Assembly (NCBI RefSeq): GCF_030409055.1 | Contig: NZ_CP116619.1 | Location: 4,295,628 to 4,359,627, forward strand | Length of the DNA stretch: 64,000 nt | DNA from: Trichocoleus desertorum NBK24 | Lineage (GTDB): Bacteria; Cyanobacteriota; Cyanobacteriia; FACHB-46 | Reading direction: 5' to 3' | Shown: positions 1-64,000 of the stretch, piece by piece | Layout of the letters: each line of letters opens with the position of its first letter | Position numbering within the stretch: position 1 is the stretch's first letter | The notes under the pieces: model-generated | What the model saw: only the letters and a program-made list of their open reading frames with translations | Told to the model about the DNA's origin: nothing | The model's database searches: none | Made by a program: the position numbers and the translations under genes

Positions 1-1226
1 AAAGGCGTACCAGGGGGCAAATGCTGGGATAACAACCAAGCGACTTTGCCTTCAAACCACGCTTCTGTATCTGACATGGTTTGGTCTAGCCTTTGCCGCA
101 CCTTCCCTTCGGCACTACACCAATCTTTGAAATAACTACTTGATGACTGGGACGTAGGCGGCAACAGGGGAGCCAACTGCTCGATCGCCAGCCGTAAATG
201 AGTGGTGTGACCATGCAGCGGATCTAAATTGCGATCGCCCGGATCAACAATCCACTGCTGCGGCTGCACCCTCTCTAGCCAGAGCCGCAGTTCCTTACTA
301 GTCGGCATTTCCCCAATCCGGATCACCATTTCAGGAGCAAGTTGCTCTGCTAACTGCCGATTTCGTAGCAGCAAATCGTAGGTGGAAATCAGATTGGGAT
401 TGAGATCCGCATAGTTCCGCAGCGGCGACAACCCTTCCGCCAGCACAGGCCACCCCAACGCCGCCGATAGTTGCGCTACCGCCGTACAGTACTGCACAGG
501 CGATCGCGGTTGAGCAGGCCCCGCAATAATCACACCCCGTTCGCAAGCTTGCCAAGTCGCCAACGGCAACTGAATATTGCCCACCCCAACCGCATCAGCC
601 TCTGTTATAGGCTGCACTGCTGCAAAAAACTGAGCCGAGTCAAACTGTGATCGCCAAGCTTCCACCACTGGATCAGTAATCGGAGCCAACGGGTCACGAA
701 ACGGCAAATTGAGATGCACCGGACCTGCCACAGGCCAAAGCGATCGCTCCCAGGCATAAACCAGCGTTTGGCGTAGATACCGAAGCAACCCCACCTCTAA
801 AACAGGGATCGCCAACTCCGCATACCAATTGGGAAAATTCCCAAACAACTTTTGCTGATCGATCGCCTGCCCCGCATTGCAATCGCGCAACTCCGGAGGT
901 CGATCCGCCGTTAGAACCAACAATGGCACCCGACTTTGCCGCGCCTCAATCACCGCCGGATAAAAATTTGCCCCCGCCGTCCCCGACGTACAAACCAACA
1001 CCACAGGCAACCCCGACTGTCGCGCCAAGCCCAACGCAAAAAACGCCGCCGATCGCTCATCCAACACCGGAATTGCTTCAATCTCAGGGTGCTGAGCAAA
1101 CGCGATCGCCAATGGTGTAGACCGAGACCCCGGACAAACCACCGCCCTCATCAAACCTAGACGAGCCAACGTTTCTGCCAGGATCGAAGCCCAAACAGAA
1201 TTTGTATTGCTGAAATCAATCGACAT
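1..1226 (-). CDS. menD: MenD, SEPHCHC synthase (partial, 3-prime end beyond left edge)
   Basis: Thiamine-diphosphate enzyme that joins isochorismate and 2-oxoglutarate to give SEPHCHC, an early step of phylloquinone/menaquinone synthesis. About 408 N-terminal codons are present, of a usual 570-590. Reading from ATG at 1226 the protein starts MSIDFSNTNSVWASILAETL and shows the MenD signatures VCPGSRSTPL (residues 30-39), LDERSAAFFALG with the cofactor-activating Glu, CTSGTAGAN, LTADRPPEL and HLNLPFRDPL. The C-terminal diphosphate/Mg-binding domain lies off the window. The family is certain; completeness cannot be judged. Probable menC and menE lie at the opposite end of the window, so the pathway genes are dispersed. 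Confidence 0.95.
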   Translation of the reverse strand, partial: MSIDFSNTNSVWASILAETLARLGLMRAVVCPGSRSTPLAIAFAQHPEIEAIPVLDERSAAFFALGLARQSGLPVVLVCTSGTAGANFYPAVIEARQSRVPLLVLTADRPPELRDCNAGQAIDQQKLFGNFPNWYAELAIPVLEVGLLRYLRQTLVYAWERSLWPVAGPVHLNLPFRDPLAPITDPVVEAWRSQFDSAQFFAAVQPITEADAVGVGNIQLPLATWQACERGVIIAGPAQPRSPVQYCTAVAQLSAALGWPVLAEGLSPLRNYADLNPNLISTYDLLLRNRQLAEQLAPEMVIRIGEMPTSKELRLWLERVQPQQWIVDPGDRNLDPLHGHTTHLRLAIEQLAPLLPPTSQSSSSYFKDWCSAEGKVRQRLDQTMSDTEAWFEGKVAWLLSQHLPPGTP

Positions 1227-1315
1227 GAGGCAAGGAGGAAGGAGGGGGGAAGGATGAGGGATGAAGGATGAAAAGTGCAGAGGAGCGGAGGAATGGATAA
1301 CAGGGGGCAGGAAGG
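1227..1315. repeat. Purine-rich heptamer repeat tract
   Basis: G/A-rich spacer between menD and ridA. It contains three GGATGAG/A units at exact 7-base spacing (1252, 1259, 1266). A second tract with the same heptamer follows at 1751-1789 on the other side of ridA. Resembles the short tandem heptamer (STRR) repeats described in cyanobacteria; no function is evident. Confidence 0.5.
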
Positions 1316-1705
1316 TTAAATAACTGCGATGCAGTCGATTTCGACTCGGACATCCTTGGGAAGGCGGGCAACTTGTACGCAGGCGCGGGCTGGGGCGGTG
1401 GCGTCGTCGAAGTGACGGGCGTAGATGCCGTTGACTGCGGCAAAGTCGTTCATATCAGCGAGAAATACTGTAGTTCTAACCACATCGGCGAAAGTGGCTC
1501 CTGCTGCTTTGAGGATGGCTTCTAGATTTGCCATCACCTGTTCCGTCTGCCGCACTACATCTCCTTCACCCACGATCGCACCTGTCTGCGGATCGAGTGC
1601 GATTTGCCCTGCCACAAACACCATCTGACCACTCGCCGCGATCGCCTGATTATATGGCCCCACCGGAGCGGGAGCCTGTTCTGTCCGAATTACCTTGCGC
1701 GTCAT
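1316..1705 (-). CDS. ridA: RidA/YjgF/UK114 family enamine/imine deaminase
   Basis: Small cytoplasmic trimer-forming protein (129 aa, the normal family length). RidA proteins hydrolyse reactive 2-aminoacrylate and related imines released by PLP enzymes such as threonine dehydratase. Visible signatures: GPYNQAI near residue 17, VFVAGQI, TTVFLADM, the substrate-binding Arg in PARACVQVARLP, and the closing VEIDCIAV with the conserved Glu. Start is ATG at 1705. It sits alone between two purine-rich repeat tracts, downstream of a NUDIX gene on the same strand. Family is certain; substrate preference within the Rid superfamily is inferred. Confidence 0.93.
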   Translation of the reverse strand: MTRKVIRTEQAPAPVGPYNQAIAASGQMVFVAGQIALDPQTGAIVGEGDVVRQTEQVMANLEAILKAAGATFADVVRTTVFLADMNDFAAVNGIYARHFDDATAPARACVQVARLPKDVRVEIDCIAVI

Positions 1706-1750
1706 ATCCGTTTAGCTATCAGTATGAAACCAAGGCATTTTCTCACGAAG

Positions 1751-1789
1751 TGAGGGATGAGGGATGAAAGGGGAAGAAGGAGAGGTAGA
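1751..1789. repeat. Second purine-rich heptamer tract upstream of ridA
   Basis: Two GGATGA(A/G) units at 7-base spacing (1755, 1762) followed by further G/A-rich sequence. Just before it lies a small hairpin CTCAC-GAA-GTGAG (1742-1754). Related to the tract at 1227-1315. Confidence 0.4.
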
Positions 1790-1860
1790 AGCCAGAAATT
1801 AGAAGTTGAGATCTAAACGGAAAGCTAGCTTCAATCTCGAAACACCCACACTTAAATTCG

Positions 1861-1930
1861 TTTGGAGGGGGTCTGGGGGACGCAACCGTCCCTCAGCGGG
1901 AGTTTGAGGGCGAGTGCCCTCAAGGCTCGG
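1861..1930. repeat. REP-like element with two adjacent hairpins
   Basis: Intergenic G/C-rich element holding two hairpins: GGGACG (1877-1882) with CGTCCC (1887-1892), and TTGAGGGC (1904-1911) with GCCCTCAA (1916-1923), four-base loops in both. No T-run follows, so it reads as a dispersed palindromic repeat rather than a simple terminator. It lies downstream of the NUDIX gene and upstream of ridA, both on the minus strand, and could still process or stabilise that transcript. Confidence 0.55.
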
Positions 1931-1962
1931 ATTTTAGTCAAAACTCAAACACCTCACAAAAC

Positions 1963-2394
1963 CTAAACTAAACGAGGCCGTATCCCATAATGCCGATACC
2001 GCCAATAATCCCGCAAAATCCGATCGTGATCAAAACACAAATTCTCAGGTACCTGCCAAGACTCAAATAGCGCAATTCCCTTTGCATCATCCCCCGCCTG
2101 CGGTTCTCCCTTCGCCACTGCGATAAACACCACACTCATCGTATGTTTGCGCGGATCACGGCTGGGGTCAGAATAGACCTGAAACTGCTCAATCAACTCG
2201 ATCGCTAAACCTGTTTCTTCCTGCGCTTCCCGTCGGGCTGCCACCTCCACAGGCTCCCCATAGTCCACAAATCCCCCTGGAATGGCCCACCCATAAGGCT
2301 CATTTAGCCGCTCAATCAACACAATTGGGCGGTGAGGGCAATCGCTCATCTCAATAATGATGTCAACGGTGGGGATTGGATTACGGTAGGTCAA
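1963..2394 (-). CDS. NUDIX hydrolase, ADP-ribose pyrophosphatase-like
   Basis: Hydrolase of nucleoside diphosphates linked to another moiety. The complete Nudix box is visible: [20 protein letters not shown] followed by ETGL, matching Gx5Ex7REUxEExGU. The surrounding motifs ([10 protein letters not shown] at the N terminus, WAIPGGF before the box) match the cyanobacterial ADP-ribose pyrophosphatase-like group. Start: TTG at 2394 lies 9 bases after AGGAG, while the longer TTG start at 2403 would abut that ribosome-binding site, so the shorter 143-aa form is preferred. Substrate is inferred only from group resemblance. Confidence 0.85.
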
Positions 2395-2500
2395 AGGTTT
2401 CAACTCCTAAAAGGGAGGCAGAAGTGATTCTACCAAGGGAAGATTCCACTAAGATGAGGGGTGGCTACACTGACAGAGTATTTTTTGGAGGCAAATTTCT

Positions 2501-4009
2501 ATGCCCTTTCCCCGTGCCAGTGGTATCCTGCTACATCCAACGAGTCTACCTGGTCGTTATGGCATTGGTGATCTAGGGCTAGAAGCGCATCAGTTTATTG
2601 ATTTTCTGGCTCGCAGCGAACAACGGCTGTGGCAGATATTGCCCCTTGGCCCCACGGGCTACGGCAACTCTCCCTACATGAGTTTCTCCACAATGGCGGG
2701 AAATCCGTTGCTGATTAGCCCTGATATCTTGAGAGACAACGGCTTCCTCAGTGAAGAAGATCTACGCGATGTCCCCGACTTTCCGTTAGACAAAATCGAT
2801 TTTGAGCGGGTGATTGCTTGGAAGATGCCGTTGTTGCGGCAAGCTTCTGAGAACTTCAAGCAGAAAGCCAGCCCGATTCAACAAACAGAATTTGAAGGGT
2901 TTTGTCGCGGCAAAGCCAGTTGGTTAGATGACTACGCTCTGTTCATGGCCCTGCTGGAAACTCAGGAAGGTGGTAGCTGGGTAGAATGGCCCGAAGAATT
3001 GCGCCTGCGGAAACCAGAAGCGCTAGAGCTATGGCGAGACAAGCTAGCGGATGAAATCTACTTCCAAAAATTCTTGCAGTTCGAGTTTTTCCGGCAGTGG
3101 CGAGAGCTAAAAACCTACAGTAACGCTCAGAATATTCGGATTATTGGCGATATTCCCATATATGTCGCCCACAATAGCTCTGATGTTTGGGGCCATCCAG
3201 AAGTCTTTCAACTAGACCCCACCACGGGCCAACCCACAGAAGTGGCAGGCGTACCACCAGATTATTTCTCCGAAACGGGGCAGCTTTGGGGCAATCCGCT
3301 CTACAACTGGAGTCATCTGGAATCTACCAACTTTGCCTGGTGGGTGGAGCGAGTTCGAGAAATTCTGGCTCATGTGGACATGATTCGGATCGATCACTTC
3401 CGAGGTTTGGAAGCATATTGGTCGGTGCCTGCGAGTGAGGAAACCGCGATCAATGGGGAATGGATTAAGGCTCCGGGATATAAGCTATTTGAAACAATTC
3501 GGGAGCAGCTAGGAAGCCTGCCCATCATTGCTGAGGACTTAGGCTCGATCGATCAGGCTGTGTTGGATCTCAGAGATCATTTTGGCTTTCCCGGCATGAA
3601 GATCCTGCACTTTGCTTTTGGTAGCGATGCTAAGAATACTTATTTGCCGTTCAATGTAGAAGCCAATAGCGTCATCTACACGGGCACTCACGATAACGAT
3701 ACGACGTTGGGTTGGTATCAACAGGCTCCAGATTATGAGCGCGATCGCTTGCATCGCTATCTAGGTTGTACTGGGCCTTACGGGATTGTCTGGGATCTGA
3801 TTCGTCTAGCAATGAGTTCAGTGTCGAATCAAGCGATCATTCCGATTCAGGATGTGTTTAGCTTGGGTTCTGATGCCCGCATGAATGCCCCTGGCACCGC
3901 TGAAAATAACTGGGCTTGGCGTTTCCGAGGGGAGGCTATGACCGAAGACTACAGCAACCGCCTCAAGGAGATGGTTTACATCTACGGTCGCCAAGGAGAC
4001 AAGGTGTAG
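2501..4009 (+). CDS. malQ: 4-alpha-glucanotransferase (amylomaltase, GH77), copy 1
   Basis: Cytoplasmic disproportionating enzyme that moves alpha-1,4-glucan segments between chains during glycogen and malto-oligosaccharide metabolism. The 502-aa protein has the GH77 catalytic triad: nucleophile Asp298 in RIDHFRG, acid/base Glu345 in IIAEDLG, and Asp398 in GTHDND. These match the spacing of Thermus amylomaltase (293/340/395). Other conserved blocks are DIPIYVAHNSSDVWG and DYFSETGQLWGNP. Start ATG at 2501 follows GGAGG by 9 bases. A second full-length paralogue lies about 2 kb downstream on the same strand. Confidence 0.97.
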   Translation: MPFPRASGILLHPTSLPGRYGIGDLGLEAHQFIDFLARSEQRLWQILPLGPTGYGNSPYMSFSTMAGNPLLISPDILRDNGFLSEEDLRDVPDFPLDKIDFERVIAWKMPLLRQASENFKQKASPIQQTEFEGFCRGKASWLDDYALFMALLETQEGGSWVEWPEELRLRKPEALELWRDKLADEIYFQKFLQFEFFRQWRELKTYSNAQNIRIIGDIPIYVAHNSSDVWGHPEVFQLDPTTGQPTEVAGVPPDYFSETGQLWGNPLYNWSHLESTNFAWWVERVREILAHVDMIRIDHFRGLEAYWSVPASEETAINGEWIKAPGYKLFETIREQLGSLPIIAEDLGSIDQAVLDLRDHFGFPGMKILHFAFGSDAKNTYLPFNVEANSVIYTGTHDNDTTLGWYQQAPDYERDRLHRYLGCTGPYGIVWDLIRLAMSSVSNQAIIPIQDVFSLGSDARMNAPGTAENNWAWRFRGEAMTEDYSNRLKEMVYIYGRQGDKV

Positions 4010-4093
4010 AGTTAGGGGCGATCGCTCTTTGGCATTGACACCAAAGCTGCTAATGTCGCAAGCTTTTCTCCATCCCTCTGGTGTGGCACGGTG

Positions 4094-5407
4094 ATGAATA
4101 GATTTGCTTGGCTGAGGCAGTGGTTGAGGTATCGTGCGGTAGTGGCTGCTGGTGCAGTTGGTTTGGCGATCGCATCCTGCCAAAGCCCTAGTAATCCTGG
4201 TGGCATCAACCCGTCCCCTACCGCTACTCCTGACACTAAGGGGCTAAAACTGGGAGCCTTGCTGCCTGCCACAGGTGACTTATCGGCGGTGGGGCCACCC
4301 CTGCTGGACTCTGTTTCGTTGTTGGTGCAGACGGTGAACCAGTGTGGTGGCGTGAATCAGGCACCTGTAAGTTTAGTTTCGGAAGATGACCAGACTGAGC
4401 CTGCGGCTGGGGCGGAAGCAATGGCCAAACTGGTGGAAGTGGATCGAGTTGCAGGGGTGGTGGGTTCTTTTCCCAGTAGTGTTTCCAGTGCAGCGGTGGA
4501 TGTGGCAGTTCGCAATCGCGTGATGCTGATTTCGCCCGCCAGCACTAGCCCAACGTTTACGGAACGAGCTAAAAAAGGTGATTTTCAAGGCTTTTGGGCA
4601 CGGACTGCTCCACCCGACACTTACCAGGCTCAGGCTCTAGCTAAACTGGCTCAGCAACGGAAATACCAGCGAGTTTCGACGATTGTGATCAACGACGATT
4701 ACGGCGTGGGGTTAGAGCGAGAGTTTACACAAGCTTTTAAGCAGCAGGGTGGCACGGTGGCAGGTGAAGATAAACCCGCTCGTTATGACCCCAAAGCAAC
4801 GACTTTTGACTCAGAAGCCGTGATCGCTTTTGGCAATAAACCTGATGCCGTTGCTGCCTTTATCTATGGCGAGACAGGCAGTTTGTTCCTCAAAGCCTCT
4901 TATCAACAGGGTCTGAGCCAAGGGGTGCAGATCATGCTGACCGATGGCGGCTATTCGGAGGACTTTGCCGAACAGGTGGGTAAAACCCAGGATGGCAAAT
5001 TCATTCTGGCAGGGGCGATCGGCACAATTCCGAGTGCGGACGGTCAAGCCTTGGCCGCTTTTACGAAGCTCTGGCAGCAGAAACAGGCTAAACCTCTGAG
5101 TGCGTTTGTTCCTCATGCCTGGGATGCGGCAGCGCTTTTGGTCTTGGCAGCAGAAGCGGCGGACAACAACACGGGTGAAGGCATCAAGAGCCAACTTAGG
5201 GAAGTATCTGGCCCCCCTGGAACTCCAGTGACGGATGTCTGCGACGGCTTAGCACGCCTACAAAAGGGTGAACAAATTGATTACCAAGGCGCGAGCGGCA
5301 ATGTGGACATTGATGAGAATGGCGATGTGGTCAGCAGCTACGATGTCTGGACAGTCAAGGATGACGGCAAGCTAGAGACGATTGGTAAGGTGAATCCTGC
5401 CCAGTAA
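4094..5407 (+). CDS. ABC transporter substrate-binding lipoprotein, LivJ/LivK-like
   Basis: Periplasmic-binding-fold type 1 protein (Peripla_BP_6), 437 aa. The N terminus has a hydrophobic signal ending in the lipobox IASC (Cys29), so it is probably membrane anchored. Family motifs: GALLPATGDLSAVG at the domain start, VVGSFPSSVSSAAVDVAVRN, LISPASTSPTFTERA, and VINDDYGVG. These proteins usually bind branched-chain or other amino acids, amides or urea. No permease or ATPase genes are adjacent, so it is an orphan binding protein here. GTG at 4091 directly precedes ATG at 4094; either could start translation. Confidence 0.88.
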   Translation: MNRFAWLRQWLRYRAVVAAGAVGLAIASCQSPSNPGGINPSPTATPDTKGLKLGALLPATGDLSAVGPPLLDSVSLLVQTVNQCGGVNQAPVSLVSEDDQTEPAAGAEAMAKLVEVDRVAGVVGSFPSSVSSAAVDVAVRNRVMLISPASTSPTFTERAKKGDFQGFWARTAPPDTYQAQALAKLAQQRKYQRVSTIVINDDYGVGLEREFTQAFKQQGGTVAGEDKPARYDPKATTFDSEAVIAFGNKPDAVAAFIYGETGSLFLKASYQQGLSQGVQIMLTDGGYSEDFAEQVGKTQDGKFILAGAIGTIPSADGQALAAFTKLWQQKQAKPLSAFVPHAWDAAALLVLAAEAADNNTGEGIKSQLREVSGPPGTPVTDVCDGLARLQKGEQIDYQGASGNVDIDENGDVVSSYDVWTVKDDGKLETIGKVNPAQ

Positions 5408-5485
5408 GTTTAGTAGGGCTGGGGACGATCGCTTACTCTTAATCTTGGCGTTCGGAACCCTCGACATTTCTTGGCGTGAGAAAGC

Positions 5486-5962
5486 ATGAAAATACAATTT
5501 CGGCAGGCAACCGAAGTAGATTTTGATTTCCTAAATAAAATGCACGCAGCTTGTCTCAGAGAACATGTAGAGCGCATTTATCCTTGGAATCCCGACTTAT
5601 TCGGTGAAACCTTTAATCCTCGTCTGATCCAAATAATTCTTGCTAATCAAATCGAGATAGGAATGTTCCAACTCTTGCAGCGTGAAGGGGAGCTGTATCT
5701 TAGCAATCTCTTGATTCTGCCTAGATTTCAAAACTGTGGCCTTGGTACTCTAATCCTGAAAAATGTTCTTGAACAAGGGCAAGCTTTAAATTTACCTGTG
5801 CAGTTACAGGTGCTTAAACAGAACCCAGCTAAGCGCCTTTACGATCGCCTAGGCTTTATTAGCCTTGAAGAGACGAAGACACACTACATCATGCGGTGCT
5901 CTCAATCCCCTATATTCGAGGCACTATCATCTAGCCAAAGAGATAGCCTATTGCAGCAGTAA
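5486..5962 (+). CDS. GNAT family N-acetyltransferase
   Basis: 158-aa single-domain acetyl-CoA-dependent acyltransferase. Recognised from the GNAT motif A region LSNLLILPRFQNCGLGTLI, where the RFQNCGLGT stretch corresponds to the acetyl-CoA pyrophosphate loop (R/Q-x-x-G-x-G/A), and the following motif B region NPAKRLYDRLGF. Substrate is unknown. It lies between the lipoprotein gene and the second malQ on the same strand. Its sequence is more A/T-rich than the flanking malQ genes, which may hint at later acquisition. Confidence 0.85.
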   Translation: MKIQFRQATEVDFDFLNKMHAACLREHVERIYPWNPDLFGETFNPRLIQIILANQIEIGMFQLLQREGELYLSNLLILPRFQNCGLGTLILKNVLEQGQALNLPVQLQVLKQNPAKRLYDRLGFISLEETKTHYIMRCSQSPIFEALSSSQRDSLLQQ

Positions 5963-6040
5963 ATCGAAACTCGAGACTGATGTTGTAATGGTAGACAGTT
6001 GTTAAAGTCAGGACGCTTGCTGTTTATCTTCAGGTTGTCT

Positions 6041-7555
6041 ATGCCCTTTCCCAGAGCTAGCGGCGTTTTACTGCATCCCACCTCATTTCCCAGCCGATTT
6101 GGAATTGGTGACTTAGGCTTAGAAGCCTACCGCTTCATCGACTTCTTAGCTGACAGCGCCCAACAACTTTGGCAGATTTTACCATTAGGGCCAACAGGCG
6201 AGCCCTGGAATTCTCCTTACCTGTCGTCCTACTCTTCAATGGCAGGCAACCATCTGCTGATTAGCCTGGAAGTCCTGCGCGACAAAGGACTATTAGCAGA
6301 AGCAGATTTAACCGAGCTGCCAGAAATGCCCTTAGCCGTTGATTTCGGCAAAGTGCGGCAGGTCAAAATGCCCTTGCTGCAAAAGGCTTGGCAGAATTTT
6401 CAGACGAACGCTTCAGCCGTACAACAAAAAGAATTTGAAGGGTTTTGCAAAGGCACGGCTTACTGGCTGGACGATTACGCCCTATTCATGGCATTGAAAG
6501 AGGCATTTCAAGATACCAGTTGGCCCACTTGGGAACCCGCGATCGCTAAACGCCAACCAGACGCGATCGCCCAGTGGCAAGACAAACTTCAAGCCGAGAT
6601 TTGGCTGCACAAATTCCTGCAATTTGAGTTTTTCCAGCAGTGGTCAGCGCTGAGGAAATACGCCAACTTACGCGGAATCAAAGTGATTGGCGATATTTCT
6701 ATTTATGTCTCTCAGGACAGCGCTGATGTCTGGGGTAATCCAGAAAACTTCTGCCTCGACTCTGAAACTGGAGAGCCTGCATTGATGGCAGGAGTCCCAC
6801 CCGATTACTTCAGTGAAACGGGACAACTCTGGGGCAATCCCGTTTACAACTGGGAGCAGTTGCAAAAAACTGGTTTCAAGTGGTGGGTGCAGCGTTTCCA
6901 AGCCTTGTTCGACTACGTAGATATGGTTCGGGTTGACCACTTCCGAGGCTTCCAGGCTTATTGGGCCGTGCAGCAGGGTGAAACCACCGCGATGAATGGG
7001 GAGTGGATTGAAGCACCAGGGGAAGCTTTATTTGAAACCCTTCAGCAGCAATTTGGGCAACTGCCTGTACTCGCAGAAGACTTAGGAGTGATTACGCCAG
7101 AAGTCGATGCCTTGCGCGATCGCTTTGGTTTCCCCAGTATGAAAATTCTGCAATTCGCCTTTGGCGACATGGGGGACAAAAATTTCTTGCCCTTTAGATA
7201 TTTGCCTAACAGCGTGGTTTATCCAGGCACCCACGACAACGAAACGATTGTGGGTTGGTTTAATCGCCTCTCGCCCAGCGATCGCGACACTGTGGTTAAC
7301 TACTTGGGTTGCTTAAGTGAAGCGGGAATTCACTGGGACTTTGTGCGGCTGGCGCTCAGCTCTGTGTCTAACCAAGCCATCATTCAGTTGCAAGATGTGC
7401 TGGGCTTGGACAACGAAGGTCGCATGAATGATCCCAGCGACAACGCAGGCAACTGGACCTGGCGATACCAAACCAATGCCCTAACTCCAGAGGTTCGCGA
7501 TCGCCTCAAAAGGATGACCGAGTTGTTTGGTCGCGCCCCTCAAACTCAAAGTTAA
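6041..7555 (+). CDS. malQ: 4-alpha-glucanotransferase (GH77), copy 2
   Basis: 504-aa paralogue of the malQ at 2501. It shares the opening MPFPRASG and all catalytic residues: Asp299 in RVDHFRG, Glu346 in LAEDLG, Asp399 in GTHDNE. It differs in substrate-loop segments, for example GEPWNSPYLSSYSSMAGN instead of GYGNSPYMSFSTMAGN. An in-frame TTG start at 5999 would add 14 unconserved residues; the ATG at 6041 is preferred because it aligns with the other copy. A long inverted repeat follows the stop codon. Whether the copies divide work between glycogen and malto-oligosaccharides cannot be told from sequence. Confidence 0.96.
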   Translation: MPFPRASGVLLHPTSFPSRFGIGDLGLEAYRFIDFLADSAQQLWQILPLGPTGEPWNSPYLSSYSSMAGNHLLISLEVLRDKGLLAEADLTELPEMPLAVDFGKVRQVKMPLLQKAWQNFQTNASAVQQKEFEGFCKGTAYWLDDYALFMALKEAFQDTSWPTWEPAIAKRQPDAIAQWQDKLQAEIWLHKFLQFEFFQQWSALRKYANLRGIKVIGDISIYVSQDSADVWGNPENFCLDSETGEPALMAGVPPDYFSETGQLWGNPVYNWEQLQKTGFKWWVQRFQALFDYVDMVRVDHFRGFQAYWAVQQGETTAMNGEWIEAPGEALFETLQQQFGQLPVLAEDLGVITPEVDALRDRFGFPSMKILQFAFGDMGDKNFLPFRYLPNSVVYPGTHDNETIVGWFNRLSPSDRDTVVNYLGCLSEAGIHWDFVRLALSSVSNQAIIQLQDVLGLDNEGRMNDPSDNAGNWTWRYQTNALTPEVRDRLKRMTELFGRAPQTQS

Positions 7556-7575
7556 AAGCCAAAATCCAGGTTGAA

Positions 7576-7624
7576 CTCACAATGAGTTGGCCCCATCAGT
7601 TAACTGAACCCAACTCGTTGTGAG
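7576..7624. terminator. Long hairpin between convergent malQ and rodZ-like genes
   Basis: A 15-bp stem, CTCACAATGAGTTGG (7576-7590) with CCAACTCGTTGTGAG (7610-7624), with a single T/G mismatch and a 19-base loop that itself contains CAGTTAACTG. It lies centrally in the 83-base gap between two convergent genes, so it is probably a bidirectional terminator, although no clear T-run follows. Confidence 0.7.
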
Positions 7625-7638
7625 CCGCTAATTAAGAT

Positions 7639-8607
7639 CTAGCGAATCGCTACCTGGTCAGATGGAGCTGAAAATACTGCAACATTCGCGGTGTTTCCAG
7701 AGCCTTCTATGGCATCATTCAGCACATTTGAGGGAAGTTGAGCCGCATTCGCATTGGCTTCAAACGTGACTTCTTCGACCGAGCCAGGATCACCTAGCTG
7801 CTTGGCCTGTTGTTCATTTAGCCCGACCAAGACACCCCCAGCATTACCCGCCCGCAATGTTAGCTGCTCATCTGCCATCCAAACCCGCTGGGTGCCTTCC
7901 GGCAAGACTCCTTCAAATTCAGTTTTGCCGTCAGTTACTACCCGAATCCAAGATTGCGCTTTTAAGATCACGCTGACTCTGACGGGCTTGTTGGCATCGT
8001 TGGCGTTGTTAGCATCTGGTGGAGCAGAGAGTAGACCCGCTAGCCCTGGCGTTATAGATTTTTGCTTACCTGGAGTGGCGGTCGTTTTCGCAGGGCTAAA
8101 GGGGCCAAAAACCTGATTAGATACCACTGGGCTAACTGCTTGTCCGGGTGGTTGATTACCCGATGGTTGGTAAGCTTCTACATTCGCCAGCGTCGGCGTA
8201 GTAGAACGGTTCATGAGGTAAGACAAGCTATTGACTGCAAATACAATCAAGCAGACATAAACAACGTATAGATGAACGGGACGTAATTGAGCTGCGGGTA
8301 GGTGACGCCAAGGCTGCTGGACAGGCCGCAAAATTGGTGTAGTGGGGAATGAACTCGCAAACGCTGCCCCATTGATCCCCAGCGCATCGGCAAACTGTTT
8401 AATAAAGCTTTGAATATAAACGGGTTCCGGTAATTCCTCTAGTTGACCTGATTCAATCGCGTTGAGGAGACGCATTTGGATCTTGGTTTTGGCAGCAACT
8501 TCCTCTAACGACATTGACTGTTCTTGGCGAAGCTGGCGTAAGTGAGACCCCATCTCTTGCAGTATTTCGATTCGCTCTTGCTCTTGTTGTAGGGCTGACT
8601 TCTTCAT
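7639..8607 (-). CDS. RodZ-like protein: cytoplasmic HTH, single TM, DUF4115 domain
   Basis: 322 aa with RodZ architecture. Residues about 20-70 form an HTH_25/Xre-type domain (GSHLRQLRQEQSMSLEEVA, then TKIQMRLLNAIESG); residues about 112-130 are one membrane helix; a Pro/Gly/Ser-rich linker follows; and a C-terminal DUF4115 beta domain spans about 205-285 (VSVILKAQSWIRVVTDG). RodZ links MreB to the elongation machinery. Cyanobacterial homologues are often annotated only as helix-turn-helix proteins. Start ATG at 8607. No mreB is in the window, though PBP2, another elongasome component, is encoded 16 kb away. Confidence 0.8.
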   Translation of the reverse strand: MKKSALQQEQERIEILQEMGSHLRQLRQEQSMSLEEVAAKTKIQMRLLNAIESGQLEELPEPVYIQSFIKQFADALGINGAAFASSFPTTPILRPVQQPWRHLPAAQLRPVHLYVVYVCLIVFAVNSLSYLMNRSTTPTLANVEAYQPSGNQPPGQAVSPVVSNQVFGPFSPAKTTATPGKQKSITPGLAGLLSAPPDANNANDANKPVRVSVILKAQSWIRVVTDGKTEFEGVLPEGTQRVWMADEQLTLRAGNAGGVLVGLNEQQAKQLGDPGSVEEVTFEANANAAQLPSNVLNDAIEGSGNTANVAVFSAPSDQVAIR

Positions 8608-8674
8608 ACGCTACGCTCCTTGACGTCTGCTGCACAGTTATAGTTTTGTTTAATGTTTTGTTTATCCATTGGTT

Positions 8675-9430
8675 CTAGGAACCAGTAGATCGTTTAGGGC
8701 TAACAGTTTCCGTCTGTAAAAAATTAATTTCAAACTCGCTAAGGGCTCGGTAGTGACCGGGAAGGAGTTGTTGGAGTTGAATCGGTCCAATTGCTATCCG
8801 ATGGAGTTGTAGGACTGGATGTCCGAGTTGTTCGGCCACTCGGCGAATTTGTCGGTTTCTACCCTCGTTCAGCACGATTTCTAAGTGAGTTTTCCCCATT
8901 TGCCGCTCTATAACACGGACTTGTGCAGGTAAGGTTTTGCGATTCGCTAAGATAACTCCCTGACGCCATTGCTGCAAAACTGACTCGGAAGGACGGCCTT
9001 GCACCCAAACATTATAAGTTTTGGGGATTTGATGACGAGGGTGAGTCAGATAATACGTTAGTTCACCGTCATTGGTTAACAGTAAAGCCCCAGTAGAGTC
9101 AAAATCTAGACGACCGACAGGATGCAGACCGTGGCCTTGTTGTAGATCTTCAGGCAGTAAATCAAGCACTGTAGAGCGCTGCCAGGGGTCATCACAGGTT
9201 GAGACGACACCCGCAGGTTTGTGGAGTAGAAGGTACAGGTGTTGAGGCCGCTGAGCGGGCTGGATCGTGACTCCATCCACTTCAATGCGATCGCGTTGAG
9301 TATCCGCTTTCTGGCCTAGTTGCGCTACAGTACCATTTAAGCGCACTCGCCCATCTTGAATCATCTTCTCAGCATGACGACGAGAAGCAATGCCCCATTG
9401 GGCCAGAATTTTATGCAGCCGTTCTTCCAT
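8675..9430 (-). CDS. Pseudouridine synthase, RsuA/RluB/RluF family
   Basis: 251 aa. An N-terminal S4 RNA-binding domain (residues 3-45, [19 protein letters not shown]) is followed by the RsuA-type catalytic domain with the nucleophilic Asp109 in [19 protein letters not shown]. Further conserved blocks are KPAGVVST, the [10 protein letters not shown] strand and [11 protein letters not shown]. These enzymes isomerise one specific uridine in 16S or 23S rRNA. The sequence alone does not say which target applies, so no gene symbol is given. ATG start at 9430. Confidence 0.93.
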
Positions 9431-9505
9431 AGGGGACTGCTCAGCAGACTATGCGTTTGTTGATATGTACAAATATTACAGGAAGATCGGCCTGAGAAAC
9501 GAGGC

Positions 9506-11086
9506 TCAGCCTTTTACCAATGGGTGAGATTGCTGGCAGGGTAGAAAAACCTGTAACCACGCTCCTCCAGTTTCGGGATGGTTGTTGGCACTGACCGATC
9601 CTTGATGTGCCTCCACAATCTGTCGGACAATGGCCAGCCCTAATCCACTACTGCCAGTCCGTTGAGCTTCTGCTTCAGGGGGGGTGAAGTTGTGTGTCTG
9701 TCCACGCTCGGTAGCAACTGTCACCGGATGGGGTAGAGGTTCTAGTTTATTTTTTGGGTTTGTTGTTGAGCCTGATGAAATAATTAGGCTCTTGTTTTTT
9801 TCTGCCGCGATCGCTTCTGGAGAGGCAGCTCCATCGCTATTCTGGCTATTGGAACTCGAAGCTCCTAGGGGAGTTGAGTTTGGCACCTTAATCCGTTTGA
9901 CGGCGGTTTGTCCTTCTGAAGCAGAACTGGTCCCGGAAGGACGCGATCGCGAAGGGTCAACTTGATAAAATCTGTCGAAGACGTAGGGTAGAGCACTTTC
10001 AGGGAAACCTGGCCCCGAATCAATCACTTCCAAACAGATCTGCTGGTTCTGCTGGTTAGGTGGCTCTGTGGGCTTGAGAGCGGCATCCTGAACACTCACC
10101 TGCACCCTGATTTCCTGGTGGGGAGGGCTGTATCTGATACTGTTATCTAGCAAATTGATTAAGACCCGGAAAAGTCGTGGGCCATCGGCTTGAATTAACA
10201 CTACTTCAGGGCCTCGGTAGAGCAGGTGCAAATGTTTTTTGCGAGCCAGTGGTTCTAAGCTGAGCCAAGCGGACTGAATTAGCTCCGAGAGATTGAGGCT
10301 GCTGAGATTGAGGCAGTAAGGCGCACCCCGCTCAATTTGTTTCAGGTCTAGTAGGTCTTGGACTAAATTGCTCAGGCGAATGGCTTCGTTGAGTAAGCGA
10401 TCGATCCAAGTCCTGAGGGGTGGCTCTAGTCGAGTTTGTAGGGTTTCAGCTACTAAGCGAATAGAGGTTAAAGGCGTTTTTAGCTCATGGGCGACATCTG
10501 AAGTCCAGCGATCGCGTTGCTGCGCTAGGGTTGCAGCTTCTTGACGGTTTTCTAGAAAAACTCCGACTTGCCCTGCTAGCAAGGGTAATCCGCAAGCTCG
10601 TAGGGGGCAGGTTGGTTGGCGGGAGATGCTAGCGGGATCGGGACTACTCAGGTGAAATACCCACTCGCTATGACAAGGTTGCTGAGCATCACGGGTTTGC
10701 TCAATCAGTTGATCGAGTTCGTAAGAGCGGACTAATTCCAGCAAGAGGCGAGGTTTGCTAGATTCCCACTGCTGGATGCCTAGGATCTGCCGCGCTTGAG
10801 CATTACACCAAATTAATTGATTATCTTCATCCACCTGTACATAGCCGACAGGGGCGCTAAAAACGACCTGTCTCCAGGTTTCAATTTCTCTTTCGAGCTG
10901 TTGACTCAGATTTTTTTGGTGGGCGATCGCCAGCGTTAAGCGGGAAGTCAAAGAAGTAGGCGCTCCCAAAATCTCCGACTCTAGTTCTCGGACCAACAAG
11001 TTCAGTCTGCGGTTCAGCCGGAGGCGATACCCTCCTAGTAATGCTAAACCCAGTGCCAGTCCCAACAGAAACCCTAGGAATTCCAC
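9506..11086 (-). CDS. PAS sensor histidine kinase, PhoR/SphS-like, with ATP-lid insertion
   Basis: 526 aa, GTG start. Order: hydrophobic N-terminal segment (about 3-21); coil; PAS-like domain (about 70-185, with SAPVGYVQVDEDNQLIWCN); HisKA with phosphoacceptor His200 in VAHELKTPLTS; and an HATPase with N box NLLDNS (311-316), G1 DSGPG (356-360), F box YVFDRFYQVDPSRSR (368-382) and G2 GSSGLGLAIV (478-487). A hydrophobic N terminus plus PAS is the layout of cyanobacterial SphS, the phosphate sensor, and an OmpR-type regulator lies immediately upstream on the same strand. Unusually, about 95 low-complexity residues (383-477) separate the F and G2 boxes, where only a few are normal. Domains are certain; SphS identity is likely but unproven. 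Confidence 0.85.
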   Translation of the reverse strand: MEFLGFLLGLALGLALLGGYRLRLNRRLNLLVRELESEILGAPTSLTSRLTLAIAHQKNLSQQLEREIETWRQVVFSAPVGYVQVDEDNQLIWCNAQARQILGIQQWESSKPRLLLELVRSYELDQLIEQTRDAQQPCHSEWVFHLSSPDPASISRQPTCPLRACGLPLLAGQVGVFLENRQEAATLAQQRDRWTSDVAHELKTPLTSIRLVAETLQTRLEPPLRTWIDRLLNEAIRLSNLVQDLLDLKQIERGAPYCLNLSSLNLSELIQSAWLSLEPLARKKHLHLLYRGPEVVLIQADGPRLFRVLINLLDNSIRYSPPHQEIRVQVSVQDAALKPTEPPNQQNQQICLEVIDSGPGFPESALPYVFDRFYQVDPSRSRPSGTSSASEGQTAVKRIKVPNSTPLGASSSNSQNSDGAASPEAIAAEKNKSLIISSGSTTNPKNKLEPLPHPVTVATERGQTHNFTPPEAEAQRTGSSGLGLAIVRQIVEAHQGSVSANNHPETGGAWLQVFLPCQQSHPLVKG

Positions 11087-11188
11087 AGTTGCGGTAATTG
11101 CGATCGCAGAGGGCAGTAATCTCTTCGCGTAGCGTTTCTACCAAAAATTGCTGAATCTAGTGTCATCGGCGTTTTCTAGCTCCTAGCT

Positions 11189-11950
11189 TTAGCCAAACCG
11201 ATAGCCAAAGCCTCGTACCGTCAATAGGTATTCTGGATGACTAGGGTCAAGTTCTAGTTTTTCCCGTAACCAGCGGATATGCACATCCACCGTTTTACTA
11301 TCTCCCATAAAGTCAGGCCCCCAAACTCGTTCAATCAGTTGTTCGCGCGACCAGACTCGCCGGGGATGAGTCATGAATAGCTCTAAAATCCGAAATTCTT
11401 TAGGTGAAAGATTAATTTCTTCGCCTCTCACCGTCACGCGACATTCTTGAGGATAGAGGGTAATGTCTTGAAACTTGAGGGTTGTTTCGTGGCTCGGAGG
11501 CTGAGCATGACGATGGCGACGGAGTAGGGCACGACAGCGAGCGATCAGTTCTCGCATGCCAAAGGGCTTGGTGAGATAATCATCTGCCCCAACTTCTAGC
11601 CCCACCACGCGATCGGTTTCGCTACCTTTAGCACTGAGCATGAGAATGGGAACGCTGTTGCCTTCATGACGAATCAATCGGCACAGATCTAGCCCGTTGA
11701 TGTAAGGCAGCATCAGATCAAGGATGACTAAATCTAGCTGGGTTGATTCAGCTTCACTGCCTGTTTCAGATTTGAGAGTTAGCTCTAAAACACTGCGCCC
11801 ATCTTCCGCAACCAGAACCTCATAACCTTCTTCGGTTAGCGCTAGAGCAATCGTTTCACGAATTAACTCTTCGTCTTCGACAATCAAAACTCGTCCCAAT
11901 TTCAAGTTAGGTTGTGCCCTAGCCGCTTCTAGCGATAACATAGTTGCCAT
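11189..11950 (-). CDS. OmpR/PhoB-family response regulator, SphR-like
   Basis: 253 aa. Receiver domain (about 19-145) has the acidic pair in VLIVEDEE, phosphoacceptor Asp78 in LVILDLMLPYINGL, conserved Ser in MLSAKGSE, and Lys in LTKPFGMREL. The winged-helix DNA-binding domain (about 150-253) carries LSPKEFRILELF, RVWSREQLIERVWG and DVHIRWLREKLE, ending VRGFGYRFG. It lies about 100 bases upstream of the kinase gene on the same strand, so the two are probably co-transcribed. By analogy with PhoB/SphR it would control the phosphate-starvation regulon; that role is inferred. Confidence 0.88.
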   Translation of the reverse strand: MATMLSLEAARAQPNLKLGRVLIVEDEELIRETIALALTEEGYEVLVAEDGRSVLELTLKSETGSEAESTQLDLVILDLMLPYINGLDLCRLIRHEGNSVPILMLSAKGSETDRVVGLEVGADDYLTKPFGMRELIARCRALLRRHRHAQPPSHETTLKFQDITLYPQECRVTVRGEEINLSPKEFRILELFMTHPRRVWSREQLIERVWGPDFMGDSKTVDVHIRWLREKLELDPSHPEYLLTVRGFGYRFG

Positions 11951-12048
11951 TTTTTGCAGTTATTTTTGGGGAACCCAGGCTGATCTTATCATTGGTCTCT
12001 GAGGCAATTAGCGATCGCAGATTTATCACATATTTCTCTAAAGTTTAT

Positions 12049-14394
12049 CTAGAGAACATTCATTTCACGAATCAACCACCGACCGTTACGGCGTACCAAG
12101 TTGTACTGCACTCGGATGCTGTCACTGGTATAAGACGAGCTGCGATCGAGCTGACCGTTGACATAGAAGGCCGCAGCCTCACTGACTTCGGCATCCACTC
12201 TGGCTTGATTGGGATCAACATCGCTCATCTCGACGCTATCAATAGACCGGATGGCATGTTGGTACTGCCGATAGGAATTACTGCGTCTGTCGTCTTCGGC
12301 TTGCTGTTGCCACTGCGTCAAGGCGGAATCAACCAAGATTTGATTTAACTGAGCGGTGGCGCGATTAGGCCCGAGAGCAGCTGCTTTAGTCGATAACCAA
12401 GTTTGAACCACCTGCTGAGCTGCCTCCTTAGTTAAAGGCCCTGTGGCTGACTGAGCAACCGTTTCCGGGTCGGGAACAGCAATCAAAGGTTGGTCGAGCG
12501 AGATCATCGGTTGATTTGCTTCCAACTTGGGGCCACGAGCGGCCTGTAAGCTACTGAAAGCTTTGGTGGTTAGGTACCCTAACACCCCCAGGGACAAGAG
12601 GGCAACCACAAATAACAAAACTGGCTTGAATTTGTTAGCTGATGCTGCACCTGTGCTACTACGACGGGGTGGTAAATCCTCTGGATCGGGAACGCGGAAT
12701 CCATTGGCCACTTGACCCCGCGATCGCTCCCTAGGCGATTGCCCTGCTTGAGTTGAGGAAGCGGAACGCTGCGAGCCATTGGTCCCATTCCCGCCTGTGA
12801 CAACTACGGAGGTGGCAGGTGGGTTAGAGGTTGCTGGGTTGCGGCTGGAGGAAGATGACGTTGGGCTAATACGCTCTGGCTCAGCTGGCCCTGCCGCTGG
12901 AGAAGCTGTAGTAACGGCACGAGTGGCAGGAGCAACCCTAGGGTCTGCCTCTACTGCTTGCTGCAAGCGGGTATGGACGGTCGATTGCGTAGGCGGATAG
13001 CTAGTCGTGGTACGCCAGTTGGTCGCGTGACCTGCTGCCGTAGGGCTAGACTGTCCATTGCTTCCAGCTTGGGTGGCAGATGCCCAGCCATTTTGGCTAG
13101 AAGGGTTGCTAGGAGTGTGGTTCGGCGATTCGTTGGGAAGCTCCTCTAAGTAAGCTTGCACTTGCTCGTCGGCAAAGTAGTCTTTCAGGGAAACTTGCTG
13201 CTGAGCTAAGTCTCGGAAATGAGGAAACACTTCCTCTTGCAACCAACGCTCACTGTAGAGACAAAGACCTGGCAACAAGTCTGGCGAACCTTGGGAGTTT
13301 TCTCGGATGAAGACGAGCGGCTCGTAGTCGTGGCTCAGCTCTAAAGCGCGGCTCGCTTCCTCAGTTTGACCGAGGAGTAAGGCGCAAACCGCTTGCTCTA
13401 AATGCACATCTTGGCGGCTACCCAGGCGCACTAGCATTGACTTTGCCCGTCGGATCAGGGCTGGCTCACGTTGGGCGAACCCTTGAGCCAGCAAAGCATA
13501 AACCGCTAAATAGGTAGCCACTGCCGAAGGACGACGCGCTTCTTCTTCAAACAGGGTTTGTTGCTCGGCTGCACTCAAGTAACCGCGCAACTGCTGAATA
13601 AAACGAAGAAAGTCGTCAATGTTGAGGCCAGATTGATCGGTACCAGTCCCGTCAATTCCACCACGCTCCTGCAACATTTCTCGAAGCAAACGGAGTCCTT
13701 GGCGGCGCTCAGTTGTGCTTTCTTCGGGTAAAGCGAGTAGCTCTAGAACCCGATAGGGCCGTAACTTATACAAGTCAGTCTGTACTTCGCCCCGGACAGT
13801 TGCAAATAAACCTTCGCGTAGTAACAACTCCTGCCCAGCTTCAAGGGATTCTGCGGCATTTTCATATTGCCCCTGTTGCCATTGCTCTCGCCCTAGTTCC
13901 AGGCAAGCTAAAGCAACGGTGAGGATGATATCGGCAAAGACAATGTCCGGTTCGCCAAAGCGGCCATTCTTTAAATTGCTGTTGTTGCTGAGATAGGTAC
14001 GCCCCAGTTTCAACACCAACTCATACTCACCTAGCTCCAACCAAATCAAGAGAGCCCCGACGAGTTGATCGTCGTGAATATCAATGCTGGGGGTGTAGGG
14101 ATCGCTACTGGTGTCTGTTGATTCTGGGGTTCTAGTTAACGAGATGCCAGGGCGATCGGGCTCAAGCTCGTAGGTTTTGGCGAGGAAATTAGCGTCATAA
14201 GCCTGACGTTGATCGGGATTGGAGAGAACAGCATAAGCTTCGTCAAGCAGCTGCTTTCGGGCAGCGATCGCTGCCTCAGAATATTCACGCCGAGGAAGTT
14301 GCAAGGCGCGATCGCGATGAGCCTGTTGCAACTGTTCAGCAGTGGCCTGGATTGGTAGGCCCAAAATTCGGTAGTAATCGAGCGGAATTCGCAC
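12049..14394 (-). CDS. zipN: ZipN/Ftn2/ARC6 cell-division protein
   Basis: 781 aa from GTG at 14394. The opening RIPLDYYRILGLPIQATAEQ begins a divergent J domain (about 6-67) in which the canonical HPD triad is not seen (HRD occurs instead), as known for ARC6/Ftn2. A long alpha-helical region (about 100-410) follows, then a Ser/Thr/Pro-rich stretch, a single membrane helix near 590-608 (PVLLFVVALLSLGVLGYL), and a C-terminal DUF4101/IMS domain ending GRWLIREMNVL. In cyanobacteria this protein tethers FtsZ to the membrane and organises the divisome. A GGGGAAGTG stretch precedes the start. Confidence 0.95.
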   Translation of the reverse strand: MRIPLDYYRILGLPIQATAEQLQQAHRDRALQLPRREYSEAAIAARKQLLDEAYAVLSNPDQRQAYDANFLAKTYELEPDRPGISLTRTPESTDTSSDPYTPSIDIHDDQLVGALLIWLELGEYELVLKLGRTYLSNNSNLKNGRFGEPDIVFADIILTVALACLELGREQWQQGQYENAAESLEAGQELLLREGLFATVRGEVQTDLYKLRPYRVLELLALPEESTTERRQGLRLLREMLQERGGIDGTGTDQSGLNIDDFLRFIQQLRGYLSAAEQQTLFEEEARRPSAVATYLAVYALLAQGFAQREPALIRRAKSMLVRLGSRQDVHLEQAVCALLLGQTEEASRALELSHDYEPLVFIRENSQGSPDLLPGLCLYSERWLQEEVFPHFRDLAQQQVSLKDYFADEQVQAYLEELPNESPNHTPSNPSSQNGWASATQAGSNGQSSPTAAGHATNWRTTTSYPPTQSTVHTRLQQAVEADPRVAPATRAVTTASPAAGPAEPERISPTSSSSSRNPATSNPPATSVVVTGGNGTNGSQRSASSTQAGQSPRERSRGQVANGFRVPDPEDLPPRRSSTGAASANKFKPVLLFVVALLSLGVLGYLTTKAFSSLQAARGPKLEANQPMISLDQPLIAVPDPETVAQSATGPLTKEAAQQVVQTWLSTKAAALGPNRATAQLNQILVDSALTQWQQQAEDDRRSNSYRQYQHAIRSIDSVEMSDVDPNQARVDAEVSEAAAFYVNGQLDRSSSYTSDSIRVQYNLVRRNGRWLIREMNVL

Positions 14395-14887
14395 GGTTCA
14401 CTTCCCCAGCGGCAAGAAATAAGTATTAATCTGTGACAACCAATAAAGTTGCCAAGATAGTGCCACAATCATAACCCGTGACCCTCATTGGGGGAGTGTA
14501 CCAAGATAAGGAAAAATTTGCGCCAACTAATATAACTTTTATATAAGTTTTAACAGGTTAGCTCTGGAAGCTTCAATCAACGAACCCTTTGGCAGCATCG
14601 TTTACCTTTTTGGTTCAATAGGTTAGGCAAGGGTGACAAAATTTGATTTTTGGTTCCAGAGGACGCTATTTTGATTCAGGTGCTAGTGGCAAAACGTCAA
14701 CACTTTAGCACCTCAAAGATGCGGTGTGCAGCTTCGCCCGGTATTGCCGAAACACTGAGAGCGCTATGCCTTCGTTGTCAGTAGACTGGGAAAATCTGGC
14801 AGGTACAGGAAGCCGACTTTCTTTAAAGGAAGTCAAACTATCTCGATAAAATTTAGCTTGGTATTGCTGCGAGGGTACTATAAATCA
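14395..14887. promoter_or_regulatory. zipN/pdhA divergent intergenic region
   Basis: 493 bases without a convincing gene. It holds a 7-bp hairpin GGTGCTA (14679-14685) with TAGCACC (14706-14712), 20-base loop, and a near-perfect 20-bp palindrome GACTTTCTTTAAAGGAAGTC (14815-14834) about 54 bases before the pdhA ATG. An A/T-rich box (GATAAAATTT, near 14845-14854) follows the palindrome. Promoters for both divergent genes must lie here. The palindrome looks like a dimeric regulator site; the regulator is unknown. Confidence 0.5.
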
Positions 14888-15922
14888 ATGGTTCAGGAAC
14901 GGACTTTACCAGTATTTCAAGCTGCTTCAGCACAAATTACTAAAGAAGAAGGCTTAAGGCTCTACGAAGACATGATCTTAGGGCGCTTCTTCGAAGATAA
15001 GTGCGCGGAGATGTACTATCGGGGCAAAATGTTTGGATTTGTCCACCTCTATAACGGCCAAGAGGCTGTGTCAACAGGTGTGATTCAATCCATGCGGCCC
15101 GGTGAAGACTATGTATGCAGCACCTACCGCGATCACGTCCATGCCCTCAGTGCTGGAGTTCCGGCGCGCGAAGTGATGGCAGAGCTGTTCGGGAAGGCGA
15201 CAGGTTGCAGCAAAGGACGGGGTGGCTCAATGCACCTGTTCTCGGCAGAGCACAATTTGCTGGGAGGCTTTGCCTTTATTGGTGAAGGAATTCCCATTGC
15301 TTTGGGGGCCGCTTTTCAGAGCAAATACCGTCGGGAAGTCTTGGGGGATGAGACGGCAGATCAAGTCGCCGCTTGCTTCTTCGGAGACGGTACCACTAAC
15401 AATGGTCAGTTCTTCGAGTGCCTCAACATGGCCGCCTTGTGGAAGCTCCCCATCCTATTTGTGGTAGAGAACAACAAGTGGGCGATCGGGATGGCCCATG
15501 AGCGGGCGACTTCTCAGCCAGAAATCTACAAAAAAGCCAGTGTTTTTGGTATGCCCGGTGTGGAAGTGGATGGCATGGATGTGATGGCTGTGCGGGCTGT
15601 CGCTCAAGAAGCAGTAGCACGGGCACGGGCAGGTGAAGGGCCTACTTTGATTGAGGCGCTGACTTATCGCTTCCGAGGTCATTCTCTGGCTGACCCCGAC
15701 GAACTGCGTACCAAAGACGAAAAAGAAGCGTGGCTAGCGCGTGACCCCATCAAGAAGTTTGCGGCTTACCTGATTGAGCAGAGCTTGGTCAGTCAAGAAG
15801 AACTCAAGGGAATTGAGCGTAAGATTCAAGCCACCGTTGATGAGGGGGTTGAGTTTGCGCTGTCAAGTCCTGAACCTGACGCTAGCGAACTGTATCGATT
15901 TGTGTTTGCCGAGGACGAATAA
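14888..15922 (+). CDS. pdhA: Pyruvate dehydrogenase E1 component, alpha subunit
   Basis: 344 aa from ATG 14888; a TTG at 14858 would add 10 unconserved residues. With the beta subunit it forms the TPP-dependent decarboxylase that feeds acetyl groups to lipoyl-E2. Visible motifs: [40 protein letters not shown], and the TPP/Mg motif [19 protein letters not shown] followed by [21 protein letters not shown] is the phosphorylation-loop equivalent. It is followed by a strong terminator, so it is transcribed apart from pdhB, which starts 265 bases on. Confidence 0.97.
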
Positions 15923-15942
15923 TCTAGTCACCCTCGTAGCGG

Positions 15943-15975
15943 AAATCGGACAGGTGAGGAGCTTGTCCGATTTTT
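15943..15975 (+). terminator. Rho-independent terminator after pdhA
   Basis: Perfect 10-bp stem AAATCGGACA (15943-15952) with TGTCCGATTT (15964-15973), 11-base loop, and a run of five T overlapping its end. It lies 21 bases after the pdhA stop. Confidence 0.85.
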
Positions 15976-16063
15976 GTATGTTGTCTTCTGTCGGGGTGAT
16001 TGTAGAGCGGGCGATCGCTCTGTCTGTGTCTTGTCTGTAAGGCCAAATCTTATACACGTCCGA

Positions 16064-16069
16064 TATAAT
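16064..16069 (+). promoter_or_regulatory. Candidate -10 box of pdhB promoter
   Basis: TATAAT hexamer 119 bases before the pdhB ATG, after the pdhA terminator. No good -35 hexamer lies 17 bases upstream, so this could be an activator-dependent (type II) promoter. Assignment rests on the perfect hexamer and position only. Confidence 0.4.
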
Positions 16070-16101
16070 CATGGCTGCCCTCAACAGCTATGATTATTAA
16101 C

Positions 16102-16161
16102 TTGGATAACCAAAGTAATTGGATAACCAAAGTAATTTCGACCATTAGTTTCGATCATTAG
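16102..16161 (+). repeat. Two consecutive tandem duplications in the pdhB leader
   Basis: A 17-base unit TTGGATAACCAAAGTAA occurs twice in direct succession (16102-16118, 16119-16135) and contains the inverted repeat TTGG-ATAA-CCAA. A second, unrelated 13-base unit, TTTCGACCATTAG then TTTCGATCATTAG, follows at once (16136-16161). The block ends 26 bases before the pdhB start codon, so it is probably in the 5-prime untranslated region. Confidence 0.75.
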
Positions 16162-16187
16162 ACTGTTGCCGCAACTCAGAGGTATCG

Positions 16188-17171
16188 ATGGCAGAGACTT
16201 TCTTGTTTAACGCCCTACGTGAGGCCATTGACGAAGAAATGGCCCGCGACCCCTCCGTGCTCGTGATGGGGGAAGATGTAGGCCACTACGGCGGCTCTTA
16301 CAAAGTCACGAAAGATCTGTACAAAAAATACGGTGAGCTGCGGATTTTAGATACGCCCATTGCCGAAAACAGTTTTACAGGCATGGCAGTAGGCGCGGCA
16401 ATGACTGGGTTACGTCCCATCATTGAAGGCATGAATATGGGCTTTTTGCTCCTAGCCTTCAACCAAATTGCCAACAACGCCGGGATGCTGCGCTATACAT
16501 CGGGTGGCAACTACAAAATCCCGATGGTAATTCGCGGGCCTGGTGGGGTAGGCCGACAACTAGGGGCAGAACACTCGCAGCGTCTAGAAGCTTACTTCCA
16601 AGCAGTTCCTGGCCTCAAAATTGTGGCCTGCTCAACTCCTTACAACGCCAAGGGTTTATTGAAGTCTGCCATCCGTGACAACAACCCAGTTTTATTCTTC
16701 GAGCATGTGCTGCTGTACAACTTGAAGGAAAATCTACCAGAAGCAGAGTACACGCTGCCTTTAGATAAAGCAGAAGTGGTGCGGCAAGGCAAAGATGTCA
16801 CGATTCTGACCTATTCTCGAATGCGTCATCATGTTCTCCAAGCAGTTAAAACCTTGGAAAAAGATGGTTATGACCCAGAGGTGATTGACTTGATTTCGCT
16901 CAAACCTCTGGATTTTGATACCATTGGCGCTTCTATTCGCAAAACCCACCGGGTGATCATCGTCGAAGAATGTATGAGAACAGGGGGGATTGCGGCAGAG
17001 CTGATTGCTTCGATCAACGATCGCTTGTTTGACGAACTTGATGCTCCTGTTTTGCGTCTCTCTTCGCAAGACATCCCCACCCCTTACAACGGGACCCTAG
17101 AAAACCTAACCATTGTGCAGCCCCAACAGATTGTTGAAGCTGTGCAAAAAATGGTGGCCTTACGGGTGTAG
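16188..17171 (+). CDS. pdhB: Pyruvate dehydrogenase E1 component, beta subunit
   Basis: 327 aa, ATG at 16188. Transketolase-like pyrimidine-binding domain: [51 protein letters not shown] with the catalytic Glu, and [17 protein letters not shown]. The C-terminal domain includes [20 protein letters not shown] and [12 protein letters not shown]. It partners PdhA, encoded just upstream but behind a terminator. Downstream are secD and secF, an arrangement also found in other cyanobacteria. Tandem repeats in its leader suggest separate control. Confidence 0.97.
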
Positions 17172-17181
17172 CTAAGATAGG

Positions 17182-17232
17182 TTTGAGTGTTGAGGTTGCA
17201 ACTTGGATGTTTATTCCAGCTCAACACTCAAA
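17182..17232 (+). other. 13-bp inverted repeat between pdhB and secD
   Basis: Perfect stem TTTGAGTGTTGAG (17182-17194) with CTCAACACTCAAA (17220-17232) and a 25-base loop. It begins 10 bases after the pdhB stop and ends 18 bases before the secD ATG. No T-run follows, so it may be an RNA-processing or stabilising hairpin, or an attenuator within a pdhB-secD transcript, rather than a classical terminator. Confidence 0.6.
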
Positions 17233-17250
17233 ATTCCAAACTCAGAACTT

Positions 17251-18675
17251 ATGCAAAGACAGCGTTCATTATTAGCTTTAATTCTCGTCCTCGTCATTGG
17301 GGCGATCGTTACCATCGTGCAGGTTCCTACACGACTAGGACTCGACTTGCAGGGCGGCTCCCAACTGACATTGCAGGTGAAACCATCCGAGACTGTGAAA
17401 GAAATCACACCACGGGTGATGGAAGCCGTGCAGCGAGTCGTGGAAGGACGGATCAATGGATTAGGTGTGTCTGAATCGGTGGTTCAGACGGTAGGAGAAG
17501 ACCAACTTTTGGTTCAACTTCCCGGCGTGAGCGATCCTGAGCAGGCGGAGCGGGTCTTGGGAGGGACAGCCCAACTAGATTTCCGTCAGCAAAAACCAGG
17601 GTCAGAAGCTCAACTGGCGGTGGAGTATCAGGTACGGCAAGAATTGCTGGCGAAGCAGGCAGAACTGCAAAAGCCGGGTGCTGGCAATGAGGCTGCGCTA
17701 GCGGAAAACCAAGCGGCGATTAAGCGGAGTAATGCTGCGATCGCGGAACTCTTTGAGCGGACTGGCCTGACGGGAGAAAACCTCCAAGATGCGTCGGCTG
17801 AGCCTGCTTCAGCGAGTGGCAATAGCTGGAATGTCTCTTTAAGATTTGATCCGAAAGGGGCAACGCTGTTTGCAGAGTTGACCAAGAGTTTGGCAGGAAC
17901 GGGACGCAGCATTGGCATTCTGCTAGATGATCGCTTGATTAGTGCTCCTACGGTTGGGGTACAGTTTGCCCAAACTGGCATTACAGGTGGCGGTGCTGTC
18001 ATCGAAGGCCGCTTTACCGCTGAAGAAGCGAACGATTTAGCGGTGCAGTTGCGGGGTGGTGCTTTGCCTGTCCCGGTGGAAATTGTCGAAAACCGGACTG
18101 TGGGAGCAACCTTGGGCCGAGATAGCATCCAACGCAGCATCTATGCTGGCTTGGGTGGTCTGTTTTTGGTGTTGGTGTTTATGGTGGTTTATTACCGCCT
18201 ACCCGGTGCGATCGCTGACCTATCTTTGATGGTTTACGCTTTACTCACCTTTGCCAGCTTTACCTTGTTGGGAGTCACACTAACCTTGCCGGGAATTGCG
18301 GGATTTATTCTCAGCATTGGCATGGCGGTAGATGCGAATGTCTTGATTTTTGAGCGCACCCGTGAAGAATTGCGAGCAGGCAAAACCTTGTATCGCTCGG
18401 TAGAATCTGGCTTCTATCGCGCCTTCTCTAGCATTTTGGACAGTAATGTCACCACGGTAATTGCTTGCGCGGCTTTGTTCTGGCTAGGAGCAGGTTTAGT
18501 GCGAGGGTTTGCCCTCACGCTCGCTCTAGGAGTCGTCATCAGTATGTTTACAGCCATTACCTGTAGTCGCACCCTAATGCTGCTGGCGTTAAGCTTCCCC
18601 TCTCTGCGTAAACCTCATCTTTTTTGCCCTCAGCTACCCGCAGCGAATTCATCACAGGCAGGGGTGACCTCATGA
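17251..18675 (+). CDS. secD: Protein translocase subunit SecD
   Basis: 474 aa from ATG 17251. The TTG start at 17203 would run back into the inverted repeat and is rejected. Typical layout: first membrane helix ([16 protein letters not shown]), the D1 motif [16 protein letters not shown], a large periplasmic P1 domain, and five further helices at the C terminus with [23 protein letters not shown], the SecD D4-D6 signature region. With SecF it uses the proton gradient to pull translocating proteins out of SecYEG, and in cyanobacteria serves both plasma and thylakoid membranes. The stop overlaps the secF start. Confidence 0.96.
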
Positions 18676-19661
18676 AACTCAATGTGATTAAACGGCAATC
18701 GCTCTGGTGGAGCATCTCGTTACTGATCATTCTGAGTGGTCTAGTGGCTATGGCAATCTCCTGGACCCGCCCTGATATTAGAGCGCCACTGCGCCCCAGT
18801 TTAGACTTTGTGGGTGGGACACGCATCCAGTTTGAACTAGATTGCACCCAGCCCGATAATTGTGACCAACCTATTAGAACGGCTGCGGTTCGAGAAGTCT
18901 TAGATGGGCAAGGTTTGGGCGGTAGTAGCATTCAGATCGTTGGGCAAGAGCAGCGAGCAGTTTCCGTTCGCACTAAAACCCTGAATGTGGATGAGCGCAC
19001 TAAATTGCAAGCGGCTCTGAGCGAGAAGATTGGCAGATTTGATCCCAAAACGGCCCAAATTGATACAGTAGGCCCAACCATTGGTCGCCAATTGTTTACC
19101 TCTGGGATGTTGGCGCTGATCGTTTCTTTCGCGGGGATTATTGTCTATTTAAGCTTTCGGTTCGAGTTTGACTACGCCTTTATGGCGATCGTGGCTTTGT
19201 TCCACGATGTTTTAGTTACCGCTGGAATTTTCTCAATTTTGGGCCTAGTGTTTGGCACTGAAGTTGACAGCTTGTTTATTGTGGCTCTCTTAACAATTGT
19301 GGGTTTTTCAGTCAACGACACAGTTGTGATCTACGATCGCATCCGAGAAACCATTGAACTGAATCCCGATCGCCATATTGACGATATTGTGGAAGACGCA
19401 GTTGCCCAGACCCTAACTCGCTCCATCAATACCACCTTCACCACCCTATTAAGCTTATTTGCTATCTTTTTCTTCGGGGGAGAAACTCTAAAGACCTTTG
19501 CCCTAGCTTTGATTATTGGTTTTGCGATGGGAGCATACTCTAGCATCTTTATTGCTGGTAGTATGCTGGCTTGGTGGCGGAAGCGCAGTGGTAGAGCAAT
19601 TGCAGCAATGACAGCAGGTTCACCAGTACTCGATGCTTCCGTAAGTTCTGAGGAGGCTTAA
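18672..19661 (+). CDS. secF: Protein translocase subunit SecF
   Basis: 329 aa from ATG 18672, which overlaps the secD stop codon as ATGA and implies translational coupling. Motifs: an N-terminal helix then [23 protein letters not shown], the helix pair [18 protein letters not shown], and [17 protein letters not shown], the SecF D5 signature. Six membrane helices in total. Upstream in-frame codons inside secD were not used as start because the ATGA overlap is the usual arrangement. Confidence 0.96.
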
Positions 19662-19703
19662 CTTCTGGTCGTAGCAACTTCTGCTTCACGTTAGTTAGAA
19701 ATT

Positions 19704-20108
19704 ATGGAGCAGTCTGACAACAAACCAGAACTGAGCTACAACCCCAATCTTTCACCAGAATTGATGAGATTGCATCAGGTGACTGTTTGGGGCCGCTGGT
19801 TAGTTGTGGTTTGCCTGTGGCTGACTGTTGGGCTGCTCAGTCTGTGGGGATTGCGAGGAGAGATTGCCCTGTGGATGCAGTACTTTACTTGGGCCGCAGT
19901 CCGCTATGGGTTTGCTTATAACCCACTTCCCACGTTTGGTCTGGGGTTGTGTATTGGTTTAACCGTGGCTACCTTGGTTTGGCAAAGCCGCAATATTCTC
20001 TTCGGTCTGCCTGCTCCAGAAAAAGAGCGACTAGAGCGCCAAGCGCATCGGATTCGCCAACAAGGGCCGAGCCATCCCCTTTGGCGCTGGGTTCATGGCG
20101 ATCGCTAG
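19704..20108 (+). CDS. Small conserved-type membrane protein of unknown function
   Basis: 134 aa, ATG at 19704, 42 bases after secF on the same strand and probably its operon partner. Two hydrophobic segments are visible, about 31-50 (WLVVVCLWLTVGLLSLWGL) and about 77-93 (FGLGLCIGLTVATLVW). A basic C-terminal tail follows with EKERLERQAHRIRQQGPSHP. No recognised domain and no signal cleavage site. Position suggests a link to membrane-protein biogenesis, but this is context only. Confidence 0.7.
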   Translation: MEQSDNKPELSYNPNLSPELMRLHQVTVWGRWLVVVCLWLTVGLLSLWGLRGEIALWMQYFTWAAVRYGFAYNPLPTFGLGLCIGLTVATLVWQSRNILFGLPAPEKERLERQAHRIRQQGPSHPLWRWVHGDR

Positions 20109-20174
20109 ACCCCCACGAGTCAATTTGCTGTGATGAGATGAGTTGAAAGGGACTGAACGGGTTGACCGCCGCAG

Positions 20175-20984
20175 CTACTTCAACCGTTTTTGTGTGCCCT
20201 GATAGCGAATTGATTCAGCGACGAACGCGACAAAACCAGAGGCCAAGATTAAAACGACGCTGAGCGCATTAATATCAGGCTTCACCCCAGTCCGAATGCG
20301 GCTAAAAATTTCCATTGGCAATGTGGTTACGCCACCCCCAGCCGTAAAACTAGCGATGAGAAAATCATCCATACTAAGCACAAAGGCCAACAAGCAACCA
20401 GAGACAATGGCTGGCATCAACTCTGGGAGCAGAACCTGAATAAATGCCTGAGCTGGGGTGGCTCCTAAATCAAGGGCCGCCTCTTCTAAGTGAGAATCTA
20501 GCCCAGTTAAACGGGTGGACACCACGATCGCGACGTAAGCCAAGCAGAACACGACATGAGCGGCGACAATCGTCCATAAACTGAGTGGGATTGCCACTAC
20601 TGCCAAGAAAACTAGAGTCGCAACCGCGATCGCGATATCCGGAATAATTAAGGGTAGATACGCAACGCCCCGATAAAGCCCTTTGCCCGGAAAGTGATAG
20701 CGAGCTAACCCAACCGTCATCAGCGTTCCGAGCACTGCTGCGATCGCCACTGCCAACAGCGCCACCATCAAACTGGTTTGCAAAGCTGACAAAATGCGTT
20801 CGTCGGCAAAAAACTTGCGATACCAAGCTAAAGTAAATCCTGCCCAACTGGCGCTGTAGGCTGACTGATTAAAGCTATAAAACGCCAGCACGAAGATGGG
20901 CAAATACATGAAACCAAACATGAGCAGGGAGAACAATGCCTGCCAGGAAGCACGAGGTTTGGTTTTGGCTTGCAATCCAGTCAC
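20175..20984 (-). CDS. potC: Spermidine/putrescine ABC transporter permease PotC
   Basis: 269 aa, GTG start preceded by AAGGA. Six membrane helices of the BPD_transp_1 fold and the cytoplasmic EAA loop LEEAALDLGATPAQAFIQVLLP that docks on the ATPase. The N-terminal FYSFNQSAYSASWAGFTLAWY segment and the DDFLIASFTAGGGVTTLP stretch are typical of PotC. It ends the potA-potD-potB-potC run, transcribed leftward. Confidence 0.93.
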   Translation of the reverse strand: MTGLQAKTKPRASWQALFSLLMFGFMYLPIFVLAFYSFNQSAYSASWAGFTLAWYRKFFADERILSALQTSLMVALLAVAIAAVLGTLMTVGLARYHFPGKGLYRGVAYLPLIIPDIAIAVATLVFLAVVAIPLSLWTIVAAHVVFCLAYVAIVVSTRLTGLDSHLEEAALDLGATPAQAFIQVLLPELMPAIVSGCLLAFVLSMDDFLIASFTAGGGVTTLPMEIFSRIRTGVKPDINALSVVLILASGFVAFVAESIRYQGTQKRLK

Positions 20985-21074
20985 AGAGATATGAATCCTT
21001 CCAGCGATAGTGACCCGTAATCATCGATGATTGCACCCAGATAGCTCAGCGATCGCCCCGTACTAGCTCTAAAA

Positions 21075-21968
21075 CTAGCGTTGAGTCGTAGAATCGCCAT
21101 ACTTGATCAACAAAGCGATCGCAAGACTGACCGCTAAAATTAACAGCATACTCAAGGCTGACCCAAAACCCCAGTTCTGAGTTGCCCCTAGAAATTGGTT
21201 GTAGATCAGCCGCGCTGCAGTCATGCTAGACGCACCACCCAGCAGTTCGGGATCGACAAAATCGCCCAACCCTGTAATAAAAACCAGTAAAGAACCCGCT
21301 GCAATCCCCGGTAGTGTTTGCGGTACCGTCACCTTCCAAAAGGCTTCGCTGGGCGGAGCTCCTAAGTCAGCCGCAGCTTCTAGCAACCGTCGGTCTAGTT
21401 TCTCTAGCGAGGCATACAGAATCAGAACCATGTAAGGCAACAAGCTATAGCTCATGCCAATTAACACAGCCGAACCGCTATTGAGTAAGTTCAAAGGTGG
21501 CAAGCCAATGCTGGTGAGCAAAGTGTTCAAAACCCCTGTAGGTCTCAAGATCGTGATCCAGGCGTAGGAACGCAGGAGAGACGAGGTCCAGAGGGGCAGC
21601 ACAAAACATAGCAACAACAAATTGCGCCAGCGAGTCGGTGCCAACAGCGCAATCCAATAAGCGACTGGAAAGCCGAGTAGCAGACAGATGATGGTGGTGT
21701 TGATGGCAAAGAATAGCGATCGCCCGATCACCTGCAAATAAATCGGCTGAAAAATCCGCGTGTAATTCTCTAAACCGGATGGGTTGACGACATCCCCCGG
21801 TCGGATTCCCGGAACGAAACTCAACTCCAAAATCACCAGCGTTGGCAGCACCAGTAAGAGCGTTAGCCAAATGCCAGATGGCCCTAGCAAGACTAATGGC
21901 CCTAGCCACTTGGATTCCGGACGACCAATATCCGGTGCAGACGGAGTATGTTTAGAAGCAAGCGTCAT
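21075..21968 (-). CDS. potB: Spermidine/putrescine ABC transporter permease PotB
   Basis: 297 aa, ATG at 21968. Six helices plus an extended N terminus. EAA loop LLEAAADLGAPPSEAFWKVTVP; PotB-like blocks NYTRIFQPIYLQVIGRSLFFA, WTSSLLRSYAWITILRPTGVLN and GDFVDPELLGG. Forms the heterodimeric membrane channel with PotC. The gap to potD is 51 bases, with no terminator seen between them. Confidence 0.93.
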   Translation of the reverse strand: MTLASKHTPSAPDIGRPESKWLGPLVLLGPSGIWLTLLLVLPTLVILELSFVPGIRPGDVVNPSGLENYTRIFQPIYLQVIGRSLFFAINTTIICLLLGFPVAYWIALLAPTRWRNLLLLCFVLPLWTSSLLRSYAWITILRPTGVLNTLLTSIGLPPLNLLNSGSAVLIGMSYSLLPYMVLILYASLEKLDRRLLEAAADLGAPPSEAFWKVTVPQTLPGIAAGSLLVFITGLGDFVDPELLGGASSMTAARLIYNQFLGATQNWGFGSALSMLLILAVSLAIALLIKYGDSTTQR

Positions 21969-22019
21969 GCGGAGAACCTAGATGGAGAAATTGAGACGGC
22001 TATTGGCTTAACTATTGGC

Positions 22020-23108
22020 TTAACTGCTGGATAGCTGCGTCCAGTAGCGCTCGTAAACTTCACTGAACTGACCGATCGGAGCAATTTGTTCACATTTAGC
22101 CAGGATTGAATCTGGTGGAAACAAATTGGTGTTGTTGCGGATATCAGGGGGTAGCAACTTGATGGCAGCTTGATTAGGTGTTGCGAACTTGAGGCGATAA
22201 CAGACTTGAGCCATGATAGATGGCTGCAAAATGAAGTTTAGCCAAGCATAAGCTGCATCGGGATTAGGAGCTGATTTAGGAATCACCATCGTATCAGTCC
22301 ACAAGGAAGTCCCACTGCTAGGAATCACGTATCTGAGATTAGGATTCTCCTCAGCCGTTGTAATGGCATCTGCTGAGTACCCCATTGCTAGCCATAGGTC
22401 TCCCGCTACGAGTTGATCGCGCCATGCATCGGAAGTAAAGGTGGCGATCGCGGGTTTCAAAGCCACTAGTTTTTCATAGGCTTGCTGCAACTGCTCCGGT
22501 TGAGTGGAGTTGTAGGAATATCCCAGCATCCGTAACGTTGCTCCCATCACCTCCCGCACGTCATTAATCAAGGTGATGCGCTGGGTTAATTGCTCCTGAT
22601 TGTCCCAAAGGTAATTCCAGTCTGTGGGCGCTTCTTTCAGCTTTTGCGTGTTGTAAATCAGTCCAGTCGTACCCCAGCTAATTGGAATACTATGCTGATT
22701 ACCAGGGTCATAGATAGGATTTTGGAATCGTGGCAAAAGATTGTTAAGCCCATCTAAGCGGTTGTGGTCTAGCTTGCTCAAAAGACCCACTTCGCTCATC
22801 TGCCGCACCATGTAGTCAGAGGGTGAGATAATGCTGTACTCCGAACCACCCCCTGCTCGGACTTTAGCCAACATCGCCTCATTGGAGTCAAAGACATTGG
22901 CAATCACTTCAATGCCAGTTTGCTCCCTAAAACTCTTGAGCAGACCTGCGTCTGTGTAGTTAGACCAAGTATAAATATAGAGCTTATTAGAGGCGCTAGA
23001 CGGAGGGGCTGATTGCCTGACTTGGGCTAGGGTCCAGCCACAACTAGAAAGAGCCAGCCCAGAAACAGCGGATGCCGTAGAGTTAAGAAATTGTCGTCTC
23101 GTTGCCAT
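22020..23108 (-). CDS. potD: Polyamine ABC transporter substrate-binding protein PotD
   Basis: 362 aa. The N terminus has a twin-arginine motif (R4-R5 in TRRQFL) and a lipobox LSSC with Cys23, suggesting a Tat-exported lipoprotein. The mature part is PotD-like: YIYTWSNYTDAGLLKSFREQ, VFDSNEAMLAKVRAGG, DYMVRQMSEVGLLSKLD, SIPISWGTTGLIYN, and LWLAMGYSADA. Binds spermidine or putrescine in the periplasm for PotABC. The exact polyamine is not deducible. Confidence 0.92.
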   Translation of the reverse strand: MATRRQFLNSTASAVSGLALSSCGWTLAQVRQSAPPSSASNKLYIYTWSNYTDAGLLKSFREQTGIEVIANVFDSNEAMLAKVRAGGGSEYSIISPSDYMVRQMSEVGLLSKLDHNRLDGLNNLLPRFQNPIYDPGNQHSIPISWGTTGLIYNTQKLKEAPTDWNYLWDNQEQLTQRITLINDVREVMGATLRMLGYSYNSTQPEQLQQAYEKLVALKPAIATFTSDAWRDQLVAGDLWLAMGYSADAITTAEENPNLRYVIPSSGTSLWTDTMVIPKSAPNPDAAYAWLNFILQPSIMAQVCYRLKFATPNQAAIKLLPPDIRNNTNLFPPDSILAKCEQIAPIGQFSEVYERYWTQLSSS

Positions 23109-23136
23109 GCTGTCTAGAAAAGGGTGGTTGTGCTGC

Positions 23137-24264
23137 TTAGGCTGTCAAAGCTAGACAATCTGTAGCCGCCCAGTAAACGTAAATTGGAGTTTCAGAATCG
23201 GGAAGGGTACCTACGGTATTCGGCTGCATGACAGTGACGCGATCGCCCGAAAGCAATTCCACTACATAGTGAACATGCGTCCCCAAGTACATCACATGCT
23301 TCAGCCGCCCCTCAAAACAATTATGGGACACACTAGGCGTATACAAGCTCACCTGCACCTTTTCAGGCCGAATGCTCAGAACTACAGGTCCAGTCACCGT
23401 TGAGTTCCCAAACTCTGCCAGTCTGGCAACCACTTTAAGTCCAGTTTCTGTCTCTACCTGGACGGTCTCTGTATCTGCTCCTACCAGCCGTCCTCTAAAA
23501 AGATTGGTATCCCCAATAAAATCAGCCACAAAAGGAGTGCGGGGCTGTTCGTAAATCTGATTGGGAGAGCCAATTTGCTCAATTTTGCCTTCATGCATCA
23601 CTGCAATGCGGTCTGACAAGCTGAGGGCTTCCTCTTGGTCGTGAGTCACCATCACAAAAGTGATACCCAACTCTTGATGTAAATTGGAAAGCTCCACCTG
23701 CATTTCTTTGCGCAGCTTCAGGTCTAGAGCACCTAAAGGTTCATCAAGCAAAACCACAGCCGGACGGTTGACTAAAGCCCTCGCCAAAGCCACCCTTTGT
23801 TGCTGTCCTCCCGATAACTGAGCTGGAAACCTCTGGGAATAAGACTCCATCTTAACCAGCTTCAAAGCTTCACCCACTCGTTCTCGAATCTCAGCTCGAT
23901 TTTGACGTTTAATCCGTAAGCCAAACGCAATGTTGTCCCAGACCGTCAAATGATTGAATAGGGCGTAACTTTGAAAGACTGTATTGACAGGACGGCGATA
24001 AGGCGGAATCTGATTCATGATTTGACGCCGAATCAGTACTTCCCCCGCAGTCGCAGCTTCAAAGCCCGCAATTAAGCGCAGCGTCGTAGTTTTGCCGCAG
24101 CCAGAAGGCCCTAGGATGCTAAAGAATTCACCTTTGTGAATACTGAGATCAATACCTCGAACGACTGCTTCACCATTGAAGACCTTAAACACCTTGCGAA
24201 GTTCAACATCGAACTCGGTATCGGTACTGGTAGTATCCTGACGCTGCACAGCAGTCTGAGACAT
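23137..24264 (-). CDS. potA: Polyamine ABC transporter ATP-binding protein PotA
   Basis: 375 aa from ATG 24264, which has AGGA about 11 bases upstream; an in-frame GTG at 24294 would add 10 residues. Complete ABC ATPase: Walker A GPSGCGKTT, Q-loop in FQSYALFNHLTVWDN, signature LSGGQQQR, Walker B VVLLDEPLGALD, H-loop VTHDQEEAL, then a C-terminal TOBE regulatory domain (about 285-375). First gene of the pot operon; the divergent PBP2 gene begins 330 bases away. Confidence 0.95.
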   Translation of the reverse strand: MSQTAVQRQDTTSTDTEFDVELRKVFKVFNGEAVVRGIDLSIHKGEFFSILGPSGCGKTTTLRLIAGFEAATAGEVLIRRQIMNQIPPYRRPVNTVFQSYALFNHLTVWDNIAFGLRIKRQNRAEIRERVGEALKLVKMESYSQRFPAQLSGGQQQRVALARALVNRPAVVLLDEPLGALDLKLRKEMQVELSNLHQELGITFVMVTHDQEEALSLSDRIAVMHEGKIEQIGSPNQIYEQPRTPFVADFIGDTNLFRGRLVGADTETVQVETETGLKVVARLAEFGNSTVTGPVVLSIRPEKVQVSLYTPSVSHNCFEGRLKHVMYLGTHVHYVVELLSGDRVTVMQPNTVGTLPDSETPIYVYWAATDCLALTA

Positions 24265-24594
24265 AGCGGCGATTTCCTGCGCTGATTTCTCCACGAATCC
24301 AAGACCAGACTCGATTCCTGCCTTTCGGGCGAGTTTAAATCTGACTTTGGCTATTTTATTCCCTCTAACCTAAGTTACGAAATTGGGACTGTTCTAACTT
24401 ATAACCTGCCCAAACTAGCTTTCCCGATCGAAAGTTGAACACTGTTAGCAAATAACTTTAAACAGTTAACTCGGCAGATGTGCAATAATTCTTCACTCAA
24501 TCAAGATTTCAATCCGTCAGAGAGACTCACTGTAGACTAGGTAAAAACTCACTGCGACGGCTTGGCTTTCCCCAGACCTAATTTTTCGGACCCT
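24265..24594. promoter_or_regulatory. potA/PBP2 divergent intergenic region
   Basis: 330 bases with no gene seen. A/T-rich, containing one weak hairpin ACTGTT (24441-24446) with AACAGT (24461-24466). Promoters for the divergent pot operon and the PBP2 gene must be here, but no hexamers are good enough to name. Confidence 0.4.
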
Positions 24595-26409
24595 ATGACT
24601 CTGACACAATCTCATCCCGTCATTCAACAACCCGCTTCGCGTACCGTTGGCCGAAAGTACCAATCCCTAGCTTTCATGCTGGTTGTCAGTTTATTCATGT
24701 TGGGTGGAATTGGTGGTCGCTTGGCTTATTTACAATTGGTTGAGGGGGACCGTAATCGCCAGTTAGCAGAAAATAATCGCATCCGGTTAATCCCTAAGCA
24801 ACCAGAACGCGGCAAAGTTTTGGACCGACAGGGCAATATTTTGGCAGGTAGCCGCCTATCGCATTCGGTTTTTCTGTGGCCGTTAGCGCGTAAGCAGTCT
24901 GAGTGGCCTGCTACATTGCGGCGACTTTCTCAGATTTTGCGAATTCCCGAAGCTGAGATCCAAAAGCGCCTGGAACAAGCAGGTTATACCTCTCCCTACC
25001 TAGTGCGAATTGCTAGGGGGGTGAGTCCTGCCCAAGTCACAGCTTTAGCGGAGTATTCCAGCGAAATGGAGGGAGTAGAAGTGGATGCTGAAGCTGTCCG
25101 CTACTACCCTCATGGTGATTTGGCCGCTCATGTGTTGGGCTACACGGGAGAGATGAGCGATGAGGAGCTAGACAAGCGCAAGGATGAAGGATACCGTCTT
25201 GGCGATGTAATTGGCCAAATGGGGGTAGAAGCCGCCTACGAAAAACAACTACGGGGAGAATGGGGCGGTCAGCAAGTCGAAGTTGATGGCATGGGCCAAG
25301 TCGTCCGTATTTTGGGTGAGAAGCAAACCCAGGCTGGTAAGGATGTGCGCCTGACGTTGGATTTGAAGTTGCAAAAAGCGGCAGAAACCGCATTGGGCGA
25401 TCGCAAAGGAGCGATCGTGGCGATGGACCCCAACAACGGCGCGATTTTAGCAATGGTGAGTCGCCCTGCCTTCGATCCCAATCTCTTCTCGACCCGGATT
25501 ACGGATGCTCAGTGGCAACGGTTGCAGAGCGAAGACCACCCCTTTGTGAATCGAGCAGTGCAAGGCTATCCCCCGGCGAGCACCTTCAAAATTGTGACCA
25601 CCACAGCCGCGATCGAGTCGGGTAAATATTCTCCTGATACCGTCCTCAACACCTACCCTTCCATCACCGTTGGGGGAATTGAGTTTGGTGACTGGAACCG
25701 AGCTGGTTTTGGCGTTTTAGGGTTTACAGGCGCTATGAAATGGAGTAGTGATACATTCTTCTACCAAATCGCGATGGGGATTGGTGACCAAATCCTCATT
25801 CCCTGGACTCGACGATATGGATTTGGCCAAAAAACGGGCATTGAGTTACCAGAAGAAGCGGCAGGTTTGGTGCCAGACGATGCTTGGAAACGCAAGGAAT
25901 TAGGGGAGGGCTGGTACCTCGGTGACACAGTCAACATGTCTATTGGCCAGGGCTTTCTGCAATCTACGCCTTTGCAAGTGGCGGTGATGTTTGCGGTGCC
26001 TGCTAATGGTGGCTATAAGGTCAAGCCTCACCTCCTCAAGGACAATGAAGCTGCTCGCAACTGGCGCGAATCTCTAAATCTGAAACCTGAAACGCTTGAG
26101 ATTTTGCAAGTAGGCTTACGAGAGGTAGTGGATGGTGGTACTGGCGAGGCCCTCGATGTCCAAACGCTGCCGCCAAACGCTGGCAAGACTGGCACTGCCG
26201 AGGATTTTGGCCGAGAATCTCACACTTGGTATGGGGGTTATGCTCCCTTGGATAAACCAAAAGTGCTAGTGGTGGCCTTTGGGGAAAACTCTGGTGGGGG
26301 TGGCGGCTCTCTTGCTGCTCCGATAGTACGACAAGTTTTAGAAGCTTACTTTAATCCTAATAAAACTGTAAATCAAGCAGCCACAGTGGAGCCAGTTTTG
26401 ACGGATTAA
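24595..26409 (+). CDS. mrdA: Penicillin-binding protein 2, elongasome transpeptidase
   Basis: 604 aa from ATG 24595 (the TTG at 24562 is less likely). One N-terminal membrane anchor (FMLVVSLFMLGGIGGRLAY), a PBP dimerisation domain (RGKVLDRQGNILA, GYTGEMSDEEL) and a transpeptidase domain with Ser329-x-x-Lys332 in PPASTFKI, the SxN motif in MKWSSDTFFY, and KTGT in AGKTGTAED. Domain order and length fit class B PBP2 (MrdA), which crosslinks side-wall peptidoglycan with RodA. Neither rodA nor mreBCD is in the window. Confidence 0.93.
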   Translation: MTLTQSHPVIQQPASRTVGRKYQSLAFMLVVSLFMLGGIGGRLAYLQLVEGDRNRQLAENNRIRLIPKQPERGKVLDRQGNILAGSRLSHSVFLWPLARKQSEWPATLRRLSQILRIPEAEIQKRLEQAGYTSPYLVRIARGVSPAQVTALAEYSSEMEGVEVDAEAVRYYPHGDLAAHVLGYTGEMSDEELDKRKDEGYRLGDVIGQMGVEAAYEKQLRGEWGGQQVEVDGMGQVVRILGEKQTQAGKDVRLTLDLKLQKAAETALGDRKGAIVAMDPNNGAILAMVSRPAFDPNLFSTRITDAQWQRLQSEDHPFVNRAVQGYPPASTFKIVTTTAAIESGKYSPDTVLNTYPSITVGGIEFGDWNRAGFGVLGFTGAMKWSSDTFFYQIAMGIGDQILIPWTRRYGFGQKTGIELPEEAAGLVPDDAWKRKELGEGWYLGDTVNMSIGQGFLQSTPLQVAVMFAVPANGGYKVKPHLLKDNEAARNWRESLNLKPETLEILQVGLREVVDGGTGEALDVQTLPPNAGKTGTAEDFGRESHTWYGGYAPLDKPKVLVVAFGENSGGGGGSLAAPIVRQVLEAYFNPNKTVNQAATVEPVLTD

Positions 26410-26657
26410 GGCAATTTGGGCGCGATTACCTGCTGCATATCTGAAATTGCTGGGATGCCCAATGCCTTACTTTCGATCCAGAAGGATAGGTACTTCCACT
26501 CCAGTGATACAATGCCAACACTAAAGGCAAATCAATTGATCTTGCTTCTGATGCTAGTTGGTTCTCAAGCGCTGTAAATAAGCTTTTACAGACTTAATTG
26601 ATGTCAGCGCTTTAGATCTTTGAGGTAGCTAAACCTCTAGCTTAAGAGAGGATAGTT
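26410..26657. promoter_or_regulatory. bioY leader with nested inverted repeats
   Basis: 248-base gap. The hairpin CTGTAAA (26572-26578) / TTTACAG (26585-26591) has a 6-base loop. Overlapping it is AGCGCTG (26568-26574) / CAGCGCT (26605-26611). The two stems share CTG and are therefore mutually exclusive in RNA. The DNA palindrome TGTAAA-N6-TTTACA also resembles a dimer operator. It lies about 70 bases before the bioY start. Confidence 0.55.
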
Positions 26658-27281
26658 TTGTTACTCCAGCCCCCCTCGCTTTGTATTCTTGAACCAATAG
26701 TGGCCGCTCCCATTGAACTGCTATGGGCCTTCATCGGCCTAATCCTAACAATTGGTGGAACCCTTGTGGGGGCATCGATTACCAGTCCACCTTGGAGTTG
26801 GGAAAACTCTGGCATTCAAGCTTATCCGTTAGGAGTTACTTGCCAGATTGGAGCGGTGTTGCTGGCTAGTTGTTTGGGGGGTAAAAATGCTGGAGTACTT
26901 TCCCAAATTGCTTACTTAGCATTGGGCTTGGCAGGATTTCCGGTTTTTACCCAAGGTGGTGGCATAGGCTATGTTCGCGAACCTATGTTTGGGTACTTGC
27001 TGGGGTTTGTGCCAGGAGCTTGGATCTGCGGCCTACTCGCCTTTAAGGCTCCCCCGCGTTTAGAGTCGTTGACGTTTAGTTGTCTTTGTGGCCTGCTAAC
27101 CGTTCATTTAGTGGGGTTATTCTATTTGATTTTTGGCTATCTCTTTAGCTGGGTCAATACGAGTGTGCCGTTGCTAGAAGCAGTGCTGAAATACTCCTAT
27201 TATGCTCTCCCAGGTCAATTGGCTCTCACCTGTGCCGTCACGGTTCTAGCCTTTGCAATTCGGCATCTGATGTTTTATTGA
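26658..27281 (+). CDS. bioY: Biotin ECF transporter S component BioY
   Basis: 207 aa. Six hydrophobic helices and the BioY pattern: ALLWAFIG-type first helix, GVTCQIGAVLLASCLGGKNAG, LGLAGFPVFTQGGGIGYVREPMF split over the conserved loop, and GYLLGFVPGAWICGLLAF. Captures biotin in the membrane for an ECF energising module (not seen here). TTG at 26658 has GAGAGG at 26646-26651, a good ribosome-binding site; GTG at 26700 lacks one and is the alternative start. Inverted repeats upstream may control it. Confidence 0.9.
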   Translation: MLLQPPSLCILEPIVAAPIELLWAFIGLILTIGGTLVGASITSPPWSWENSGIQAYPLGVTCQIGAVLLASCLGGKNAGVLSQIAYLALGLAGFPVFTQGGGIGYVREPMFGYLLGFVPGAWICGLLAFKAPPRLESLTFSCLCGLLTVHLVGLFYLIFGYLFSWVNTSVPLLEAVLKYSYYALPGQLALTCAVTVLAFAIRHLMFY

Positions 27282-27369
27282 GACAGCCTGAATTAAGCTA
27301 ACTTTTGTAGTCTATGTTCTTGCTGCTTAGGTTTGCCCGGTTGGTTTTAAGTTCTTTGATCCCGCTGCC

Positions 27370-27870
27370 ATGAATTGGAAGAATCGTTTGTTTTGGCTCA
27401 CGGCTCTCATCAGCTTAGTGTTAGACCGCGTCACTAAATATTGGGTTGTGACTCAGTTTGACCTCACGATACCGCCGGAGTCTTGGCCGCTATGGCCTAA
27501 TGTCTTTCACTTTACCTATGTAACCAACACGGGTGCTGCTTTTAGCTTATTTAGTCAAGGAGGCGACTGGCTACGCTGGTTGTCTCTGGGTGTTAGCCTT
27601 GTTTTGGTGGCACTGGGTTTGTTTGGACCTAAGATGAATCGGTGGGAGCAGGCTGGCTATGGCTGTATTTTAGGGGGTGCGGCTGGCAACGGCATTGATC
27701 GATTTCTGAACGGTCGAGTCGTGGATTTTTTGGATTTTCGTTTAATTAATTTTCCGGTCTTCAATATGGCCGATGTGTTTATTAATGTTGGGATTGTTTG
27801 TTTGTTGATTGCTACTTTTAGACAAGATTCTTCCCAACCAGACTCTCATCCTGATTCTCCCCGAAAATAG
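27370..27870 (+). CDS. lspA: Lipoprotein signal peptidase (signal peptidase II)
   Basis: 166 aa, four membrane helices. Cleaves the signal peptide of prolipoproteins before the lipidated Cys. Motifs: LDRVTKYWV, NTGAAFSLF, and the aspartyl-protease dyad Asp119 in GRVVDFLDF and Asp135 in FNMADVFIN. Substrates likely include the lipoproteins encoded in this window at 4094 and 22020. A 19-codon ORF at 27314 overlaps the start as ATGA, but its significance is doubtful. Confidence 0.96.
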   Translation: MNWKNRLFWLTALISLVLDRVTKYWVVTQFDLTIPPESWPLWPNVFHFTYVTNTGAAFSLFSQGGDWLRWLSLGVSLVLVALGLFGPKMNRWEQAGYGCILGGAAGNGIDRFLNGRVVDFLDFRLINFPVFNMADVFINVGIVCLLIATFRQDSSQPDSHPDSPRK

Positions 27871-27994
27871 TTAGGATGCTGTTATGTTTACTTTGCGCGA
27901 TTGGAACATTAACGGCAACCTGATTGGCCTAACTCCAGTCAAGACTGATTGATACCGCTACTCAGTTGTTTTAGCCGAATTTTGTTAATAGTGA

Positions 27995-30250
27995 ATGACT
28001 CCTCCCCAGCCGCCTCGCCAATCTAAAACTCTGTTGGGCAACTTAACCCAAGCAGTGCAGACCATTCAAGCCAAAATTGACTTCTCGAAGCTGGCATTAA
28101 ATCCGAATGCGAGGGTGCCAGAGCTTTGGGTGCAAGATGCGGGAGCGGATAAGGCAGAAACTTATCCGCTATTGGGCGATCGCTACCTGTTGGGACGGAG
28201 TTCTAAGTCTTGTGACATTGTGGTGCGCAATCCAGTGGTGAGCCAGATTCATCTCTCCTTGATTCGCGATCGCCAGCAGCAAACTCCCTTTGTGATCAAG
28301 GATGAGAACTCAACCAACGGTGTCTATCGAGGCAAGCGCCGTATCACCACTTCGACGTTGTATCACGGTGATGTCTTGACGCTGGGGCCGCCGGAGTTGG
28401 CAGCAGCCGTTCGGATTCAGTATCACAACCCGCCACCGTGGTATGTTAAAGCGTTTCGTTATGGTCTCTATGGGGTGAGTGGTCTGACAGCGATCACAGC
28501 CTTATTGGTTGGCGTTGAGTGGACTAAGTTTTCGGTGCGTCCCTTACCCAGCTCTGTTCAAGGGCCAGTCATCGTCTATGCTCGCGATCGCCAAACTCCC
28601 TTGAGTCCTCCTCTAAATCAGGCTCACTTGGAGCTAAAAAGACTTTCAGATTTCTCTCCTTATTTACCCAAAGCTGTAATCGCCTCGGAAGATAGTCGAT
28701 TTTATTGGCATTTAGGCGTTGATCCAATTGGCATATTAAGGGCCTTAGTCACCAATGTGCGAGGTGGCGGGATTCGGGAAGGAGCCAGCACTATTACTCA
28801 GCAGGTGGCTCGTAGCTTGTTCCGGGACTATGTAGGTACTCAAGACTCCGCTGGACGCAAACTCCGGGAAGCGATCGTAGCGTTCAAGCTGGAAATGGTC
28901 TACAGCAAGGACGCGGTGCTGAAGACTTACTTGAATCGGGTGTATTTGGGCAATGGTAATTTTGGCTTCGAAGATGCGGCTCAATTCTACTTTGGGAAGT
29001 CGGCTAAAGATTTAACTCTCTCAGAAGCGGCAACCCTAGCAGGTATTTTGCCTGCCCCCAATAGTTTTAACCCGATCCGCGATTACCAAGCGGCAGTGGA
29101 GTACCGCGATCGCGTCATCAATCGGATGGCGGCAATGGGGATGGTGAGCTTAGAGGAGGCTCAACGAGCAAGGCGATCGCGGATTGAGATTAACCCCAAA
29201 GCCAGAGAAATTCTAGAGAGCATTCGGGCTCCTTACTTCTACGGCTACGTGTTTGATGAGCTACAAACTTTGCTGGGGCAGCAACTCGCGGAAGAAGGCA
29301 ACTTTATTGTTGAAACTAACCTTGATCTGCAAATGCAGACCTTGGCAGAAACTGCTCTGCGAAACTCAGTAGCTAACGCAGGCGCAACCTACAATTTCTC
29401 TCAAGGGGCGATCGTCACCCTAGACTCCACAAATGGCTCTATCCTGGCTTTAGTGGGTGGAATCGATTATCAGCAAAGCCAATTCAATCGTGCCACTCAA
29501 GCACTACGCCAACCTGGCTCAACCTTCAAAATTTTTGCTTACACCGCAGCTCTAGAGCAAGGAATTTCGCCGGGAAAGCCTTATTCTTGCGCCCCTCTAG
29601 ATTGGGGTGGCCAATCGTTTAATGGGTGTGTAGCTGGGGGTGGCAGTTTGGACATGTATAGCGGTCTTGCTGGCTCCGAAAACCCAATCGCCCTTAGAAT
29701 TGCTCAGGATGCTGGCCTTGACAAGGTTGTGCAAACCGCCCGACGCATGGGAATCCAGTCCAATCTCAATCCTGTGCCAGGATTAATCCTGGGCCAAAGT
29801 GAAGTCACACCTTTGGAAATGACAGGTGCTTTTAGCGTGTTGGCCGATCGCGGAGTGCGCCATCGGCCCCATGCCATTCAGCGCATTCTAGACAGCAGTG
29901 ATTGTCAGGATCGCAATAACTTGCAAACCTGTCGAGTCATTTATTCCTACGAACAAGATTCAGAAGCCAATGTCCCGGCGTTGTCGCCAGAAGTCGCAGA
30001 TACCATGACAGGGCTGTTACAAGGAGTGATCCAAGGTGGTACGGGACGCAGCGCTGCTTTAGGGTTGGGAGAAGCTGGAAAAACCGGAACCACCAACGAT
30101 AACGTTGATCTCTGGTTTGTGGGCTATATTCCCAACCGCTCTCTAGTGACTGGGATTTGGTTGGGAAATGACAACAATGATCCCACAACGGGTAGTAGTG
30201 GGCAGGCTGCTGAGTTATGGGGTGAGTACATGGGCCAGGTTGTTCGCTAA
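27995..30250 (+). CDS. Class A penicillin-binding protein with N-terminal FHA domain
   Basis: 751 aa. Residues about 55-140 form an FHA phosphothreonine-binding domain (YLLGRSSKSCDIVVRNPVVS, then DENSTNGVY). A membrane helix at about 152-172 follows, then GT51 glycosyltransferase with Glu232 in ASEDSRFYWHLG and GASTITQQVARSLF. The transpeptidase has Ser509 in QPGSTFKIFAY, SEN in GLAGSENPIA and KTGT in GEAGKTGTTND. It both polymerises and crosslinks peptidoglycan. The cytoplasmic FHA domain suggests control by Ser/Thr phosphorylation; this fusion occurs in other cyanobacteria. Confidence 0.94.
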   Translation: MTPPQPPRQSKTLLGNLTQAVQTIQAKIDFSKLALNPNARVPELWVQDAGADKAETYPLLGDRYLLGRSSKSCDIVVRNPVVSQIHLSLIRDRQQQTPFVIKDENSTNGVYRGKRRITTSTLYHGDVLTLGPPELAAAVRIQYHNPPPWYVKAFRYGLYGVSGLTAITALLVGVEWTKFSVRPLPSSVQGPVIVYARDRQTPLSPPLNQAHLELKRLSDFSPYLPKAVIASEDSRFYWHLGVDPIGILRALVTNVRGGGIREGASTITQQVARSLFRDYVGTQDSAGRKLREAIVAFKLEMVYSKDAVLKTYLNRVYLGNGNFGFEDAAQFYFGKSAKDLTLSEAATLAGILPAPNSFNPIRDYQAAVEYRDRVINRMAAMGMVSLEEAQRARRSRIEINPKAREILESIRAPYFYGYVFDELQTLLGQQLAEEGNFIVETNLDLQMQTLAETALRNSVANAGATYNFSQGAIVTLDSTNGSILALVGGIDYQQSQFNRATQALRQPGSTFKIFAYTAALEQGISPGKPYSCAPLDWGGQSFNGCVAGGGSLDMYSGLAGSENPIALRIAQDAGLDKVVQTARRMGIQSNLNPVPGLILGQSEVTPLEMTGAFSVLADRGVRHRPHAIQRILDSSDCQDRNNLQTCRVIYSYEQDSEANVPALSPEVADTMTGLLQGVIQGGTGRSAALGLGEAGKTGTTNDNVDLWFVGYIPNRSLVTGIWLGNDNNDPTTGSSGQAAELWGEYMGQVVR

Positions 30251-30274
30251 CCTAGGTTTCGTGGGCCGAAACGC

Positions 30275-30598
30275 TTAAGATGGTTTCTCGACCTCAGCCT
30301 TCATGCGCTCCAAGGTGAGGTGCATTTGATCAAACATTTGTTGGGGTGTCATGCCAAACTGGCCCAACTGAGTTTGCAACTGTTGAACAGTCATTTGAGC
30401 CATGAAATCTTCTGACAACTCAAAGCGCTTCATGAAAATGCGATAGCGCTCCATCATCGATTCCATTTGCTCAATGAAGAGCTTTTTACCCTCGCGGTCA
30501 AATTTGCCGTAGCCGCTTCCCAGTTGCACTAGGGATTGATAATCTTCGAACAACTGCTTGGCTTCTTGCTGAACAATTTCTGAGTCAAAAAATCCCAT
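30275..30598 (-). CDS. DUF1825 family protein
   Basis: 107 aa from ATG 30598; an upstream start at 30616 would add only six residues. MGFFDSEIVQQEAKQLFEDY and FMKRFELSEDFMAQMTVQ are characteristic of the cyanobacterial/plastid DUF1825 family, a soluble, mostly helical protein. Function is not established. It converges on the PBP gene with a 24-base gap and shares its strand with the J-domain/TPR gene upstream. Confidence 0.88.
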   Translation of the reverse strand: MGFFDSEIVQQEAKQLFEDYQSLVQLGSGYGKFDREGKKLFIEQMESMMERYRIFMKRFELSEDFMAQMTVQQLQTQLGQFGMTPQQMFDQMHLTLERMKAEVEKPS

Positions 30599-30728
30599 TG
30601 CTGTTTCTTGGGTCAACTACCGTGCTCGCTCAATGAGAAGCGACGATAGGCTTCACATTGCTTATCTCAATTTTAGTGCAGCACTTGACCGCCGAATAGT
30701 TGCGCGAATCCGTACCTCAATGGTTCGG

Positions 30729-31634
30729 TCAAGATTTTTTGGCTCCAAATAGGCCAAAGAGACCACTTTTTTTGGCAGTTTGAGTAGACTGCACTTTGTC
30801 TTCTAGCTTGATATTGAGTTTAGCCGCATAGTGCAGCGCTAAAGGTTCTTGGGGATTGAGCTTGAGGGCTTGGCGAAAATGAACGGTAGCCATCCCTGAG
30901 AGATTCTGCTTGAGATAGGCAAGTGCTAGCAAAGCGTGGTACTCGCCTTGATTGGGTTCAATTTTGATTGCATCTCGCAATTCCTGTACTGCCTGAGCCA
31001 AGTTTTCTTTTTTTAAGTACTCTTTGGCTCGTTTGGCATGTAGGTGTGCATAGTCTGTTGCAGGTGCTTCTTGTGGGCTGGCTGGCGCAAACTCGATGGG
31101 TTGGGCGGATGTGCTGGAGACAAGCCCAGTGCGCTTCTCTCGCAGAATTACGTCATCCATTTTCAACTGCAAATACACCAAATTGAGTTCTAGCAGTTGT
31201 TGGGTGGCAGGGGCGAATTGCTCCAGGGATTGATACTGGGCAGCTCCCAATTCCGCAACTGCCTGCTCATAAAACACTTCAGCATCCTTGAGATTAAGCT
31301 GACTGAGTTGTTGAGCTAGTTTGGTTTTAGGCGCGATCGCCCCTTCTCGCTTCAGACGACGTACCTGAAACCGCAGTAGGGCTAGAGACTCAGTGCGGTC
31401 TTTTTCCTGCTTGAGCTTCTGGTAAGCGGGGTTGACCAAACGGGCAAAAATTTGGCTAGCTAGATTCTTGATGTCGCTATCTGTCGTCCCAAAGCTATCA
31501 GGATGTAAGACCTTAGCAATATTGCGGTAGCGCTTGAGGACTCGACTATCATCAGCCGCCACAGAAATACCAAGAATCGCGTAGGGATCGGAAAATTTCT
31601 GGAGCCAGTCTGCTGAAAAAGAAGTCTTTGCCAT
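30729..31634 (-). CDS. J-domain protein with TPR repeats
   Basis: 301 aa. An N-terminal J domain (about 15-80, DPYAILGISVAADDSRVLKR) keeps a proper HPD motif in KVLHPDSFG. The C-terminal part has tetratricopeptide-like helices (about 195-275, AKEYLKKENLAQAVQELRDA and LALAYLKQNLSGMATVHFRQ). Likely an Hsp70 co-chaperone with a protein-docking module; partner unknown. ATG at 31634. Confidence 0.85.
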   Translation of the reverse strand: MAKTSFSADWLQKFSDPYAILGISVAADDSRVLKRYRNIAKVLHPDSFGTTDSDIKNLASQIFARLVNPAYQKLKQEKDRTESLALLRFQVRRLKREGAIAPKTKLAQQLSQLNLKDAEVFYEQAVAELGAAQYQSLEQFAPATQQLLELNLVYLQLKMDDVILREKRTGLVSSTSAQPIEFAPASPQEAPATDYAHLHAKRAKEYLKKENLAQAVQELRDAIKIEPNQGEYHALLALAYLKQNLSGMATVHFRQALKLNPQEPLALHYAAKLNIKLEDKVQSTQTAKKSGLFGLFGAKKS

Positions 31635-32174
31635 TGCTCAGCGGCCTTAAAAATTTTTGAATAAAAAGATCGATAGGTTTTTGCAGATTAAAGGAAGATC
31701 GGCTACCTTTGGCTCACCCGTTTCAGGCAATTACCGAGTAACTATATTTCTTTAAGGGCTGCATAGCTAAACAGCTCTAGGTGTGATTCCTCAGAAAATT
31801 TAGCAATGAAAAAATAGAAACAGGTAAGATAGGTAGATGTTAGCTAGGGTATTAGACTTGAGGCGTGTCTAAAGTTGCGAATTGACCAACTTTAACGCTG
31901 AGCTGAAGAATAGCTACAAAGCTTAGCTTGGTACTGGCAGCTTTAGTGCCCGATCTGCACCCATCGGTTCAAACCCTTCACTGAAAGAGATCTCTTTCTT
32001 TTATTACTTTACTCTGTTTGCCTAGACTCGACATCCGACAGGTGGCTGACTTAGGTTGCCAGTCAGTGATTTAAATCATAGCTCTCACGGCGGTCTCCAC
32101 GGCTACTTATAAGCTTAGATCTGTTACTGTTGGCACTTATGATTGTGTGGGATGCATCTAGGTAAAATCGGCAA
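31635..32174. other. 540-base intergenic region with several hairpins
   Basis: No gene recognised. Hairpins: AAAGTTG (31871-31877) / CAACTTT (31887-31893), and two mutually exclusive stems CTGAC (32046-32050) / GTCAG (32062-32066) versus TGGC (32043-32046) / GCCA (32058-32061). The region separates two divergent genes and could hold an unrecognised small RNA; no known family was matched. Confidence 0.35.
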
Positions 32175-32600
32175 ATGCTCGGCACTATGCTCACGAAGCC
32201 CAAAAATCGCCAAATAGCAGCTGCTCTAGCTTTTGCTGGGGTTATTGTACCGATCGCGGGGCTACACAAGTTTTATCTAGGTCAATATCGTTGGGGTATG
32301 CTATATCTGCTGCTGTCTCTAGCCACACCTATTCCTAAGATTGCCAGTGCGATTGAGGGAGTTTGGTATTTGACTCAAGATGGGGAGCAGTTCGATCGCA
32401 ACTTTAATAATGGTTTGGAAAGTAGTGGCGTAGAAGCTAGTCCCAGAGCCAAGTACTCTCCGGGGCCAACTGTTGATCCGGCAAGAGTTAGCGCGATCGC
32501 CACGGCAGTACGCCAACTAGACCAACTGCGCCAAGATGGTTTGATTTCAGAATATGAATTTGAGCAAAAGCGCCGACAGTTATTAGACAGCGTGACTTAA
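32175..32600 (+). CDS. TM2-domain protein with C-terminal SHOCT motif
   Basis: 141 aa. Residues about 12-60 form a TM2 unit: two membrane helices around GLHKFYLGQYRWGMLYLLL. The C-terminal VRQLDQLRQDGLISEYEFEQ-type stretch is a SHOCT oligomerisation motif. Function unknown; TM2 proteins sit in the membrane. ATG at 32175 is used; ATG at 32187 is an alternative. The next gene starts five bases after the stop, so the two are probably co-transcribed. Confidence 0.82.
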   Translation: MLGTMLTKPKNRQIAAALAFAGVIVPIAGLHKFYLGQYRWGMLYLLLSLATPIPKIASAIEGVWYLTQDGEQFDRNFNNGLESSGVEASPRAKYSPGPTVDPARVSAIATAVRQLDQLRQDGLISEYEFEQKRRQLLDSVT

Positions 32601-32605
32601 TTGAG

Positions 32606-33166
32606 ATGGCTTTTTTAGATTGGCTAACTTCTGTAGCTCAGGCTCGTTCCCCGATTGCGGCCTCCTCTACAACGCTACGCTCGCGATTGCTCAAAGATCC
32701 GTATTACCGTCTGCAATCGCTAGAAGAAGTGCAATTAGCGGTCTCTTTAGGAATTAAAATTGATGCCAATCAAGCCACTGTAGATGATTGGCTGCGTCTG
32801 CCAGGGATTTCAATTCATCAAGCGCGATCGCTGGCAGAGCTAACTCAATCAGGGGTGCAGTTTTGTGCTTTAGAGGATGTGGCCGCTGTGTTAGGGGTGT
32901 CGGTCTCCCGGCTCCAACCAGTTGCACCGATTCTCAGTTTTTGTTATTACGATGCGGCCAGTTTGGTCACGATTGAGCAGGTTAACCCGAATACAGCCTC
33001 TGTAGAAGCTTTGCTCAAGGTGCCACCGATTGATTTGTTTTTGGCGAGAGCGATCGTGCAAAATCGGTTAGTGGTTGGCCCCTATCGCAGCTTGGCAGAT
33101 TTGCAGCGCCGACTTGCTCTTCCTAGCGCTGTGACTACTGACTTGATGCACTACCTACGCTTCTAA
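32606..33166 (+). CDS. Helix-hairpin-helix protein, ComEA-like
   Basis: 186 aa with repeated helix-hairpin-helix motifs: IDANQATVDDWLRLPGISIH near the middle and VNPNTASVEALLKVPPIDLF, plus GPYRSLADLQRRLALP at the end. The VNPNTASxEAL pattern is that of ComEA/T2SK-type DNA-binding repeats. No signal peptide or membrane helix is seen, so periplasmic DNA uptake, as for ComEA, is not supported. Role unknown; coupled to the TM2 gene. Confidence 0.75.
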   Translation: MAFLDWLTSVAQARSPIAASSTTLRSRLLKDPYYRLQSLEEVQLAVSLGIKIDANQATVDDWLRLPGISIHQARSLAELTQSGVQFCALEDVAAVLGVSVSRLQPVAPILSFCYYDAASLVTIEQVNPNTASVEALLKVPPIDLFLARAIVQNRLVVGPYRSLADLQRRLALPSAVTTDLMHYLRF

Positions 33167-33196
33167 CTGCGTTTCTGACTATGTTCTTGGGTCGTT

Positions 33197-33769
33197 CTAG
33201 AACTGGCTAATACGGGAGAACGGCCAAAAGCGCCACCAAGCTCGACCAATAATATTTGGCTTGGGTAAGAAGCCCCAAATGTGGGAGTCGTTGCTGTTGT
33301 TACGGTTGTCGCCCATGACGAAAAACTGTCCCTCCGGAACTTGTTTGGGGCCCCACTCATAAGCGGGTGGCTCGGTAATATAAGGTTCTGTCAGGGGTTG
33401 TTGATCGACATAAACCTTGCCTTCTCGCACTTGCACAGTTTGACCTGGTAAGCCAATGATGCGCTTGATAAAAGCTTGCTCTTTGCTATACCCCTGAGTT
33501 TGCAATTGTAGCGGTGGATCGAAGACGACAATATCGCCTCTGTGTGGGGATTGCCAACGGTAAGATAGCTTTTCCACGACTAAGCGATCGCCGACGAGTA
33601 AGGTTGGCACCATTGAGTCAGATGGAATAAAACGAGGCTCTGCTACAAAGGCGCGAATGAAGAGGGCCAGCGTTAAAGCGATCGCTAGAATCTGAAAGTT
33701 TTCTCGCTGGGATTTCCAGAAGCGTGACCACCAGGAAGAATCTGCCAAATCCTGTTTCTCAGATGTCAT
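33197..33769 (-). CDS. lepB: Signal peptidase I
   Basis: 190 aa from ATG 33769; the longer reading frame to 33850 adds 27 unlikely residues. One membrane anchor (about 25-43), then the Ser/Lys dyad: Ser52 in IPSDSMVPTLLVGD and Lys102 in FIKRIIGLPGQ. Further signatures are HRGDIVVFDPP and FVMGDNRNNSNDSHIWG. Cleaves Sec and Tat signal peptides. Converges on the HHH gene with a 30-base gap. Confidence 0.96.
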   Translation of the reverse strand: MTSEKQDLADSSWWSRFWKSQRENFQILAIALTLALFIRAFVAEPRFIPSDSMVPTLLVGDRLVVEKLSYRWQSPHRGDIVVFDPPLQLQTQGYSKEQAFIKRIIGLPGQTVQVREGKVYVDQQPLTEPYITEPPAYEWGPKQVPEGQFFVMGDNRNNSNDSHIWGFLPKPNIIGRAWWRFWPFSRISQF

Positions 33770-33970
33770 AGTAATGATAAATAGAGGGGAACTGAATAAA
33801 AAATGGCAACTCTGCCAAGTGGTTAGCAGCCTAATCCTAATAAGGAGCACAAGCGATCGCTTCTAGGCAATGCTCTCCGAGACTTGTAGGAGTCACGGCT
33901 CTCAACTAATATACTCTGCTCCCCTAGTTTTTTCGTACCATCACTAGGCGGCCCCAGAACGCGAAAATCA

Positions 33971-34903
33971 TCACAGAGGCATCATTAAGGTTTCATCGCT
34001 CCAGTGGCTTTCTTCCAAAAATTCTTGGAAAGTTGTTAGCAGGCCAGGGAATTCTTTTCGCAGGTTGGGGACATCTGCTTGGTAGCCTTGATTGCGATAC
34101 CACTGGATCAGGTCAAAAAGCGACTTGCGAAACAGGAGCAAAAAGATCCACGGTGGCACTTCTCTGTAAATGACTGGTTTTCCTTGCACCTGAGTAAATA
34201 CTTCTGCCATTTGTCGGGGTGTCAATACATCTCCAGCCAACTCGATCGATTGCTCCAGGTATCGTTCGGGATGCTTCATCACCTGAGCCGCCACGCGCCC
34301 CATGTCTTTAGTGGTAATCAGATGCAAGGGCCTATTCGGTTGAACTGAGAAGGAAAATGAGCCTTTGAGAACGGAGGGTCTAGTATATCGTTTCCAAAAT
34401 TCCTCCATAAACAAGCAAGCTCGCAGCATAGTAGTTGGTAGGCCAGCTTGTCTGAGGATTTGCTCTACCTGATACTTCTGCTCAATATGGCCAATTCCTG
34501 TCTGGCGATCGGCTCCTCCCGCAGAGTTATAGATGAAATGGCAAATATCTGTAGTTTTAGCAACCTGGGCTAAGGTTCTTGCCCTTGACACCTCACGAGG
34601 GTCAGGTTTGGCGGAGTCTCCAGCGATCGCATGACAGTAAACTTGGCTCACCCCTGCAAATACCTGGGCGAGAGACGTAGCATCATCGAGATCCCCTTCC
34701 ACGAATTCCAGTTTGGTGTGGTTGAGTTTGGCTAAGGAGGGACGGTTCAAGTCAATTTTACGAGTCAGGATTCGCAGGTCTGTAATCTTTTGCTCAAGTA
34801 GCCCCTGCACAACCCGGTGCCCTGTTCCACCAGTGACCCCAATCAATAGAACCTTACCAACCCGGCTCTCTACCTCACTTGCCGAACTGCCAGAGTTGTT
34901 CAC
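33971..34903 (-). CDS. NAD(P)-binding atypical SDR, NmrA/SDR_a5-like
   Basis: 310 aa, GTG start. Rossmann motif near the N terminus VLLIGVTGGTGHRVV, then LEFVEGDLDD, YNSAGGADRQ and VEQILRQAGLPTTMLRACLF, typical of NmrA-type atypical short-chain dehydrogenases, which often bind NADP without strong catalytic activity. The classic YxxxK pair is absent. Substrate unknown. A phosphoesterase gene remnant and an IS element lie directly upstream. Confidence 0.82.
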   Translation of the reverse strand: MNNSGSSASEVESRVGKVLLIGVTGGTGHRVVQGLLEQKITDLRILTRKIDLNRPSLAKLNHTKLEFVEGDLDDATSLAQVFAGVSQVYCHAIAGDSAKPDPREVSRARTLAQVAKTTDICHFIYNSAGGADRQTGIGHIEQKYQVEQILRQAGLPTTMLRACLFMEEFWKRYTRPSVLKGSFSFSVQPNRPLHLITTKDMGRVAAQVMKHPERYLEQSIELAGDVLTPRQMAEVFTQVQGKPVIYREVPPWIFLLLFRKSLFDLIQWYRNQGYQADVPNLRKEFPGLLTTFQEFLEESHWSDETLMMPL

Positions 34904-34970
34904 TGCGATCGCTCCTACCAGGGCTTTGATAGCCTTAGTCTAGCTAAGCACAAGGGTAAAAGCTCACTAG

Positions 34971-35085
34971 GTTGAAACTCGTCAAATTTGATGACCAGTG
35001 ACCATACGAACACTAACTGCACCCCTGCGGACTCTAACAGCGGCATCACGTCTCGGATCAAGTGGTTGTTCTCTGGCAGGGGTAG
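34971..35085 (-). pseudogene. Decayed 3-prime fragment of a metallophosphoesterase gene
   Basis: About 84 bases (34990-35078) are near-identical to 38657-38740 inside the full phosphoesterase gene, with about six substitutions and two one-base insertions. They encode ENNHLIRDVMPLLESAG, corresponding to ENDYLIRDVMPLLESAG in the intact protein. The next 20-odd bases (34971-34993) match the very end of that gene (encoding VIKFDEFQ). About 310 bases between are missing. The fragment thus looks like the scar of a second, largely deleted copy, and lies about 50 bases from the left end of the IS element. Confidence 0.8.
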
Positions 35086-35137
35086 GCTGTCAGGGAATCA
35101 AAAGCAGTGCAATCGAATTGGCAAAAGAGTTTCTAAG

Positions 35138-36049
35138 AGGGTGTTTGAAAAGTCGGGTAAACAGTAGAAAAGCTCACTCAGTGTAAGCTGCGAATACGAA
35201 AGAACACAGCACCGAGTGAGCTAGATGGGTAAATCCTATCCCAGTAATCTGACCCGTGCCGAATACGAATTTCTCAGTGACCTGATTCCAGAAGCAAAAC
35301 CCGGTGGTCGCCCACGCAGCATCGAGATGTGGGCAGTTCTCAATGCCATCTTCTACGTCCTAGTCGAGGGGTGTCGTTGGCGAGCGTTGCCGGGAGACTT
35401 TCCGGCATGGCAGACGGTGTATACCTATTTTCGCAACTGGCGCAAGGACGGCACTTGGATTGTGATTCATGACCGCTTACGTGAGTGGACGCGCATCGAA
35501 GTGGATCGCCAGCCCAGTCCCTCTGAAGCGATCCTCGACTCGCAAAGTGTCAAAACGGCGGCAGGGGTGAGCGAACAGGTGGGATTTGACAGTGGCAAAG
35601 TGATCAAGGGGCGCAAGCGGTTTATCAGTGTCGATACCTTGGGACTGGTGCTGCGTGTGTTCGTGACTGCTGCCAGTGTGGGAGAACGAGCAGGGGGCAA
35701 ACGGGTACTCAAGCGGGTCAAACGGATGGACAAAGCTGTGTTTCGTCTAACCACCATTTGGGTCGATGGTGGCTTTGATGGCGCACCGTTCCTAATGTGG
35801 GTGATGGACGTTTGCCGTTGGATTATCCAAGTGGTGCTGCGACCTGAACAAACCAAGGGGTTCGTGCTGCTCAAAAAGCGATGGGTGGTGGAGCGGACAT
35901 TCGGTTGGTTGATGCACTGTCGTCGTCTAGTGCGTGACTATGAGTTATTGCCAGAGACCTCAGAGACATTAATCTATCTGGCAATGATTCGGATAATGGT
36001 CAAGCGATTGGCGTAAACTTTGACTCGTTACAACTTTTCAAACACCCTC
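35138..36049 (+). mobile_element. IS5-family insertion sequence (IS1031-like), intact
   Basis: 912 bp bounded by 17-bp perfect terminal inverted repeats GAGGGTGTTTGAAAAGT (35138-35154 and complement at 36033-36049). The flanking triplet TAA (35135-35137 and 36050-36052) is a 3-bp target duplication of TNA type, as in the IS1031 group of IS5. One transposase gene fills the element. Perfect ends and an open reading frame suggest recent, possibly still active, transposition. Confidence 0.92.
35225..36016 (+). CDS. IS5-family transposase
   Basis: 263 aa in a single frame. An N-terminal DUF4096-type region (EMWAVLNAIFYVLVEGCRWR, LPGDFPAWQTVYTYF) precedes a DDE catalytic domain: first Asp in AILDSQSVKTA, second in IWVDGGFDG, and Glu in WVVERTFGWL. 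The last helix has YELLPETSETLIYLAMIRI. Full length, with no frameshift or internal stop. ATG at 35225 lies 87 bases inside the left inverted repeat. Confidence 0.95.
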   Translation: MGKSYPSNLTRAEYEFLSDLIPEAKPGGRPRSIEMWAVLNAIFYVLVEGCRWRALPGDFPAWQTVYTYFRNWRKDGTWIVIHDRLREWTRIEVDRQPSPSEAILDSQSVKTAAGVSEQVGFDSGKVIKGRKRFISVDTLGLVLRVFVTAASVGERAGGKRVLKRVKRMDKAVFRLTTIWVDGGFDGAPFLMWVMDVCRWIIQVVLRPEQTKGFVLLKKRWVVERTFGWLMHCRRLVRDYELLPETSETLIYLAMIRIMVKRLA

Positions 36050-36052
36050 TAA

Positions 36053-36534
36053 GACTGTAAATAGTTGATTTTGATTACTCTGTCAATTGATAAAAACTCT
36101 ACAACTGCATAATTTAGTGATAGAAAATATCAGAACTAATGAAGCCACTGATATTGATTCAGTGCCATCACGGACTGGTTTCCCAGAATTGAACTAGCTA
36201 ATACCGAATAATTATCAGGTTGGTTTTCAAGTGAATGGAGTATTACTAGAGAGAAGCTTAAAAACGCTCTGAAGTGATTGCTTAAGATGTTGGTGCATCA
36301 TAAATCGAGTTAAGTCGAGTGAAACCCAAGAACAAACTAAAAGATAAACTTAACCAATCTTAATGATTTGATTTGGTTACAGTGAGACACCTGAAATACA
36401 GAGTTTGTGTGAATTCTGAAAGGCTCAAATTTTAGTTATAAATTTTTGCTTCAGGGAACGACTAAACTTTTTTCAAACTTTACTTGAGATGCCCAAACGT
36501 ATCTCTTGGTGTGGCGATTTTTTGAGGTAGGTTT
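36053..36534. other. A/T-rich intergenic region right of the IS element
   Basis: About 480 bases with no gene recognised and lower G+C than neighbours. Contains a hairpin CACTGA (36146-36151) / TCAGTG (36159-36164) and a direct repeat TCGAGTTAAGTCGAGT. The promoter of the kinase gene at 36535 should lie here. Confidence 0.35.
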
Positions 36535-38307
36535 ATGCCGGAGTTTTTGAAAATGTTTTTAGATTCAAGTCAGTTTATTCCGCATGGACATTGCTATCTT
36601 TGGCAACCTGGACTAGTTTGGCTGCATATAGCCTCTAACTCAATTATTGCCCTAGCTTATTATTCCATCCCGTTGATGTTGGTATACTTTGTCCACAGGC
36701 GGCGGGACATTCCTTTTAATGGGATTTTTATTTTATTTGGTATCTTTATTGTTGCTTGTGGTACCACCCACTTGATGGACATTTGGACGCTTTGGCATCC
36801 CCATTATTGGATATCGGGTTCGCTCAAAGCCATCACTGCGGCAGTTTCTTTGTACACTGCCTTAGAGTTAAGGTCTCTGATTCCTCAAGCTTTGTCGTTA
36901 CCCAGTTCGGCGCAACTTGAAGCCGCTAATCAAAAGCTGGAAGATGAGATTGTAGAACGCCAACGGATGGAAATCGCTTTGCGTGATTCCCAACAAATGT
37001 TGAAGTTGGTGATCGACACAATTCCACAAGCGATCTTCTGGAAGAACCATGAGTCAGTTTACTTGGGTTGCAATCGTAGCTTTGCCCTAGATGCAGGCTT
37101 AGCAGCATCAGAAGCAATCGTGGGCCGCACAGATTATGAGTTAGCTTGGAAACCAGAAGAAGCCGAGTTTTTTCAAAGTTGCGATCGCCAGTTTATAGAG
37201 AAAAATCATCCAGAATATCACATCCTTGAGCCGCAACTGCAAGCGGACGGTAGGCAATCTTGGTTAGATACAAGTAAGATTCCGTTGCATAATGCCGAAG
37301 GTCAAGTTGTAGGAATTCTAGGAATTTATGAAGATATTACAGAGCGTCAAATAGCAGATGCAGCTTTACGAGAATCGGAAGAATGTCTGCGTCAACGCAC
37401 CCAACAACTAGAGCAAACTCTCAAGGAACTACAAAAAACTCAATCGCAACTCATTCATACTGAAAAAATGTCTAGCTTGGGGCAATTGGTCGCTGGTATT
37501 GCTCATGAAATTAATAATCCAATTAACTTTATCTATGGCAATCTGAGCCATACCAACGAATACACTCAAGACTTGCTAAATTTGCTTGAGATTTATCAGC
37601 AAAGCTATCCCCATCCTGCTGAAACAGTTCAAGCCAAAGCTGAAGCAATTGACCTTGACTTTTTAACTGAGGACTTACCTAAAATGCTGTCTTCCATGAA
37701 GGTGGGAGCAGAGCGCATCCGGCAAATTGTCTTGTCCCTCCGCAACTTCTCTCGCCTAGAAGAATCAGAGATGAAGCCTGTGGATATTCATGAAGGTTTA
37801 GACAACACCTTACTGCTGCTACAACACCGTTTTAAGGAAAAAGTGGGGCGGTTTGGCGTTCAAGTGATCAAGGAATATGGCCCATTGCCAATGGTTGAGT
37901 GCTATGCAGGGCAGCTCAACCAAGTCTTTATGAATCTTATAGCTAATGCGATCGATGCTGTAGATGAGTTGCATCAAGTCACTACAGATCAATCAGCTCA
38001 GTCAACCTTTATTCGCATCGAGACCTCAGTCCTTGGCTCCAATCGAGTTGTGATCCGAATTGCCGACAACGGCATAGGTATGACAGAAACTGTCAGACAA
38101 CAGTTGTTTGATCCGTTCTTTACCACCAAGCCGTTAGGAAAGGGGACTGGGCTGGGATTATCCATCAGTTATCAGATTGTGACGGATAAGCATGGCGGCG
38201 AACTAACTTGTCACTCAGTCCCTGGACAAGGCACAGAGTTTCGGATTGAAATTCCAATCAAAGCCCAAAAATCAGCTTCACCGATTAACTCTGCGTTGCT
38301 GGTTTAG
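36535..38307 (+). CDS. Histidine kinase with ethylene-receptor-like membrane domain
   Basis: 590 aa. The N terminus (about 25-115) has three membrane helices matching the ETR1/SynEtr1 ethylene-binding domain: ALAYYSIPLMLVYFV and FIVACGTTHLMDIWTLW. Copper-ligand equivalents Cys75 and His79 (ETR1 Cys65, His69) are present, as are Tyr42, Ile45, Pro46 and Ile72. The ETR1 Asp25 position is Asn35. A PAS domain follows (about 150-275, FWKNHESVYLGCNRSFA), a coil, HisKA with His324 in GIAHEINNPINF, and an HATPase with ADNGIGM and GKGTGLGLSIS. No GAF domain is seen between the membrane domain and PAS. Its 3-prime end overlaps the convergent phosphoesterase by 23 bases. Confidence 0.9.
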   Translation: MPEFLKMFLDSSQFIPHGHCYLWQPGLVWLHIASNSIIALAYYSIPLMLVYFVHRRRDIPFNGIFILFGIFIVACGTTHLMDIWTLWHPHYWISGSLKAITAAVSLYTALELRSLIPQALSLPSSAQLEAANQKLEDEIVERQRMEIALRDSQQMLKLVIDTIPQAIFWKNHESVYLGCNRSFALDAGLAASEAIVGRTDYELAWKPEEAEFFQSCDRQFIEKNHPEYHILEPQLQADGRQSWLDTSKIPLHNAEGQVVGILGIYEDITERQIADAALRESEECLRQRTQQLEQTLKELQKTQSQLIHTEKMSSLGQLVAGIAHEINNPINFIYGNLSHTNEYTQDLLNLLEIYQQSYPHPAETVQAKAEAIDLDFLTEDLPKMLSSMKVGAERIRQIVLSLRNFSRLEESEMKPVDIHEGLDNTLLLLQHRFKEKVGRFGVQVIKEYGPLPMVECYAGQLNQVFMNLIANAIDAVDELHQVTTDQSAQSTFIRIETSVLGSNRVVIRIADNGIGMTETVRQQLFDPFFTTKPLGKGTGLGLSISYQIVTDKHGGELTCHSVPGQGTEFRIEIPIKAQKSASPINSALLV

Positions 38308-40156
38308 TTGGTGGAGTTTGCAAGAGCTGGAACTCATCAAACTTGATTACAGACGACTGAGGCTGACGGGTGTCAAAGTAATAGCTACTAACCGTGCCAT
38401 CGGCTGTATTGAAGGTGCTGAACGCGGTGATGTCGTTGCTGGACAGATAAGGCAGCGATCGCCCATTCTCATCTTTGAGGGGTGCGATCGTCGGGACCAC
38501 AGGCGCTAAACCGTTAGGATTGCCGAGTGCGGTGTAACTCGCTGAGTCAGAACTGGGAACTCCGGGCCTTGGCTGATCTACATAAGCCCCGTAGGAGTTG
38601 CCGACATTAGAAGTTTCGAGAAAATTCATGCCGCTGGGACTTACAAAGCGGTTCCACACATGACAGTGACCGTAGAACACTAACTGCACCCCTGCGGACT
38701 CTAGAAGTGGCATCACGTCTCGGATCAAGTAGTCGTTCTCTGGCGGGTACTCATACCGAACTACTTGGATGGTGCCGTTCGGTGCGCGATCGCTCACGGT
38801 TACAGGGTCGGTGTAAGGCGGGACGACATTGCCTCCTAAAGAATGGGGGGGATGGTGCAACATCACCACTTTGTACTTGGCTTGCTGAAACTCCGGGCTG
38901 TTTAATTCCTGCTGCAACCATTGGTACTGCTTGCTGCCCTGAGCGATCGGCTCAAAAATGTGTTGCCCATAGCCCCAAGCATCTTGGTCGAGTTGAGATA
39001 ACTCCTTGGCCTGCTGACTTTCCTGCGGTACTGGGTCACTGTATTTGCCGCGAATCTCAGAGCCGATTTCTGGGACGCGCCAAATGTTGGTTGCGTATAG
39101 AACCACTAAGCGAATGTCGCCAAAAGTAGCGGCGTAGTAGGTTTTGCCGCCCGTTTCACTAGTAGGCAGGGTAAAGATTTCTTCGTAGGTATCTGTGTTG
39201 AAGGACTGATCTTTAATCCAAGTAGTGCGATTTGTGGCATCATCTGCGGACTGGCTCGGTGCCTGTGCATAACGAGCTGAGGCGATCGCCCGAGGGACAG
39301 CATTATCAAATTGGCTATTTAAGGAGTTCTCCATTGAGAAGCGTCCCATTACCTCATGATTGCCAATCGTGGTAAACAGAGGCGCATGTTGAATAATCTC
39401 GCCTCCCCGGTAAATGGTTTTCTGGCCTTGTTTCTCCAGCTTGTAGGCCGCTCGACCTTGCAGAGCTGGGAAGAAGGCTCCGCCGCGATTGTCATCAAAC
39501 CACTCGGAGGCGCGATCGGGAATGTTAACTAGGTCTCCCGCCAAAAACACCGCATCTACTGTGCCGACCGTCTCAACTACCTTTTGTAAGTTTGCTGATA
39601 CCAAAGGCTTGAGCTGGTGGTCGGAGGTGAGCAAAATTTTGAGAGCTGTTTGAGGGGTAGGCTGAGGTACCAAGCTAAACACTCGGCTCGTAACCACTTG
39701 CCCATCTTCCTGCACACTGGTAACTCGATACGGCACCCGCACTCCTGGCGTTAGACCGCTAACTTCTGCTTCATGCCGCCAAATCTGTCGTCGTTGGGGT
39801 TTGGCATCAATTAGGTTTGCAGCAATCGGAGAGCTAACCTGCGATTTTTGATCTTCACGGGTGCGACTGAGTTGGGTGCTAGTGGCGGTGACGGTGCGAT
39901 CGCGATCTTTTTCGGTAGGTGCTGTTAGGCCAGGGCCATAGGTGACAAAGTGCCGAGAACCCGGAAACTCGGTGAACCAGACCACTCGTACGGAAGTAGA
40001 GGTAGGCAGTTGCAGAAACGGATCAGTCAGTAACCGAGGAGTGGCAGCCATAAATATAGAGGTGGAATTGAAGGCAGGTAGAAGCGTAGCTAGGATAGCG
40101 ATCGCCAAACCCAGGACTATGAGGGGTATCAACCCTCGATTCCAGCGTTGAAGCAT
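38285..40156 (-). CDS. Secreted metallophosphoesterase with N-terminal Fn3-like domain
   Basis: 623 aa from ATG 40156; a TTG at 40171 is less likely. The N terminus is a signal peptide (LIPLIVLGLAIAILATLL), then a fibronectin-III-like domain as in purple acid phosphatases (VRVVWFTEFPGSRHFVTYG). The calcineurin-like metal-binding set is complete: LTSDHQ, LAGDLVNI, TIGNHEVMG, MLHHPPHS and FYGHCHVWN. Probably a periplasmic or secreted phosphatase; substrate unknown. A decayed second copy of its 3-prime end lies at 34971-35085. Confidence 0.87.
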   Translation of the reverse strand: MLQRWNRGLIPLIVLGLAIAILATLLPAFNSTSIFMAATPRLLTDPFLQLPTSTSVRVVWFTEFPGSRHFVTYGPGLTAPTEKDRDRTVTATSTQLSRTREDQKSQVSSPIAANLIDAKPQRRQIWRHEAEVSGLTPGVRVPYRVTSVQEDGQVVTSRVFSLVPQPTPQTALKILLTSDHQLKPLVSANLQKVVETVGTVDAVFLAGDLVNIPDRASEWFDDNRGGAFFPALQGRAAYKLEKQGQKTIYRGGEIIQHAPLFTTIGNHEVMGRFSMENSLNSQFDNAVPRAIASARYAQAPSQSADDATNRTTWIKDQSFNTDTYEEIFTLPTSETGGKTYYAATFGDIRLVVLYATNIWRVPEIGSEIRGKYSDPVPQESQQAKELSQLDQDAWGYGQHIFEPIAQGSKQYQWLQQELNSPEFQQAKYKVVMLHHPPHSLGGNVVPPYTDPVTVSDRAPNGTIQVVRYEYPPENDYLIRDVMPLLESAGVQLVFYGHCHVWNRFVSPSGMNFLETSNVGNSYGAYVDQPRPGVPSSDSASYTALGNPNGLAPVVPTIAPLKDENGRSLPYLSSNDITAFSTFNTADGTVSSYYFDTRQPQSSVIKFDEFQLLQTPPTKPATQS

Positions 40157-40204
40157 GCCTAATTTTCTCAATCACCTATCCCCCGTTCTGTCAAAGCGAC
40201 ATCA

Positions 40205-40972
40205 TCAAAGTGACATAAATGGATCGAGCCAGAGCAAAATGGATTGCTTGAGTTGATTAAGTTCTCGGTACACTTCTTGCTTCATCCATTGGGCGATCGC
40301 ATCTAGCGGCGTAAAAACCGAGCCACTTTTCCAGGCGACATCTTGGCCCAAGGGAGTGGTATGGCTACCCGGTAACTTTTGCAGCGTCACCATATCCGGA
40401 AAGCGCTCCTGCAAAACCTTACTCATGGCTATGGTTTGGTCCAAGGTGTCATTGGTAAATTTGATCAGCAAATTCCGCCGTACCTGGTAGCGCTCACCGA
40501 CTAAAGCCATTGTTTCGAGGGGAGAGGGCGTAAACTCAACTGCGAAACTAGGCGAAAGTTGATCCATTAAGGGAATGGCATCTCGCGCCGCATAGTTATT
40601 GAAAGAGATCAAGATATTACCCGCTCTCTCAACGGCAAAAGAACTGCCAATTAGCAAGTGGAGTTTGCAGCCCATGCTGTGCCCCAAGCCATAGATCGGT
40701 AGGTAGCGCTTTTGCAGCAGTCCTCTGGTCTGGAGTTGCGCAAAGGCTCGCTCAAAATTTCGCAGTACCTGATGAGCGATCGCGCCATGATCCATCGTAT
40801 TGACAAAAGGAGTGGCAATAATCACGTAACCTTGCCGGCTGAGATGTTCGAGCAACCACCGGTAAGTCACATGAGGCGCAGTAGCGACAAAGGCTCCGCC
40901 TAAGAAATGAATGATCGCGATCGGTCGCGGCGGAATTAAGACCCAATTACCCGAAACTTCCAGCCAGTCCAT
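40205..40972 (-). CDS. DUF1350 alpha/beta-hydrolase-like protein
   Basis: 255 aa from ATG 40972 (GTG at 40978 is also possible). Shows the DUF1350 pattern shared by cyanobacteria and plastids: IIHFLGGAFVATAPHVTYRW, GYVIIATPFVNTMDH and the nucleophile-elbow-like GLGHSMGCKLHLLI with Ser in GHSMG. LPGSHTTPLGQD near the end would supply the His. An esterase-like activity is plausible but no substrate is known. Confidence 0.86.
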   Translation of the reverse strand: MDWLEVSGNWVLIPPRPIAIIHFLGGAFVATAPHVTYRWLLEHLSRQGYVIIATPFVNTMDHGAIAHQVLRNFERAFAQLQTRGLLQKRYLPIYGLGHSMGCKLHLLIGSSFAVERAGNILISFNNYAARDAIPLMDQLSPSFAVEFTPSPLETMALVGERYQVRRNLLIKFTNDTLDQTIAMSKVLQERFPDMVTLQKLPGSHTTPLGQDVAWKSGSVFTPLDAIAQWMKQEVYRELNQLKQSILLWLDPFMSL

Positions 40973-41061
40973 GCCCACAATCCATGCCTACAAAATGTAA
41001 ACAATACGTTACCTTTCTCTCTTCATCCTAATACTTTGTTTTCTATGACCAGGAGGGAACA

Positions 41062-41199
41062 ATGGATCTAGCTGGAGACCCATCCGAGAAAAGATATGGA
41101 CGCCAAGCAGCGGGACATCCAAACCCAGGAGCCAACCGAGCAGCCGCCAATTTTAGCAGAACGCTTACATTCAGAAGCGATCGCCCTCCAACAAACTGA
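41062..41199 (+). CDS. Possible 45-codon overlapping upstream ORF
   Basis: An ATG at 41062 stands five bases after a strong AGGAGG (41051-41056) and opens a frame that runs over the start of the GGDEF-EAL gene in a different reading frame, ending at TGA 41197-41199. The downstream ATG at 41096 has only a weak ribosome-binding site. The peptide (MDLAGDPSEKRYGRQAAG at its start) has no recognised domain. It may be a regulatory leader ORF or simply a misplaced signal. Confidence 0.3.
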   Translation: MDLAGDPSEKRYGRQAAGHPNPGANRAAANFSRTLTFRSDRPPTN

Positions 41200-42952
41200 A
41201 TATCAGCAGTTGCAGGCCCAGCTCAAAGACACCCAACAAGAACTGTCCAATATCAAGCTAGCCCTTGATGAAGCCGCTATTGTCGTCATGACAGATACGA
41301 CGGGTATCATTCGGTATGTGAATGGCAAGTTCTGTCGGCTCTCGCAATATTCCCAGGAAGAATTGCTACAGCAAAATTATCGCATGATCAATTCTGGCTA
41401 CCACCCGCCAGAGTTTTTCCAGGCGCTCTGGTCAACCATCAGCCAAGGCAAAGTTTGGCAAGGCGAGATTCGCAATAAAGCCAAAGATGGTTCCTACTAT
41501 TGGGTAGACACCACTATCGTTTCTTATCTGGATGAGCAAGGGCTGCCCTTCCAATACTTAGCCATTCAGTTTGACATCACCGAGCGCAAACGGATTGAAG
41601 AGCGATTGCGCCACGATGCCTTCCATGACGTGCTCACGGGGTTACCCAACCGCGCCTTGTTTATGGCTCGCTTAGGTCGAGCGATGGAACATGTGAAGCG
41701 GCGCTCTCATTTCTCATTTGCTCTCCTCTTCGTAGACCTGGACTACTTCAAAACCCTGAATGATACCTTGGGGCATTTAGTGGGTGATCAATTGCTAGTT
41801 GCGATCGCTCGCCGTCTAGAGTCTTGCTTGCGAATCGGTGACACCGTAGCCCGATTTGGCGGTGATGAATTCACTGTGCTGCTAGAAGACACTAAAGATG
41901 TTCAAGATGCAATCCGCGTCGCCGAAAGACTCCAGCGAGAGTTACAACTGCCTTTCTACCTTAGCGGCCACGAAATTCTGACCACGGCGAGTATTGGTAT
42001 TGCCTTCAGCTCTAGCGACCATCACCAACCTGAAGACATTCTACGGGACGCTGATTTAGCGCTGTACCAAGCGAAAGCCGCAGGCCGCAACCGCTACGAA
42101 CTCTTCGATGCTTCTATGCACCGAGGTAATCTGGCTCACCTGCAACTGGAGCACGATTTACGGCGGGCGATCGCTAAAGCTCAAATGGATGCTCTAGAAC
42201 CAGAATCCCAAGAACTATGGTTGCAGTACCAACCGATTGTATCGCTCAAAACTAATCGGATCATGGGTTTCGAAGCCTTAATTCGGTGGCATCACCCAGA
42301 GCGGGGCTTAATCCCTCCTGCCGATTTTATTCCCCTGGCCGAAGAAACTGGCTTGATTATGCCGATCGGTCAGTGGGTTTTGCGACAAGCTTGCCAGCAA
42401 CTCTACACTTGGCAGCAACTGACGTCATTACCTTGGCCGCTCATTGTCAGCGTCAACCTTTCGAGCCGCCAATTTACTCAACCAGATTTAGTTAATCAAG
42501 TCAGCCAGATTCTGCAAGAAACCCATCTAAATCCCCGTTACCTGAAACTAGAAATTACTGAAAGTGTGGTTATGGAAAATGCTGAGGTGGCGACAACGAT
42601 GCTACAGCAGCTCAAAGGTTTAGGCATTCAACTCGCAATTGATGATTTTGGCACTGGCTATTCTTCGCTGAGCTATTTATACCGCTTTCCGATTGATACG
42701 TTGAAGATTGACCGCTCCTTTATCAACCGTATCGATATTGATGGCGAGAACCTAGAAATTGTCCGTACCATCGTTACCTTGGCTTGGAATTTAGGGATGG
42801 ATGTGATTGCGGAAGGGGTGGAAACAGCCAAACAGTTAGCTCAACTTAAAGCTTTGAAGTGTGAGTATGCCCAAGGCTATTTCTTTGCTAGACCGCTGAA
42901 TTGTGAAGCTGCAACCGCTTTGATTGCAACTGGAATCATCACAGCCCATTAA
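41096..42952 (+). CDS. PAS-GGDEF-EAL cyclic-di-GMP enzyme
   Basis: 618 aa. An N-terminal coil (about 25-60) leads to a PAS/PAC domain (about 60-170, MTDTTGIIRYVNGKFCRLSQ and FQYLAIQFDITERKRI). The diguanylate cyclase domain has intact GGDEF at 255-259 and an RxxD inhibitory site (RIGD, 246-249) exactly five residues before it. The phosphodiesterase domain has EAL at 393-395, NLSSRQF, KLEITES, DDFGTGYSSL and AEGVET. Both halves thus look catalytically competent and product-inhibited synthesis is possible. No membrane helix: cytoplasmic. A ComFB-family gene lies 0.8 kb downstream. Confidence 0.95.
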   Translation: MDAKQRDIQTQEPTEQPPILAERLHSEAIALQQTEYQQLQAQLKDTQQELSNIKLALDEAAIVVMTDTTGIIRYVNGKFCRLSQYSQEELLQQNYRMINSGYHPPEFFQALWSTISQGKVWQGEIRNKAKDGSYYWVDTTIVSYLDEQGLPFQYLAIQFDITERKRIEERLRHDAFHDVLTGLPNRALFMARLGRAMEHVKRRSHFSFALLFVDLDYFKTLNDTLGHLVGDQLLVAIARRLESCLRIGDTVARFGGDEFTVLLEDTKDVQDAIRVAERLQRELQLPFYLSGHEILTTASIGIAFSSSDHHQPEDILRDADLALYQAKAAGRNRYELFDASMHRGNLAHLQLEHDLRRAIAKAQMDALEPESQELWLQYQPIVSLKTNRIMGFEALIRWHHPERGLIPPADFIPLAEETGLIMPIGQWVLRQACQQLYTWQQLTSLPWPLIVSVNLSSRQFTQPDLVNQVSQILQETHLNPRYLKLEITESVVMENAEVATTMLQQLKGLGIQLAIDDFGTGYSSLSYLYRFPIDTLKIDRSFINRIDIDGENLEIVRTIVTLAWNLGMDVIAEGVETAKQLAQLKALKCEYAQGYFFARPLNCEAATALIATGIITAH

Positions 42953-43006
42953 GGCGAATAATGCGAATCAATGCCAATTCTGGCAGGCCCCTGGGCTAAC
43001 CTTGAC

Positions 43007-43034
43007 AAGGTGATGGGTAAAAGGTGATGGGTAA
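43007..43034. repeat. Tandem duplication of a 14-base unit
   Basis: AAGGTGATGGGTAA occurs twice in direct succession (43007-43020, 43021-43034) in the spacer after the GGDEF-EAL gene. A small hairpin CCTTG-A-CAAGG overlaps its left end. Likely a replication-slippage duplication. Confidence 0.6.
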
Positions 43035-43124
43035 AAACCACCTGGATGATAGATACAGTCTTTTAGGCTTTGGAGAATAAATGGAAGAGTAGGGCTTTTA
43101 GCGCATGGATGAAGCGACGTAGTT

Positions 43125-43706
43125 ATGGTTAGAAATGAATCCATTACCCGTAGTTTCATGCTGCTGTGCTTGGGAGCAGCTTTGTTAACGTTGGTAGTGC
43201 GATCGCAGACTAATGCCGCTTCTGTTACACCACAGCAACCTGCCATTAGCCTACCGCTTCAACCCGTCAAGAGTGCTTCTGCATCTTCGAAGCCCAAACC
43301 GATGACGCCAGCCCAAGCTCAAACTCGCCTGGTTGTAGACTTGAGCGATCGCAAAGTTTCTATTTACCGCAGCCAAAAGTTGCAAGCGAGTTACCCAGTT
43401 GCGATTGGTCAAGCAGGCTGGGAAACCCCCACAGGCACTTTTGAAATCACTCAAATGCAAACTAATCCAGTTTGGCAGCACCCAATTACCGATCAGCTGA
43501 TCACCGCTGGGGCTGATAGCCCTTTGGGACTGCGCTGGATCGGTTTTTGGTCTGATGGCCACAACCAAATTGGCTTCCACGGTACGAATCAGGAAGAGTT
43601 AATTGGTCAGGCGGTCTCCCACGGCTGTGTACGCATGCGGAATCAAGATATTGTGGCGCTCTACCAACAAGTTGCAGAAGGAACGCCAGTCATAGTGCAG
43701 CCTTAA
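43125..43706 (+). CDS. L,D-transpeptidase (YkuD family)
   Basis: 193 aa. An N-terminal hydrophobic export signal (FMLLCLGAALLTLVV), a Pro/Ser-rich linker, then the YkuD domain from about residue 66: VVDLSDRKVSIYRSQKLQAS, PVAIGQAGWETPTGTFEI, IGFHGTNQ and the catalytic SHGCVRMRN with Cys168. Makes 3-3 crosslinks in peptidoglycan or attaches proteins to it in the periplasm. The M23 peptidase nearby may act on the same polymer. Confidence 0.93.
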   Translation: MVRNESITRSFMLLCLGAALLTLVVRSQTNAASVTPQQPAISLPLQPVKSASASSKPKPMTPAQAQTRLVVDLSDRKVSIYRSQKLQASYPVAIGQAGWETPTGTFEITQMQTNPVWQHPITDQLITAGADSPLGLRWIGFWSDGHNQIGFHGTNQEELIGQAVSHGCVRMRNQDIVALYQQVAEGTPVIVQP

Positions 43707-43727
43707 GCTTAGTAAAGCTTGTAGACC

Positions 43728-44276
43728 TTAACTATCTGAAGGATGAGGTTCAAACTTGGGTGCGTAAACCTGTAGCAGCGTGCTGACTTGGGTTAATACT
43801 TCGTCGCCAGAGTTTTTACCGATCGCTTGCCGTTCAGGGAAGAATTCTGGTCGGTCTAGGTTGCGGGCGATCGCTTCACTCACCTGTTGCGCAATCAAGC
43901 CGTGTAGTTCTTCTTTGGCACGGTTACGTTGGTAGTTAGCGCCTTCTTCGGTGGTGGCGTAAAGAGGTGGCAATCGGTTCAAGGCATAAGCAGCAATATC
44001 ACCCAAATCGAGCGTGCAATCACTGGTAGCTTCAATTTCAGCGACACGAGCGATCGCTTCAGTGAGTACCAACTCTTCCATCACGTTAATGAACTGCTTT
44101 CTGGGTACAGCCACAACTTCACCCGTTAGTAATGCTCCCATTAAGCGATCGAGGGCCATATATTCCTCAATCGATAATTCAGAAGCCGTGTCACAGATGC
44201 GGCCTACCTCAGCTTCCATTGCTGGAGTGAGATAACCATCCTGTAATGCCTGCTCTACAATTTTCTCAATACTCAT
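43728..44276 (-). CDS. ComFB-family protein, candidate c-di-GMP/c-di-NMP receptor
   Basis: 182 aa, ATG at 44276. The core VMEELVLTEAIARVA, DLGDIAAYALNRLPPLYATT and the helix before it match the ComFB family. Cyanobacterial ComFB/CdgR proteins have been reported to bind cyclic dinucleotides and to influence motility, competence or cell size. An N-terminal extension (about 1-55, SIEKIVEQALQDGYLTPAME) precedes the core. Its nearness to the GGDEF-EAL gene (0.8 kb, opposite strand) fits a signalling role, although the two are not in one operon. Confidence 0.78.
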   Translation of the reverse strand: MSIEKIVEQALQDGYLTPAMEAEVGRICDTASELSIEEYMALDRLMGALLTGEVVAVPRKQFINVMEELVLTEAIARVAEIEATSDCTLDLGDIAAYALNRLPPLYATTEEGANYQRNRAKEELHGLIAQQVSEAIARNLDRPEFFPERQAIGKNSGDEVLTQVSTLLQVYAPKFEPHPSDS

Positions 44277-44395
44277 AACGCCTCTTCGCTCCCCGCCACC
44301 ATTTTATAAATGGGCAACCTGCTGCAAGCATCTTGCTTTAGTTTGCCCCAGAATTGCCTCGTTGGACGAAATATCACCCAGAACTTCCCATAACA

Positions 44396-45292
44396 TCATT
44401 CCAGTCCTTGATAACGCCAGGGCACTGGATCTACGGCCTTTCCTTGGACATATAAGCCCCAGTGCAGATGTGGCCCTGTAGAAGCTCCACTAGACCCTAC
44501 TGCCCCAACGACCTGCCCAGCCCGAACCATGTCACCCTCTTTCACATTAATGCGGCTGAGGTGTAAATAAATCGTTTGGACTCCTTGGCCGTGGTCTAGT
44601 CCTACCACATTGCCATTAATCTTAAACCCTTGAGACTCACGACCGACTAGAACCACTCGTCCCGCTGCTGCTGCCACGACAGGAGAACCTGTTGCGCCCG
44701 CATAATCTACCCCTGAATGGTAATAATCGTTGGCAAACACTCCGTTGTAGTAGCGACGAATGCCATAAATGGTGGTGATTTCTCCTTGATTAGGTCGCAA
44801 AAAAGGGCCATTCCAGAATTTTTGAGGAGTAACTAAACGCTTGAAGGCATCCACTCGGTCAAATTCGGCATCGCTAATGTCCTCGGTTTTGCCTGGTGGC
44901 AACCAAATTCTTTGAGTTGGGAAGGAGCGATCGCGCAACCGAACCGCCAAATTTTTCACCTGCCCCTCACCCGCCACCTGAATGTTTAGGGTGCCAGGTT
45001 TGTTGAGTGGAGTGGTTGGCAACAAAGCCCGAAATCGATTGGGGCCGATCAGATAAGTGTCGAAAGTTTGGTTCCCTAAGGTCACTCTAGGGCTGCTACT
45101 CACAGCAGGATTATCTTGCCGCACTACCACAGAAATTGTGTCGCCTAGCTGCGGAGAGGTAGGTGTGATTTGCACTTGTAGAGCTTGCGCTGGAGTAATC
45201 GAGGCGATCGCTCCAGTTGCTACACCGAGCGGTGCTAGTACGAGCTTAAATAACCAATTGCCAAAGCAGCGGGAGGGAGAAGAAGCGATCAC
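44396..45292 (-). CDS. M23-family metallopeptidase (LytM-like)
   Basis: Exported peptidase or amidase activator. Zinc-site motifs: Hx3D in YYHSGVDYAGATGSP and HLHW in GASTGPHLHWGLYV; AGRVVLVGRES and HLSRINVKEGDMVRAGQ fill the M23 fold (about 180-295). GTG at 45292 is chosen because it gives a normal signal peptide ending near ITPAQA and has AAGGA upstream. A TTG at 45382 would add 30 hydrophilic residues ahead of the signal. Acts on peptidoglycan, possibly in daughter-cell separation. Confidence 0.85.
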   Translation of the reverse strand: MIASSPSRCFGNWLFKLVLAPLGVATGAIASITPAQALQVQITPTSPQLGDTISVVVRQDNPAVSSSPRVTLGNQTFDTYLIGPNRFRALLPTTPLNKPGTLNIQVAGEGQVKNLAVRLRDRSFPTQRIWLPPGKTEDISDAEFDRVDAFKRLVTPQKFWNGPFLRPNQGEITTIYGIRRYYNGVFANDYYHSGVDYAGATGSPVVAAAAGRVVLVGRESQGFKINGNVVGLDHGQGVQTIYLHLSRINVKEGDMVRAGQVVGAVGSSGASTGPHLHWGLYVQGKAVDPVPWRYQGLE

Positions 45293-45622
45293 GATCTCAA
45301 GATGTCCTTCACGACGACTGTCAGACTTAGACTCATCATCTCTTGTATCTGTTTCCAAGTCTGCCCAGCCATTTCGGGACAAATTTTAGAGGAGTAACTT
45401 CCTTAGCGTCAATCACTCTCAGGATGGGAGGTGTAAGGTGGAGGCTTAAGTGGGAAGCCGCAGTGGGAGAGCTGAGATGGGGAGTTCAAGTGGAAGTAGT
45501 TTACACAGGGCGATCGCGAGGCTTTCCTAGCCCAACTTAAGCTGTACTCTCCCCAGAGTCGTAAAAACCTCTTATTCTGAAGTTTGTATACCTTAATATT
45601 TCTCTCATTTATTTAAAAACCT
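45293..45622. promoter_or_regulatory. M23/antiporter intergenic region, G-rich on plus strand
   Basis: 330 bases between divergent genes. 45421-45500 is purine-rich with many GG/GGG runs (for example GGGAGGTGTAAGGTGGAGG), and AGTGGGA recurs. It could form a two-tetrad G-quadruplex but lacks strict GGG spacing. No promoter hexamers are convincing. Confidence 0.35.
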
Positions 45623-47965
45623 GTGCAAGAAGACTTTAGGCTGATCGTCGATCTGGTAACTGTTTTGGCTGCGGCTGCCTCAGGAGGGCTGATTGCAGCT
45701 TTACTCCGGCAGCCTCCATTGCTGGGCTACCTAATGGGTGGGGTCATCATCGGGCCTGCTGGTTTGGGGTTGATTAAGGAACTCGTACAAGTAGAAACTT
45801 TGGCCCAGTTTGGGGTGGCCTTTTTACTATTTGCCCTAGGGGTTGAGTTCTCATTTTCCGAGCTAAAGAAAGTCCAAGCGATCAGTTTGGGTGGCGGTGG
45901 GTTGCAAATTGCCCTGACGATTTTGGTGACAGCGATCGCCTCAGTCACGATGGGTTGGGTCACTTCCCCCGCCCAAGGCGTCTTCTTAGGAGCCATCCTG
46001 TCTTTGTCGTCTACGGCAGTGGTGCTCAAGTGCTTAATGGAGCGCAACGAAACTGAAACCCCTCATGGCAAGGTGATGCTGGGAATTTTGGTGGTTCAGG
46101 ATTTAGCATTGGGCTTGATGCTAGCCGTATTGCCTGCCCTCGATCAGCCTGCCGAAGCGATCGGGATTGCCGTGGGATGGGCCTTGTTGCGAATTGGCTT
46201 GTTTGCGGCGGGGGCAGTGGCAGTTGGTATCTGGATTATTCCGCCCCTATTGCGATTGCTAGCCCGCACTGAGAGCCGTGAATTGTTCTTGCTAGGTGTG
46301 GTAGCGCTTTGCTTAGGAATTGCCCTGCTGACGGAGCATTTGGGGCTTTCGATTGAAATGGGAGCCTTTGTCGCGGGGCTGATGATTTCGGAGGTGGAGT
46401 ACGCTGACCAGACGCTGACCTATGTAGAACCGCTGCGCGATATTTTTGCTAGCTTGTTTTTTGCCGCGATCGGTATGCTGATCGACCCCGTGTTTCTTTG
46501 GAACAATTGGGAGCTGATTCTAGGCTTAGTCGCCCTGGTTTTGGTCGGTAAGTTCCTGATCATCACGCCCTTAGTAACTCTATTTCGCTACCCCCTCAAA
46601 ACCGCTTTGATTGCGGGATTTGGCTTGGCGCAAATTGGCGAATTTTCTTTTGTGCTGGCAAGTGAAGGGCAAGCTTTGGGCCTGGTGTCTCGGCGGGTTT
46701 ACTTGCTGATTCTGGGCACGACGGCAGTCACTTTGGTAGTGACTCCGTTCTTATTGCGATTGGTGCCGCAATTATTTATCTGGGCTGAATCTTGGCCTTG
46801 GCTGAAGCAGTATCTTGACCGAACGGATTTACCGCTCGAAGTCTCAGAAGAACGGCCTCTGCAAGACCATGTGGTGGTTTGTGGCTATGGCCGAGTCGGG
46901 CGCAACATTGTGCAACTGTTGCAGGAACATCAGTACCCAGTGCTGGTGATTGAGCAGTCGGAGCAAAGGATTCAGCAACTGCGAGAGGCCCACATTCCTT
47001 ACGTTTATGGCAATGCGGGCAGTCTGCATGTGTTGGAAAAGGCAGGGGTGGATAAAGCGCAAGGTATGGCGATCGCCCTGCCCGACCCCATGAGTGCTCG
47101 CTTATCCCTGAAACGCTCTTTAGAAATTGCCCCCGATTTGGATGTGGTGGTGCGAGCGAATAAAGACAAAGACATTGAATTGTTCTATCAACTGGGTGCC
47201 CGTGAAGTGGTGCAGCCAGAATTTGAAGCGAGCCTAGAACTCTCGACTCACTTGCTCACGAGTATGGGTGCTCCTCTCTCCAGTATTCAGCTAGAGGTGC
47301 AGCAAATTCGCAACAGCCACTATTACGAACTACGCCCAGAGCGCACCGCTAACCAAATTGCGCGGGAACTGCGGGTGGCAGCTCAGGATATGAACAGCAA
47401 GTGGTATGGCTTGCCAGAGCATTCGCCACTACTAGGAATGACCCTGGAAGAAACAGATTTGCGCCGCCTCACGGGTGTTAGTTTGATGGCAATTCGTCGC
47501 GCAGGTGGCAATGAAGTGGACTATCCAGACGCGCAAACCATTCTAGAGCAGGGCGATCGCCTTTTGATTGTGGGGCAGCCCGACGAAGTAGCGGCCTTTG
47601 ATGAACTGGCTAGGGGAGAAGCGGCAGTTCCTAAAGAAAGCTCTTCCTGCCAATGGCTCATGGTGCCTGCAGAGAGTCCGGTGGCAGGCCAAACATTAGC
47701 TGAACTAGATTTGCGGCGGCAGTACGATGTGCAGGTGCAAGCCATCCGCCGCGAAGGTAAATTTATCCGCTTTCCCAATGGGGATACTGATATTTTGGCG
47801 GGCGATCGCCTACTGTTGTGTGGCAACCGAGAAACACTCATGCAGGTACGCCAGTGGGTTGCGCCACCTCTACAACTACCGCTGCTTCAAATTCCTGTGA
47901 TCAAAGTGAATGCCAGCGAAACCTTACAGGAGTTCCTGCCACCCGATAGTCTCCGTGAGCTTTAG
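45623..47965 (+). CDS. CPA2-family monovalent cation/proton antiporter with RCK domains
   Basis: 780 aa, GTG start. The N-terminal transport domain (about 1-395) has roughly a dozen membrane helices with KefB-like QPPLLGYLMGGVIIGPAGLG, SLSSTAVVLKCLMER and HLGLSIEMGAFVAGLMISE. A TrkA-N/RCK-N Rossmann domain (about 412-530, DHVVVCGYGRVGRNIVQLL) is followed by two TrkA-C domains (about 580-665 and 675-750). Exchanges K+ or Na+ for protons under ligand control. Which ion and which membrane are not determinable. Confidence 0.92.
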   Translation: MQEDFRLIVDLVTVLAAAASGGLIAALLRQPPLLGYLMGGVIIGPAGLGLIKELVQVETLAQFGVAFLLFALGVEFSFSELKKVQAISLGGGGLQIALTILVTAIASVTMGWVTSPAQGVFLGAILSLSSTAVVLKCLMERNETETPHGKVMLGILVVQDLALGLMLAVLPALDQPAEAIGIAVGWALLRIGLFAAGAVAVGIWIIPPLLRLLARTESRELFLLGVVALCLGIALLTEHLGLSIEMGAFVAGLMISEVEYADQTLTYVEPLRDIFASLFFAAIGMLIDPVFLWNNWELILGLVALVLVGKFLIITPLVTLFRYPLKTALIAGFGLAQIGEFSFVLASEGQALGLVSRRVYLLILGTTAVTLVVTPFLLRLVPQLFIWAESWPWLKQYLDRTDLPLEVSEERPLQDHVVVCGYGRVGRNIVQLLQEHQYPVLVIEQSEQRIQQLREAHIPYVYGNAGSLHVLEKAGVDKAQGMAIALPDPMSARLSLKRSLEIAPDLDVVVRANKDKDIELFYQLGAREVVQPEFEASLELSTHLLTSMGAPLSSIQLEVQQIRNSHYYELRPERTANQIARELRVAAQDMNSKWYGLPEHSPLLGMTLEETDLRRLTGVSLMAIRRAGGNEVDYPDAQTILEQGDRLLIVGQPDEVAAFDELARGEAAVPKESSSCQWLMVPAESPVAGQTLAELDLRRQYDVQVQAIRREGKFIRFPNGDTDILAGDRLLLCGNRETLMQVRQWVAPPLQLPLLQIPVIKVNASETLQEFLPPDSLREL

Positions 47966-48011
47966 CATGAGGAGCAGTAACAGGACGCCTCCCGCCCAGA
48001 GTTTGAGTTAA

Positions 48012-48227
48012 CTACATTTTGGGCTTGATGAAGGCGATCGCTTGCCGCCAAATAATCGTGGGCTGGTCGTATTGATCGCTCAAGCAAAAGCAGTGTTGAT
48101 CTTGCCAGCGAATTTTGCCTGTGAGCAAATCCCCGGTTAGCAGTTTCAGCTCTACTTCTTTACCGTCTCGAATGAAGTTTTGAAATTGGCGAATGCTCGG
48201 CAGTCCTGTTTCTAGTTCACTGCTCAT
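48012..48227 (-). CDS. hfq: Divergent cyanobacterial Hfq
   Basis: 71 aa. PSIRQFQNFIRDGKEVELKL, LLTGDLLTGKIRWQDQHCF and the closing IIWRQAIAFIKP match cyanobacterial Hfq (Synechocystis Ssr3341 type), which keeps the Sm fold but lacks standard RNA-binding residues. It acts with type IV pilus assembly rather than as a classic sRNA chaperone. Location beside and divergent from dapF is the usual cyanobacterial arrangement and supports the call. Confidence 0.92.
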   Translation of the reverse strand: MSSELETGLPSIRQFQNFIRDGKEVELKLLTGDLLTGKIRWQDQHCFCLSDQYDQPTIIWRQAIAFIKPKM

Positions 48228-48315
48228 AACTTCAGATCCTTTGCTGTGGGAAAATTGCTAAACATTAGATTGCCCAGTTCAGCTTACAGTGCTTGCGACC
48301 TTGAAGGAGGAGTTT

Positions 48316-49182
48316 ATGGGAATTGAGTTCACCAAGTATCACGGTTTAGGCAACGATTTTATCTTGATTGATAATCGTGCCTCGGCAGAACCCCGTCTAA
48401 CGCCAGAACAAGCCGTGAAATGGTGCGATCGCCACTTTGGCATTGGGGCCGATGGGGTGATTTTTGCTATGCCTGGTCAGGATGGCAACGACTACACGAT
48501 GCGGATTTTTAATTCGGATGGTTCCGAGCCAGAAATGTGTGGCAATGGTATTCGGTGCTTAGCCAAGTTCTTAGTAGATTTGGAAGCGGCTGATGCCAAC
48601 GTGAGTTCAGCCTCTCTATTGCCTCGATCCTACAAAATCCACACCCTAGCAGGCGTGATGACGCCCAAAATTGAAGCGAGCGGCCAAGTCACAGTTGATA
48701 TGGGGCCACCTCACTTGCTTGCAGCAGAAATTCCAACCACATTGGCAGCGGCAGACCAAAAAGTGATCGCTCAACCGCTAGAAGTGGTAGGCCAAACTTG
48801 GGATGTAACTTGTGTCAGCATGGGCAATCCGCACTGCATCACGTTTGTCGAAAATGTAGCGGCAATCGCCCTGGAAACCATCGGCCCCAAATTTGAGCAT
48901 CATGCTGTCTTTCCTCAACGCACCAACACCGAATTTATTGAAGTGGTACGACCCGACTACTTAAAGATGCGGGTTTGGGAACGTGGTGCTGGCATCACAT
49001 TGGCTTGCGGAACAGGTGCTTGTGCAGTGCTGGTCGCAGGTGTGCTGAACGGCCTATGCGATCGCCGCGCCACGATTGAGCTTCCCGGTGGCCCGCTAGA
49101 AATTGAATGGTCAGAGCTAGATCAACGGGTTTATATGACGGGGCCTGCTGAATTGGTATTTGCAGGCCAAGCCTTAATTTAG
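48316..49182 (+). CDS. dapF: Diaminopimelate epimerase
   Basis: 288 aa from ATG 48316 with AAGGAGG at 48304-48310; the TTG at 48289 is not needed. Interconverts LL- and meso-diaminopimelate for lysine and peptidoglycan. The two catalytic cysteines are visible: Cys75 in [10 protein letters not shown] and Cys231 in [10 protein letters not shown]. Also [22 protein letters not shown] and SMGNPHCI. The last nine bases overlap the convergent beta-helix/SPOR gene. Confidence 0.97.
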
Positions 49183-52035
49183 GGGTTCGATCGCGGCCTT
49201 TAACCCTTGGCTATTCAGCGTTTGCATCATTTTATCTGCATTGTCGCGATTGCTGAAGGAGCCAACCTGCATCATCATCCGACCATTCGATAACGTGCGA
49301 AAAGCGTTAGGAGCGATCGCGGCAACTTCCGCTTGCTCACCTTCGCTCTCAACCTGAACTACCACTCGGTAGCGTGACCCTAGAGCCGCACTTTGATTGG
49401 GTGAGGGGAGACTATTGGTGCGATCGAGCGGATTACGCGCCACCATCACACTGGGCAAATCTCCTCCCCCGTAACCGACTGGAATGTCTGGCCCCGGTAC
49501 TGGCAAGACATCACCACTAGCGGAAGGATTGCTGGTTTGAGGGATAGCCGCGATCGCTGCAATTTCAGTGGGTGCTGGTGGCACTGTTGGCACAACTGCA
49601 CTGGTCTCAGGCGCAGGCACTGGAATCTCGATGCTGGTCGGTTGGGCAGCGGGCGCGACAACAGCGGCAGTTGCTTGGGCTGGAACAGTTTTGGGCGGCA
49701 AGACGGGCAGTTGCAGACTACGGCTAGGCCGAGCCGCCACTCTAACGGGTGGTGTAGGGCGCGTTGTCTCTGGCGGTGGCACCGGAATTGCGATCGCGGC
49801 TGCTCCAGCTTTGGGAATAGGTGGCAAAGTGAGCTGCTGAGTGGTTTGCCCTGGTTTGGAGCTAGTACGGGGGGCAGCACTGGCGACTGGCTGGGCAGAG
49901 GGTCGCGTCCGGAACGAGTAGGCGGAGATGGGCTGCGATCGCAATGCAGGTGAGGATTGCCTTGTTGCTTGCGGTGAGGGTGTTTGGGTCTTTTTGCTAG
50001 GTTGCTTTAATTCTGTCGGCACTGGAAAGGCTGCGGCAGTCAGGCTACTGGTAGCGGCTGGTGGTGTCGGTGAGGCAGTAGCGATCGCAGTGGTTACTGG
50101 TGTTTTAGGTGGAGCTGTTGCGATCACGGTAGCCGTTTCGGGCGGTGGCACCTCAATTGCGATCGCATTGCTAGTGGTAGGCTGCTGAGTTGGCTGTACC
50201 ACTGGAGTAACGATTTCTGGTCGGGGCACCTCAATCGGAGTGGCAGCTAGCGGAGGGGTCGCAATTTCTGGCGGCGGCACGTCAATTGCGATCGCAGCAG
50301 GCTCAGGGGTGACAGGTAGAATGGTGGCGGCTGGGCTTGGGTTAGCGGCTACCACTGCTGGAGGAGTGGCTGGAGGAGTTGAGATCGCAGTGCTAGTTGT
50401 AGGAGTGGTCAGCTGCTCTGACACCGTTGGCATACTTGTAGCTGGCGCTGGAGCCGCCGGAGTTATTTGGGCTGGAACCTGTGTCGGAACCTGGGTTCTG
50501 GGTACTGGGACTGCGGGTGCCTGAACTGGGGTTACTGGAACTGTGGGTGCCTCGACTGTGGGTACCGCGACGGCTGAAGTGGCGACTGGTGCGGTAGCAG
50601 TTGCTGGTTTGGCTGAAACGGCTGGCTTCGCTGGTGGTGCCACTTTAGGGACTATTCCTAGTGCTGGAAAATCGGGTTTGATAGTTGGTAAGGCTGGGGT
50701 CGTCGGAGCCGTCGCGATCGCCTGAACTGTCGAGGCTGGTTGAAAAGGCTGAACCCGCACTTCCAATGGTCTGATTGTCTTGGTTCGCTGAGATCTGTGT
50801 GCTTCCAGCGATTTGATTGTCTGGGTTTGCTCAGAATTGGTTGGCTCAAAACTGGTTTGCTCAGAATTGGTTGGCTCAAAACCAGTAGTTGAGTTAGTAG
50901 CGATGCTAACAGGAGAAGGTGAGGGGGCAACGCTGACAGCATTGGCTGAACCTGCTAAATCGATACGTCCGCTGATCCGATCGCTGCCTATTTCATTGCC
51001 AAAAGCGGGAATCGCTTGACTAGAAGCACTGCTATTAATGTCAAAGCGACCGTTGTTGCTGAAGATATTGGCACCGGGGTCGTTAGCATTGCCGAGATCA
51101 GGGCGGGCTTGGGCGATCGCCACTACCCCATCCCGCAAGTTTTGCTCAATCAGATTACCCCGAATAATCGGCTGGGCGTTGGCTTGAGCCACAATCCCGT
51201 CTTGGTTCTGCACAATCCGGTTGCCAATAATCGTCGGCGCGGCATCCTGAGCAATATTGATGCCAAAACCAGTTTTGATGAATAAATTCTCGCGCACCTC
51301 TGGCTTGGAGTTGCCATAAATCGTGATGCCATTAGCTCCGTTGGCGTAGAAATAGTTGCCTCGCACCACAGGCGCACTACTTCCCACTACAGAGATGCCA
51401 TCGTGCGTGTTACCCGTAAAGGTATTTTCCAAAATCACAGGGCTGGCTGATTCAATCCAAAGGCCATAGCCTCGCGGATTCGGATTTGTGACCGTAACGC
51501 CTGCTAACCCTGCCTGATGAACTCCCAGAATTGTAATGTTTTGGCTGGCAAAGGTGGGGCTGAGATAAGGAGCACCGCCCTGAATCACAGTATCTTTGCC
51601 GCGATTGCGAGTATCCCCTTGAATCGTTACACCGGGTTTTAGCTCCAGAGGAAAAACTTCACCAGTCTGGGCGCTGTAGGTACCCGGAATCAACACAATC
51701 ACCGTGTTGGGCTGGGCCGCTTTGAGGGCTTGCGTAATGGTTTTGAAGGGAGCGCGCTCACCGCCATTGCCCACTGCGTCATCGCCTGCGACTGGATTAA
51801 CGTAGAGCAAGTTTAAGCTAGACATGGCCCTAGCTCTAGCTGGTGCCTGGGCTAGCTGCATTGACCCATCAGACCCATCCAACTGAGCGATCGCGGGTTC
51901 TGTAGACCAACCTGCCCAAGCAGCAATTGTCAGCCCTACGCCCATCAAGCTATGGGAAAACAAACGGTTACTTGCATACCAGCCAACATGAGCGCTGGGG
52001 GGCTGTATCAAGGATTGATAGTTGTCGGGGGTCAT
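49174..52035 (-). CDS. Giant secreted beta-helix (DUF1565) protein with Pro/Thr-rich repeats and SPOR-like tail
   Basis: 953 aa from ATG 52035 with GAGGAG upstream. A hydrophobic signal or anchor (about 27-50), then DUF1565/right-handed beta-helix (about 80-340: [40 protein letters not shown], and repeated GNTxDGISV-type turns such as [19 protein letters not shown]). About 500 residues rich in Pro, Ala, Thr and Val follow, with a recurring PVPPPET-like motif. The C-terminal 70 residues ([19 protein letters not shown]) resemble a SPOR domain, which binds denuded septal peptidoglycan. Probably an envelope protein that reaches across the wall; carbohydrate binding by the beta-helix is inferred. 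Confidence 0.8.
50821..50880 (-). repeat. 30-base tandem repeat inside the beta-helix/SPOR gene
   Basis: Two adjacent 30-base units (50821-50850 and 50851-50880) differ only at the first few bases and encode a doubled ten-residue unit of the type [10 protein letters not shown]. Located in the low-complexity linker. Confidence 0.75.
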
Positions 52036-52402
52036 ACTCACAAATCTCCTCTTGACCACACTGGGTGAAAGGCGTTAGTTGAATTTAGCGATCGCTGGCG
52101 CTCCACACAGCCCACCAATCAGCGATACAAAACAAGCGATAAAAACGGGAGCTATCTTACCCTAGATACCCGCTAAAAATAACCGTCTCTTGCCCCATCT
52201 GCAAAGTTTGACTGAGAAACTTAAGAATAGTTAAACTAAACGACCGACAAATGGCAGAATTTGTATTGCCCTATCCCTACGTGTGCTGTGCAGTTGAATT
52301 TTCATCCAGCTAGCATACGGCTTCTCGGAGCGAGAAACTTTTTATTTAGGAAGGGGGAATCTGGCGCTAGGATGAAACATTAATGGGAATGGGGTTGTTC
52401 TA
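52036..52402. promoter_or_regulatory. Divergent intergenic region with terminator-like hairpin before thiE
   Basis: 367 bases, no gene. At 52322-52336 lies TTCTCG-GAG-CGAGAA followed by ACTTTTTATTT, which looks like a small intrinsic terminator on the plus strand. No plus-strand gene lies upstream, so within a thiE leader it would act as an attenuator. No TPP riboswitch consensus was found. Confidence 0.5.
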
Positions 52403-53491
52403 ATGGGCGATAGACCTACCGGGAGTAAACTCGTGCAGCCCGCACTCTACCGCATTCTAGATGCCAATCTGGATCGGGCTCGCGAAGGCTTAAGGATCGT
52501 CGAAGAGTGGTGTCGATTTGGCCTCAACAGTGCACCGCTGACTGACGAGTGCAAGCAAATGCGGCAAGAATTGGCGCGTTGGCATGATCCAGAACTGCGA
52601 GCTGCCCGCGATACACCAGGCGATCCAGGGACAGAACTCACTCACCCGCAAGAAGAGCAGCGCTCTAGCATTGAGCAAGTTTTGCAGGTTAACCTGTGCC
52701 GTGTCGAAGAAGCCCTCCGGGTGCTGGAAGAATACGGCAAGATTTACACCCCAGAAATGGGGATGGCCTGCAAACAAATGCGCTATCGCGTCTACACCCT
52801 AGAAAGTAACCTGCTGGTGCCCCAACGGCAGCAACTCCTAGAGCGAGCGCACCTCTACCTCGTTACTTCTCCCTCTGAAAATTTATTTGCCACGGTAGAA
52901 GCGGCTTTGCAGGGCGGTTTGTCTCTAGTGCAGTACCGTGACAAAACCGCAGACGATAATGTGCGCTTCAGTAATGCCAAAAAACTGCGGCAAATTTGTC
53001 AAGATTACAACGCTCTATTCATCGTTAATGACCGTGTAGACTTAGCCCTGGCTGTGGATGCTGATGGTGTGCACTTAGGTCAGCAAGATATGGCGATCGC
53101 TACAGCGCGACAACTGTTAGGCCCGCATCGGCTCATTGGTCGCTCCACCACGAACCCTGAAGAAATGCACCAGGCGATTCAAGATGGCGCTGACTACATT
53201 GGCGTGGGGCCAGTTTATGAAACGCCCACTAAAGCGGGTAAAGCCGCCGCAGGTCTAGAGTATGTTCGCTATGCCAAAGAACATGCCACAGTGCCTTGGT
53301 TTGTGATTGGTGGCGTTGACACGAATAATATTCATGATGTTCTAGCGGCTGGCGCTGAGCGGGTAGCCGTGGTGCGAGCCATTATGCAAGCCGAGCAGCC
53401 CACCTTAATTACGCAATATTTCATCTCTCAGCTCCACCGAATTCAAACGATCCGCGCTTACGAAGAACGCATTGCCAAGCCTCATGTCTGA
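52403..53491 (+). CDS. thiE: Thiamine phosphate synthase with N-terminal extension
   Basis: 362 aa, longer than the usual 210 because of a cyanobacterial N-terminal domain (about 10-145, YRILDANLDRAREGLRIVEE, NLCRVEEALRVLEEY). The ThiE TIM barrel (about 150-350) follows: GLSLVQYRDK, FIVNDRVDLALAVDADGVHL, GRSTTNPEEM, GADYIGVGPVYETPTK and VIGGVDTNNI. Joins HMP-diphosphate and thiazole phosphate. The thiS start overlaps its stop by 8 bases. Confidence 0.95.
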   Translation: MGDRPTGSKLVQPALYRILDANLDRAREGLRIVEEWCRFGLNSAPLTDECKQMRQELARWHDPELRAARDTPGDPGTELTHPQEEQRSSIEQVLQVNLCRVEEALRVLEEYGKIYTPEMGMACKQMRYRVYTLESNLLVPQRQQLLERAHLYLVTSPSENLFATVEAALQGGLSLVQYRDKTADDNVRFSNAKKLRQICQDYNALFIVNDRVDLALAVDADGVHLGQQDMAIATARQLLGPHRLIGRSTTNPEEMHQAIQDGADYIGVGPVYETPTKAGKAAAGLEYVRYAKEHATVPWFVIGGVDTNNIHDVLAAGAERVAVVRAIMQAEQPTLITQYFISQLHRIQTIRAYEERIAKPHV

Positions 53492-53723
53492 TTTGTCTGG
53501 TCTGTCTAATTTGTCTGATGCCATTACTGTGCAAGTGAACGGTGAATCCCACACTTGCTCCCGCTCCATCTTTCTACCGAATCTGTTAGAACAGCTCGGC
53601 CTCAACCCTCGTTTGATTGCTGTTGAGTATAACGGTGAGATTCTGCATCGGCAGTTTTGGTCTGCGACCGAAGTCCAAGAAGGCGATCGCCTGGAGATTG
53701 TCACCATTGTGGGTGGGGGTTAG
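53484..53723 (+). CDS. thiS: Sulfur carrier protein ThiS
   Basis: 79 aa from ATG 53484, overlapping the thiE end; TTG at 53472 is an alternative. Ubiquitin-like fold with ITVQVNGE at the start of the domain, PRLIAVEYNGEIL, VQEGDRLEIVTIVGGG and the C-terminal Gly-Gly that is thiocarboxylated to give sulfur for the thiamine thiazole ring. Overlap with thiE implies translational coupling. Confidence 0.95.
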   Translation: MSDLSGLSNLSDAITVQVNGESHTCSRSIFLPNLLEQLGLNPRLIAVEYNGEILHRQFWSATEVQEGDRLEIVTIVGGG

Positions 53724-54011
53724 CGATCGCTGTTTGAGCTAGGGGCAATACCTCGGTAGCTTTAGTACGGATAACTCCCTCCAGACTGATGCCCTACCCT
53801 GTGGGTAAGACGGTACAGTATAGATGTGCCCTAGGTTTACGGCTCTTGACAAAGGGTGAGCCGCCTCAAGCCGAGTCCTAAAACTTGCAGACAGGTGGTT
53901 GTCCACCAGTATCATGAACTGGTTAAAAACATTCCGAATTGAAATTTTAGATTGAAGTTTGGAATTAGCCGGAGCCGATTGTTTTTTCGTCAGCTTGGAT
54001 AGGCACGCCTT
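53724..54011 (+). other. Structured leader upstream of the DUF1517 gene
   Basis: 288 bases containing three hairpins in series: TACCC-TGT-GGGTA (53795-53807), CGGCTC/GAGCCG (53840-53845 with 53858-53863) and GGTGG-TTGT-CCACC (53894-53907). No known riboswitch or RNA family was matched. Could be a long 5-prime leader or a small RNA gene. Confidence 0.4.
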
Positions 54012-55016
54012 ATGCGTAATAAACTTTTTTCCGTAATCAAACCCTTTTTGAAATCTGTGCTTCTGGTTGGCCTGGTGCTGACTTTGGCACTGAGTAATGC
54101 CGATGGTGCGTTGGCAGCCCGTAGCGGTGGACGCATTGGCGGTGGCTCTTTTCGGGCTCCCAGTCGTGGCCCCACTTATTCTGCTCCCCGTAGCTATACT
54201 CCTGGCCCTGGTGGTTATGGCGGCGGATATGGATACGGTTATGGTGGTGGCGGTGGATTTTCTCCCCTTTTCTTTATTCCGTTCCTTGGGGGCGGTGGAT
54301 TGAGTGGCCTGTTTGGCATCTTGATCTTCTTTGCGATCGCCAATTTCCTAGTTAGCACTTTCCGGCGAGTCAGTGCGGGTACAGATGGCGAAAGCCTGGG
54401 GTATGATGCTTACTCCGATAACCCTGCTGTGTCAGTCGCTAAGTTGCAAGTCGGTCTGCTGGCCGAAGCCCGGACGCTGCAAGCTGACCTGAACCGCATT
54501 GCTGAAGCTGCTGATACTAGCTCCTCTGAGGGCTTGACCCAAGTTCTGCAAGAAGCCTCTCTCGCCTTGCTGCGTCACCCTGAGTATTGGGTCTACGCGG
54601 GGTCAGAGAGCCAGCAAACTCGTCTGAGCGCGGCTGAATCTCAGTTCAATCGCTTAGCTTTAGCAGAACGCAGTAAGTTCGGTGAAGAGACACTAACCAA
54701 CTTCAACACCCGTCGGCAACTGAAGTCAGCCAATGACTCTGCCCTGACCGTTGCAGAACCTGGGGGTGCTTTGACCAATACTAGTCAAGCTCCTAGCGAA
54801 TACATTGTGGTGACGATCTTAGTTGGCACCCAAGGTAAGTTCCAGTTCCCCGCGATTAACAGCACTGATGAGTTGCGGCGGGCGCTCAGTCAAATTGGGG
54901 CTATTCCTAGCGAACAACTCCTAGCAGTAGAAATTCTGTGGACTCCTCAAGCTGAGGATGACACCCTAACCACAGATGACATGCTAGCTGAGTATCCCAA
55001 CCTCAAACTCGTCTAG
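54012..55016 (+). CDS. DUF1517 family membrane protein
   Basis: 334 aa. A signal or first helix (SVLLVGLVLTLALSNADGAL), an Arg/Ser/Gly/Tyr-rich low-complexity stretch (about 36-80, GGYGGGYGYGYGGGGG), a membrane segment (LSGLFGILIFFAIANFLVS), then a soluble domain (about 130-334) with VAKLQVGLLAEARTLQADLN and EYIVVTILVGTQGKFQFPAI. This is the DUF1517 arrangement of cyanobacteria and plastids. No biochemical role is established. A strong terminator follows. Confidence 0.87.
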   Translation: MRNKLFSVIKPFLKSVLLVGLVLTLALSNADGALAARSGGRIGGGSFRAPSRGPTYSAPRSYTPGPGGYGGGYGYGYGGGGGFSPLFFIPFLGGGGLSGLFGILIFFAIANFLVSTFRRVSAGTDGESLGYDAYSDNPAVSVAKLQVGLLAEARTLQADLNRIAEAADTSSSEGLTQVLQEASLALLRHPEYWVYAGSESQQTRLSAAESQFNRLALAERSKFGEETLTNFNTRRQLKSANDSALTVAEPGGALTNTSQAPSEYIVVTILVGTQGKFQFPAINSTDELRRALSQIGAIPSEQLLAVEILWTPQAEDDTLTTDDMLAEYPNLKLV

Positions 55017-55039
55017 TCACGGTTCAACTTCTGTTCAAA

Positions 55040-55078
55040 CCAAATCCCCCGCGTTGGCCATCCCACCGGGGGATTTGG
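55040..55078 (+). terminator. Terminator after the DUF1517 gene
   Basis: Perfect 11-bp stem CCAAATCCCCC (55040-55050) / GGGGGATTTGG (55068-55078), 17-base loop, followed by CGTTT. Lies 24 bases after the stop codon. The T-run is short. Confidence 0.75.
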
Positions 55079-55123
55079 CGTTTAGAGTAGAGTGGCGATC
55101 GCTCCTCACCTAACTCCCACAGC

Positions 55124-55612
55124 ATGCGAATGCAATATTCAGTTCATTCGCCTACACAATTTATGCAAACTCATGCTGACCAATTGCTTCCCAGTTGGTC
55201 GCAGCCTATCTTGTCAATTTTGGTGGTGCTGCAACAATGCTCCAGCTTGATGTTGAGCCGAACCTTCGCAACAGAAATGCAAAAGCAGCAAGGACGGAGC
55301 CAATTTTTGCATTTTGGCGCTCAAGTTGCGCTGGAGCTAGAACCTTTAGGGCATTTGGTAGAACTCTTTGATCCGGTGACGGGTTGGCCTCTGCGATCGT
55401 CTGCGGGCCGGCTGCGCTTAGATGATGTGGCAGTGGTGCGGGCCGCTTTGGACTATCCCACCAAGACTCAAGGAAACTGCATTTTAGTCATTCATCCCGA
55501 CTGGGAGAGTGCCGTTTACCCCTCTGTGCTGGTTTCCTCCGCACCTCTCGACTTGCTACAAACGGTCGCTGCCCAAGTGAGCGATCGCTACCTGCTCAAT
55601 CCTCTTTTTTAA
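55124..55612 (+). CDS. MMADHC-like (methylmalonic aciduria type D-like) protein
   Basis: 162 aa. MQYSVHSPTQFMQTHADQLL and the segment GNCILVIHPDWESAVYPSVL recall the cyanobacterial proteins annotated as methylmalonic aciduria and homocystinuria type D-like. No membrane or export signal. A link to cobalamin handling is only by family name and is unproven. ATG at 55124 or 55130 could start. Its stop overlaps the convergent gene by 4 bases. Confidence 0.5.
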   Translation: MRMQYSVHSPTQFMQTHADQLLPSWSQPILSILVVLQQCSSLMLSRTFATEMQKQQGRSQFLHFGAQVALELEPLGHLVELFDPVTGWPLRSSAGRLRLDDVAVVRAALDYPTKTQGNCILVIHPDWESAVYPSVLVSSAPLDLLQTVAAQVSDRYLLNPLF

Positions 55613-56007
55613 CTTCCTGAACTTAACGGGGTGGATTGAGCCACCAAGCTAGAGCCAGCAGTCTCAAGCGGATACTGTGCTTGAGAGCTTTTATTGGCGC
55701 TGTACCACCACTCTTGTTGGGCGGGTGAAAGCTTGACAGGGTAGAGCGTGATTTCGATGGTTTTGCCAGAGCAACCTTGACCTAAAATTTCTACCGAATA
55801 AGAAGGATGAGTTTTGGTAGCCAGATCAGGCACATAGCGCTTACCAATGCGCCGCCAACTGGGTTCTTTGCCTCGCCACTCTAAGCGACAACAAGGCCAC
55901 GGCAACTGCTCGCGGTCAAACAAACGACAGCAGGGGCCAACTATCCGGTAGCAGAAATGACCGCCGGGACTATAAAGAATTTCGCCAGATTGCAAGAGAT
56001 CAGACAC
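55609..56007 (-). CDS. Cysteine-containing hypothetical protein
   Basis: 132 aa, GTG start. Soluble, with five Cys residues clustered at CYRIVGPCCRLF and WPCCRLEW plus one in LGQGCSGK, and Arg/Trp-rich stretches. The paired CC motifs might bind metal. No family is recognised. It converges with the MMADHC-like gene and is preceded by 156 bases of spacer. Confidence 0.6.
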   Translation of the reverse strand: MSDLLQSGEILYSPGGHFCYRIVGPCCRLFDREQLPWPCCRLEWRGKEPSWRRIGKRYVPDLATKTHPSYSVEILGQGCSGKTIEITLYPVKLSPAQQEWWYSANKSSQAQYPLETAGSSLVAQSTPLSSGS

Positions 56008-56163
56008 AGATGTGATTGTCTCACAGTTCGCACTGGGGCTGAAGCAGGGAGAGCGATCGCCAATTGTCTACTAAGACCTGGATGGGGATACAGTCGAAAG
56101 TGTATCGGAGATTAATTTAGGGCCATACATCCGTGTGAAAATTCAATAACCAGGAGTTGCAGC

Positions 56164-57042
56164 ATGTCGCAATGGCTAAACAATTGGCAAAACGCGATCG
56201 GCAAACTGAAGCCTAAGCCTAATAGCCCGGAAGAGTCATTGCCTCCTCCTAAAACCCCTACAGCCTTGCTTTACCCAACGGTTCGCACAACGGCTGCTCT
56301 CCCGCTACCGTTGTCTCCCCATCAGATTGCCGTTGATGTGGATGAAGCTAACCTGTTTTATCAATCGCTTGATGGCAAGATTGTTAGCTGCTGCCTGATA
56401 TTTGGTGACATTCAGTGGCAATCGGCAGACTTGGGCTATCCATTGCGCGTTACAGATCAAATCCTCTGGGCAGTGCAAGGTGATGCGATCGCGGCTTATT
56501 CAACGACAGATGGTCAGCTGTTGATGCGATCGCACCCAGTGGAACTTGCTGGTGAAGTCACGCATTCGATCTGTGATTTATCAGCTCAAACGTTACGCAT
56601 CGATTCCTATAGTTATCATCCTTGGCTCGGAGGCACACCTGGGCCATCGTCTGAGAGTGCAGCAACTCATCAGATCAGCCTCATCACTGGAGAAACACTT
56701 GAGCTTTATCAAATGTCCGGTTCGGTTAGCAGCCCTGAACTCATGGATAGGCACGATAGGTATGATGGGCATCTGAAACCTGAGGAGCGAGTTTACCCAT
56801 CTATTTCTGACGAAACGCTTCAAGCGATCCTGGCTCATAATGAATCTCTACAGATGCTGATTGGGAATTGTAGCTCGGCTCAGTTGCAGACTGTCTCAAT
56901 TATTGTTCATCGCGAAATCACTGCTAATGGAACTCTAAAGAGTACCTTAAGTGTTTTCGACCCAGAACCACCCTATGGAAAATGCTGGGATGTTCTCATT
57001 AAAGAGGTGGATTTAGGCCCTCCCCACCCAGGGTATTGTTAA
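56164..57042 (+). CDS. Hypothetical protein preceding FGE-like genes
   Basis: 292 aa with a good AGGAG before ATG 56164. The Pro-rich N terminus (about 18-50) is followed by beta-rich sequence (QIAVDVDEANLFYQSLDGKI, DQILWAVQGDAIAAYSTTDG) that faintly resembles single blades of a PQQ/WD-like propeller. No signal peptide or membrane helix. It lies 39 bases upstream of the first FGE-like gene on the same strand and may be co-transcribed. Function unknown. Confidence 0.65.
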   Translation: MSQWLNNWQNAIGKLKPKPNSPEESLPPPKTPTALLYPTVRTTAALPLPLSPHQIAVDVDEANLFYQSLDGKIVSCCLIFGDIQWQSADLGYPLRVTDQILWAVQGDAIAAYSTTDGQLLMRSHPVELAGEVTHSICDLSAQTLRIDSYSYHPWLGGTPGPSSESAATHQISLITGETLELYQMSGSVSSPELMDRHDRYDGHLKPEERVYPSISDETLQAILAHNESLQMLIGNCSSAQLQTVSIIVHREITANGTLKSTLSVFDPEPPYGKCWDVLIKEVDLGPPHPGYC

Positions 57043-57081
57043 CTCTGAGAATGCTGTATCTCCAGTTTCCCGCCCCTTGTT

Positions 57082-58074
57082 ATGCCAGAGCGATCGCAGC
57101 ATCCTTCACCTTTCAACTTCCCAGCGTTACAGACTCAAGAAGTAGAGGTTGTCACGCTCGGTTTTGATCCTCAGCCTGAAGGATTACGACTCTTTGAGTT
57201 TGAGTTCGCAAGGCTCGAACCTGTAGGAGGCCAAAAGTCGTCCAGCCTTTTGCAAACTCTTTTTTCTAAGGAGCAACCCCCTCCTACTCAATGGTTGGTG
57301 CGGCGACGACAAGAGCAAGCTTGGCGCTGGTTAGAAGAACTTACAGATGACCTTTGGCTAGAAATGGTTGCGATTCCAGCCGGGAAATTCATGATGGGAT
57401 CTCCTAAGCATGAACCAGAGCGATCGCCTGCTGAAAACCCACAACATCAAGTCACAATCAAGAGTTTTTTGATGGCACGCTATCAAGTGACCCAAACTCA
57501 ATGGCGCTGTGTAGCAGAATCACTCCCAGCTATCAACCGGGAATTAGACCCTAATCCATCTCACTCGAAGGGAGAAAAACACCCGGTAGAGCAAGTGTCT
57601 TGGTATGATGCCGTAGAGTTTTGCGATCGCCTCTCCAGTCATACAGGTCGCACCTACCGTTTGCCGAGCGAAGCAGAGTGGGAATATGCGTGTCGAGCCG
57701 GAACTACTACGCCGTTTTATTTTGGGGAGACGCTCCTTCCTGATCTGGCAAACTATGACAGGTTAAAGGCTCGTGCAACAACAAAACCAGTTGATTCATT
57801 TGTCCATGTGGGTAATGCCTTTGGGTTAGCTCAGATGCATGGCAATGTTTGGGAATGGTGTGCAGATCATTGGCATGACACTTATGCGGGGGCACCGACA
57901 GATGGCAGCGCCTGGTTAAGTGAAGATCAAAATTTAGGCCGTGTCAGACGGGGTGGCTCTTGGTTTAACGATCCGGAAGATTGTCGCTCTGCCCATCGCA
58001 CCCACTTTCCACCCGATTATGGCTACTTTAGCTTAGGTTTTCGAGTCGCTTGCACTGTCCCCGTCCTGCCTTAA
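57082..58074 (+). CDS. FGE-sulfatase (SUMF1/EgtB/PvdO) domain protein 1
   Basis: 330 aa. An N-terminal extension (about 1-90, with FEFEFARLEP) precedes a complete FGE-type C-lectin-like domain: EMVAIPAGKFMMGSP, QHQVTIKSFLMARYQVTQTQ, PVEQVSWYDAVEFCDRLS, YRLPSEAEWEYACRAGT, HGNVWEWCAD and RRGGSWFNDPEDCRSA. Position Cys336 of human FGE aligns with Asn in GGSWFN, so the two-Cys copper site of true formylglycine enzymes is incomplete; Cys341 is retained. Real formylglycine formation is therefore doubtful. No sulfatase is nearby. Confidence 0.88.
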   Translation: MPERSQHPSPFNFPALQTQEVEVVTLGFDPQPEGLRLFEFEFARLEPVGGQKSSSLLQTLFSKEQPPPTQWLVRRRQEQAWRWLEELTDDLWLEMVAIPAGKFMMGSPKHEPERSPAENPQHQVTIKSFLMARYQVTQTQWRCVAESLPAINRELDPNPSHSKGEKHPVEQVSWYDAVEFCDRLSSHTGRTYRLPSEAEWEYACRAGTTTPFYFGETLLPDLANYDRLKARATTKPVDSFVHVGNAFGLAQMHGNVWEWCADHWHDTYAGAPTDGSAWLSEDQNLGRVRRGGSWFNDPEDCRSAHRTHFPPDYGYFSLGFRVACTVPVLP

Positions 58075-58138
58075 CCCTTGACATTGTTATTGCTCTCTTT
58101 CGCGAATAACTGTTTAACCTCAGATTCATGCTTCGACA

Positions 58139-58963
58139 ATGGTGACCTGTCCCAACCTCAAGCCCAAACTTATCCTTCAGCGTCGTCGTCAAGCGGTTCA
58201 ATTTTTTGTTGAACCATTAAGTCAAGCGGTTGGCATTGAAATGATTTTGATCCCAGCAGGCAACTTCTGGATGGGATCGCCCAAAGATGAACCAGGCCAC
58301 AATAAAGCTGAAGAACCACAACATGCAGTCACGGTTCCCACCTTTTTTATGGGGAAATATTCTGTGACTCAGGCACAGTGGAAGATTGCGGCAGCATTAC
58401 CAGTGGTCGATCGAGAGTTGCAGCTAGCACCGTCTCAATATGAGGGAGAACACCACCCGGCTGAAAAAATCTCTTGGTATGAGGCTGTCGAGTTTTGTGC
58501 TCGTTTATCGGGCTTCACAGGTCGTACCTATCGTTTGCCGACGGAGGCAGAGTGGGAGTATGCCTGCCGTGCAGGAACCACCACGCCATTCCATTTTGGG
58601 GAGACGATGACTCCTGATTTGGCAAACTATAACAACAACCATAAATACGATCTCAAGCATCGCAAACCGTGGTGGCCCAAAAATACAAGCCCTGTCAACT
58701 ACCATGCGATCGCCAATGCTTTTGGGTTATGTGACATGCATGGTAACGTCTCGGAGTGGTGCGCAGATCATCGACACACCAGCTACGAGGGCGCACCCGC
58801 AGATGGCAGCGCTTGGCTCAGTGAAGATGAAAGTAGCTCTCGCATCAGACGGGGTGGCTCTTGGATGGAGAATTTAGAGTATTGTCGTTCTGCTTATCGG
58901 GACAACGCCCCGCCTACAACGTCGATGTTTAATATTGGTTTTCGCGTGGTTTGTAGTATCTAA
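58139..58963 (+). CDS. FGE-sulfatase domain protein 2 (tandem paralogue)
   Basis: 274 aa. Lacks the long N-terminal extension of the previous gene; the FGE domain spans about 31-273: EMILIPAGNFWMGSP, YSVTQAQWK, PAEKISWYEAVEFCARLSG, YRLPTEAEWEYACRAGT, HGNVSEWCAD, RRGGSWMENLEYCRSA. The first active-site Cys is again missing. The two genes share long stretches yet differ strongly in the C-terminal segment between GGSW and GFRV. Separated by 64 bases from its paralogue on the same strand; a product of tandem duplication. Confidence 0.88.
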   Translation: MVTCPNLKPKLILQRRRQAVQFFVEPLSQAVGIEMILIPAGNFWMGSPKDEPGHNKAEEPQHAVTVPTFFMGKYSVTQAQWKIAAALPVVDRELQLAPSQYEGEHHPAEKISWYEAVEFCARLSGFTGRTYRLPTEAEWEYACRAGTTTPFHFGETMTPDLANYNNNHKYDLKHRKPWWPKNTSPVNYHAIANAFGLCDMHGNVSEWCADHRHTSYEGAPADGSAWLSEDESSSRIRRGGSWMENLEYCRSAYRDNAPPTTSMFNIGFRVVCSI

Positions 58964-59067
58964 AATTTTGGCCGATTGATGTGTTTTGTAGCGGCCTATC
59001 CAATTGCATATTCAACCCCGCTTTACTCAGTCAGGAGGACGAGTAACTGGCCTACTCTGCATTCTCT

Positions 59068-59112
59068 CTCCTGATACAAGCGATCGCCTATTTCTTTTGC
59101 GACGATCAGGAG
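59068..59112 (+). promoter_or_regulatory. Stem that can hide the ribosome-binding site of the DUF4112 gene
   Basis: CTCCTGAT (59068-59075) is perfectly complementary to ATCAGGAG (59105-59112), which contains the AGGAG ribosome-binding site one base before ATG 59114. The loop of 29 bases contains a HIP1 octamer. In RNA the stem would close the translation start. Confidence 0.6.
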
Positions 59113-59113
59113 T

Positions 59114-59506
59114 ATGAACAACGCTGAACGCCTCCTTACTCTCAATCGCATCCGTAAGCTCAGTCGCTTAATGGACACCGCAATTCGGATTCCGGGTATC
59201 GGTTTTCGGATTGGTTTAGACCCGATTATTGGGTTGATCCCTGGGGCAGGAGATGTGGTAAGTACCGCTTTCTCGGCTTACATCATTTTTCTGGCTGCCC
59301 GGTTTAAGCTGCCTGCACCTGTGCTATATCGCATGGTCTTCAACAGCGGCTTAGAAGCTGTAGTGGGTTCTGTTCCCCTGATTGGTGATCTGTTCGACGC
59401 TTTTTATAAATCGAACATCCGGAATCTAGCGCTCCTAGAACAGCACTTGCAAATCGTGAACCCAGCCCTAGAAGCAACTCCAGAGGTTGTTTCTGTACCT
59501 CGCTAG
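59114..59506 (+). CDS. DUF4112 domain protein
   Basis: 130 aa. RLMDTAIRIPGIGFRIGLDP, IIGLIPGAGDVVSTAFSAYI and VVGSVPLIGDLFDAFYKSN are the DUF4112 signatures; two hydrophobic segments suggest membrane association. Function unknown. The ribosome-binding site is unusually close to the ATG and can be sequestered by an upstream anti-sequence. Confidence 0.88.
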   Translation: MNNAERLLTLNRIRKLSRLMDTAIRIPGIGFRIGLDPIIGLIPGAGDVVSTAFSAYIIFLAARFKLPAPVLYRMVFNSGLEAVVGSVPLIGDLFDAFYKSNIRNLALLEQHLQIVNPALEATPEVVSVPR

Positions 59507-59679
59507 CAATCTAGCACGCACAACTTACACCTGTATCTGGAGTTGTATAGGGGTAACCCTACAGAAGATAGAAAACGTTTCTTAAATAGTTTGTTATATT
59601 TGTTCACATAGGTTTACAAAATCGGCTCAAGTTTCTCCCACTTTTACTCTCTCAGTTTTACTTGGCAAAGGAGCCCGTC

Positions 59680-59877
59680 ATGAATTCCCCCGCCCAACTA
59701 TCTTTAGAACAAGAATTTAGTCTCAGAAGCTTTGCAGATCAAGTTCAGCTCATGTCCCGTGAACAAGCCCAGGAGTTTCTAGTCAGCTTGTATGAGCAAA
59801 TGATGATGCGGGAGAAAATGTATCAAGAATTTCTCAAGCATGAGTGGGGCTTAGATACTCCAGAAAATTGGCTCTAA
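59680..59877 (+). CDS. nblA: Phycobilisome degradation protein NblA
   Basis: 65 aa from ATG 59680 with AAAGGAG upstream; a TTG at 59662 would only add six residues. LSLEQEFSLRSFADQVQLMS, REQAQEFLVSLYEQMMMREKM and FLKHEWGLDTP are diagnostic. NblA dimers bind phycobiliproteins and direct them to Clp protease during nitrogen or sulfur starvation, causing bleaching. Its presence shows the organism has phycobilisomes. No clear NtcA box (GTAN8TAC) was found in the leader. A strong terminator follows. Confidence 0.97.
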   Translation: MNSPAQLSLEQEFSLRSFADQVQLMSREQAQEFLVSLYEQMMMREKMYQEFLKHEWGLDTPENWL

Positions 59878-59892
59878 CTTTCTGAGTTACAC

Positions 59893-59948
59893 GGGGCGTT
59901 GATGACTCTTCTTCTTGTGAAGTCAACCTATAAAGTCAACGCCCTTTT
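59893..59948 (+). terminator. Terminator after nblA
   Basis: GGGCGTTGA (59894-59902) pairs perfectly with TCAACGCCC (59936-59944) and is followed by TTTT. Inside the loop a further weak hairpin (GACT...AGTC) can form. Begins 16 bases after the nblA stop. Confidence 0.85.
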
Positions 59949-60066
59949 AGCCAATTTCTACAAAATTTAGCACTGAGTAGTTTTTGTTAGATGCTCGTAG
60001 TTCTAAATCAAGTTTAAATAAGCGCAGATTGTTAGGAGCGATCGCTTAACTTTGTAATTAAATATT

Positions 60067-60825
60067 ATGCAAAATTTAAATCTTGAATTAAAGGAATCAC
60101 CTACGATTCCTTTAGCTTCTTATGCGGGAATTTTAGTTGCTGCCATTATTATTAGCCTATGGTTAGGCAGCTTAGTCTGGTGTTTCACTATTGATATTTC
60201 TAGTTTACAAGTTTTCGGTTTAATTCCTGCAATTCTAATCAGAACTTTTTTGCATACGGGTTTGTTCATTACAGCTCATGATGCGATGCACGGAACTATC
60301 TCTAAAAATCGTCAAATCAATGAAGGGATTGGTACCTTTGCTTCCGCTCTTTATGCCTTGTTGCCTTATCAAGATCTTTTAGCAAATCATCGCTTGCACC
60401 ATCGCGCCCCAGCGACCGAGAAAGATCCAGACTTTTACGATCAAGAGCCTCAGACCATTTGGGCTTGGTATTTTCACTTTATGAAAAGCTACTTGTCAGG
60501 CAAGCAAAGTTGGATCTTGCTCATTGGCATGAGCGTTGTTTTTTACACGTTGCTGTTTGGGTTTAAAGTTTCTTTGGCGAATTTATTGTTGTTTTGGTTG
60601 TTGCCTCTGCTCTTAAGCTCCTGTCAACTCTTTTACTTTGGGATTTATTTACCTCATCGTAAACCCACAACAGGTTATACAAATCGCCATCGAGCTACTA
60701 GCCTCAATTGTTTGAGTGTGTGGTCATTTCTCACCTGCTATCACTTTGGCTACCACTGGGAGCATCACGAATATCCCGATGTGCCTTGGTACGGGTTACC
60801 CACGGTGCGGAGAAGCCTATCTTAG
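60067..60825 (+). CDS. crtW: Beta-carotene ketolase, CrtW type
   Basis: 252 aa membrane di-iron oxygenase of the fatty-acid-desaturase-like fold. The three His clusters are intact: HDAMHG, NHRLHHRAPATEKDPDFYD and CYHFGYHWEHHEYPDVPW; SCQLFYFGIYLPHRKP and NRHRATSL are CrtW hallmarks. It adds 4-keto groups to beta-carotene or zeaxanthin, leading to echinenone, canthaxanthin or astaxanthin; echinenone and canthaxanthin also serve the orange carotenoid protein. Surrounding genes are not carotenogenic. Its sequence is more A/T-rich at the 5-prime end than its neighbours. Confidence 0.94.
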   Translation: MQNLNLELKESPTIPLASYAGILVAAIIISLWLGSLVWCFTIDISSLQVFGLIPAILIRTFLHTGLFITAHDAMHGTISKNRQINEGIGTFASALYALLPYQDLLANHRLHHRAPATEKDPDFYDQEPQTIWAWYFHFMKSYLSGKQSWILLIGMSVVFYTLLFGFKVSLANLLLFWLLPLLLSSCQLFYFGIYLPHRKPTTGYTNRHRATSLNCLSVWSFLTCYHFGYHWEHHEYPDVPWYGLPTVRRSLS

Positions 60826-60859
60826 AGTCTGGCCAATTTAAGGTCATTTGTACCACTGT

Positions 60860-61354
60860 ATGCTGCCCACGACCACATCAGATTTGTTAGCCTTCTCTAG
60901 CCGTTTTCTGGAACAAGAAGCGGGCGATCGCCTGCAAATATTGAAGCAGTTGGGATTAGCTCGCTATGCCGATTTCATGTTACTGATGCCCAACGCTGAT
61001 GCTAATGTTGCTTGTGTAATGCGCTTTTTTGCTGATCCGAGTCGAGTTAAGTTTCCTGATTTGCGCGGTGTGGAGCTAGCAGGTTTAGCTCTGGATGGAG
61101 CAAATTTGATTCGAGCCAATTTGACAGGGGCAAAGCTAAAGGGCAGCAGTTTGGTCAAGGCAGACTTGATCTACGCACAGTTGCAGGAGGCTGATCTTAG
61201 ACAGGCAGACCTGCGAGGGGCAACGCTCAACAAAACCAGTTGGGTGGGGGCTGAGGTGGAAGGTTGCCATTTGGGTGTAGGAGTGGGTCTGACAGATGAG
61301 CAGCGGCAAGACTTACAAGAGCGTGGTGCTTTGTTGGAACCTTGGTTTAAATAA
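60860..61354 (+). CDS. Pentapeptide-repeat protein
   Basis: 164 aa from ATG 60860 (TTG at 60848 possible). A helical N-terminal part (about 1-65) precedes roughly a dozen A(N/D)LxX repeats: [48 protein letters not shown]. These coil into a quadrilateral beta-helix. Function unknown. Starts 34 bases after crtW on the same strand, so the two may share a transcript. Confidence 0.85.
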
Positions 61355-61398
61355 CTGGGACATGGTAGAAACCTGGTTAGAACTTATTAGGGCTTGCT

Positions 61399-62016
61399 GT
61401 GCCATCCAACCGACTCGCTCAACAAATTGCGTTCATTGTCGAAATTGACAAACTGAAACGGATTTTGCGGCAAACGCTGCTCACCGATGCTTCACGGCAG
61501 GAAAATAGTGCTGAACACTCGTGGCATATTGCGCTGATGGCGATCGTGCTAGCTGAGTATGCTCCTGAAGGGGTGGATTTATTACGGGCTGTCAAATTAC
61601 TGTTGATTCACGATTTAGTAGAAATTGATGCGGGTGACACGTTCTGCTATGACCTCAGCGGCAACCAAAGCAAAGCAGAGCGGGAACTAGCGGCTGCCGA
61701 TCGCCTGTTTGGGCTGTTACCTCTAGAACAAGGAGCTGAGTTGCGATCGCTCTGGGAAGAGTTTGAAGCTCAACTGACTCCAGAAGCTAAATTTGCCGCT
61801 GCCCTCGATCGCTTACAACCGATTCTGAATAATCAGCAAACGGGGGGATATTCTTGGAAAAAGCATGGCATTACATCGGAGCAAGTATTTTGGCGTATGC
61901 AGCCTGTCCAGTCAGGTGCACCGGAGTTGTGGCCTTTAGTTGAGCAAATTGTGGCGGATTGTGTGGCGGCAGGTTATCTGCAATCACTTCCCCAAGCTGA
62001 GTCTGTTAGCAGTTAG
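61399..62016 (+). CDS. HD-domain hydrolase, YfbR/HDDC2-like (5-prime-deoxynucleotidase-like)
   Basis: 205 aa, GTG start. Metal-binding residues are visible in ENSAEHSWHIALMAIVLAEY (His pair), LLIHDLVEIDAGD (HD dyad with following Glu/Asp) and AALDRLQPILNN (last Asp). This is the HD_3 family that includes E. coli YfbR, a deoxyribonucleoside 5-prime-monophosphatase. Substrate is inferred from family only. Cytoplasmic. Confidence 0.85.
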   Translation: MPSNRLAQQIAFIVEIDKLKRILRQTLLTDASRQENSAEHSWHIALMAIVLAEYAPEGVDLLRAVKLLLIHDLVEIDAGDTFCYDLSGNQSKAERELAAADRLFGLLPLEQGAELRSLWEEFEAQLTPEAKFAAALDRLQPILNNQQTGGYSWKKHGITSEQVFWRMQPVQSGAPELWPLVEQIVADCVAAGYLQSLPQAESVSS

Positions 62017-62042
62017 ATCTAGAGAGTCAATGCCTTTTATCT

Positions 62043-62468
62043 ATGCCTTTTACCTATCCTCGAACCATTCGCTTTCAAGACACTGATGCGGCGGGTGTTG
62101 TTTACTTTGCAAATGTACTAGTGATGTGTCATGAAGCCTATGAAGCTTCTTTAATGGCATCAGGAATTAGTTTGAAAGAATTCTTCAGCAATGCTGCGAT
62201 CGCCATCCCAATTGTCCATGCGGAAGTTGATTTTTTTCGTCCCATGTTTTGTGGTGATCAAGAACTGATTTATCTGACACCAACCTTGATTTCAGATCAA
62301 GAATTTAGGATTGATTACCAAGTTTTTGCTGATGGTTCCAGCGATCGCCCCTTAAGCCAAGCCCACACTCGTCACGTTTGTATAAATCCAGCGATCAGGA
62401 AGCGGGAAAATTTACCAGAAATGATGCGGCAATGGCTTAAGCAGTGGAGTGATTCTGAAGCCAATTAA
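62043..62468 (+). CDS. 1,4-dihydroxy-2-naphthoyl-CoA hydrolase
   Basis: 141 aa hot-dog thioesterase of the 4HBT family. YPRTIRFQDTDAAGVVYFAN carries the catalytic Asp (Asp13 or Asp15), followed by CHEAYEASLMASGISLKEFF. It matches the cyanobacterial DHNA-CoA thioesterase group (Synechocystis Slr0204), which releases DHNA for phylloquinone. Location tail-to-tail with menE supports the role. The coding ends overlap by 32 bases. Confidence 0.88.
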   Translation: MPFTYPRTIRFQDTDAAGVVYFANVLVMCHEAYEASLMASGISLKEFFSNAAIAIPIVHAEVDFFRPMFCGDQELIYLTPTLISDQEFRIDYQVFADGSSDRPLSQAHTRHVCINPAIRKRENLPEMMRQWLKQWSDSEAN

Positions 62469-63924
62469 GGGCAATCGCGTGGGTTTGCTCGTAATTAATT
62501 TTGCTTTGAGAGTTGCGGGGCAACTCTTCAACTGGAATCCAATATTTAGGCTGCTTAAATTTGCTTAAACGGGTTTGTAAATGAGCAATTAAATTAGTTA
62601 GAGCGGTTTGATTTTGAGAGACATAAAGGGCAGTTACTACTTGTCCCCAGTGAACATCTGGAATACCAATTACACAAACATCCTGGACTAAGTTAGTCGC
62701 TCGAATGGCTGCTTCCACTTCTGTGGGAAAGACATTTTCGCCCCCCGTAATAATTTTATGGCTGCTGCGACCTACCACATGTAAATAGCCTTGCTCGTTG
62801 AAATAACCCAAGTCATCGGGTTGAAACTGCGGTTGCTCGAATAGTTGGGGATAATAGCCCAGAGTCAATGACTCAGCTTGAATCCGGATTTGACCGACCT
62901 GATCCGGTGGCAATAACTTCCCAGACTCGCTGTGGATGCTGATTTGACCGTGCGGTAAAACTCGCCCACTATTTTGATGACCTGCCAGAAAATCCTCTGG
63001 GTAGAGCGTGGCGATTTGGGAGGCGGTTTCGGTCATGCCGTAAGTTGGGGCTAAGCGAATGCGATCGCGTCTGGCGGTTTCCAGTAAAGCACTCCAAGCA
63101 GGAGACCCCCCTAGTAAAACCGTGTGGAACTGAGCTAGCCAAGGTGTTAATTCTCGCTGCTCTAGAAGGCGCTGTAACTGAGTCGGCACCAAAGAAATGA
63201 AAAACTGGGCTGGATCAACAGGACTGAATTCCCCGGCCTCTAGTTGCTTGAATGGCTGTACTACTAATTGCCCACCAGACGCAAAAGAGCGCAAAAATTG
63301 CATCAGGCCGCTGACATGGTAAATCGGCAAGACACAGTAAGAGTTAATTTGCTCTACTTGAAAATATTGCTGACATCCCCGCACTGAGGCCATCAGCGTT
63401 GACCAAGTGTGGATGGCAAAGCGAATTCGCCCCGATGAACCCCCTGTGGGAATCATGATCCAACCTTGCTGATCCGCATCTGGCCCCCCTAGCCCCCCAA
63501 TTCTGGGGGGAACTTGCTCGGAGGCTAGTATAGGGGGGTCACAAAGATTAGATGGCAAAGCTAAACAGTTGCGATCGCCCCAAATCAAATCGGGTGTTAC
63601 CAAATCTAAGACTTGCTGCCACTCCGCCTCTACCCAATGGGGATTACACAAAAACACAGGACATTGGGCGGCACAAGCTGCAATAAATCCTGCCAGAAAT
63701 TGCTCCGGCGATCGCTCAGCTAAAAAGATTTTTGGAGTGATTCCTTGGTAAATAAATTGAGCCAGTTCTTGAAATAAATGTTGGACTAAATGAGTGAGTT
63801 TTTGCTGATTAATGCCAATCAACCAATTAGTTTGCGATCGCGCCTCTAAATACTCTAAAAGTGGAGAGTGCTCTAAAAGCAGAAAAGGTTCTGAAAAAGG
63901 ATCAGACGCTAAAGGCTGTTCCAT
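62437..63924 (-). CDS. menE: 2-succinylbenzoate-CoA ligase MenE
   Basis: 495 aa adenylate-forming enzyme that activates o-succinylbenzoate with ATP and CoA. Motifs: P-loop IPTGGSSGRIRF (about 158-169), GMTETASQIATLYP, LGYFNEQGYLHVVGRSSHKI, GGENVFPTEVEAA and the catalytic Lys in PRNSQSKINYEQ. Residues 129-148 (PPILASEQVPPRIGGLGG) are encoded by a G/C-rich palindromic repeat and look like an in-frame insertion just before the P-loop. ATG at 63924 overlaps the end of probable menC by 16 bases. Confidence 0.93.
   Translation of the reverse strand: MEQPLASDPFSEPFLLLEHSPLLEYLEARSQTNWLIGINQQKLTHLVQHLFQELAQFIYQGITPKIFLAERSPEQFLAGFIAACAAQCPVFLCNPHWVEAEWQQVLDLVTPDLIWGDRNCLALPSNLCDPPILASEQVPPRIGGLGGPDADQQGWIMIPTGGSSGRIRFAIHTWSTLMASVRGCQQYFQVEQINSYCVLPIYHVSGLMQFLRSFASGGQLVVQPFKQLEAGEFSPVDPAQFFISLVPTQLQRLLEQRELTPWLAQFHTVLLGGSPAWSALLETARRDRIRLAPTYGMTETASQIATLYPEDFLAGHQNSGRVLPHGQISIHSESGKLLPPDQVGQIRIQAESLTLGYYPQLFEQPQFQPDDLGYFNEQGYLHVVGRSSHKIITGGENVFPTEVEAAIRATNLVQDVCVIGIPDVHWGQVVTALYVSQNQTALTNLIAHLQTRLSKFKQPKYWIPVEELPRNSQSKINYEQTHAIALNWLQNHSTA
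63482..63540 (-). repeat. REP-like palindromic element inside menE
   Basis: Nested hairpin of 59 bases: outer arms CCCCCCTA (63484-63491) / TAGGGGGG (63531-63538), with CTAGCC (63489-63494) / GGCTAG (63523-63528), and inner CCCCCC (63493-63498) / GGGGGG (63505-63510) with loop AATTCT. Sequence of this kind recurs between genes in cyanobacteria; here it is translated in frame as part of menE. Confidence 0.8.
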
Positions 63925-64000
63925 AGCTGCTCAAAATCCGAAAGTTGTTCCCAGCTATCGTTAAACCAATGATTGATGCCAAACCCAACGGCGCGATCGC
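63909..64000 (-). CDS. menC: Probable MenC (o-succinylbenzoate synthase), C-terminal end only
   Basis: About 30 codons, ending AVGFGINHWFNDSWEQLSDF then EQLWNSL and TAG at 63909. The frame overlaps the menE start by 16 bases, the tight coupling expected for a menC-menE pair. Identification rests on gene order and the GHWF-like tail; the enolase-fold active site lies beyond the right edge. Confidence 0.5.
   Translation of the reverse strand, partial: DRAVGFGINHWFNDSWEQLSDFEQLWNSL

Follow-up and report, generated by a model that had tools for sequence, protein, structure and literature searches.

The window, a stretch of 64,000 nucleotides, carries on its plus strand an open reading frame of 590 codons (36535-38307), whose product is arranged as ethylene-binding domain, PAS, HisKA and HATPase_c, according to the Pfam scan and to comparison with orthologues. 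The ethylene-binding domain (residues 27-122; 36613-36900, plus strand) matches the Pfam profile ETR1_N (PF25487) with an E-value of 2.3e-42 and a score of 143.6 bits, where the cut-off is 27. The match covers positions 2-97 of the 97 of the model, and the same profile has no matches in any of 14 control genomes. In the AlphaFold2 model of the binding domain, long helices are predicted at residues 25-55, 62-87 and 91-121 with a mean pLDDT of 89.6, and the domain is thus predicted to contain the three transmembrane helices of ETR1_N domains. The downstream domains, all on the plus strand, are a PAS domain of the PAS_4 type (residues 161-272; 37015-37350; E 7.4e-16), the HisKA phosphoacceptor helix (residues 315-342; 37477-37560; E 1e-6), and the HATPase_c ATP-binding domain (residues 460-576; 37912-38262; E 3.4e-25). 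The H box is seen in the sequence as AHEINNP, with His324 at 37504-37506 (plus strand), and the N and G boxes as DNGIGM and GKGTGLGL. With these motifs, and with HisKA and HATPase_c above the cut-off, the protein is predicted to be a sensor histidine kinase.

The original prediction had described a PAS domain and no visible GAF domain, and the Pfam scan agrees with it on both counts, as no GAF domain was found in the 590-residue protein at E <= 1e-3. Hence the protein does not have the order of plant-type ETR/ERS receptors, in which GAF follows the binding domain. This is ordinary, since AzoEtr1, which has the same order of binding domain, PAS and kinase, is reported to bind ethylene with high affinity (PMC11819568). 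In its kinase half, the protein shares 66% identity with another kinase encoded in the genome, and as a whole it has 114 matches there, which suggests that a binding domain has been joined here to a kinase type common in this genome. Among solved structures there was no match by sequence at E <= 1 and none by fold at E <= 0.001.

The nearest neighbours of the receptor gene in the window encode a transposase, an NmrA-like protein, a signal peptidase, a metallophosphoesterase and a DUF1350 protein. In two other species of the genus (G001 and G002), the receptor gene is flanked by a convergent metallophosphoesterase gene, named by its likeness to that of the window, and a divergent signal peptidase gene. 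In the window, this arrangement is interrupted by the NmrA-like gene (33971-34903) and by an IS5-family element (35132-36054). The element has inverted ends of 22 nt (35132-35153 and 36033-36054) and an open transposase reading frame (35225-36016). It lies 480 bases upstream of the receptor start codon, and these 480 bases align with G001; it is missing from the same place in both other species, the sequence of G001 being uninterrupted. Between the NmrA-like gene and the element lies a 28-base repeat (35009-35036) that matches part of the metallophosphoesterase gene (38676-38703) exactly; it may be what is left of a degraded copy of that gene. The 3' ends of the receptor and metallophosphoesterase genes overlap by 23 bases (38285-38307), just as they do in G001 and G002. 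No response regulator gene is adjacent to the receptor gene in the window, G001 or G002, that is, the operon pair of the AzoEtr1 kind is absent from all three. Scans for promoters and terminators yielded nothing above chance.

We aligned the binding domain with the other members of the family (357 distinct domains, see below), using the ETR1 residue numbers given in the original prediction. ETR1 positions 25, 32, 35, 36, 62, 65 and 69 correspond to 35, 42, 45, 46, 72, 75 and 79 of the window protein, and this constant offset of +10 rules out an alignment slip. Six of the seven residues important for ethylene binding in ETR1 are kept, as had been predicted: Tyr42 (36658-36660), Ile45-Pro46 (36667-36672), Ile72 (36748-36750), and, within Cys75 to His79 (36757-36771), the counterparts of Cys65 and His69, the Cu(I) ligands of ETR1 (PMC13012798). 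The seventh, Asp25, is replaced by Asn35, encoded by AAC (36637-36639; all on the plus strand). An Asp beside position 35, named at the outset as a finding that would overturn this reading, was looked for and is absent, as helix 1 (residues 25-55) contains neither Asp nor Glu. In the aligned rows, Asp is encoded by GAT or GAC and Asn by AAT or AAC, so that the two differ by one transition. The alignment was checked on two domains of the genome G418 that fall inside the published coordinates of GeiEtr1 and GeiEtr2 and are assigned to Geitlerinema PCC 7105 by this agreement of coordinates; both read D-Y-I-P-I-C-H, in line with the retention of all seven residues reported for these proteins (PMC6682694).

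The genome (5.46 Mb, a single contig) encodes three ETR1_N proteins. The other two (L257:3179-5131 and L258:3291-5393) resemble the window protein in having an ETR1_N domain, PAS domains and a kinase, and share 61% and 66% identity with it at their binding-domain ends; they differ in having Asp at position 35 and two PAS-matching stretches each, and one of them has a HisKA_2-type kinase. Full-length orthologues of the window protein, 94% and 88% identical to it, are present in the two other species, and position 35 is Asn in all three species of the genus examined, alongside two (G000), three (G001) and two (G002) Asp-type paralogues. Between the three species, dN/dS is 0.05-0.09 for the binding domain, against 0.10-0.11 for the gene as a whole. 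Given the Asn in all three orthologues and the low dN/dS, the Asn receptor is a conserved gene of the genus under strong purifying selection. A sequencing error is ruled out by the recurrence of Asn in orthologues from three species (88-94% identity), and decay of the gene by the dN/dS of about 0.1.

To place Asn35 in the family, we used a domain set assembled from whole-genome searches, a scan of genome contigs, and fetched stretches. It comprised 411 aligned hits, which after removal of five gappy rows and merging of identical cores yielded the 357 distinct domains, mainly cyanobacterial. Position 35 is Asp in 330 of them, Asn in 24 and Ser in one, and is unread in two. These counts reflect uneven sampling: the contig scan is biased to window-like domains, one source is represented by the matches listed, and the family searches targeted families with Asn members (ahead of these searches, the count of Asn was 17 out of 251). 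The sources of the 24 Asn domains are 21 genomes and the records L123 and L133; the only non-cyanobacterial one belongs to a Methyloversatilis MAG (L123). In the 15 Asn proteins scanned, the domain is combined with a kinase alone, or with a kinase and PAS, GAF, receiver, or receiver plus Hpt; the L133 protein is incomplete, being cut at the locus end.

As a group, the Asn domains are not degraded, since 19 of them show strict identity at all six other residues, compared to 267 of the 330 Asp domains; Cys75 is kept in all 24 and His79 in 23. The domain of L389, which has lost the Tyr, Pro and His, is probably non-functional. Among the Asp-type domains, 16 out of 330 (L318, L400 and others) have the Cu(I)-ligand Cys75 replaced, and these are perhaps non-binding relatives.

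On a tree of 354 domains, built with columns 35 and 98 excluded, the distribution of Asn and Asp takes 14 changes, either gains or losses, at least eight of which are forced by well-supported branches; the tree is based on a small number of columns (110) and has long branches and many unresolved forks. Still, Asn is clustered beyond chance, as shuffling gave a mean of 23.5 changes, with none of 500 shuffles as low as 14. The window protein and its two orthologues form a supported Asn group of their own. The suggestion that Asn35 might mark a single clade fails for the family as a whole (AU test with 17 Asn and 234 Asp rows, p-AU 7.9e-6; 14 changes on the larger tree), the residue being fixed in the three species of the genus. 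In another genus, g51, six species have one ethylene-binding domain each, with Asn in four (L237, L244, L271 and L274) and Asp in two (L269 and L270); at residue 98, the Asn species have S, G, R and H, and the Asp species K and Q.

Position 98, which we take to be that of Lys91 in ETR1 numbering, is a lysine in 12 of the 24 Asn domains, including that of the window protein (36826-36828, plus strand). By the alignment, we take it to be the lysine to which Asp25 of ETR1 has been proposed to bridge (PMC13012798). According to the same review, EPR distances agree less with the AlphaFold arrangement than with an older model; a literature search on the bridging-lysine position, run without His98 by name, returned nothing beyond what this source says. 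Histidine occupies position 98 in five of the 24 Asn domains, from families f18, f23, f25 and f35, and in none of the 330 Asp domains. In a phylogeny-aware test, the association of His98 with Asn35 had a likelihood ratio (LR) of 17.5, ranking first among 339 column-residue pairs with 4-30 bearers. None of 196 simulations reached this value (the highest was 9.5), and in a single simulation the bearers were exclusively Asn rows. These figures describe only three changes on the tree and a residue that was picked after inspection, at a position taken from the literature, and the significance is gone after Bonferroni correction over the 339 pairs. We rejected a loss of positive charge at position 98 as the general partner of Asn35: the plain count of residues other than Lys or Arg (7 of 24 Asn against 24 of 330 Asp domains) gives a Fisher p of 0.002, while the phylogeny-aware LR is 6.2 with four extra parameters, which is not significant. 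Independent pairs showed no significance at this position, being too few.

The closest precedent is ETR1 itself, where replacement of Asp by Asn has been reported to leave a working receptor with an approximately 100-fold lower affinity (PMC13012798); the seventh residue is thus not an absolute need. We consider it fairly probable that the window protein is a Cu(I)-dependent ethylene-sensing receptor kinase of lower affinity, and a putative orphan. It would be a membrane receptor kinase, dimeric by analogy, in which Cys75 and His79 of helix 2 would hold Cu(I), with ethylene bound at that ion as in ETR1 and SynEtr1. In helix 1, Asn35 takes the place of the aspartate that confers high affinity in ETR1; the site would still accept copper and ethylene, with weaker binding (about 100-fold, again by analogy) and, as a corollary, faster release. 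As the copper site has been put at Asp25, Cys65 and His69 (PMC12643061), the Asn might also weaken the binding of copper. Binding of ethylene may shift the packing of the helices and, via the PAS domain, alter phosphorylation of His324, the receiver partner presumably being encoded at another place.

Beside the two Asp-type receptors of the same genome, such a protein could report higher ethylene levels. The idea that one receptor senses high levels and two others low ones suits this genus, but not the genomes with a lone Asn form. Such a division of labour is not general: in six of the 21 genomes (G007, G132, G108, G416, G248 and G420, the last being 82% complete), the Asn domain is the single match among the matches listed. 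The domain set does not include the second match of G119 or some weak matches in other genomes.

The original prediction had offered a variant ethylene sensor, a copper sensor, or another ligand. The first of these is favoured by the retained Cys75 and His79, the dN/dS of 0.10-0.11, and the function of the ETR1 variant (PMC13012798), whereas no positive evidence emerged for the other two. It is also unlikely that the protein is an ordinary high-affinity receptor, in which Asn35 would accept the hydrogen bond as Asp does and the affinity would be restored by changes nearby. The repeated switching between Asp and Asn on well-supported branches, with the other residues mostly kept, is what such a receptor would predict, and the confinement of His98 to Asn domains could be the compensation; but the same change is reported to be costly in ETR1 (PMC13012798), and the window protein retains Lys98, so that no compensating change is visible at the partner site. 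Less likely again is a loss of ethylene binding, in which case sensing would fall to the PAS domain, or the binding domain would sense Cu(I) or simply anchor the protein in the membrane. The retention of Tyr42, Ile45, Pro46 and Ile72, beyond the copper ligands, speaks against it even though a residue important for affinity is absent and the PAS domain may have a ligand of its own; furthermore, when three parts of the protein were compared, dN was lowest in the binding domain for each of the three species pairs, and the neighbouring ORFs scanned include no copper-transport family. A pocket retuned for another small pi-ligand, such as propylene, acetylene or carbon monoxide, seems very improbable, as the residue pattern indicates no other ligand, although on chemical grounds a Cu(I) site with a changed second shell could alter selectivity.

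Few proteins of bacterial ethylene perception have been studied so far, and repeated natural changes between Asp and Asn with the copper ligands kept provide ready tests of the ETR1 model, in terms of both affinity and the lysine bridge. As every species of the genus examined has both types, the genus is a neat case. A broader reading of the variant as a low-affinity, fast-releasing sensor is that the Asn class is recurrent and selected, that in some lineages a Lys-to-His swap yields an Asn35-His98 pair, with natural sequences thereby reporting the Asp-Lys switch of ETR1, and that an Asn receptor together with two or three Asp receptors gives the genus a wide ethylene range; we regard this as possible, while leaning against it. 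Since natural variants at the Asp position are mentioned in the review (PMC13012798), the Asn itself should come as no surprise to a specialist, and the window protein adds one more case to a variant that was known before.

Compared to known systems, the window protein resembles Arabidopsis ETR1 in its predicted three-helix Cu(I) domain with Cys and His ligands, and carries the same Asn as the engineered Asp25Asn form. ETR1, however, is a plant ER receptor with GAF and receiver domains and output to CTR1, whereas here the domain is attached to a bacterial PAS-kinase. AzoEtr1 of Azospirillum brasilense shares with the window protein the order of binding domain, PAS and histidine kinase, but has all seven residues, including the Asp, and an adjacent response regulator (PMC11819568), while the window gene encodes Asn and has no such neighbour. 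SynEtr1 of Synechocystis and GeiEtr1 and GeiEtr2 of Geitlerinema are, like the window protein, cyanobacterial proteins with an ethylene-binding domain. They differ from it in that SynEtr1 doubles as a light receptor (PMC6682694, PMC11819568), and GeiEtr1 and GeiEtr2 have the seven residues intact (PMC6682694).
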